30,440 bases of DNA from a virus, in the IMG/VR virus record IMGVR_UViG_3300027770_000019, positions 1 through 30,440 of that record. One strand, given 5' to 3'. The stretch's first letter is position 1. Each line of letters begins with the position of its first letter. The position numbers and the translations under genes are program-made. The notes under the pieces are model-generated. The model did no database searches. It had not been told where the DNA came from and was given only the letters and a program-made list of their open reading frames with translations. Below are positions 1 through 30,440 of the stretch, in pieces.

Positions 1-127
1 ATCCACAATAACGAAGTATCTTATCCTTCAGGGTACATCAAAGATGAACTAGATATTTTTGAGTATCAATATACAGCTACTGGAGTTCGTTACAACGCTC
101 CTACAGGTTATCATGATGACTGCGTGA
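1..127. repeat. Left copy of 127-bp terminal direct repeat (circular overlap)
   Basis: Identical to 30314-30440. It lies inside the terminase large subunit gene, which is in frame across the join. This means the linear window is a circle cut open, with an overlap the length of a common assembly k-mer (127). A genuine packaged terminal repeat would not be expected to sit inside this coding sequence. Confidence 0.95.
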
Positions 128-195
128 ATGCTTTAGCGTTAGCGGTTAAGTGTAAGAATGAATACAAATATTCAGGGGTATATAGATATATCTAA
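1..195 (+). CDS. terL: Terminase large subunit, C-terminal end (continues from 29357)
   Basis: This is the last 64 codons of the large terminase gene, whose first 319 codons are at 29357-30313. On the circular molecule the protein is 383 aa. The segment contains the third acidic cluster of the RNase H-like nuclease domain in the context YHDDCVNALALA (residues 357-367 of the full protein), which in TerL proteins completes the metal site that cuts concatemeric DNA. It ends with TAA at 193-195. The gene looks broken only because of where the circle was opened. Confidence 0.95.
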   Translation: MHNNEVSYPSGYIKDELDIFEYQYTATGVRYNAPTGYHDDCVNALALAVKCKNEYKYSGVYRYI

Positions 196-223
196 AAGTT
201 ATCATAATACAAGACACCAAATT

Positions 224-240
224 TTACATTATATAGTATG
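224..240 (+). promoter_or_regulatory. Start-proximal motif copy 1 (TACATTATATAGTATG)
   Basis: The 16 bases at 225-240 are identical to 8001-8016, and a close variant lies at 6956-6973. In each case the motif runs directly into the ATG of a morphogenesis gene. It is too close to the start codon to be an ordinary -10 box for that gene, so it may be a translation-initiation context, an RNA-processing site or a phage-specific promoter element. The role is inferred. Confidence 0.5.
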
Positions 241-873
241 AGATTATCAATTAAACAATTTCAGCAAATTAACGAGATTAACAAAACAGGCATAGAGGAC
301 TTGGATAAGTCTATTATGTTCGTTCAGGTTCTTACCGGTAAGTCGGAATTTGAAGTTAATCAAATGAAGGTTAAGAAGTTCAACAAGCTTTGCAATCAGA
401 TATTAACTGCTTTTAATTCAATGGTAGTAGATATGAACAAAGCAAAACCTGTAAACTTAATTAAAGCGAATGGCAAATGGTATTGGATAAACTATGACAT
501 AGCTAAATTAGATGCTGGTAGATATGTTGAAACTGCAACCTTCGGAGTTGACTTAATAGAAAACCTTCATAAGATTATGGCTACAATGGTAGTGCCTATG
601 AAGTGGACTATAAGAGGATTAAAACCTAAAGAGTATGATGCTACGAATCATGAGGAAATTGCTAACGATATGGCAGAAGCTGAATTTAAACATTGTTATC
701 ATGCAGCGGTTTTTTTTTACGCTCTTTTCAAGAACTCAATTCTCGCTTTAGCTCCTTATATGGAAACAGCGACGAACAAGACGGAACTGGAGAGAGCATT
801 GATGAATTTCAAAGAAGCTTCGGATGGATTTACAACGCCAAGTTGGTATCAGAATTTGAAGATATCAGTTTAG
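238..873 (+). CDS. Tail assembly chaperone-like protein (G-like frame)
   Basis: This 211-aa protein is the first gene after the terminase and lies upstream of the tail genes and tape measure, the usual position of a tail assembly chaperone. No enzymatic motif is visible. The sequence is soluble and mostly helical, with a lysine-rich start, an FNSMVVDMNK segment and a hydrophobic AVFFYALF stretch encoded across a run of nine T at 710-718. A second open frame, -1 relative to this one, stays open from before the T run to 989. That arrangement resembles the G/GT programmed frameshift of long-tailed phages. The chaperone role rests on position and the frameshift signature, not on a recognised domain. 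Confidence 0.6.
   Translation: MRLSIKQFQQINEINKTGIEDLDKSIMFVQVLTGKSEFEVNQMKVKKFNKLCNQILTAFNSMVVDMNKAKPVNLIKANGKWYWINYDIAKLDAGRYVETATFGVDLIENLHKIMATMVVPMKWTIRGLKPKEYDATNHEEIANDMAEAEFKHCYHAAVFFYALFKNSILALAPYMETATNKTELERALMNFKEASDGFTTPSWYQNLKISV
710..718 (+). other. T9 slippery run, candidate -1 ribosomal frameshift site
   Basis: Nine consecutive T. In the 238 frame the codons are GTT TTT TTT TAC, so a T-TTT-TTT heptamer sits in the correct phase for a -1 slip at 711-717. The -1 frame is then open to the TGA-type end at 989. A homopolymer length error at this run would produce the same appearance. Confidence 0.6.
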
Positions 874-989
874 ATGATGTTTGGAAATTACCGGTTATTC
901 AGTTTTTGAATGACCTTACTTATTTGAGATTAAAAATAGAATGGGATGCCAATAAACTTAAACAAAGCAGCAAACGAAGCGGCAACTAG
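717..989 (+). CDS. Putative -1 frameshift extension of the tail chaperone (GT-like)
   Basis: If ribosomes slip at the T9 run, 160 residues of the 238 gene would be joined to about 90 residues of this frame, giving a product of about 250 aa. The distal part (DVWKLPVIQFLNDLTYL) reads like a genuine folded protein and resembles the C-terminal ends of tail chaperones in Bacteroidetes phages as I recall them. Third codon positions between 720 and 870 are unusually G/C-rich in both frames for this AT-rich genome, which would fit dual coding. The extension overlaps the next gene by 44 bases. An alternative slip site nearer 845-860 cannot be excluded. Confidence 0.5.
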   Translation, partial: LRSFQELNSRFSSLYGNSDEQDGTGESIDEFQRSFGWIYNAKLVSEFEDISLDDVWKLPVIQFLNDLTYLRLKIEWDANKLKQSSKRSGN

Positions 990-1593
990 TGGGTTTTTAG
1001 ATAGAATAGGAACAACAGGACAGTTTGAAACACTTGTCGCTAAAAACTTATTGGAGCAGTACGGAGCAGAATTTAAGTTAGTATTAACTCAATACATTAA
1101 AGAAAAACAATTAATAGGTTCAGGTGCTTTATCAGATAACATAAAACCACAAATTAGCGAAGATGGTAAGACGTTAACTATAAGTCTTTTAGATTATTAC
1201 GATTATGTGAATAAGGGAGTTCAAGGGGTAAGGAATTCAAAGAACGCTCCAGGTAGTCCATATAAATATAAGAACTATGGAATGAACGAAGAAGGAAGGA
1301 GTAGTATTAAGAAATACATATTAAGTGGTAAAGCAAAGGTTAAGAATATTAGGAACGACAAAGCAGCAGGGATAGGATTAGAAAGCAAAGGAATAAGGCA
1401 GAATCCGAAAAAAAGTTTATTAGACAGTCAAGTTGACAATTTAATATTCATGATTAAAAAGTATGGTATTAAAAAGACAAATTATTTTGATGACGCAGTA
1501 AATAAAGTATTCGGTAATTGGGCAGTAGATATGGCAGCAGCTTTAGGCGAGGATATAAAATTAAATTTAAGATTGACAAGTAATAAAAAATAG
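946..1593 (+). CDS. Putative neck / tail-completion protein (HK97 gp10-like)
   Basis: This 215-aa basic protein has no catalytic motif. The centre reads LLDYYDYVNKGVQG followed by KNAPGSPYKYK (about residues 80-110), a pattern I associate with HK97-gp10-type neck proteins: a short beta segment where the protein is described as a stiff patch, then a lysine-rich tail. It overlaps the -1 chaperone frame by 44 bases and is followed 3 bases later by the next tail gene, so it is co-transcribed with the tail block. Family assignment is by overall look and position, and a generic structural protein is the alternative. Confidence 0.45.
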   Translation: MPINLNKAANEAATSGFLDRIGTTGQFETLVAKNLLEQYGAEFKLVLTQYIKEKQLIGSGALSDNIKPQISEDGKTLTISLLDYYDYVNKGVQGVRNSKNAPGSPYKYKNYGMNEEGRSSIKKYILSGKAKVKNIRNDKAAGIGLESKGIRQNPKKSLLDSQVDNLIFMIKKYGIKKTNYFDDAVNKVFGNWAVDMAAALGEDIKLNLRLTSNKK

Positions 1594-1596
1594 TAT

Positions 1597-2853
1597 ATGG
1601 CATTAACGTTAACAAGTCCAGGTTTCCTTTCATCCCTTCAGGATGACTTATATTTTGTAGCAGTACATTCAAGCTATTCAGGAAGTACCGATTTTAAATA
1701 TGTATTTGATGTTTGGGTAAATGGAGTGCAAAAAATAAGAAGTAAAGTTTATCCTGATCCTACAACTAAAAGAGGTTATTTTGATGCAGGTCCAATAGTG
1801 AGAAATGAAATCTTATATGATTGGTTTAATCCTTATAACGATGGAACAGGACCAGGAAGTTATGCAAGTGGCAACGCTGTATCTTGTTTAGCAATACCTG
1901 GATATAATGGCGAAATAGGCGTACAGTATGATTTGAGATTAGGTTATGAACTTTCAGGAGTTACTTACTTAAATCAAGTTAGTGGTACTAATTACGCTGG
2001 TAATTGGGCAGCTCCTTTATATAAAAGAAAACAATTAAATGCAGGTTTAAATCCTTCTAATAATTGGGATAATAAATATCTTAAATATTTAACCAATAGA
2101 CCTAAAAACATAACTTACAATTTTGAAAGTAAATTATTAATACCTTTCTATAATTGGCATGATACATGGACTAGTAACTATTCAATAAAAATAAGAAAGA
2201 ACGGATCAACTGGTGCTTGGATTAGTGGTTATTCATTTGCTGATATTGATTATTGTCCTTGGTTGCAATTAGATATTGGTACATTGTCTTTAGCACGAAC
2301 AGTAAACGGAAATACATATTGGCAAGATTTTCTAAACTTCCATACTATTGAAGTAGGTTTCTTTGAAGGAACTACTTTAAATGATAGTGTATTTTTAAAG
2401 CAGAATTGCAATCCAAAATATGAACCTATAAATTTATATTTTATCAATGCTTATGGGATGTATGATACAGCTTGTTTTGGATTAGTTTCAAAACTTTCAC
2501 TTGATACCGAAAGGAAGTCATTTACTAAACTTAATAAAACATTTGGTAATACTTCAGTTAATTATTTTAATGATGGTGGTGATGGTATGGTTTATAATGA
2601 GTCAAAAATAAACTTTGCAAGTAAAACGAATTGGACTTATAAGCTTACTATGGATTATCCTACTGATGGCGAATATCAATGGTTATCAGAGCTTATTTTA
2701 AGTCCACAAATTTACGCTGAATTAGATGGAGATTATTACCCTGTAACTATTAAGAATACAAACTTTGAATATAATCAAAACATAGTTAATGGATTAAAGA
2801 CATTGGATTTAGAAATAGAACTTAATCAAACTCGTTACGCTTTCACAAGATAA
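1597..2853 (+). CDS. Tail structural protein (418 aa), possibly distal tail
   Basis: This protein is rich in Asn, Tyr, Gly and Trp, with alternating beta-type patterns and no signal peptide or coiled coil, as expected of a beta-rich virion protein. It starts MALTLTSPGFLSS, a typical structural-protein N-terminus, and lies between the neck-like protein and another large tail protein in a tightly packed operon (3-base gaps each side). Similar genes pair with the following large tail gene in Bacteroidetes phages. The exact role (distal tail, baseplate or tail sheath-like) is not readable from sequence. Confidence 0.55.
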   Translation: MALTLTSPGFLSSLQDDLYFVAVHSSYSGSTDFKYVFDVWVNGVQKIRSKVYPDPTTKRGYFDAGPIVRNEILYDWFNPYNDGTGPGSYASGNAVSCLAIPGYNGEIGVQYDLRLGYELSGVTYLNQVSGTNYAGNWAAPLYKRKQLNAGLNPSNNWDNKYLKYLTNRPKNITYNFESKLLIPFYNWHDTWTSNYSIKIRKNGSTGAWISGYSFADIDYCPWLQLDIGTLSLARTVNGNTYWQDFLNFHTIEVGFFEGTTLNDSVFLKQNCNPKYEPINLYFINAYGMYDTACFGLVSKLSLDTERKSFTKLNKTFGNTSVNYFNDGGDGMVYNESKINFASKTNWTYKLTMDYPTDGEYQWLSELILSPQIYAELDGDYYPVTIKNTNFEYNQNIVNGLKTLDLEIELNQTRYAFTR

Positions 2854-2855
2854 TT

Positions 2856-5234
2856 ATGGTAAGAATATTTTTAGAAAATCAAGAACTTGATATTAATGAA
2901 GGATTTACACATCAAATTACTTATGCTGTAGATGACCTTAAAAACTTGGATAGTAAAAGCACAGCTTATAGTAAAACTATTGTGCTTCCAGGTACAACTA
3001 AAAATAATGACTTATTAGGGAATATCTTTGAAATACACAATGCAAATTTCACCGTTCCTGGTGCTGTAAATATTGGTTATAATTTCAATGCTACGGTTTC
3101 TGCTAAAGTAAGAGTAGAAGTTAACGGAGTGCAGATTGTAAAGGGTGTATTAAGATTAATGGAAATAATCATAGATGGCAGTCATATAGAATACGAAGTA
3201 GTAATTTATGGAGAGCTAGGTGGATTATATTCAAAGTTTGGTGGTAAGAAATTAGAGGATATTGATTTTAGTGAATATAACCATCTTTACAATCATACTA
3301 GTATGTATAATAGTTGGAATTATACCTACACTTTTTCAGGTGCTATGAACTTTGTAAATAAAACTTTATACGTTTTAGATATAAATAATTATAATTTAGC
3401 TGTAGGTCAGACTTTTACAATAGCTTCAGCAAGTACAAACAATGGAACTTATACAGTAGTTTCTTATGAATATAATTATTCAAGAAGTCAAGCAATAATA
3501 ACAATAGCAACTACTTGGAGTTCACAAGCTGGATATTCTCCTGCAACAATAACTTTTGCACCACAAGGATATGGTTACTATTATCCATTGATTGACTACG
3601 GAATGGTAAGCTTAGATAAAATTGATTATGATGTTACAGCTTATAGACCTGCTATTCATGTTAAAGAAGCAATAGATAGAATGATAACAAATGCCGGTTA
3701 TACTTGGGAAAGTAATTTTTTTAATAGTGAATTATTTGAAAGTTTAATTATACCAAATAATCAAAAGAATTTTGAATTATTAAAAACAAGAATATTTACA
3801 GGACTTACACAAAGTTTTTCTTTTGATGGAAGTGTAAATAATATTAAATTAAATAATACTGCTAATATTTTAAATACAACAACACCTGATAATATTACAT
3901 ATACTTATACAGGTGCAGCAGGGTTATTTAATGTAAATTATGCTGTAACATTTAATACTTTAAAAATAAGCAATTATGCTTTTGATTTTTCTTTAGGATT
4001 TAAAATAGGAATATTTAAAAAAAGAGGATTTACAACATATCCTGAATATTTAAGCCCAACTTATACTTATTATAAATATACAGGTGTTCTTGATGGTTCA
4101 GGACTTTATGTAGCTAATGTATATATAGCTTTTAATTTTACAGTTAATGGAATGGATTTACAATCAGGAGATGAATTCTTTTTTATAATTTATACTGATG
4201 TTGCTACTGATTTAAGTGGAAATTCACAACCATCAAATACAACAATAACAATAGATTCAGTTTCTCCTATAATGCTTCCAGTTGAAATAGGTGACACTGT
4301 TATATTGAATAATTGCATTCCACAAAATATACTGCAAAAAGATTTCTTTACTTCTATAATGAAGATGTTTAATCTTATGCTAATTGAAGATAAGTTGGTA
4401 GAGAAAAAACTTATAATAGAACCTTATATTGATTTTTATGAAACTGATCCTTCAACTTACATAGATTGGACTTATAAAATAGATAGAAGCAGTCCGATAA
4501 GAATTAAGCCAATGTCGGAAGCTAACGCAAGGGTTTATAAGATGAATTATAAAGATGATACTGATTTCTATAATGAAAATTATAAGAAGAAATTTAATGA
4601 AGGATACAGCAGTGTAATGTATGATAACCTATTAGACTTTTCAAAAGAAACTTCAAGTTTAGAAATATTGTTTGCTCCTACTCCAATAGTTGGTTATGGT
4701 CCTTATGAGGTTGAAAAAGATGTACCAAATAAATTTGTTTCTACAATATTTAAAAAGACTAATACAGCTGAAGATAGTACAGCAAGCATACCAAGAATAC
4801 TTTACAAAAAAAATATAACTGTTACTCCTTATAATATTTATACAAATATTTGGGATAGTGGTACAAGTTCAATTTATTATACAGGCGAAACAAATTTCCC
4901 TTATGCTGGTCATTTAGATGATCCTTATGGATTTAATCCTACAATAGATTTATCCTTTGGAAGTCCTAAAGAAATTTACTTTACGCCAAAAAGTTATACA
5001 TCAGATAATTTATTCAATATTTATTATAGTTCTTACATAGCTGAAATAACGGATAAAGACTCCAGGTTAGTAACAATGAAAGCAAAGCTAACTGAAATAG
5101 ATATTTATAATTTAGATTTTAGAAGATTAATTTTTGTAGATGGGGTATTATATAGACTTCAACAAGTTATTGATTATAGCGCAGGGGAATTATGTACAAT
5201 AGAATTATTAAGAGTAATAAACGTAATATATTAA
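2856..5234 (+). CDS. Large tail protein (792 aa), possible tail-associated / baseplate hub
   Basis: This is the longest gene in the window. It begins MVRIFLENQELDINEG and continues with a segment about accommodating small modules (SKTIVLPGTTKNNDLLGNIF, residues about 38-57) that recurs at the N-terminus of large Bacteroidetes phage tail proteins. The rest is beta-rich, with many Tyr, Asn and Thr, and there is no clear enzymatic signature. Its position directly before the tape measure and after another tail protein supports a baseplate or tail-tip role. The assignment to tail is good; the specific role is inference. Confidence 0.6.
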   Translation: MVRIFLENQELDINEGFTHQITYAVDDLKNLDSKSTAYSKTIVLPGTTKNNDLLGNIFEIHNANFTVPGAVNIGYNFNATVSAKVRVEVNGVQIVKGVLRLMEIIIDGSHIEYEVVIYGELGGLYSKFGGKKLEDIDFSEYNHLYNHTSMYNSWNYTYTFSGAMNFVNKTLYVLDINNYNLAVGQTFTIASASTNNGTYTVVSYEYNYSRSQAIITIATTWSSQAGYSPATITFAPQGYGYYYPLIDYGMVSLDKIDYDVTAYRPAIHVKEAIDRMITNAGYTWESNFFNSELFESLIIPNNQKNFELLKTRIFTGLTQSFSFDGSVNNIKLNNTANILNTTTPDNITYTYTGAAGLFNVNYAVTFNTLKISNYAFDFSLGFKIGIFKKRGFTTYPEYLSPTYTYYKYTGVLDGSGLYVANVYIAFNFTVNGMDLQSGDEFFFIIYTDVATDLSGNSQPSNTTITIDSVSPIMLPVEIGDTVILNNCIPQNILQKDFFTSIMKMFNLMLIEDKLVEKKLIIEPYIDFYETDPSTYIDWTYKIDRSSPIRIKPMSEANARVYKMNYKDDTDFYNENYKKKFNEGYSSVMYDNLLDFSKETSSLEILFAPTPIVGYGPYEVEKDVPNKFVSTIFKKTNTAEDSTASIPRILYKKNITVTPYNIYTNIWDSGTSSIYYTGETNFPYAGHLDDPYGFNPTIDLSFGSPKEIYFTPKSYTSDNLFNIYYSSYIAEITDKDSRLVTMKAKLTEIDIYNLDFRRLIFVDGVLYRLQQVIDYSAGELCTIELLRVINVIY

Positions 5235-5235
5235 T

Positions 5236-6936
5236 ATGGCAACACAAGTAGTAGCATTAGAAGCTTCATTTAACACAAGTCAAGCTGAAGGAAGCGTAAA
5301 AAGTTTAAAAGCACAATTAATAGAAGCTCAAGCAGAGGTTCAAAAGATGGCTGATAAATTTGGAGAAACTTCAACACAGGCAGCAGATGCAGCAATAAAA
5401 GCAGCGGAACTTAAAGATAAAATAAGTGATGCTAAAGCGTTAACAGATGCTTTTAATCCTGATAGAAAGTTTAACGCATTTACTACATCATTACAAGGCG
5501 TAGTAGGTGGATTTGCAGCAGTACAAGGTGCAATGGGTTTAATGGGTATTCAATCTGAAGATGTTCAAAAAGCACTTTTAAAAGTTCAATCTGCTATGGC
5601 ATTAAGCCAAGGCATCAATAGTATAATAGAATCAGAAAAGGCATTTAAAAGATTAGGTACTGTTATTAAAACAAATGTAGTAGGTGCTTTTAGTACACTT
5701 AAAGCAGCTATGATTTCAACAGGTATAGGAGCTTTAATAGTTGGAATAGGTTTATTGATAGATTACTTTTCTGACATGTCTGATGCTGCTGATAAAGCCG
5801 CAGAATCTACAAAGAAATTAAATGAACAAACTAAAAAATTTGCAGAAATAGAACTTCAAGGAAATATTGATAGTTTAAATAGACAGGAAAAATTAGCTTT
5901 ATCAAAGGCAAAATCAGCAGGAGCATCAGAAAAAGAAATATTAGATATACAGCAGAAATATATAGAATTAAAGTTCAATGCTCAAAAAAAATATAATAAT
6001 GAAGTTTATGGTCAAGATGTAGAAGCTGATATAAAAAATAAACAAATTTTATTAAATTATATAGCTGATGCTCAAATAGCAGCTGATGGATATAGAGAAA
6101 AAGAATTACAAAAAAAAGAAGATTATAAACAAAAAGTATTAGACGCTGATAAAGATTTGCAATCTAAACTTGCAGCATTAAATGAAGAAAATTATTTATC
6201 AAGTATTGATGATTTAGATAAAAGAGAAAAAGCTAAAATAGATTGGGAATATCAAAAAAATGTTAAAGAAATAAATGCAAGTATTGCACATGAAGATATA
6301 AAACAAAAAATGCTTTCTGCATTAAAATATAAATATAATGCCGATAATACTGCTTTAGATGAAAAAGAAAAAGAAAAAGAATTACAAAGACAAAGAGATT
6401 TATCAAATGCTTTAGTTCAAGTTAAATTAGCTGAATTGGACGCTATTAGTGCAGGTGTGGGAATATTAAAAATGTTTTCTGAAAAAAATAAAGCATTGCA
6501 AAAAGCAGCATTAATAGCAGAAAATGCTCTTACAATAGCTAAGATTATATTAAATACACAATCAGCAAATGCAGCAGTAACAGCTAAATATGCTTTAGTT
6601 CCAGGAGGTCAAGCAATAGCAGCAGCAGAAAGATTAGTAAATAAAATTAAGGCAGGAATAGGAATAGCAACTGCAATAGCAGCAACTGCAAAAGGACTTC
6701 AAGGAATTGGTGGTGGTGGGGCTCCAGGTGGTGGTGGCAATTTAGGTGGAGGTGGTGAACAATTAGGTGGGATAGCTGCTCCTATTCAACCACAAGCAAG
6801 TTCAACTACATTAAATCAAATGGCAATTAATCAAGCAAGTAACCAAGCTATTCATGCTTACGTAATAGAGTCAAATGTTTCAGGTGTTATAGAACGTATT
6901 GAAAGAATTAAAAGAGGATCAAGAGTAGGACCATAA
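5236..6936 (+). CDS. Tail tape measure protein
   Basis: This 566-aa protein has the tape-measure layout: an alanine-rich helical start (about residues 10-70), a hydrophobic helix pair near residues 150-180 (GIGALIVGIGLLI), a long charged coiled coil (about 185-400) full of Lys and Glu, a second Ala-rich hydrophobic section (about 425-490) and a glycine-rich linker (about 492-515) before the C-terminus. It follows the large tail gene by one base. At the roughly 0.15 nm per residue known for tape measures, this length predicts a tail of about 85 nm, short for a siphovirus. It starts at the ATG directly after the preceding stop. Confidence 0.85.
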   Translation: MATQVVALEASFNTSQAEGSVKSLKAQLIEAQAEVQKMADKFGETSTQAADAAIKAAELKDKISDAKALTDAFNPDRKFNAFTTSLQGVVGGFAAVQGAMGLMGIQSEDVQKALLKVQSAMALSQGINSIIESEKAFKRLGTVIKTNVVGAFSTLKAAMISTGIGALIVGIGLLIDYFSDMSDAADKAAESTKKLNEQTKKFAEIELQGNIDSLNRQEKLALSKAKSAGASEKEILDIQQKYIELKFNAQKKYNNEVYGQDVEADIKNKQILLNYIADAQIAADGYREKELQKKEDYKQKVLDADKDLQSKLAALNEENYLSSIDDLDKREKAKIDWEYQKNVKEINASIAHEDIKQKMLSALKYKYNADNTALDEKEKEKELQRQRDLSNALVQVKLAELDAISAGVGILKMFSEKNKALQKAALIAENALTIAKIILNTQSANAAVTAKYALVPGGQAIAAAERLVNKIKAGIGIATAIAATAKGLQGIGGGGAPGGGGNLGGGGEQLGGIAAPIQPQASSTTLNQMAINQASNQAIHAYVIESNVSGVIERIERIKRGSRVGP

Positions 6937-6955
6937 ACACAATTAACCACTAAAA

Positions 6956-6973
6956 TTTACATTATATTATATG
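6956..6973 (+). promoter_or_regulatory. Start-proximal motif copy 2 (TTTACATTATATTATATG)
   Basis: A variant of the motif at 224-240 and 8000-8016, again running into the ATG. The similarity extends upstream: both this gap and the one before 8014 contain AACACAATTA followed by an A-rich stretch. The gap is 34 bases and contains no hairpin. Confidence 0.45.
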
Positions 6974-7993
6974 GAGTTACCAATTTACGAACTAAAAATT
7001 AATGATGCTTTAACTGATGACGCTGAAGTTTCCTTTGTTGCATTGGTAGATTTACCGGCAATTAAAAAAGATTTTCTAGCGTTCAATGAGCAATTTATTA
7101 ACCCATCAAAAGGAGAGCATGAAACGGATTTTATTCCACGTTGCGTTAAGTATGTTATTGATGAAGGCAAGGATAGCCAACAAGCTGTCGCAATTTGTAA
7201 ATCTATTTGGTCGGAACACTTTGCAGGGGAGAAAGTAAGTATTGATTATGATGATACTTTAAGCACTTCAAGGGGTAAGGATTTAGCTAAAAGATTAATA
7301 GCAGAAGGTAAGGCAGTTTATATAATTTCAGCAAGGCAAGATAAGGAAGGGATGCTATCAGTAGCTAAAGATTTAGGAATAGATGAAAGTAAAGTTTATG
7401 CAACAGGAAGCAATAAAGCTAAAGTTGAAAAGATTAAAGAACTAGGAATTACAAAGCATTATGATAATAACGCTGATGTAGTTAAAGAGCTTGGAAGTAT
7501 AGGTTCAAAGTTTTCTGATAAGATAGGATTTCAAGTTATTAGCGAAGATGAGCATATTATTAGTGGTCCATTGATGTTGGCAGATATGCCTATTTATCGT
7601 AACAACGAAAAGTTTGGGGAACATTACGTTACTTTTTCAGCTGATACAATCAAACAAATAGCAATCAAGTTTGCTAAAAAGAAATATCAAAACAACGTTA
7701 ATTTAATGCATGATCCTACTATGATAGTAGAAGGTTGTACAATGTTTGAATCTTTTATCGTAGATAAGAACAGGGGAATAATGCCTATGAAGGGATTTGA
7801 AGACGTAAACGATGGCAGTTGGTTTGGTAGTTTCTATGTTGAGAATCCTGAAGTTTGGGATAACATTAAAAACGGAGCATTAAAGGGTTTTTCAGTAGAA
7901 GGGTTATTTGATTATGAGCAACCTGTAAAGACTTTGACATACGAAGAACAAGCACTTAAAAATATATTTGAACTTTTAAACACAATTATTTAA
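6971..7993 (+). CDS. Prohead protease (XkdF-like) with an internal HAD-phosphatase-like domain
   Basis: This 340-aa protein has three parts. Residues 1-85 include the segment FIPRCVKYVIDEGKDSQQAV ending in CKSIW, a Cys-rich motif found in phage proteases of this group. Residues 88-175 look like a HAD hydrolase: DYDDT (92-96, motif I, nucleophile D92 and acid D94), S120 in IISAR (motif II), lysines 149-156, and D165/D169 (motif IV). Residues 184-322 match the XkdF-type phage serine protease, with candidate catalytic H247 (NLMHD) and S308 (GFSVEG). It lies upstream of the scaffold-like and capsid genes, as a maturation protease should. The HAD part may be an active phosphatase or a structural insert. 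Confidence 0.8.
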   Translation: MELPIYELKINDALTDDAEVSFVALVDLPAIKKDFLAFNEQFINPSKGEHETDFIPRCVKYVIDEGKDSQQAVAICKSIWSEHFAGEKVSIDYDDTLSTSRGKDLAKRLIAEGKAVYIISARQDKEGMLSVAKDLGIDESKVYATGSNKAKVEKIKELGITKHYDNNADVVKELGSIGSKFSDKIGFQVISEDEHIISGPLMLADMPIYRNNEKFGEHYVTFSADTIKQIAIKFAKKKYQNNVNLMHDPTMIVEGCTMFESFIVDKNRGIMPMKGFEDVNDGSWFGSFYVENPEVWDNIKNGALKGFSVEGLFDYEQPVKTLTYEEQALKNIFELLNTII

Positions 7994-7999
7994 CCAAAA

Positions 8000-8016
8000 A
8001 TACATTATATAGTATG
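8000..8016 (+). promoter_or_regulatory. Start-proximal motif copy 3 (ATACATTATATAGTATG)
   Basis: Bases 8001-8016 are identical to 225-240 and end in the ATG of the scaffold-like gene. See the other two copies. Exact recurrence of 16 bases between distant genes is unlikely by chance even in an AT-rich genome. Confidence 0.5.
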
Positions 8017-8553
8017 ACACCAAAAGAAATAATAGAAAAATTAAGACTAACCTTCAATGAGTTAGTAAACAATGCAGATGTTCCTGCTGTTGAAACTACC
8101 GTTCCTGAAGCAGTTATGCCAATGATACACAAATTAAAAGACGGTACTGAAGTTGAAATTACCGAAATGGGTGTAGGTGGAGTAGTAACTATTCAAGGCG
8201 TACCAGCTCCAGTTGGTGACCATGAATTAGAAGATGGAACTGTTATAACTGTAGGAGATAACGGAGCAATTACTGCTATCGTTCCTGCTGCTACTGAACC
8301 TGCAATGGTTGAAGATATGAGTGCTAAATTTTCAGCATTTGAATTATCTACAAACGAAAAGTTTGCAAGTTATGAAGCAAAGTTTGCTGACTACGAAGCT
8401 AAACTAAAGAAAGCTACTAAAGTAATTGAAGGTCTTTTGAATTTAACACAAACTCTTGCAGAAGCTCCAACAGGAACTCCTGATCCAATAGTAAAAACAA
8501 CAAATAATTTCAAAGAAGAAAAAGGGAATTCTTACGATATCCTATTTAATTAA
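8014..8553 (+). CDS. Scaffold-like head protein
   Basis: This 179-aa acidic protein lies between the prohead protease and the major capsid gene, the standard place of a scaffolding protein. Residues 45-100 hold Gly/Val-rich beta repeats (the pattern LEDGTVITVGDNGAI), and residues 104-150 form a heptad-like helix with the repeated unit KFASYEAKFADYEAKLKK, a likely coiled coil. The C-terminus is short and polar. Scaffolds are commonly coiled coils cleaved by the maturation protease. No sequence-level family is certain, so the call rests on position and the coiled coil. Confidence 0.6.
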   Translation: MTPKEIIEKLRLTFNELVNNADVPAVETTVPEAVMPMIHKLKDGTEVEITEMGVGGVVTIQGVPAPVGDHELEDGTVITVGDNGAITAIVPAATEPAMVEDMSAKFSAFELSTNEKFASYEAKFADYEAKLKKATKVIEGLLNLTQTLAEAPTGTPDPIVKTTNNFKEEKGNSYDILFN

Positions 8554-8572
8554 AAACTAAAAATCATTTAAC

Positions 8573-9538
8573 ATGGCATTATCATTCACAGGTTTAAGTG
8601 CATATACAAAGCAACTTGTACAACCTTTATTGACTTCGGCAGTAATCGGAGCAAAAACACAAAAATTAATCATTGACAACGGTATCGTTTTGACCGGTGT
8701 TAAAGGACCAACTGCTTTACCTATCATGGATACTGATGCAGTTTTCGGTACTCAATCATGTACTTTTGACGCTTCAGGTACAACTTCTTTTTCTCAAAGA
8801 ACAATCGTTCCAGGTAAGATTAAGATAGAAGAAAAATTATGTCCTAAAGATTTGGAAGCTTATTACACAATGGAAGCTTTACGTGCAGGATCAACTTACG
8901 AAGATTTCGGAAGTGCTGATTTCGCTGCTGCTTATCTTGCAAAGAAAAATGCTCGTATAGCTGCTCAATTAGAAACTGCAATTTGGCAAGGTGACAGTGC
9001 TTCTGCAACTGCTAACCTTAACAAGTTCAACGGACTTTCTAAATTAATCAACGCTGGTTCTCCAGTAGATGCTAACGTATCAGGTTACACAGGTGTAAGT
9101 GGTTCTGCTATTGCAACTGTTACTGCTTCTAACGTTATTGCTTGTACTGAAGGAGTTTACAAAGCTATCCCTGCTGAAGTTATGGCTAAAGGTGATGTAT
9201 CAATATTCGTAGGTTACGATTGGTTCAGACTTTTAGTTCTTGCTTACAGAGCTTTAAATATGTTCTCTTACAATCCACAAGACGCTAACTTTGAAGGTTT
9301 CATCTTGCCAGGTACAAACGTAAAAGTTGAGCCTGTAAATGGTTTGAACGGAACAGGAGATGCATTCGCTATCAGCTTATCTAACATGGCTATCGCTGTA
9401 GATTTAGAAGCTGAAGAAACTAACTACAAATTATGGTATTCTGAAGATAACAACGATGTTCGTTTCAGAGCTGAATTTAAAGTAGGTGTTGACGTAGCTT
9501 TTGTTTCTGAAACTGTAAAGTTTATGGCTGCAATCTAA
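8573..9538 (+). CDS. Major capsid protein (HK97-fold type)
   Basis: This 321-aa protein follows the scaffold-like gene and precedes a strong terminator. It has the composition of HK97-fold capsid subunits: a helical region with the long spine-like pattern ELYE-type residues (about 90-145, AKKNARIAAQLETAIWQG) and beta-rich domains rich in Gly, Ala and Thr toward the C-terminus. Codons ending in C (ttc, tac, aac) and gct are commoner than in neighbouring genes, fitting very high expression. The first residues MALSFTGLSAYTKQ resemble capsid N-termini in Bacteroidetes phages. No cleavage site for the protease is obvious. Confidence 0.8.
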   Translation: MALSFTGLSAYTKQLVQPLLTSAVIGAKTQKLIIDNGIVLTGVKGPTALPIMDTDAVFGTQSCTFDASGTTSFSQRTIVPGKIKIEEKLCPKDLEAYYTMEALRAGSTYEDFGSADFAAAYLAKKNARIAAQLETAIWQGDSASATANLNKFNGLSKLINAGSPVDANVSGYTGVSGSAIATVTASNVIACTEGVYKAIPAEVMAKGDVSIFVGYDWFRLLVLAYRALNMFSYNPQDANFEGFILPGTNVKVEPVNGLNGTGDAFAISLSNMAIAVDLEAEETNYKLWYSEDNNDVRFRAEFKVGVDVAFVSETVKFMAAI

Positions 9539-9560
9539 ATTTAAATTAAATTAATAACTT

Positions 9561-9592
9561 AAAAGGGTGGTGCAAAAACACCACCTTTTTTT
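9561..9592 (+). terminator. Rho-independent terminator after the capsid gene
   Basis: Stem GGTGGTG (9566-9572) pairs with CACCACC (9579-9585) around the loop CAAAAA, followed by T7 (9586-9592). The flanking A-run and T-run extend the stem. It lies 23 bases after the capsid stop and ends 12 bases before the next ATG, so downstream genes probably depend on partial read-through. Confidence 0.9.
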
Positions 9593-9604
9593 AAATCTAA
9601 AAAT

Positions 9605-10141
9605 ATGGCATGTGCAATAACAAGTGGATACACAATAGACTGCAGAGAAATCGCAGGTGGAATCCAAGCTATTTGGGTTATCTCAAATGCAAATTTATAT
9701 GATGCTTCAGGAAATAGTAGAGTAACTGAATCAAGTGGTACGGTTACAGCTATGACTAAAGCTACAGGAACTCGTTTCTACAAATTTGAAGTTCCACGTT
9801 CTACAGCTGTTGCTTCTTCTAACCTTACAGGTTCAATGGAGAATGGAACTATTTTCTACACACATTCAGTAGAATTCCCTATCAATTCAAGAACTGCAAC
9901 TATCAGAAACACTATAAGCACTTTAGCTAAAAATAGATTAACATTTGTTACTTTAGATTTAGACGGAGCTTATCGTATGTATGGTAAAGATTTCGGTCTT
10001 TATATGGATAGTACTGAATCAGGAAGTGGAACAGCTCCAGGTGATAGACAAGGTTCGGTTCTTAAATTTTCTTCAATGGAGAAAGATGACTTCTTAATAG
10101 TAAGTTCATCAGTTGCTGCAAATCTAGAAGTAGCAGGTTAA
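9605..10141 (+). CDS. Putative major tail (tube) protein
   Basis: This 178-aa protein starts MACAITSGYTIDCREIAGGI, a beginning typical of small abundant virion proteins of Bacteroidetes phages that I associate with the tail tube. It is Ser/Thr/Gly rich, beta-type, without signal peptide. It sits alone between two strong terminators directly after the capsid gene, an arrangement that would allow high separate expression, as needed for a tube subunit. An alternative is a capsid decoration protein. The terminators and codon use support abundance; the specific role is inferred. Confidence 0.55.
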   Translation: MACAITSGYTIDCREIAGGIQAIWVISNANLYDASGNSRVTESSGTVTAMTKATGTRFYKFEVPRSTAVASSNLTGSMENGTIFYTHSVEFPINSRTATIRNTISTLAKNRLTFVTLDLDGAYRMYGKDFGLYMDSTESGSGTAPGDRQGSVLKFSSMEKDDFLIVSSSVAANLEVAG

Positions 10142-10163
10142 TAAATAATTAATAAAGCTAAAG

Positions 10164-10194
10164 ACTCCGACCGATTAAAAGTCGGAGTTTTTTT
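10164..10194 (+). terminator. Rho-independent terminator after the tube-like gene
   Basis: Perfect 8-bp stem ACTCCGAC (10164-10171) / GTCGGAGT (10181-10188) with a 9-base loop, then T6. It ends only 6 bases before the next ATG at 10201. Confidence 0.9.
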
Positions 10195-10200
10195 GATTAT

Positions 10201-10572
10201 ATGATAATACTAACGAAAGGCGACATTAAGGATTTATTATTTACCGGTAGCGAATCAGCTTTGCTTACCAATCCTTATTTTTTATTTGTATTTACGAACC
10301 GAGTTACACAGGAAATAGTTAAATTTGTTGCAACGAATTCTAGCACGACTTTAAGATATGATAAATTTACTTTTGAAGTGAACGATTATTTTGTAGATAG
10401 TGAAACAGGATTTTGGACTTATGATATTTATGAACAAACAAGTTCAACAAACTTAATAATAACAGGATTAAATAAAGTTGAGAATGGGTATATGTATTTA
10501 AATCCAGCAATAGTATTTGAACCGGTAATATATAACGAACAATCAAACACATTTATTACTTACAATGGATAA
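10201..10572 (+). CDS. Conserved structural protein (123 aa), unknown role
   Basis: A beta-rich 123-aa protein rich in Thr, Tyr, Asn and Phe, starting MIILTKGDIKDLL. The regular alternation of aromatic and polar residues (FTFEVNDYFVDSETGFWTYD, about 57-76) suggests an immunoglobulin-like or beta-sandwich fold. It overlaps the portal gene by 8 bases, so the two are translationally coupled. Genes of this type lie next to tube or portal genes in Bacteroidetes phages, and a minor tail or head decoration role is plausible. I do not recognise a named family. Confidence 0.5.
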   Translation: MIILTKGDIKDLLFTGSESALLTNPYFLFVFTNRVTQEIVKFVATNSSTTLRYDKFTFEVNDYFVDSETGFWTYDIYEQTSSTNLIITGLNKVENGYMYLNPAIVFEPVIYNEQSNTFITYNG

Positions 10573-12586
10573 CTACAAACATATCGTACTTCAGTTTGAC
10601 CAAGCACAACAACCAAAATTTTCTGAAAAGAAGGGTAAAGGTTGGGTTGAATTTGGAGAGCATAATAACTATCCTGAATATTTACTTTCGCTTTATAATG
10701 AAAGTCCTAAACATGGTGCAATCATTAAAGGCAAATGTGGGTATATCTATGGGAAGGCATTTGAAGTGCCAGGTTCAGCCAATGCAAGTGATTCATGGAA
10801 TGATGTTTTAAAAAAAGCAATTAAAGACGATGAGCTTTATAGAGGTTTTTATCTTCAGGTTATTTGGAATAGATTAAAGCAAGTTTCGGAAGTTTATCAT
10901 ATTGAATTTCATAAAGTTAGAACAAATAAAGATTTATCTAAATTTTATGTAAAGAATGATTGGATGGATTATAGAGAAAAGCCGAGAGAATATGAAGCTT
11001 TTAACGTTAATAATCCTTACGGAAGTCAAATATTTTACTATAAAGAATACAATCCTTCAAGTGATGTATATCCTTATCCTTCATATTTTCAGGGTTTAAA
11101 TTATATTGAATCAGATATAGAAGTAAGTAGGCATATTTTAGGAAATGCAAAGCAAGGTTGGGTAGGAACTAAATTAGTAAATCTTAATAATGGTGATCCA
11201 ATAGGAGAAGAAAATAAAGGGGACGTTGAAAGAAGTTTATTAAAGAAGTTTACAGGCAGCGAAGGAAAAAGAGTAGTTATTATGTTCAATAAGAGCAAGG
11301 ATAACGAAGCTAATATATTGGACTTGGGCAATACCATGTTGACAAAAGAGGATTTTACAAATGTAAATAATCTAATACAGCAAGAAATTTTTGCAAGTCA
11401 TCAGGTAACAAGTCCATCTTTATTTGGAATTAAAACGGAAGGGCAACTAGGTAGTAGGAATGAAATTCGTGATGCTTATCAGATTTTTAACAATACCTAT
11501 GTAAGCGAAAGGCAGCAAGAACTAGAGGTTATTTTTACAAAGTTTAGGAATCTTAAAGGTGAGAAAGGAGAGTTTAAAATTATGCCTGTAGAACCTTTAG
11601 CGTTTGAATTTAGCGAAGCAACTATTGCAGCTAATTTAACTCAAAACGAAATAAGGGAAATAATGGGTAAAGAACCATTACAAGCAGGACAGGTTACTTC
11701 AGACGGTCAAATAGTGGTTGTTAATCCTGAAACTGAAAAGATAGTTAAACCTGGAGAAGTTCAACCTGTTGAAACTCCTATGAATGATTCATTAAAGAAT
11801 CTTTCAGGTAGGCAGTATCAAAATGTTATGCGAATAGTTAGGCAGTTCGCAAACGGCAAACTAAATAAACAACAAGCTTCTTTAATGCTAAAGAACGGAT
11901 TTGGTTTTTCTGATTTAGATGTTAATACTTTTTTAGGTGTAGATGATGATCCTTTAACTGATGATGAAATACAAAAATTTAGCTTAACAAATGATGATAT
12001 TCTTTATAATGAGTTTACTTTAGTAGGTGAGGACAAAGGTCTTTATTCTATTTTAGAAAGTAAATCTTATAGAGAGCATGAATACTTTGCAGATATAAAC
12101 GCTTTAAACCAATTACAAGCCAATATTTTGGACTTAATAGGTAAGGATAAGAGAATTACCAGCGAAGTAATTGCAAGTACTTTAAACGTATCTAAAACGC
12201 TTGTAGAAGAAACTATCAAAGATTTAACCGATAGTAAGATTTTAGCTGAAAAAAAAAGTAAAATAGGAATTGATGAAGTAGTAGAGAGGGAAGTTCTTAA
12301 ACCTATTGCAGAGCTTGAAGGTAAGAATAGTAAGGTTACTGAAATATTAGTAAGATATTCTTATGAATGGCGAGTGGCTGATAATGGCAATCCTTCAAGA
12401 TTATTTTGCCAAAAGTTACTTGATTTGAATAGACTTTATTCAAGGCAAGATATAGAGTTAATAAGTATGAGGGTTGGTTATTCAGTATTTGACAGGTGCG
12501 GTGGTTGGTGGACTGAACCTGATGGAACACATAGTCCACAATGTAGGCACGAATGGAAAGCTAACATAGTTAAAAAGAAATCGTAA
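10565..12586 (+). CDS. Portal protein with C-terminal wHTH-like and Cys/His extension
   Basis: This 673-aa protein forms the ring through which DNA enters the head. The first about 400 residues have portal features: WVEFGEHNNYPEYLLSLY (26-43), SPKHGAIIKGKCGYIYG (about 47-63), a central LGSRNEIRDAYQIF helix (about 295-308) and an EPLAFEFSEATIAANLTQNE region (about 344-363). Beyond the usual portal end there are two additions: a winged-helix-like stretch near 515-565 (ITSEVIASTLNVSKTLVEET) and a Cys/His/Trp-rich end (FCQKLL about 614, CGGWW about 644, CRHEW about 660) like the C-terminal part of MuF-type minor head proteins. No separate minor head gene is visible, so this may be a portal/minor-head fusion. 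Confidence 0.8.
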   Translation: MDNYKHIVLQFDQAQQPKFSEKKGKGWVEFGEHNNYPEYLLSLYNESPKHGAIIKGKCGYIYGKAFEVPGSANASDSWNDVLKKAIKDDELYRGFYLQVIWNRLKQVSEVYHIEFHKVRTNKDLSKFYVKNDWMDYREKPREYEAFNVNNPYGSQIFYYKEYNPSSDVYPYPSYFQGLNYIESDIEVSRHILGNAKQGWVGTKLVNLNNGDPIGEENKGDVERSLLKKFTGSEGKRVVIMFNKSKDNEANILDLGNTMLTKEDFTNVNNLIQQEIFASHQVTSPSLFGIKTEGQLGSRNEIRDAYQIFNNTYVSERQQELEVIFTKFRNLKGEKGEFKIMPVEPLAFEFSEATIAANLTQNEIREIMGKEPLQAGQVTSDGQIVVVNPETEKIVKPGEVQPVETPMNDSLKNLSGRQYQNVMRIVRQFANGKLNKQQASLMLKNGFGFSDLDVNTFLGVDDDPLTDDEIQKFSLTNDDILYNEFTLVGEDKGLYSILESKSYREHEYFADINALNQLQANILDLIGKDKRITSEVIASTLNVSKTLVEETIKDLTDSKILAEKKSKIGIDEVVEREVLKPIAELEGKNSKVTEILVRYSYEWRVADNGNPSRLFCQKLLDLNRLYSRQDIELISMRVGYSVFDRCGGWWTEPDGTHSPQCRHEWKANIVKKKS

Positions 12587-12588
12587 AT

Positions 12589-13392
12589 ATGAGCAAGAAT
12601 ATTTTATTTATTACTGAACAAACTTTTAAAGAAAGGACCGGTGCTTCTAATAACATAGATGGAAAGCAATTATTCCCAATGATTAAGGTCGCTGGGGATA
12701 TCTATATTCAGCCAATTTTAGGAAGTACATTATACAAAAGACTACAAAATGGTATAGTAGAAGATAACTTAAACGCTTATGAAATAACTTTAATAGACGA
12801 TTATTTAACGGATGCTTTGATATGGTTTACTATGAGTATGCTTCCAATGTCTATGGGTTACCAATTATTCAGTAAAGGTTTCCTTCAAAAGACAGCTGAA
12901 GAAAGTAACACACCTTCAAGGGCAGATTTAGAACTTATAGAGCAGAAGTATAAAAGCATGGCGGAGTTCTACAATCAAAGAATGATTAAATACTTACAAG
13001 AAAATTATACTTTATACGGAGAATATTTGAATTACGGAATGGGGTTAGATGTTATATTCCCTGAACATAAAGCTTACACAAGTCCTATCTATTTAGGCGG
13101 TGCAGATAACAATAAACGTAGTTGGTTAAATCAATCAATTAGTTCAGGTGCAGGTGCTTCGCTTCCTTTACAGGTAAGTTATTACACAGCAACAGCAGGA
13201 TTAACAACTTTTACTGTAAATGATTTAGTAGGGAATACAACTATTTCAGCTTTTAGAAGTGGTTTGAATAAGATAATAACAGGAAATCCAACAAGCGACA
13301 CAGCTTATTTAACTATTAATAATGGTGTAGTTACTTTACCTACAGGTGATGTAACTTTAGCAGGGGAGTTGTTTACGTTCTTATATCGTTAA
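12589..13392 (+). CDS. Head-tail adaptor-like protein
   Basis: This 267-aa protein directly follows the portal (2-base gap). Residues 1-130 are helical with ITEQTFKERTG near the start and IYIQPILGSTLYKRL (about 38-52), a pattern typical of head-to-tail connector subunits in Bacteroidetes phages. Residues 185-267 form a separate beta-rich module (VSYYTATAGLTTFTVNDLVG). The helical N-terminus suits the adaptor ring and the C-terminal module may be a decoration or tail-contact domain. Role inferred from position and general look. Confidence 0.6.
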   Translation: MSKNILFITEQTFKERTGASNNIDGKQLFPMIKVAGDIYIQPILGSTLYKRLQNGIVEDNLNAYEITLIDDYLTDALIWFTMSMLPMSMGYQLFSKGFLQKTAEESNTPSRADLELIEQKYKSMAEFYNQRMIKYLQENYTLYGEYLNYGMGLDVIFPEHKAYTSPIYLGGADNNKRSWLNQSISSGAGASLPLQVSYYTATAGLTTFTVNDLVGNTTISAFRSGLNKIITGNPTSDTAYLTINNGVVTLPTGDVTLAGELFTFLYR

Positions 13393-13457
13393 TTCAAAAT
13401 AATTTATGAGTAAAGGGTACAAAAAAGAGTACATAGACAAAGTAAAACAAAAATTTA

Positions 13458-13931
13458 ATGACCTACAAACAACTAACAACGGAAATAACAAACTTACTGC
13501 AAAGTCATGCAATGATAAACACAGTAAGGTTTGCGACTCCAGTAGAGTGGTTAAATTGGGATGACCAACCTGTTTATCCTTTAGCTTCTTTTGCAATAAA
13601 TTCAGGGGGTTATAACATAGGAAGGGAACAAGTTTTTAATATTCAAATGTGGTTTTTAGATAAAAGCGGTGTAGAGAGTGAATTTGAAACTGAAGTAACT
13701 TCAGATATGCATAGCATAGCAGCTGATATAGTTAGCAAATTAAGAAACGGATATAATCCTTACACAATAGATTCACAAATAAGTTGGACTGCAATAACTG
13801 AAAAGTTTGAAGATTATTTAAGTGGCGTGCAGTTAACTTTTAATATTAGTTTAGTATCTGATTTTGACGCTTGTTCAATTCCTATTAAAACAGGATTATT
13901 TGATGAAACTTTTGATAATACTTTTAATTAA
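13458..13931 (+). CDS. Tail terminator / tail-completion-like protein
   Basis: A 157-aa alpha/beta protein starting MTYKQLTTEITNLLQSHAMI, which fits the N-terminal helix of tail-terminator proteins, followed by alternating beta strands (QVFNIQMWFLDKSG, about 55-68) and helices (TSDMHSIAADIVSKL). It sits between the adaptor and tail-tip genes. A shorter open frame beginning at 13406 overlaps its 5' end and is probably not a gene. Function is inferred from size, fold pattern and position. Confidence 0.5.
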   Translation: MTYKQLTTEITNLLQSHAMINTVRFATPVEWLNWDDQPVYPLASFAINSGGYNIGREQVFNIQMWFLDKSGVESEFETEVTSDMHSIAADIVSKLRNGYNPYTIDSQISWTAITEKFEDYLSGVQLTFNISLVSDFDACSIPIKTGLFDETFDNTFN

Positions 13932-13943
13932 AAAATAAAAAAT

Positions 13944-14411
13944 ATGGCACAACAACCGGATTCAAATTTATTAGAACAAGCAGAAATTATCAGAGATGAA
14001 ACCACTGCAAATGCAAATACTGCTACTAGAGTAGGAACAATGTTAGTAGATATTGTTGATAGCAAATATAATAGACCTTACCAGGTTTATACTGCTATAT
14101 TAACACAAGCTTCAAATGCTGCTCCTGTAGCAACTGTATTAGAAAATGATTTTACTTCAACTTTAACTTGGGTTTATAATAGTCCAGGCAATTACACTTT
14201 ATATGCAGGTGGTGATTCAATATTTACTGCTAATAAAACAGTGTGTTTTACAAATCAAATAAGTGATGATAATAATTCTATGTATTTATTTATGGCTATG
14301 TCAAGTACAGCTACTGGAGTTGATGTAATAGTAAGCAATGGATCAAGTAATATTAATGATATTTTAGGAAATGGTAATACAGCTTGTATAGAAATAAGAG
14401 TTTATAATTAA
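13944..14411 (+). CDS. Tail-tip / structural protein (155 aa)
   Basis: The N-terminal EQAEIIRDETTANANTATRV (about 11-30) with RVGTMLVDIVDSK is a motif found at the start of many Bacteroidetes phage tail or fibre proteins, probably a virion attachment module. The remainder is a beta-rich domain with GNYTLYAGGDSIFTAN (about 81-96). It precedes the fibre-like gene by 3 bases and is probably part of the same tail-tip complex. No enzyme motif is seen. Confidence 0.5.
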   Translation: MAQQPDSNLLEQAEIIRDETTANANTATRVGTMLVDIVDSKYNRPYQVYTAILTQASNAAPVATVLENDFTSTLTWVYNSPGNYTLYAGGDSIFTANKTVCFTNQISDDNNSMYLFMAMSSTATGVDVIVSNGSSNINDILGNGNTACIEIRVYN

Positions 14412-14414
14412 GTT

Positions 14415-16136
14415 ATGAAGAAAATACTAATAGCAGTTTTTTGTTTTTTAAGTTTATTCAGTAAAGGGCAGGTTTATCAATCAATGCCGCAATACGGTTA
14501 TGCAGCTCACAGGATGAGCTTTGATAGCACTTTGCAAATACCTACTTTTTGTGGAGTTCCTACATTAAAAAGCAATGTCTTAAAATTTGGTGCTATTGCT
14601 TTTGATTCATGTAATAATAGATTTTACTTTTACAATCCTAAAACAGCGGTATGGGATACTATTAAAGGCGGTGGTAGTTCTAGTGATTTAAAGCTTAATA
14701 TTTCAGACACTTCAGCTATGCTTACAAAGTATTTACGAAAGACTGATACAACAAATAAATTTATTAATAATATTACAAGGACTTTAGGCAAGGATTCAAT
14801 AATATATTTTATCGGTTCTACAAGATATGCGATTAAAGATAGTGTAGGAACTAATCCTGCTCCTGTAGGTTATTATGGAGCTTTTCAAGACAATACTATT
14901 CAGACTGCTGCTGCTATTAATACTCCATATGCAATGAAGTTTGGAATAACTGATTTGACTAATGGAATAACAATAGTAAGTGATGGAAGTAATTTAACAA
15001 GAATAACAATAGCAAATACAGGAATATATAACATTCAATTTTCAGCACAATTTGATAGAACAAATAGTGGCACTGATGCTGTAGATATATGGTTAAGAAA
15101 AAATGGAACTGATGTGGCTGGAAGTGGTGGCAAAATAATATTAACAGGAGGAGCAGCTGCATCTGCAATTATTGCTTCTTGGAATTATGTTTTAGATATA
15201 GTTGCTGGAGATTATTATCAATTAATGTGGAGTACACCAGACACACACGTTAGATTACTATATGAAGCAGCACAAACTACTCCATTTGTCCATCCTATAA
15301 TTCCTTCCACAATACTTACTGTAACACAACAAAGTGGTATAATGGCAGGTACAGGAATGACTGCTCTTAATGGATTAAGTGGTGCAGTTCAAACATTTGC
15401 TTTAGATTCTACAAATAGTACTTTTAAGATAACATCTTCGGGAACTACACACACTTTTAACATACCTAATGCTTCTGCTTCAGGAGTTACAAGGGGATTA
15501 TTATCTAATACACAATACACTACTTTTAATGGGAAAATAGGAAGTGGAGATACAGCTTCAATGTTAACTAATTATGCTAAAACTTCAGCTGTAAATTTAA
15601 AAGTAAATATTTCAGATACTGCTTCTATGTTAACTCCTTACTCAAGAAAGTTTGCAGCTGCTTATACATTCAATGCTAATAATACAAATGCAGCGGCAAG
15701 TGAGGCAACACAAACGTTCAGAGATTCTGCACAAAAAGCTTACACAGGATCAATAACATGGAGTGGAACAACCGCACCAAGTGGAACAACAAATCATTCT
15801 TACAGATGGTTTCAAGTAGGTAAATTAGTTACTTTAAGACTTACTTTGATTTATACAACAGTTGGAGTTGCTTTAACAAGTGTATCATGTGCTTTACCTT
15901 CCGATTGTCCTACACCTGAAATACCAACAGGTTCAACAGCAAATAGTTCTTATTTATATATAGGAAGTGGAACTTTATCAACAGCAGTAACAACAGGTGG
16001 AATGAGTCCAACTATTAATGGTGGTATTTCTGAATTAAGGATAAATTCAGGTGGCACAGGATATGAAATATTAATTTCAAGATTTGCTGCAGGATATTCA
16101 ACAGCAAGAGCAACAATTCAATATTTCGCACAATAA
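14415..16136 (+). CDS. Tail fibre-like protein with an N-terminal signal peptide
   Basis: This 573-aa protein opens with a signal peptide: KK at 2-3, hydrophobic core ILIAVFCFLSLF, and a probable cleavage near SKGQ (residues 16-19), the form seen in Bacteroidetes exported proteins. After it, the unit NISDTSAMLTKY recurs as GDTASMLTNY and NISDTASMLTPY (about residues 95-106, 377-386 and 397-408), typical of fibre-like proteins of this phylum. Between the repeats is a beta-rich domain resembling C1q/TNF-like trimer heads (GIYNIQFSAQFDRTNSG, about 199-215), and the C-terminus holds another beta domain. It most likely binds the host surface. A signal peptide on a virion protein is unusual. Confidence 0.7.
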   Translation: MKKILIAVFCFLSLFSKGQVYQSMPQYGYAAHRMSFDSTLQIPTFCGVPTLKSNVLKFGAIAFDSCNNRFYFYNPKTAVWDTIKGGGSSSDLKLNISDTSAMLTKYLRKTDTTNKFINNITRTLGKDSIIYFIGSTRYAIKDSVGTNPAPVGYYGAFQDNTIQTAAAINTPYAMKFGITDLTNGITIVSDGSNLTRITIANTGIYNIQFSAQFDRTNSGTDAVDIWLRKNGTDVAGSGGKIILTGGAAASAIIASWNYVLDIVAGDYYQLMWSTPDTHVRLLYEAAQTTPFVHPIIPSTILTVTQQSGIMAGTGMTALNGLSGAVQTFALDSTNSTFKITSSGTTHTFNIPNASASGVTRGLLSNTQYTTFNGKIGSGDTASMLTNYAKTSAVNLKVNISDTASMLTPYSRKFAAAYTFNANNTNAAASEATQTFRDSAQKAYTGSITWSGTTAPSGTTNHSYRWFQVGKLVTLRLTLIYTTVGVALTSVSCALPSDCPTPEIPTGSTANSSYLYIGSGTLSTAVTTGGMSPTINGGISELRINSGGTGYEILISRFAAGYSTARATIQYFAQ

Positions 16137-16143
16137 TATTTAT

Positions 16144-16311
16144 ATGAAACACATAAGACAAAAAGATACTGAAACATATACAGTATTAATTACTGAAGGA
16201 TGGGATAAGCCATTAGAAGAACATCCTTCTATTGTTCAATATCCTGAAGTATTTGAAATAGCAGATTGTGAAATACCTACTGAACATTTACAATATTTAA
16301 TTTATATTTAA
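16144..16311 (+). CDS. Small acidic protein (55 aa) after the fibre gene
   Basis: Starts at ATG 16144, 7 bases after the fibre stop; an upstream in-frame start inside the fibre gene is unlikely. The sequence KDTETYTVLITEGWDKP with later PEVFEIADCEIPTE resembles the small proteins that follow fibre genes in Bacteroidetes phages and could be a fibre-assembly factor. It overlaps the next gene at TAATG. Function unknown. Confidence 0.6.
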   Translation: MKHIRQKDTETYTVLITEGWDKPLEEHPSIVQYPEVFEIADCEIPTEHLQYLIYI

Positions 16312-16469
16312 TGAAACATTTAGACCTTATTACTATTTGGGGATTATCAATAGGAACCTTTTTAACTTCTTCCCAAGTGCTTGGGTTCTTTGCTATTGTT
16401 GCTAGTATTACAAGCATCATTAACAACTTACCTGGAGTTATTAAATTCATCAAAAAATATATAAAATGA
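16311..16469 (+). CDS. Holin-like membrane protein 1 (52 aa)
   Basis: Start and preceding stop overlap in TAATG. The protein has a short polar start, a hydrophobic span (about residues 6-41, LGFFAIVASITSII) and a basic tail KFIKKYIK. It lies directly before a second small membrane protein, a spanin and an endolysin, so a role in inner-membrane permeabilisation is reasonable. The endolysin has no signal peptide and therefore needs a holin. Assignment is by size, topology and position. Confidence 0.55.
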   Translation: MKHLDLITIWGLSIGTFLTSSQVLGFFAIVASITSIINNLPGVIKFIKKYIK

Positions 16470-16645
16470 AAAGTTACAAAACAAGTTTAGTAGGATTATT
16501 ATTAGCTGTTATCGTTGCAATTCAGCCAATCGTAGAAGGTACAGGATACCATTTAGACGCTGCTTCTATTAGTAAGTTAGTTTTTGCAGGTACTTTAGCT
16601 GCTTTAGGTTTCTTATCTAAAGACCATGACGTTACAGGTAAATAA
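16466..16645 (+). CDS. Holin-like membrane protein 2 (59 aa)
   Basis: Overlaps the preceding gene by ATGA. Two hydrophobic stretches are visible: SLVGLLLAVIVAIQPIV (7-23) and LVFAGTLAALGFLS (38-51), separated by a short acidic loop. Two tiny membrane genes coupled in tandem before the endolysin could be a holin and antiholin pair or two subunits. Which is which cannot be told from sequence. Confidence 0.55.
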   Translation: MKSYKTSLVGLLLAVIVAIQPIVEGTGYHLDAASISKLVFAGTLAALGFLSKDHDVTGK

Positions 16646-16650
16646 AAAAA

Positions 16651-16672
16651 GGAGCTAGTAGAAACTAACTCC
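16651..16672 (-). terminator. Hairpin shaped as a minus-strand terminator
   Basis: GGAGCTAGT (16651-16659) pairs with ACTAACTCC (16664-16672) with one mismatch and a 4-base loop. The A7 run just before it makes this a terminator only when read on the minus strand, and no gene lies on that strand here. It could also be an mRNA structure between holin and spanin. The remaining bases to 16742 show nothing else firm. Confidence 0.45.
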
Positions 16673-16742
16673 GATTACCTTATGCAATTTTAGATCCATC
16701 TTCGGAAATACTCCGTGCTGCAAATATAATAAACTTATTTAG

Positions 16743-17246
16743 ATGGCAAAATATTTTTTACTTTTATTTTTGTTAACTTCTTGCTATTCAGTCAAGATAG
16801 CGAATAAGCAATTAAATAAGGCACAGGAAACCTATCCTGAAGCAACTGCAAAGAAATGTGCTTTGTGGTATCCATGCGAACCATTTAAAGCAGTTTCTGA
16901 TTCAAGTCAATACAAGTTATGGATTCAGCAAGTAGACAGCTTAAATCAGCTTAAAATAGACACCTTAATAAAGTTTGACACAGTTGTCAATATTAGACTT
17001 GTCACAGATTGTCAAAAGATAGTGACAAAGTACAGGGATGTGATACGTAAATATCCGATAATACACGATACAATATACAAAATAGATAATGCTAAATTAA
17101 TTAGTATTACTATTGAAAGGGATAATGCTCTAATAGATAGGGCAAAGTATGAGGTTAAGTATAAGGTATTTTTAAAAATTTCTTTTTGGTTATTATTATT
17201 TTTAATTTTATTCATAGCGTATGTTACCAAGCGTAAATTGTATTAA
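16743..17246 (+). CDS. Unimolecular spanin (u-spanin)
   Basis: This 167-aa protein has both ends of a u-spanin. Residues 1-14 are a lipoprotein signal with lipobox LLTSC (C14 lipidated, outer-membrane anchor) and residues about 144-161 are a single transmembrane helix (KISFWLLLFLILFIAYV) followed by basic KRKLY at the cytoplasmic side. The middle is periplasmic, with Asp/Lys-rich helical stretches. This is the topology of phage T1 gp11, which fuses the two membranes in the last lysis step. The gene precedes and overlaps the endolysin by 26 bases. Topology is seen directly; the function is by analogy. Confidence 0.75.
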   Translation: MAKYFLLLFLLTSCYSVKIANKQLNKAQETYPEATAKKCALWYPCEPFKAVSDSSQYKLWIQQVDSLNQLKIDTLIKFDTVVNIRLVTDCQKIVTKYRDVIRKYPIIHDTIYKIDNAKLISITIERDNALIDRAKYEVKYKVFLKISFWLLLFLILFIAYVTKRKLY

Positions 17247-17658
17247 TCTTATTAAGAAGTGGGAAGGTTGTAAGTTAGAAAGTTATAAATGCAGTGCAGG
17301 ACACTGGACCATTGGATTTGGTAACACCTTCTATGAAGATAATACTAAAGTAAAGCAAGGGGATAAGATAACACAAAAAAGAGCTGAAGCATTACTTGTT
17401 AATTTATTACCGAAGTTTGAAAGTATCGTGAATAAGAAAATAACTATATCTTTGAATCAGAATCAGTTTGATAGTTTAGTTTCTTATACATGGAATACAG
17501 GCGGTTCAAGTACTTTATTTAGTATGATTAATAGAAAGGCAAGTAATAAAGAAATAAGGGAATGGTTTGAAACTAAATATATTACAGCTGGAGAAAAGGT
17601 TTTACAGGGATTAGTGAATAGAAGAAAAGAAGAAGCAAACCTATACTTTACAATATGA
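17221..17658 (+). CDS. Endolysin, T4-type lysozyme (GH24)
   Basis: A 145-aa muramidase that cuts peptidoglycan. The active-site region is WEGCKLESYKCSAGHWTIGF: E15 matches T4 lysozyme E11, T30 matches T26, and the position of D20 is C24. The pattern E-8aa-[D/C]-5aa-T is known in phage lysozymes, so Cys here is a recognised variant. A C-terminal RRKEEANLYF motif is typical of the family. There is no signal peptide, so export relies on the holin-like proteins just upstream. It overlaps the next gene at ATGA. Confidence 0.9.
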   Translation: MLPSVNCINLIKKWEGCKLESYKCSAGHWTIGFGNTFYEDNTKVKQGDKITQKRAEALLVNLLPKFESIVNKKITISLNQNQFDSLVSYTWNTGGSSTLFSMINRKASNKEIREWFETKYITAGEKVLQGLVNRRKEEANLYFTI

Positions 17659-18401
17659 ATTTAAAACAAGTCAGAACAAACCGAAAACGTTTATTTTTTG
17701 ACATTGAAGTAAGTGCTAATATTGGGTTATTTTGGCAGTCAGGATTCAAACTGAACATTGGTCCTGAAAGCATTATTAAAGAAAGGGCTATCATGTGTAT
17801 TTGTTATAAGTGGGAAGATAGCAAAGAAGTACATTCTTTAGAATGGGATAGTAAGCAATGCGATAAAAAGCTATTAGAAAAGTTTGTAAAGATAGCAAAC
17901 GAAGCAGATGAACTGATAGGGCATAATGGGGATAGATTTGACTTAAGCTGGATAAGAACCAGGTGCTTATTCCACCGAATACAAATGTTTCCTAAATACG
18001 TTACCATTGATACATTAAAAATAAGTAGATCAAAGTTTAAATTCAATTCAAATAAGTTAGATTATATAGCTAAATTTCTAGGAGTAGGGCAAAAAATAAA
18101 AACCGACTACGGAATGTGGAAAGACATAATGCTCAATAAGTGTAAAGCATCCATGTCTAAAATGGTAAAGTACTGCAAGATGGATGTGATAGTATTGGAG
18201 AAAGTGTTTAAAGAATTATCATTGCATATTGAAGCTAAAACACATTATGGAGTTACCTTTGGGCAAGATAGGGGAAGCTGTCCTGAATGTGGCAGTGATG
18301 AAATAACAATAAATAAAAGAAGAACGAGCGCAACCGGAGTAAAGAAGGTGCAATACATCTGTAAGACTTGTTTTAAAACACATACAAAAACCGACAAATA
18401 A
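17655..18401 (+). CDS. DnaQ-like 3'-5' exonuclease with C-terminal zinc ribbon
   Basis: This 248-aa protein carries the three exonuclease motifs of the DEDD superfamily: FFDIE (14-18, D16 and E18), HNGDRFD (90-96, N91 and D96) and YCKMD (173-177, DEDDy type Y173-x3-D177). Residues 209-239 add a zinc ribbon, CPECGS with CKTC. There is no polymerase domain. Overlap with the lysozyme stop couples it to the lysis genes, an odd place for a replication or recombination nuclease. It could process ends for the ERF annealing protein or degrade host DNA. Confidence 0.8.
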   Translation: MNLKQVRTNRKRLFFDIEVSANIGLFWQSGFKLNIGPESIIKERAIMCICYKWEDSKEVHSLEWDSKQCDKKLLEKFVKIANEADELIGHNGDRFDLSWIRTRCLFHRIQMFPKYVTIDTLKISRSKFKFNSNKLDYIAKFLGVGQKIKTDYGMWKDIMLNKCKASMSKMVKYCKMDVIVLEKVFKELSLHIEAKTHYGVTFGQDRGSCPECGSDEITINKRRTSATGVKKVQYICKTCFKTHTKTDK

Positions 18402-18405
18402 AAAC

Positions 18406-18585
18406 ATGAGAAAAATAATTGACAGTCTATTGGCTGTATATCCAATGAGTGAGAGAATAGCATTATTAGAATCTATGTGTAAGCAATACCGTAGGCAAAA
18501 TTCTATAAGAATAAATGAAAAGCAAATGGGAAGGCGAGTAGATGAAGAACGACCTGATTTAGAAATACTTAAAAATCAAAACTAA
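18406..18585 (+). CDS. Hypothetical small protein (59 aa)
   Basis: Starts 4 bases after the exonuclease stop and shares one base with the next ATG (TAATG). Amphipathic and charged: MRKIIDSLLAVYP, then a run of Arg/Lys (YRRQNSIRINEKQ, about 28-40) and an acidic end. No motif recognised. The tight spacing on both sides supports it as a real gene. Confidence 0.6.
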   Translation: MRKIIDSLLAVYPMSERIALLESMCKQYRRQNSIRINEKQMGRRVDEERPDLEILKNQN

Positions 18586-18851
18586 TGGATGAAATTAAAG
18601 AACCTACTGAAGATGAAATAATCCAGGAAGAACAATTACTGCTTGAAGGCGAGGTTGAAATGACCACACGATCTGATTATATTAGTTGTGCTTTCTATGC
18701 TATTTCTGCTATTGAAGGAATGGACACTGGTATAATGAGTAAGGAAGGTGCAAGGCGAATTAAAAGAATATTACGAAAATCATTAAGAATAATTGATGAC
18801 TGCATAAATGAAATGCATGATGAATTGTTTGAAGAAGATACTGAAGATTAG
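18585..18851 (+). CDS. Hypothetical acidic protein (88 aa)
   Basis: Very acidic at both ends (EPTEDEIIQEEQLL at the start, ELFEEDTED at the end) with a short central helix pair (DYISCAFYAISAIEG, about 31-45) and a basic RRIKRILRK stretch. No known family is recognised. It is the last gene before a strong terminator. Confidence 0.65.
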   Translation: MDEIKEPTEDEIIQEEQLLLEGEVEMTTRSDYISCAFYAISAIEGMDTGIMSKEGARRIKRILRKSLRIIDDCINEMHDELFEEDTED

Positions 18852-18883
18852 GCGGGTTTTTTTCATAGGTTTTGTTTAGTTCC

Positions 18884-18914
18884 GGACTGAAGTTTCTACT
18901 TCGGTCCTTTTTTT
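18884..18914 (+). terminator. Rho-independent terminator closing the late block
   Basis: Nine-pair stem GGACTGAAG (18884-18892) / CTTCGGTCC (18899-18907), with one T-G pair, around TTTCTA, then T7. It separates the structural/lysis operon from the early operon. Bases 18915-19009 are AT-rich and show no gene. Confidence 0.9.
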
Positions 18915-19009
18915 ACCCTACTTTTAATATATTTCTTTTTATAATAACTCAATGTTTATATGACTTTCAGCTTATCAATAAAATTATTTTAAAAAAACTT
19001 TCAAAAATA

Positions 19010-19041
19010 TTTGTTTTAGAAGTCTAATGTATATATCTTTG
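19010..19041 (+). promoter_or_regulatory. Bacteroidetes-type promoter of the early operon
   Basis: TTTG at 19010-19013, then exactly 20 bases, then TATCTTTG at 19034-19041. Both boxes match the Bacteroidetes primary sigma factor consensus (TTTG, 19-21 bases, TAnnTTTG) without mismatch. Transcription is expected near 19048, leaving a short leader before the first ATG at 19082. The upstream region is strongly A/T-rich. Confidence 0.85.
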
Positions 19042-19081
19042 ATTTATCAAACTGAAACAATAACAATTAAAACTAAACAAA

Positions 19082-19294
19082 ATGACAAACACAATCACAA
19101 AAAGAGAACTTCACTTTCAATTATCTGAAATAGAAAATACTTCAGATGCTTTTAGTTTTGCAAAAAATTTAATGATTGCTTTAAAAAATAATATTATTAA
19201 TTATAATGAATATGATATGTTTAGTGGAGATTTATATTGGAAATGCTTAAATCGTAATATAAAAACTACTAACGAATGTGTTTCATTATTTTAA
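19082..19294 (+). CDS. First gene of the early operon (70 aa), unknown
   Basis: A 70-aa protein directly downstream of the consensus promoter, with an A-rich leader ending in AAACAAAATG. It is probably expressed at once on infection. Hydrophilic with helical ELHFQLSEIENT and an aromatic C-terminal part (YDMFSGDLYWK). A host-takeover or regulatory role would fit the position, but no motif supports it. Confidence 0.55.
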   Translation: MTNTITKRELHFQLSEIENTSDAFSFAKNLMIALKNNIINYNEYDMFSGDLYWKCLNRNIKTTNECVSLF

Positions 19295-19313
19295 ACTAAC
19301 CAAAGACGCTGGG

Positions 19314-19342
19314 GTGCGACAGACACAACGCACATTTTTTTA
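19314..19342 (+). terminator. Possible weak terminator / attenuator after the first early gene
   Basis: GTGCG (19314-19318) pairs with CGCAC (19329-19333), 10-base loop, then A and T8. A short stem, so it may only partly stop transcription, giving the first gene a higher dose than the following ones. Confidence 0.45.
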
Positions 19343-19359
19343 ACCTTAAAACTAAACAA

Positions 19360-19464
19360 ATGACAAAAATTAAATTTAAAATTGCTTTACTTATTTTAAC
19401 TTCAATTATCGTTACTACAGTAATTGGAGTTACACATTTATTTTACTTTATTTTTCACAACTAA
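19360..19464 (+). CDS. Single-span membrane protein (34 aa)
   Basis: A very small gene with a good A-rich start context (ACTAAACAAATG), the same as the neighbouring early genes. After MTKIKFK comes one hydrophobic helix (IALLILTSIIVTTVIGVTHL) and a short aromatic end. A small early membrane peptide; function unknown. Confidence 0.5.
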   Translation: MTKIKFKIALLILTSIIVTTVIGVTHLFYFIFHN

Positions 19465-19475
19465 ACTAAACAAAC

Positions 19476-19601
19476 ATGAAAGACGCTTGGGAATTATTAC
19501 TTGAATCTATTAGAACTTCTTCAGCTACGGCAAATGAAAAGATACTAATACTTGACAGCTTACAAAACTACATTTTATCACTTCAAAAACCTTTACAATG
19601 A
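19476..19601 (+). CDS. Hypothetical small protein (41 aa)
   Basis: Starts after AAACAAACATG and ends overlapping the next start (ATGA). Sequence MKDAWELLLESIRTSSATAN followed by a leucine-rich helix (ILILDSLQNYILSL). No family recognised. The overlap and shared start context support translation. Confidence 0.5.
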   Translation: MKDAWELLLESIRTSSATANEKILILDSLQNYILSLQKPLQ

Positions 19602-19759
19602 TTTTCTGCTTAATCTTTTTAGCCGCTGGAATATTCGCAACCTATTACTTAATCTATCAATTATCAGACTACAATGAACAAGACACGAATGATGAACAAG
19701 AAGAAGCACAGCAACCTTATAACTCTGCTTCTAGAATTATCAAAGAAAAATATAAATAG
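19598..19759 (+). CDS. Small membrane-anchored acidic protein (53 aa)
   Basis: ATG overlaps the preceding TGA. One N-terminal hydrophobic helix (IFCLIFLAAGIFATYYLIY, 2-20) and an acidic cytoplasmic or periplasmic tail (NEQDTNDEQEEAQQ). No motif recognised. Between this and the ERF gene (19760-19809) is a small inverted repeat TACTT-A-AAGTA at 19768-19778 that could be an operator. Confidence 0.5.
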   Translation: MIFCLIFLAAGIFATYYLIYQLSDYNEQDTNDEQEEAQQPYNSASRIIKEKYK

Positions 19760-19809
19760 ACAATACGTACTTAAAGTAGGACAATTAATTAACCATAAAC
19801 AAAACACAA

Positions 19810-20361
19810 ATGAACAAAAGTAACACAATCGGAAACCTTGCCAAAGCTTTGATAATATTCAAGCTTAAAGTAGATACCATTAAAAAGGATGCAAAGAATC
19901 CTTTCTTTAAATCTGCTTATGCTTCATTAAGTAACATCTTGGATGGGATTAACGAGCCATTGATTGAGTCAGGATTAGCTGTAACACAGTTTCCAAATGG
20001 CGATAATGGACTTACTTCAATCCTTATTCATGGCGAAAGCGGAGAATGGATAGAATGCAACTATGAAATGAAACCTGTAAAGGATGATCCACAAGGAAGG
20101 GGAAGCTGTTTAACCTATCAAAGAAGATATGCTTTAGCTGCTATCCTTACTTTAAACATTGATGAAGATGATGACGGAAACAAAGCTACCTACGGAAACG
20201 GTACACCTTCAGAACCTGAAAAGCCATGGTTAAATAAAGGAAGTGATACCTTTAACAAAGCAAAGGCAAAGCTTGACGCTGGAGAAACAACCATTGCTAA
20301 AATTAAATTAGTCTACAAGATATCTAAAGAAGTAGAAACATTATTAACAACTAAAAATTAA
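19810..20361 (+). CDS. erf: ERF-family single-strand annealing protein
   Basis: This 183-aa protein belongs to the ERF group of phage recombinases, which anneal complementary single strands in recombination-dependent replication. The N-terminal NPFFKSAYASLSNILDGI (about 29-46) and the diagnostic DPQGRGSCLTYQRRYALAAI (about 91-110) followed by an acidic DEDDDGN are typical. The C-terminal part is variable and shorter than in P22 Erf (204 aa). It lies at the start of the recombination/replication genes and could work with the DnaQ-like exonuclease and NinG. Confidence 0.9.
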   Translation: MNKSNTIGNLAKALIIFKLKVDTIKKDAKNPFFKSAYASLSNILDGINEPLIESGLAVTQFPNGDNGLTSILIHGESGEWIECNYEMKPVKDDPQGRGSCLTYQRRYALAAILTLNIDEDDDGNKATYGNGTPSEPEKPWLNKGSDTFNKAKAKLDAGETTIAKIKLVYKISKEVETLLTTKN

Positions 20362-20364
20362 ATT

Positions 20365-20826
20365 ATGCTACCAGTATTAACATCAGGTCTTACAAAGACA
20401 CAAATAAAAGTAATAGCTCAATCTTCAATTAATGAGCTTATGAGTAACGGAAGGATATTAGAAGCAGCTGAAGCACTTACAGTAATGGAAAACTTTATTA
20501 AAGAGGTTAGGTCCAGCAAAGAATTTACGGAATATGTAAGGGAAGAAGTAGGTAAGAATGGCAAAGACATAACTAATCCTTCAGGTGCTAAAATAGAACT
20601 AGCTGAAACAGGTACTAAATACGATTATAGCGGCTGCAATGATTCAGCACTTATAGAAGTAGAAAGTAATCTTGTTGAAATAGAAACGCTAATTTCTGAC
20701 CGTAAAGCATGGTTAAAAACAATTCCAGCAGAAGGCATGGAAGTTGTTATCGGTGATGAAATAGTTAGAGTGTACCCACCTACAAAAACATCTACTTCAT
20801 CATACAAAATAACATTAAGCAAATGA
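20365..20826 (+). CDS. Conserved hypothetical next to ERF (153 aa)
   Basis: Follows ERF by 3 bases. N-terminal half is helical (VMENFIKEVRSSKEFTEYVR, about 45-64), then a KIELAETGTKYDYSGCNDS segment (about 80-98) and a long helix with ESNLVEIETLISDRKAWL (about 104-121). Proteins with this layout often accompany ERF or RecT genes in Bacteroidetes phages and probably act in recombination. No enzymatic motif seen. Confidence 0.55.
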   Translation: MLPVLTSGLTKTQIKVIAQSSINELMSNGRILEAAEALTVMENFIKEVRSSKEFTEYVREEVGKNGKDITNPSGAKIELAETGTKYDYSGCNDSALIEVESNLVEIETLISDRKAWLKTIPAEGMEVVIGDEIVRVYPPTKTSTSSYKITLSK

Positions 20827-21053
20827 TATGGATGTATTTAAATACTGAAATCAAAGGAGCTGCAAGTCGCAAAGTATATGGAGTTAGAGGCGATAAGGTC
20901 GCTATATTAGATAACAATATAGAAATGCTACTTGTGCTCCATGAGTCAGGAATAAAGTTCCACATACAAAAAGAATTATTATCACACGAATTTATCCCAA
21001 AAGAAATAAAACATGAAACCAAAAATGAAAGCAAGTCCAAAAAAAGAGTTTAA
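20823..21053 (+). CDS. Hypothetical protein (76 aa), beta-rich start and lysine-rich tail
   Basis: ATG overlaps the preceding stop (ATGA). The first 60 residues look like a small beta fold (KVYGVRGDKVAILDNNIEML, about 17-36); the last 20 are Lys/Glu rich and overlap the next small gene. Function unknown. Confidence 0.6.
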   Translation: MIWMYLNTEIKGAASRKVYGVRGDKVAILDNNIEMLLVLHESGIKFHIQKELLSHEFIPKEIKHETKNESKSKKRV

Positions 21054-21180
21054 GCCAAAGCCATGGTTAGTAAAAGAACCAGGAGAAAAGAAAGTAATGA
21101 TCTACGGTTATGTTAAAGCTAAAAACAAAGCAATAGCAGAAACCACATTTAATGACCTTATAAACTTAAAGCAATGGTAA
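21013..21180 (+). CDS. Small basic protein (55 aa)
   Basis: Begins inside the preceding gene in another frame and ends overlapping the next start at ATGGTAA. Rich in Lys and Pro at the start (MKPKMKASPKKEFKPKPW), then a short folded-looking part (KKVMIYGYVKAKNKAIAET). A nucleic-acid-binding role would fit the charge but is unproven. Confidence 0.5.
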   Translation: MKPKMKASPKKEFKPKPWLVKEPGEKKVMIYGYVKAKNKAIAETTFNDLINLKQW

Positions 21181-21383
21181 GCTTAACTGATAAGAATAAA
21201 AGAATATTAGACCTTGCTAAAAGTGGAATAGATAGACACGACATAGCAGCTTCACTAGGTATAAGCTTTTACAGGGTTAATTTTATTTGTAGCCAATTAT
21301 CAGAATTTATTAATCCGGATATGTTCAATGTTAACGAAGTTGACTGTTGGTTATGTCCTGCAACAAATGAATATCATGATTAA
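21174..21383 (+). CDS. Small helix-turn-helix protein (69 aa)
   Basis: Residues about 8-42 (RILDLAKSGIDRHDIAASLG then ISFYRVNFICSQL) match a LuxR/sigma4-type helix-turn-helix. Possible early regulator. Two cysteines near the end (DCWLCP) could bind zinc. Overlaps its neighbours by a few bases, consistent with an operon. Confidence 0.6.
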   Translation: MVSLTDKNKRILDLAKSGIDRHDIAASLGISFYRVNFICSQLSEFINPDMFNVNEVDCWLCPATNEYHD

Positions 21384-21681
21384 ATTAAACGAAACTATCA
21401 AAATTAAAGTAAAAGATTTACTTGTTAGGCATCCACATTTAAGGGATTCAGATAATAAGTTAATAGCTTCTATTTGGTATAATGAAAGTGAAGAAAGCTT
21501 ACATAATATCACAGCTCATCAATTTCTTAAAAACTTTTGTGCTGGGTATCATTCAAGTCCTGAAAGCATTAGAAGGATAAGACAAAAGATACAGGAACAA
21601 GAAGTAGAATTAAGGGGTAAATCTTACAAGGAACGTAAAGAAAAATCATTAACAATTAAAAAACAAATTAAAACATTATGA
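21367..21681 (+). CDS. Conserved hypothetical (about 104 aa) preceding the DnaA-like gene
   Basis: Start set at ATG 21367; ATG 21376 is nearly equal, and an in-frame TTG/ATG upstream inside the previous gene is less likely. The core LLVRHPHLRDSDNKLIASIW is a common motif in small proteins of Bacteroidetes phage replication regions, and the C-terminal half is a basic helix (SIRRIRQKIQEQEVELRGK). Ends overlapping the next ATG. Probably a replication accessory or DNA-binding protein. Confidence 0.6.
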   Translation: MNIMIKLNETIKIKVKDLLVRHPHLRDSDNKLIASIWYNESEESLHNITAHQFLKNFCAGYHSSPESIRRIRQKIQEQEVELRGKSYKERKEKSLTIKKQIKTL

Positions 21682-22076
21682 ACGAATTAGCTGAATTTTG
21701 CTCACCTTGTGTAGATCATAGGATAGAAGTAAAAACTGAAATATTAAACAGTAATAAGATTATTAATAAGATATGCGATTTTTATAGTGCAAGTCCTTCG
21801 CTAGTTTTAGGACATTTAAGATATAAAAAACTTGTAGAAGCAAGGCATATAATAGCTCATGTATTAAGGCACGATAGGCATTTGGGCATGTCTTTAAAAA
21901 GTATAGCTTTTTTAATGAACCATAGGGATCATGCAACTATTATTCATGCTGTTAAAAAGATTAATAATTATTTAGAAGTAGATGAATTTTTTAGGGAAAA
22001 AGTAAAAAGTATCTATTTAATGGTATATGGTACTTTAAAATATTATCCACATTGGACTGAACAAACAGGATTTTAA
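21678..22076 (+). CDS. Stand-alone DnaA domain IV (DNA-binding) protein
   Basis: This 132-aa protein contains a DnaA C-terminal domain without the ATPase. The helix SLVLGHLRYKKLVEARHIIA (41-60) and the DnaA signature RDHATIIHAVKKI (83-95, equivalent to GRDHTTVLHACRKI of DnaA) are clear. In host DnaA this domain binds the 9-base DnaA box. A perfect box (TTATCCACA) lies inside the 3' end of this same gene at 22043-22051. It could mark the phage origin, load the host replisome, or autoregulate. Confidence 0.85.
   Translation: MNELAEFCSPCVDHRIEVKTEILNSNKIINKICDFYSASPSLVLGHLRYKKLVEARHIIAHVLRHDRHLGMSLKSIAFLMNHRDHATIIHAVKKINNYLEVDEFFREKVKSIYLMVYGTLKYYPHWTEQTGF
22043..22051 (+). promoter_or_regulatory. 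Perfect DnaA box
   Basis: TTATCCACA matches the strong DnaA box consensus 9 of 9. It lies in the last codons of the DnaA-domain gene, about 40 bases upstream of the predicted start of the 22093 transcript, where a bound protein would touch that promoter. Found once on inspection. Confidence 0.7.
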
Positions 22077-22078
22077 TG

Positions 22079-22086
22079 TATATTTG
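22079..22086 (+). promoter_or_regulatory. Promoter -7 box TATATTTG for the small RNA
   Basis: Exact match to TAnnTTTG. The -33 region is poor: the base positions 19-21 before it hold ACTG, so an activator may be needed. Predicted transcription start is 22091-22094, which coincides with the first base of the first hairpin. Confidence 0.6.
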
Positions 22087-22092
22087 CATACA

Positions 22093-22181
22093 ATTTCGTT
22101 TTGAAGTGGTAGTCAAACCGAAATATTTATTTCTAATTAAAGGGGATTGTTAATGCTACCACCATTGATAATCCCTTTTTT
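22093..22181 (+). ncRNA. Candidate two-hairpin RNA with complementary loops (sRNA or attenuator)
   Basis: Hairpin 1: 22093-22104 pairs with 22113-22124 (12 pairs, one mismatch at 22099/22118), 8-base loop AGTGGTAG. A 18-base AU-rich linker follows. Hairpin 2: GGGATTGTTAATG (22143-22155) pairs with CATTGATAATCCC (22163-22175) over 13 pairs (two G-U), 7-base loop CTACCAC, then U6: a terminator. Loop 1 GTGGTAG (22106-22112) is the exact complement of loop 2 CTACCAC (22156-22162). The predicted start, both hairpins and the terminator fit in about 89 nt. It may form a kissing loop, act as a free RNA, or attenuate the replication gene at 22187. Confidence 0.65.
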
Positions 22182-22186
22182 ATTTT

Positions 22187-22861
22187 ATGGCTAAAGATCC
22201 TGCATTTTTATTTTATTCAAATGATTTCCTTACTGGAACTTATTTAATGACTGATGAACAAGTTGGTAAATATATTAGGTTATTATGTTTACAACATCAA
22301 AAAGGTCCATTATCTGAAAAAGATATGTTGAACATATGTAAATCATATGATGAAGACATTTTCGCAAAATTTGAAATAATAGAAAATAAGTTTATAAATA
22401 AAAGATTATATGAAGAATCTGAAAAAAGGAAATCATATAGTGAAAGTAGAAAAAACAATAGAAAGAAAAAAGATATGATAAACATATCTGAATCATATGT
22501 TCAACATATGGAAAATGAAAATGAAAATGAAGATGTAATTATAAATAATAAAATTATAATAAAAAGTAAAAAATTTATTTCTTCAGATTTTAATGAATTA
22601 CCTGAACATTACACAAAATCTATAATTGAACAATTTAAAATTCAAAAACAAAAAACAATTACACAAAAGCAAATAACTGATATTTGGGAAGTATTTAAAA
22701 TTCAGAATCTAACAGGCGAAGAATTTTACACTTCAGAAAATAAAGTTTATCAGCATTTTATAAATTGGATTAAAAAACAAAACTTTGAAAATGGATCTAC
22801 AAAACCTACAGCAGAAGAAAAATTTAACTTCTACAAAAACTACTCCGATAGATTTGATTAG
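22187..22861 (+). CDS. Replication-associated protein (DUF1376-like start)
   Basis: 224-aa protein. The first about 60 residues (DPAFLFYSNDFLTGTYLMTD then KYIRLLCLQHQKGPL) match the start of phage replisome-organiser type proteins in which a winged-helix domain leads. The middle is highly charged, with ENENENED (about 108-115) encoded by a repeated GAAAAT, and a C-terminal helical part (QFKIQKQKTITQKQITDIWE) follows. The ATG lies 5 bases after the terminator T-run, so its expression probably depends on read-through of that hairpin. It likely helps initiate replication, perhaps with the next gene product. Confidence 0.6.
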   Translation: MAKDPAFLFYSNDFLTGTYLMTDEQVGKYIRLLCLQHQKGPLSEKDMLNICKSYDEDIFAKFEIIENKFINKRLYEESEKRKSYSESRKNNRKKKDMINISESYVQHMENENENEDVIINNKIIIKSKKFISSDFNELPEHYTKSIIEQFKIQKQKTITQKQITDIWEVFKIQNLTGEEFYTSENKVYQHFINWIKKQNFENGSTKPTAEEKFNFYKNYSDRFD

Positions 22862-23564
22862 GTCAGCTATTCAATCACAAAAACTATCTGAAGCAAGTGA
22901 TAAAGATTTATCAAAAAGATTTTCTTTAATATTTTGGATGATAGGGTTAAGAAATCATCATGTACCAACTGATGAACAAATGATTCTATTATTTCAATAC
23001 ATAAGAAAAAACTATCCTAACAGGTCAATAAATGAATTAACTTTAGCTTTTGACAAAGCAATAAATAATCAACTTGATGTTGAAGATTATAAACCTTATG
23101 ATCAGTTTACACTAGAATACTTTGTGCGAATATTCAACGCTTACCGGAAATGGTCAGCAATGATGCTAAAAGAATTTGAAAAACCAATAGAACAAAAAAC
23201 TTTACCTATGCCTGAAACAACAGTAAAAGAAATGCAAGAAGATATTAACGAATATTTAAGCAGAAAGGATTTAAACATAAATTTCACTCCGCCATACCTG
23301 TTTGACTATGCTGAAAGATTAGGATTAATAAAACTTTCTAAAGAAGAAAAGATTAACATCTATGAGAAAGCTGCAAGGTTCAGAAAGGAAACTTTATATG
23401 TTCAAGCTCAAAGTTTACGAAAAGAAGATATGATTGAATACAACCAGTTCTGTCAAATGTATGAAGGTGGAGCTAAAAACATCAAAGGAAACGAAGTTAA
23501 TTTACTAAAAAATTTAGCTAAAAAAATAGCTTTCATAGATTATGCAACGAGTAATAAACTTTAG
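22791..23564 (+). CDS. Conserved replication-region protein (257 aa), unknown function
   Basis: Start chosen at ATG 22791; a TTG lies 6 bases upstream in frame. It overlaps the preceding gene by 71 bases. The sequence SLIFWMIGLRNHHVPTDEQM (about 45-64) is followed by RIFNAYRKWSAMMLKEFEKP (about 110-129) and a lysine/glutamate-rich C-terminal helix. No Walker motif is visible, so it is not an ATPase. Position between the replisome-organiser-like gene and the PP-loop gene suggests a helicase loader or primase accessory role, but that is inference. Confidence 0.5.
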   Translation: MDLQNLQQKKNLTSTKTTPIDLIRSAIQSQKLSEASDKDLSKRFSLIFWMIGLRNHHVPTDEQMILLFQYIRKNYPNRSINELTLAFDKAINNQLDVEDYKPYDQFTLEYFVRIFNAYRKWSAMMLKEFEKPIEQKTLPMPETTVKEMQEDINEYLSRKDLNINFTPPYLFDYAERLGLIKLSKEEKINIYEKAARFRKETLYVQAQSLRKEDMIEYNQFCQMYEGGAKNIKGNEVNLLKNLAKKIAFIDYATSNKL

Positions 23565-24267
23565 TGGCGGTAAAACTTCTGCATTTATGACTATTAACGA
23601 ATATCGTAAAGATGATTTAGTTATATTTTGTGATACAGGCAGAGAACATTCAAAAACTTATAAATTTATAAATGATTTTGAAGCTCATGAAGGAATACCA
23701 ATTATAAGATTAAAATATAAAAATTCAGAAAATCCATTTTCAGAACTATTAAAGCACAATAAATATGCAAATATTCCAAATAATATGAAAAGATTTTGTA
23801 CAGTAGAATTAAAAATAAAAACTTGCAGAAGATATTTGCGTAGTATTGGAATAAAGAACTATGAAAATTTTATAGGATTTAGACACGATGAACCTTTAAG
23901 AGTTAAAAGAAGAAAACAAATGTGGAAAGGTGTTATTGATAAATTCCCATTATTTGATAAAGAAATAAATAAAAAAGCAATAAATGAGTATTGGAGTAAA
24001 AAAGAATATAATTTAGAAATACCTTCAATTCTTGGAAATTGTACTCTATGCTTTATGAAAGGTAAAAATGCAGTAATATCAATTTTATCAAGTTATCCTG
24101 AATTAGCTGATGAATGGATTAAAGATGAAGAACAAAATAAAAAAGGTTATACTTATTTTAATGGAATATCTATAAAGCAATTAAGAGATATTGCTAAAAA
24201 TAATTTATTCAAAGATTATGATTTAAACGAAATTAAACCTGCATTTGATTGTGCTTGTACAAATTAA
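23542..24267 (+). CDS. PP-loop ATPase of the PAPS-reductase type
   Basis: 241-aa protein with the PP-loop FSGGKTS (7-13) that activates a substrate by adenylation, followed by IFCDTGREHSKT (about 28-39), typical of the PAPS reductase/DndC-like superfamily. Cysteines at RFCTVELK (about 86), at NCTLCFMKG (about 169-176) and at the end (FDCACTN) could bind a metal or cluster. Genes of this class occur in phages with thio-modified DNA or nucleotides, but no partner (DndA/B/D, IscS) is seen here. Overlaps the preceding gene by 23 bases. Confidence 0.7.
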   Translation: MQRVINFSGGKTSAFMTINEYRKDDLVIFCDTGREHSKTYKFINDFEAHEGIPIIRLKYKNSENPFSELLKHNKYANIPNNMKRFCTVELKIKTCRRYLRSIGIKNYENFIGFRHDEPLRVKRRKQMWKGVIDKFPLFDKEINKKAINEYWSKKEYNLEIPSILGNCTLCFMKGKNAVISILSSYPELADEWIKDEEQNKKGYTYFNGISIKQLRDIAKNNLFKDYDLNEIKPAFDCACTN

Positions 24268-24269
24268 TT

Positions 24270-24638
24270 ATGCGACCATCACTAACACTACCAAAGCTTA
24301 AAGCAAAGGCACAAACAACATTCAACACCTGGATAAGAGAAAGGGATAAAGACAAAGGTTGTATTTCATGCGGTGCTGATATAGACCATGCAGGGCATTA
24401 CTTCAATGCAGGGCATTATTCAGCTTTAACCTTTGACGAATTAAACGTACATGGGCAGTGTTTAAGATGCAATAATTTTATGCATGGCAACTTAATTAAT
24501 TATCGGATGGGATTAGTAGATAGGTATGGCGATAAATTCGTACAGGATTTAGAACGGAAGGCAAGAAATAAAATAGCAAAGTATTCAAGATTAGATTTAC
24601 AAGAAATTATTGATAAGTATAAAATAAAGAAAGGATAA
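24270..24638 (+). CDS. ninG: NinG/Rap-like recombination nuclease
   Basis: 122-aa protein, starting at ATG 24270, two bases after the preceding stop; an upstream in-frame start lies inside the previous gene. The core CISCGADIDHAGHYFNAGHY, then HGQCLRCNNFMHGN (about 66-79) and YRMGLVDRYGDKF, matches NinG of lambdoid phages, in which Cys and His bind zinc next to an HNH-like site. NinG (Rap) acts in recombination and Holliday junction resolution, consistent with the ERF gene upstream. Confidence 0.85.
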   Translation: MRPSLTLPKLKAKAQTTFNTWIRERDKDKGCISCGADIDHAGHYFNAGHYSALTFDELNVHGQCLRCNNFMHGNLINYRMGLVDRYGDKFVQDLERKARNKIAKYSRLDLQEIIDKYKIKKG

Positions 24639-24664
24639 AAGAAAAATAATATCTTTATGCTTCA

Positions 24665-25183
24665 ATGAGTAAATGTTCAAAATATATTGAGCAAATTTAT
24701 CTTCATCCAAAAGTAACTGAATTGATAAGTAAAATTCAACCTTTAGAGCTTCAGGATGACATTAGGCAAGAAATGGCAATGGCACTCCTATCAATAGACT
24801 GCAAGAAAATAATAAGACTGAATAAAGAAAACAACTTAATTCCTTATACCTTAAAAATGATTTGGTACATGGGTACTAGTAGCAATACTGAATTTTATAA
24901 GAAGTTTAAAAAGAAAGATTTTTATGATGCTTATGAATTAAAAAGCATGTACTCTGAAAATACAATCCCTGATTATAAGGTAAACTTGGCTAAAAACATT
25001 CTAACGAATAAGATAGATAAAGGACCGAATGATGCACACGAAGCTATAATATTCAATAAGTATTTAGAATTTAACAGCTCTATTAAGGTTGCTAACTACT
25101 TTAAGATACCTAAAAGTCATGTGTACGATGTAATTAAAAAGACTAAAGCAGAATTAAAAAAAGCCATTAATAATACTTTATGA
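24665..25183 (+). CDS. Sigma-factor-like protein (putative late switch)
   Basis: 172-aa protein. Residues 28-45 (LELQDDIRQEMAMALLSI) resemble a sigma region 2 helix with the acidic-hydrophobic spacing for core binding. The end (SSIKVANYFKIPKSHVYDVI, about 141-160) is a helix-turn-helix of the region 4 type. It lacks the full sigma-70 motifs and is shorter than most. A phage-encoded specificity factor would explain the shared start-proximal motif of late genes, but nothing here proves the link. Confidence 0.6.
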   Translation: MSKCSKYIEQIYLHPKVTELISKIQPLELQDDIRQEMAMALLSIDCKKIIRLNKENNLIPYTLKMIWYMGTSSNTEFYKKFKKKDFYDAYELKSMYSENTIPDYKVNLAKNILTNKIDKGPNDAHEAIIFNKYLEFNSSIKVANYFKIPKSHVYDVIKKTKAELKKAINNTL

Positions 25184-25419
25184 TAGTTATACCACTAGCA
25201 GCTTTTCTATTTGCTTATTACTTTGTTAATGTAGCAGGTATTCCACAAGCATTTAAGAAAGGATTTTCAATGATGCCGCACCAAAGAATTAAACCGTTTG
25301 ATTGTGTTACTTGCTTATCGGTATGGTCTGCTGTAGCACTTTATTTTTTACCTATTGAAATAAGTCAATTTACAGCCATAATATTTGGAGCTGGATTTTT
25401 AGGAATTAAAATGAAATAA
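25180..25419 (+). CDS. Membrane protein (79 aa), DUF1360-like
   Basis: N-terminal hydrophobic stretch (VIPLAAFLFAYYFVNVAGI) and a second after a conserved-looking FDCVTCLSVWSAVAL (about 39-53), where paired Cys lie beside the membrane. The pattern PFDCxxCLSxW is common in small phage and bacterial membrane proteins of this class. Overlaps the sigma-like gene by ATGA. Function unknown. Confidence 0.55.
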   Translation: MIVIPLAAFLFAYYFVNVAGIPQAFKKGFSMMPHQRIKPFDCVTCLSVWSAVALYFLPIEISQFTAIIFGAGFLGIKMK

Positions 25420-25420
25420 A

Positions 25421-25618
25421 ATGATAACTGAAGTATTAGATAAAATGTTAGTTGAATTTGGTAAGGTAGAAAATACCGAATTTATAGTAAGTCCAAACAA
25501 TTACGATATCCTTTCAAATGAATTATTTGATGAGTGTCCTATCGGTGAGTTAGAATATAAAGGTTTGAAGATTGTAAAAATGGATGGCATAGAAGAAAAT
25601 AAAATTTACCTACGATGA
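25421..25618 (+). CDS. Hypothetical small protein (65 aa)
   Basis: One base after the previous stop and overlapping the glycosyltransferase ATG by 4. Acidic, with MITEVLDKMLVEFGKVENTE and PNNYDILSNELFDECPIGEL segments. No motif; may be a partner of the adjacent glycosyltransferase. Confidence 0.5.
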   Translation: MITEVLDKMLVEFGKVENTEFIVSPNNYDILSNELFDECPIGELEYKGLKIVKMDGIEENKIYLR

Positions 25619-26628
25619 AAATACTAGGACTAGGCGGTAAGATGTCAGGATGTACACTTCACAGAGTAGTAGTTCCTTTAGCATATATGGGAGAAATAAA
25701 AGCTACTGTTACTGATGTTCCTACTTATGAAATACTTGAAAGCGAAAAGTGGGATATAGTATTCTATAATCGTTTGTCTGCTTTAGATTCTGATTGGCAA
25801 GAAGTAAAAAAACAAATGGGAGTAAAGGTAGTTATGGATATGGACGATGACTGGATACTTCCACCTAACCATTTAAACTACTTTGATTATTTAGATAGGA
25901 AGCCGATAATAGAAAACAACTTTAGGGAAGCAGACCTGATAACTGTTACAAATGAAAAACTAGCTAATAAGATTAAACCTTTCAATTCAAACATATTAGT
26001 AATTCCAAACGCTTTGCCATTCGGTTACCACCAATTTACAGATACTAAAGTAGAAGATGAACGAGTAAGAATATTTTGGGCAGGTGGTTGCACACATCAA
26101 CACGATTTAGATATTTTAAGATATCCTTTGCAAAGATTGAAACCTTTAGCAAGTAAAATAAAAATGGTATTAGCTGGATACAATGATACTGATCCTGTAA
26201 CTAAATACATTTGGGATAGTATGTTTAATTCCTTCACTTGCAATGGTTCGTTACCCTATACAAAACTACATTCTTTAGAACCTATTAACTACATGCAGCA
26301 TTATGAATATGCTGATATTATGTTAGTACCTTTAGAAAAAACTGATTGGCATGGTTGCAAGTCTAATTTAAAAATGTTAGAAGCAGCGTGTAAGAAAGTT
26401 CCTGTTATTTGTTCCAATGTAGAACCATACAACAGGGATAAAGATGCTCCAGTGTTTTGGGTTAATTCACAAAAAGATTGGTTCATACACCTAAAAGATT
26501 TAATTTTGAATCCAAATAAAAGAATAGATTATGGCGAAAAGCTCTACGAGTGGGCAAAAGAAAACTACTCAATCTTTGATATCAATAGAACAAGAAAAGC
26601 CGCATTTGAAAATCTTATCAAAGCATAA
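25615..26628 (+). CDS. GT-B glycosyltransferase (GT4-like)
   Basis: 337-aa protein with the two-domain layout of GT-B enzymes. N-terminal half begins KILGLGGKMSGCTLHRVVVP; the linker is NILVIPNALPFG (about 125-136), the C-terminal Rossmann half starts VRIFWAGGCTHQHDLD (about 150-165), and the donor-binding region is CKSNLKMLEAACKKVPVICS (about 249-268). It transfers a sugar from a nucleotide donor; the acceptor could be host surface glycan, virion protein or modified DNA. Start overlaps the preceding gene by ATGA. Confidence 0.8.
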   Translation: MKILGLGGKMSGCTLHRVVVPLAYMGEIKATVTDVPTYEILESEKWDIVFYNRLSALDSDWQEVKKQMGVKVVMDMDDDWILPPNHLNYFDYLDRKPIIENNFREADLITVTNEKLANKIKPFNSNILVIPNALPFGYHQFTDTKVEDERVRIFWAGGCTHQHDLDILRYPLQRLKPLASKIKMVLAGYNDTDPVTKYIWDSMFNSFTCNGSLPYTKLHSLEPINYMQHYEYADIMLVPLEKTDWHGCKSNLKMLEAACKKVPVICSNVEPYNRDKDAPVFWVNSQKDWFIHLKDLILNPNKRIDYGEKLYEWAKENYSIFDINRTRKAAFENLIKA

Positions 26629-26647
26629 GCACTTTTACGATTTTTAT

Positions 26648-26815
26648 ATGGCAAGTCAGGAAATAGTAAATTTTAGTCATGAGATACAAAATGAAATATT
26701 AGAAGCTTTTAAAGTTGAGCATCCACATTACCACTATCAGAGGACTTGTCCGGTATGTGTATCTAACTTTTTAGTAACTGTATATAGATGGTATAACGAA
26801 CAAATAAGTAAATAA
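26648..26815 (+). CDS. Small CPVC-containing protein (55 aa)
   Basis: Start set at ATG 26648, 19 bases after the glycosyltransferase stop; a longer in-frame form from 26531 would overlap that gene by 98 bases. Motif PHYHYQRTCPVCVSNFLVTV suggests a zinc or redox CxxC with adjacent His. Small CPVC proteins of this kind occur in many Bacteroidetes phages. Its stop overlaps the acyltransferase start. Confidence 0.55.
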   Translation: MASQEIVNFSHEIQNEILEAFKVEHPHYHYQRTCPVCVSNFLVTVYRWYNEQISK

Positions 26816-27297
26816 TGAAAGTAATACATGATACAGCAATAATAGGAAATAATGTTATTATAGAAGATAATGTTTTTATCGGTCCTTATTGTTTAATAGG
26901 ATTAGAACCTGAATGGAAAGGACATGAAAGCAATAATTTTGGTGTTATTATTAAATCAGGCACAAGGATAACAGGTCATGTAACTATAGATGGTGGTGGA
27001 ATGCATAGAACTTATATTGGTCATGATTGTTATTTAATGAAACATAGCCATATAGGTCATGATACTTTAATAGGAGATAATGTAACTATAAGCTGTGGAG
27101 CTAAAATAGGCGGACATTCTATAATAGAAAATAATTGTAACATAGGATTAAATGCAGTAGTTCATCAAAATAAAACTATACCAAATAATTGTATGATAGG
27201 TATGGGAGCAGTAATAACAAAAGGATTAAAGATGTTGCCATTTTCTAAATATGTTGGAAATCCTGCTAAATATTTATCTGAAAATATAAAAAAATGA
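26815..27297 (+). CDS. Left-handed beta-helix acyltransferase (LpxA-like)
   Basis: 160-aa protein built of hexapeptide repeats ([LIV]-G-x-x-x-x, as in TAIIGNNVIIEDNVFIGPYC). H79 and H82 in HSHIGHD line up with the region around the catalytic His of LpxA (AHIAHDC), and AVVHQN matches the LpxA AVHQF part. The C-terminal helical domain of LpxA is missing, so the product is short (LpxA about 260 aa) and the acceptor is uncertain. It is flanked by two glycosyltransferases and probably acylates a sugar. Confidence 0.75.
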   Translation: MKVIHDTAIIGNNVIIEDNVFIGPYCLIGLEPEWKGHESNNFGVIIKSGTRITGHVTIDGGGMHRTYIGHDCYLMKHSHIGHDTLIGDNVTISCGAKIGGHSIIENNCNIGLNAVVHQNKTIPNNCMIGMGAVITKGLKMLPFSKYVGNPAKYLSENIKK

Positions 27298-27887
27298 ATA
27301 CTTTAGTTTGTTGCTTGACTTATGGAAATAGACCTTTAGATATAATTTATAATAATTTAGAACAATCAGGATTTCCATTTAATGTAAAGTTTATAAATGT
27401 TGAAGGAATATCTAACGCTTTGAATGAAGGCATTTATACTTTTCAAGAAGGCAACTATGAAGCTATTACATTTTTAGCAAATGATATTGAAGAACCTAAA
27501 GATTGGTTATTAAAAAAACTTATAGCTTTAGAAAATTATGACAATGCAGGAATAATAGGAAGTCCAATAGACCATAAAAGATATTCAATTCAAAATGAAC
27601 ATATAATAAGCAATTGGATAATAAAAAAAGAAGTTATTGATAAAGTAGGATTATTTAATGAGTCAATGTTTCCATATGGTCCTATTGATTTAGATTATTG
27701 TGAAAGGGTTTATGTAGCAGGATTTAAAACTTATTATGCTATGGATTATTTAGCTACTCATATAGGTAGCCATGCAGAAGGAAAAGAATACGGATATAAT
27801 AAACAAGAAATGGTTAATAAATATTGGGGTGATTATATGAATAATATTAAAGAATATAAAAATGGAAGTAAAAGTATAAAAATATGA
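27294..27887 (+). CDS. GT-A glycosyltransferase (GT2-like)
   Basis: 197-aa protein. Begins NTLVCCLTYGNRP as GT2 enzymes do, then NEGIYTF (about 43-49), ITFLANDIEEPKDWLL (about 59-74, containing an ND that replaces the usual DxD), and FGPIDLDYCERVYVAGFK-like segment (about 124-142) matching the acceptor-site EDxD region. It overlaps the acyltransferase and the next gene by 4 bases each. Substrate unknown. Together with the GT-B enzyme and acyltransferase it forms a glycan cassette. Confidence 0.7.
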   Translation: MNTLVCCLTYGNRPLDIIYNNLEQSGFPFNVKFINVEGISNALNEGIYTFQEGNYEAITFLANDIEEPKDWLLKKLIALENYDNAGIIGSPIDHKRYSIQNEHIISNWIIKKEVIDKVGLFNESMFPYGPIDLDYCERVYVAGFKTYYAMDYLATHIGSHAEGKEYGYNKQEMVNKYWGDYMNNIKEYKNGSKSIKI

Positions 27888-28234
27888 TATTACTACCTGG
27901 TCAAATAGAAACCATATCTTCAAGAAAGGACAAGACAATAAGATTAACTATTGGCACACAAGAACTAACACCTAATAAAGCAGCTGAAATATTTGGACTT
28001 AATCAGCAATTTGTATATCTAGCCATTAAACCTGAAGCATTTAACAAGTCTGAACAAGAAGATATTAGCAATTTAAAAGCAGATTACGAAACTAATAAAA
28101 CACCTTCACAAAGATTAAGAGCAATTTTATATAAAAACTATGAACAAACACCTGAAGGATATAAGGATTTCACTACTTATTATTTATATCAAATGGAAAA
28201 GATGTGCGATTACTTTAAAGGAAAACTGTTATAA
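27884..28234 (+). CDS. Conserved hypothetical before the small terminase (116 aa)
   Basis: Starts with MILLPGQIETISSRKDKTIR and has a possible helix-turn-helix near TPNKAAEIFGLNQQFVYLAI (about 29-48). The C-terminus is helical and aromatic (YLYQMEKMCDYFKGK). It is regularly found next to the terminase small subunit in Bacteroidetes phages and may bind DNA or assist packaging. Unknown function. Confidence 0.55.
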   Translation: MILLPGQIETISSRKDKTIRLTIGTQELTPNKAAEIFGLNQQFVYLAIKPEAFNKSEQEDISNLKADYETNKTPSQRLRAILYKNYEQTPEGYKDFTTYYLYQMEKMCDYFKGKLL

Positions 28235-28248
28235 ATACAAAAAATAAT

Positions 28249-28668
28249 ATGGGTAAAAATAAATACATAGAAACACCTGAAAGGTTATTAGAAATGTTTA
28301 ATGAATATAAACAATTCACTAAAGACAATCCAAGATATAGACACCAGCTTTGCCAAAGGACAGCTGAAATGGTTAAAGAACCTTTAGAAGTTCCATTGAC
28401 TATGGAAGGTTTTGAAGTGTATTGTTATAAGAATTTTAAAGTAACTGTATCTAATTATTTTGAGAATAGAGAAAATGTTTATGAAGATTATTACGCTATC
28501 TGTACATATGTGAAAAAAGAAATTAGACAAGATCAAATTCAAGGGGGTATGGTTGGGCAGTATAATCCCAGCATTACACAGCGTTTAAATGGGTTAGTTG
28601 AAAAGACACAAGTGGAACAAGACGGAAAGATTGAAGTAGTCTTTATTAAAGGTAAAACTATCCTATAA
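28249..28668 (+). CDS. terS: Terminase small subunit
   Basis: 139-aa protein with the signature of Bacteroidetes phage small terminases: YIETPERLLEMFNEYKQF (about 6-23) at the start, EVPLTMEGFEVYCY (about 48-61), and KKEIRQDQIQGGMVGQYNPS (about 89-108) followed by ITQRLNGLVEKT. It selects the packaging site and recruits the large subunit encoded 700 bases downstream, separated by small genes and a repeat-rich leader. Confidence 0.85.
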   Translation: MGKNKYIETPERLLEMFNEYKQFTKDNPRYRHQLCQRTAEMVKEPLEVPLTMEGFEVYCYKNFKVTVSNYFENRENVYEDYYAICTYVKKEIRQDQIQGGMVGQYNPSITQRLNGLVEKTQVEQDGKIEVVFIKGKTIL

Positions 28669-28673
28669 GTTAT

Positions 28674-28753
28674 TTTAAGCCAATTTAAGACACTTTAAAT
28701 GAAAAGTAATATAATCTATCACAAAACAAATAAACTACTTTAAATCGCTTTAA
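28674..28753 (+). repeat. Helically phased TTTAA repeats
   Basis: TTTAA at 28674, 28684 and 28694 (spacing 10, 10) and again at 28739 and 28749 (spacing 10). The period is one turn of DNA, so the motifs lie on one face. They fill the gap between terS and the next small gene and could bind a protein or bend the DNA. Confidence 0.6.
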
Positions 28754-28754
28754 A

Positions 28755-28862
28755 ATGGCTAATACTGATTTGATACTTATTCCTTTAATTATTGTTTCCT
28801 TATTTATAGGTGTTGTTCTTTTACTTGATTATTTAAGTGGCAAAGATTATGATAGCGAATGA
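28755..28862 (+). CDS. Single-span membrane peptide (35 aa)
   Basis: MANTDLILIPLIIVSLFIGV then VLLLDYLSGKDYDSE: one hydrophobic helix and an acidic end. ATG follows the last TTTAA repeat and its end overlaps the following gene. A small membrane protein between small and large terminase is unexpected; function unknown. Confidence 0.5.
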   Translation: MANTDLILIPLIIVSLFIGVVLLLDYLSGKDYDSE

Positions 28863-29031
28863 AAGTTGGCAGATAGTTCTTTTCAATTCAGGGAATAATA
28901 CTGAAATTATATTAGGTATGTTATCTGATGAAATAACAACAAGGTATTTATTAATGAGCTTAACGCAGTACAATTTACACAAAGATTATACTTATTATGC
29001 TCGGCACATTCAGATACATAAAATATCCTAA
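28849..29031 (+). CDS. Hypothetical small protein (60 aa)
   Basis: ATG at 28849 overlaps the preceding gene by 14 bases; a GTG at 28837 is also in frame. Sequence ANESWQIVLFNSGNNTEIIL then LMSLTQYNLHKDYTYYARHI. No motif recognised. Confidence 0.45.
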   Translation: MIANESWQIVLFNSGNNTEIILGMLSDEITTRYLLMSLTQYNLHKDYTYYARHIQIHKIS

Positions 29032-29104
29032 TGTGCATTATTATACACAAACTGCAAGGTAAGATGTGCAGAATATAACACAATAACAAAGGAATAAGTA
29101 TTTA

Positions 29105-29173
29105 ATGAATGATAAAAGCGACATTATGAATAAATGGGATGGAATAGAAGATCCTGAAGAAATGAAGGAGTGA
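29105..29173 (+). CDS. Possible micro-protein (22 aa)
   Basis: MNDKSDIMNKWDGIEDPEEM and two more residues; acidic, preceded by AAGTATTTA rather than a Shine-Dalgarno. Too short to judge; listed because the region 29032-29356 otherwise has no gene. Bases 29032-29104 show nothing recognisable. Confidence 0.25.
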   Translation: MNDKSDIMNKWDGIEDPEEMKE

Positions 29174-29210
29174 TTTGCGAAAGGTGCTTAAAATAAGTGC
29201 TTTGTGCAAA

Positions 29211-29284
29211 AAATCACATTATAGTAGGAAATATTCTACAAAAATTAACTTATAGTGGAAAATTTACCATTAAATCACATTATA
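29211..29284 (+). repeat. AAATCACATTATA direct repeat with adjacent near-palindromes
   Basis: The 13-mer is exact at 29211-29223 and 29272-29284. Between the copies lie two related near-palindromes: GTAG...CTAC (29224-29239) and TGGAAAATTTACCA (about 29256-29269), each following TTATAGT. The repeat contains the CATTATA core seen at the start-proximal motifs of late genes. Confidence 0.6.
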
Positions 29285-29348
29285 AATTATATGCGATAGG
29301 GTATAAAATTGACATTTTTCGTCAAATTATATGCGATAGGGTATAAAA
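29284..29348 (+). repeat. 25-bp direct repeat upstream of terL
   Basis: AAATTATATGCGATAGGGTA plus TAAAA occurs at 29284-29308 and 29324-29348, identical over 25 bases with a 40-base period. The spacer holds TTGAC and GTCAA as a small inverted repeat. Each copy contains ATG CGA TAG, a minimal Met-Arg-stop frame. It ends 8 bases before the terL ATG. Candidate operator, packaging-recognition or leader element. Confidence 0.75.
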
Positions 29349-29356
29349 AACAATAA

Positions 29357-30440
29357 ATGAGATTAGAACTTTCTGAACCACATATTAACCAACAAGTAAT
29401 CCTTGATAGTTCATCAAGATTTAGAGTAGTGATGTGTGGCAGAAGGTTCGGTAAGTCGGAACTTTCACAGGTTGAAATGATATCCAATGCTCTAAAGGGT
29501 TATCAGGTTGCTTATATAACTCCTACCTATAAACTAGCAAAAACATTCTTTGAGAAACTTACACAGGTTATCCCATTTGAAAATAACAAGTCTGATTTGA
29601 TTATCAACTTCCCTAACAAAGGTTCGGTTGAATTCTTTACAGGGGAGCGATTAGATAATTTAAGAGGTCGCAAATTTCATTTAGTAGTAATAGATGAAGC
29701 TTCCTTTATTCCTAACCTAGAGGATGGGTGGCTAAATTCAATAAGACCTACGCTAACCGATTATAAAGGCAAGGCGTTATTCCTGTCAACTCCTAAAGGT
29801 AAAAATTACTTCTATTCTTTATTTATGAAAGGTGGCGAAGATTGGCAGTCTTTTAAATTTACTACTTATGACAATCCTTATATTGATAAATCTGAAATAG
29901 ATGATGCTCGTAGACAATTACCTGAAGCAGTATTTGAACAGGAATACATGGCGAATCCAATGGAGAACGCTGCAAATCCATTTGGAAGCAATAAGATAAA
30001 CGAATGTATAAAGCCATTATCTAATCTTCAACCTTCTTACTATGGAATAGATTTAGCAAAGTCTTTTGACTGGACGGTAATAGTAGGGTTAGATATTAAC
30101 GGAGCTGTTTGCTACTTTAATAGATTTCAAAAAGATTGGAAGCAGACAAAAGAAACAATACTTACAATAGATAGAAGCAAACCTGTTATGATAGATAGCA
30201 CAGGCGTAGGGGATGCAATAACCGAAGACCTGCAAAAGTCCTTTAGTACAATGAACGGATTTAAGTATACTGCAAGTTCAAAGCAACAACTAATGGAATT
30301 ACTAGCTTCTACGATCCACAATAACGAAGTATCTTATCCTTCAGGGTACATCAAAGATGAACTAGATATTTTTGAGTATCAATATACAGCTACTGGAGTT
30401 CGTTACAACGCTCCTACAGGTTATCATGATGACTGCGTGA
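29357..30440 (+). CDS. terL: Terminase large subunit, N-terminal and central part (continues at base 1)
   Basis: The ATPase that drives DNA into the head, with its nuclease. Walker A is GRRFGKS (28-34), Walker B LVVIDEA (109-115), and the coupling motif LSTPKG (143-148). The RNase H-like nuclease has D232 (GIDLA), D280 and D286 (IDSTGVGD), and the last acidic pair at D358/D359 encoded after the circle join. Full length on the circle is 383 aa (319 codons to 30313, then 64). This is a little short for a TerL but all motifs are present. Bases 30314-30440 duplicate 1-127. Confidence 0.95.
   Translation, partial: MRLELSEPHINQQVILDSSSRFRVVMCGRRFGKSELSQVEMISNALKGYQVAYITPTYKLAKTFFEKLTQVIPFENNKSDLIINFPNKGSVEFFTGERLDNLRGRKFHLVVIDEASFIPNLEDGWLNSIRPTLTDYKGKALFLSTPKGKNYFYSLFMKGGEDWQSFKFTTYDNPYIDKSEIDDARRQLPEAVFEQEYMANPMENAANPFGSNKINECIKPLSNLQPSYYGIDLAKSFDWTVIVGLDINGAVCYFNRFQKDWKQTKETILTIDRSKPVMIDSTGVGDAITEDLQKSFSTMNGFKYTASSKQQLMELLASTIHNNEVSYPSGYIKDELDIFEYQYTATGVRYNAPTGYHDDCV
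30314..30440. repeat. Right copy of 127-bp terminal direct repeat (circular overlap)
   Basis: Identical to 1-127; see there. Removing it leaves a 30,313-bp circle. Confidence 0.95.

Follow-up and report, generated by a model that had tools for sequence, protein, structure and literature searches.

In the 30,440-nucleotide stretch of viral DNA analysed here, referred to as the window (IMG/VR record IMGVR_UViG_3300027770_000019, positions 1 to 30,440), two hairpins with exactly complementary loops lie between a promoter-like sequence and the first codon of a probable replication gene. This arrangement raises the question of whether the hairpins belong to a functional RNA and, if they do, what their loops recognize.

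Architecture of the leader

The features of the locus, all on the plus strand, are as follows.

21678..22076, +, upstream gene, DnaA domain IV helix-turn-helix protein of 132 aa (PF08299, E 2.6e-14)
22079..22086, +, -7 box, TATATTTG, of a putative Bacteroidota sigma-A promoter (sequence; consensus and spacing per PMC9723704 and PMC6847099)
22093..22124, +, hairpin 1 of the leader RNA, 11 bp (fold; stem covariation in 27 elements)
22105..22112, +, loop 1, AGTGGTAG (loop-loop covariation)
22125..22138, +, A/U-rich linker of 14 nt (linker lengths compared across elements)
22139..22179, +, hairpin 2, terminator-like, 17 bp (fold; the sole terminator-like site within 20500-24000)
22156..22162, +, loop 2, CTACCAC (reverse complement of loop 1; covariation)
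22176..22186, +, U-tract, TTTTTTATTTT, running up to the start codon (T-rich in related elements vs A-rich before other genes)
22187..22861, +, first gene behind the leader, a weak DUF1376 relative of 224 aa and probable replication protein (open reading frame; PF07120)

The -7 box of Bacteroidota sigma-A promoters spans positions -12 to -5 (PMC9723704; PMC6847099), so transcription is predicted to start at approximately 22091-22092; a -33 TTG is present at loose spacing only (22052-22054). The untranslated leader would thus be approximately 95 nt long, its ends being inferred in the absence of transcript data. Hairpin 1 pairs 22093-22104 with 22113-22124 with a single T/C mismatch, and GTGGTAG (22106-22112) in its loop is the exact reverse complement of the loop of hairpin 2, the stem of which pairs 22139-22155 with 22163-22179. 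Six T residues (22176-22181) are followed by ATTTT and then by the ATG at 22187. The minimum free energy of the leader is -27.1 kcal/mol (z = -4.4), and none of 200 shuffles folded equally well.

A preliminary description of this DNA had pointed to the first hairpin and to the perfect match between the two loops, both of which are borne out by sequence and fold. It had also placed hairpin 2 at 22143-22175; the hairpin, its loop, and the T6 run stand, whereas its extent proved to be larger (22139-22179). The location given there, between a DnaA-like gene and replication genes, is correct as to the neighbors, although the upstream protein corresponds only to the helix-turn-helix of DnaA domain IV and the DUF1376 match downstream is weak. 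A consensus DnaA box, TTATCCACA, is found at 22043-22051, just 5' of the promoter and within the end of the DnaA domain IV gene; the window contains three such boxes, which is about the chance number, and the box is absent upstream of the leader at locus L005.

Neighboring genes, phage, and host

All 18 homologs of the 224-aa protein matched PF07120 (DUF1376), with a best E value of 5.8e-6, and because this match is weak, the replication role of the gene rests on family and neighborhood. A fold search with the N-terminus gave no significant match, and a sequence search of the PDB gave none. Other phage genes of the window encode ERF, NinG, lysozyme, portal, and small terminase proteins. The approximately 690 bases (28669-29356) that separate the small terminase gene from a large open frame truncated at the record's edge have no plus-strand open reading frame of more than 64 aa. 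No tyrosine integrase was found in these phages, which are therefore apparently virulent, although the record may be incomplete. Their hosts are probably Bacteroidota, judging from the promoter type and the bacterial relatives of the protein.

DNA comparison with annotated phage genomes yielded no relatives of the window, and protein comparison with the same genomes led from the 224-aa gene to one distant, unannotated record only and from the DnaA-like gene to distant records only; hence, these comparisons did not reveal the element in any cultured phage. Relatives of the 224-aa protein are rare in bacteria (26 loci in 84,980 genomes, and 2 of 395 sampled Bacteroidota genomes), and among the bacterial loci L090 and L094 alone seem to bear a weaker version of the element.

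The RNA family and its loop alleles

Homologs of the 224-aa protein were gathered from viral contigs, and many of them have the element upstream; nearly all of the data come from uncultured viral contigs. The element of the window is one member of an RNA family that is present in dozens of such contigs, either directly upstream of the DUF1376-like gene or before one or more small genes that precede it. The -7 box lies ahead of 45 of 54 elements, as compared with 2.8% of background places, and in nearly all elements a distance of 20-40 nt separates loop 2 from the ATG downstream. The 12 nt that precede the ATG are 64% T, whereas those before other open reading frames are 29% T and 45% A, and TTTT occurs before the ATG in 78% of the elements vs 6% of the other frames; the U-tract is broken in some elements (L003, L016, and L052). 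The promoter box and the T-tract that the preliminary description had recognized in the window are accordingly kept in the relatives. On the opposite strand, promoter boxes showed no clear enrichment (8 of 54 loci, or 15%, vs 11% in the background), and none was detected near the leader in the window. An antisense transcript from that strand is without support, since minus-strand boxes occur at about the background level.

The loop pairs of the relatives include GTTGCAG/CTGCAAC, GTACGAA/TTCGTAC, GTCGCAT/ATGCGAC, TTAGGCC/GGCCTAA, ATGGTAC/GTACCAT, and GTAGCCG/CGGCTAC, as well as others. At least 33 distinct loop-1 alleles were found, some of them recognized by eye after the detector described below, and every recognized element has perfect loop-loop complementarity of 7 nt (43 elements), 8 nt (8 elements), or 6 nt (3 elements); being so short, the complementarity is confined to the loops. 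For the 27 alleles of 7 nt, the mean difference is 4 of 7 positions. The linker measures approximately 14 nt in most elements. According to the table of linkers, just 25 of 54 elements have a minimum-free-energy fold with both loops unpaired; truncation of some RNA ends and self-complementarity of some loops account for part of this.

Some further features of the loops were noted. Among the 27 alleles of 7 nt, loop 1 is biased toward GT at positions 1-2 (18 and 22 alleles, respectively) and toward A at position 6 (20 alleles), as if geometry or a protein fixed some of the kissing positions. In L006, L007, L034, and L054, and partly in L040, a third copy of loop 1, TCGCAGC, lies between the terminator and the first ATG, so that loop 2 could pair with either loop 1 or the start region; this was seen in that allele group only. 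A longer and more elaborate leader with GGAACC/GGTTCC complementarity (L135:2676-2770) is possibly a second branch of the family, and leaders of this type also occur upstream of the replication gene in L032, L035, L048, and L062.

Covariation and chance

Complementary loops can arise by accident or belong to an inverted repeat of DNA that is bound by a protein, and 7-nt matches between nearby hairpins were indeed encountered 54 times in 2.28 Mb of shuffled sequence under loose criteria. A strict detector, which weighs complementary loops in hairpins together with the promoter box and the T-run, gave 22106/22156 as its sole match in the window. Across 11 phage genomes it returned 14 matches, comprising 9 elements and 5 mirror matches on the opposite strand, vs 1.3 in shuffles, with one element per genome where detected. 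It was blank in G011 and G013, yet G013 (locus L052) does have an element.

As the detector seeks complementarity itself, three checks were designed to avoid this selection. When loci were chosen by protein homology only and hairpins were picked by strength, complementarity between the loops reached 6 or more bases at 23 of 54 loci and did not exceed 5 at the others; the number of loci expected after re-pairing the loops between loci is 1.7. All 98 loop positions are paired in 14 elements that were grouped by the likeness of their hairpin flanks (permutation mean, 59.9; maximum, 84), although the alleles had mostly been seen before. The hairpin ACAGTTAT-N7-ATAACT, a pattern too general for a family scan and used as a control, was located anywhere in viral contigs; a partner loop follows downstream in 4 of the 5 cases with a promoter box and in only 1 of the 73 cases without one.

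A gap-free alignment of 27 distinct elements was used to measure covariation. The loop helix is 100% paired, both partners have changed in six of its seven pairs, and the remaining pair (U-A) is invariant. Its covariation score is 0.868, vs 0.156 (sd 0.031) in shuffles and no more than 0.16 when the helix is slid, and double-change cells number 61 vs 15. Because the alignment was built from recognized elements, complete pairing is partly built in, unlike the number of double changes. Both stems covary as well.

These results leave hardly any doubt that the leader is a real RNA element, and selection on the loop-loop pairing is, as far as aligned sequences can tell, very strongly supported. Chance pairing is already contradicted by the covariation, and a site in DNA that binds a protein would be expected to keep its sequence. 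Both of these explanations also have to face conservation with compensating changes on one strand and at one position, in company with a promoter and a U-tract, and we regard them as practically eliminated. The preliminary description had stated that homologous phages in which the loops vary without remaining complementary would refute it; the outcome was the opposite, as complementarity and compensating changes were found in every recognized element over 33 alleles. Its proposal of a kissing interaction in a small RNA or attenuator thus gains support from the loop-loop covariation, while the choice among a small RNA, a cis attenuator, and a dimer remains unsettled.

Exchange of leaders between conserved flanks

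Closely related loci can carry quite different leaders. L015 and L028 are 97% identical downstream and 90% identical upstream of the leader but only 65% identical within it, and the corresponding values for L140 and L145 are 97%, 86%, and 66%; in both cases, the loop pair differs yet still matches. The leader identity is 49% vs 91% downstream for L034/L155, 49% vs 92% upstream for L006/L155, 79% vs 96% downstream for L162/L183, and 51% vs 87% upstream for the window and L001. In comparison, 34 pairs of loci with a common loop have identities of 0.92 in the leader and 0.89 downstream; the leader is preserved in these pairs as well as the downstream DNA, and it is therefore not simply fast-mutating. 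The window and L005 have an identical hairpin-1 stem, but loop 1 is GTGGTAG in the window and GTAGAAG in L005, with a corresponding change in loop 2.

On the evidence of these comparisons, the leader is an allelic module. The protein encoded behind it is nearly unchanged in the closest pairs and is thus unlikely to read the loop, for which RNA-RNA recognition would be the simplest reader. The exchange of leaders between conserved flanks points to recognition between molecules. Constant switching, on the other hand, is contradicted by large groups that retain a single allele, such as ATGGTAC, which is shared by 9 distinct elements.

Proposed mechanism and alternative explanations

Our proposal starts from what can be read in the sequences, namely, the architecture, the conserved promoter and U-tract, the loop covariation, the single copy per genome, and the allele switching. 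Transcription would start just 5' of hairpin 1, and hairpin 2 with the U-tract would act as a terminator placed after the promoter but ahead of the first start codon, in which position it would allow expression of the operon by read-through only, or from upstream transcription. Most likely, the terminated leader would accumulate as a small RNA, the loops of which would kiss those of further leaders with an identical allele, nascent ones included, and this kissing would set termination or ribosome access and hence the dose of replication proteins, by analogy with P4 CI RNA and plasmid kissing RNAs. Possible roles are the control of copy number or superinfection and of the time at which copying of phage DNA starts. 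That the leader controls the operon seems probable to us, with termination and read-through inferred without transcript data. The fuller model, a conditional-terminator leader of the replication operon that works by loop-loop recognition and whose terminated form acts as a small RNA, is evenly balanced in our judgment, its trans part being inferred. Action between molecules, taken alone, falls slightly short of an even case; the allele switching supports it indirectly, and there are no interaction data. Still more tentative is the idea of a self-incompatibility RNA of virulent phages, in which a leader recognizes only leaders of its own allele by reciprocal kissing over 6-8 bp and shuts the replication operon, which would provide copy-number feedback and allele-specific superinfection exclusion, while selection for escape would drive the turnover of loop pairs. 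As no tyrosine integrase was found, lysogenic immunity of the P4 kind is unlikely, and a role in superinfection or copy control is then an assumption.

Pairing between molecules, rather than only within one, is itself an inference, because an intramolecular kiss would be compatible with the same covariation and would be favored by proximity. In a purely cis-acting leader, the 5' hairpin would kiss hairpin 2 of the same nascent RNA without any intermolecular effect, and the pairing would set the folding of hairpin 2, pausing or termination of the polymerase, or access of ribosomes to the AUG, as in the loop-loop pseudoknot of ColIb-P9 repZ. Both loops indeed lie within one short RNA, the usual linker by rough estimate spans the stacked stems, and the AUG stands directly behind hairpin 2; structure close to the start codon reduces translation in Flavobacterium (PMC6847099), which also counts in favor of this explanation. 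By itself, however, it does not account for the exchange of leaders and loop pairs between flanks that are 86-97% identical, and gradual compensatory drift should leave some imperfect loop pairs, none of which occurs among the recognized elements. We consider control solely in cis possible but rather unlikely.

The loops might instead join copies of the RNA head to tail into a dimer or ring, for packaging or another purpose, so that the location beside replication genes would be incidental. There are precedents in the phi29 pRNA, which assembles via two different complementary loops (PMC7357161), and in the phage RNAs GOLLD and ROOL, which multimerize via kissing loops (PMC12286853). Such a structural RNA is nevertheless improbable here, since the element has a strict location, with the promoter before it and the first ATG of the replication operon after it, hairpin 2 doubles as a terminator, and the leader is very small and lacks an Rfam pRNA match. 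An independent small RNA, the loops of which act on other RNAs of the phage or host with no part in expressing the gene behind it, has in its favor that a promoter and a terminator make a complete small-RNA unit. A foreign target would not account for the covariation between the two loops, and the position ahead of the ATG is conserved; elsewhere in the window, the loop sequences recur as potential trans targets only at near-chance frequency. We give this possibility very little weight.

Comparison with known systems

The leader matched no Rfam family at the gathering score, including C4-type RNA and pRNA, and nothing credible (again, no C4 match) appeared at E values up to 10. A description of such an element was not found in the literature within reach of our search, which did not extend to subscription papers and preprints.

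Among phage RNAs, GOLLD and ROOL comprise hundreds of nucleotides and many conserved helices, whereas the leader has two hairpins in approximately 95 nt and no Rfam match. The prohead RNA of phi29 resembles it in having two different complementary hairpin loops in one small phage RNA, which can join molecules head to tail (PMC7357161), and in nothing more; it is part of a packaging motor and pairs over 4 bp, whereas the leader pairs over 6-8 nt, carries a terminator at the start codon, and matches no pRNA model. Attenuators with intrinsic terminators likewise have a terminator hairpin and a U-tract between the promoter and the first codon, an arrangement met in the window. No alternative antiterminator helix was identified in the leader, the conserved feature of which is instead the loop-loop pairing with the 5' hairpin.

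Plasmid copy-control RNAs, such as ColE1 RNAI/RNAII and RNAI of the I-complex, share with the leader a loop-loop pairing ahead of a replication gene and a specificity that shifts with loop changes, and a few such changes create new compatibility groups in plasmid kissing RNAs (PMC10724649). ColIb-P9 repZ adds pairing between two loops of a single leader. However, the plasmid systems rely on antisense transcription of the opposite strand, for which no promoter is enriched at the phage leaders, and complementarity in the phage leader is limited to the loops rather than covering the whole RNA. With no antisense promoter found, we do not file the leader under counter-transcribed copy-control RNAs.

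If the leader acts between molecules, virulent phages would have RNA compatibility groups like those of plasmids, and replication timing and superinfection exclusion would become directly testable. Because the exchanges involve entire loop pairs, the covariation is unusually clean, and natural alleles are at hand for testing the pairing. In any case, a widespread, unnamed structured RNA is added to probable Bacteroidota phages, the gene control of which is little known.

In setting, the leader resembles the CI RNA of P4 and the C4 RNA of P1 type, small RNAs that are likewise encoded in the untranslated leader region of phage replication operons, the operon function being inferred in the present case. 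By pairing with the leader, the leader-encoded CI RNA ends transcription of the P4 replication operon prematurely (PMC4825925). CI RNA arises by processing of a longer leader, its pairing partners are seqA and seqC, and its role is in lysogeny, whereas the leader described here has two mutually matching loops in a 95-nt unit from promoter to terminator, belongs to phages that look virulent, and has not been shown to act in trans. We would class it as a new variation on the control of replication by leader RNAs, in a family that is so far unnamed.
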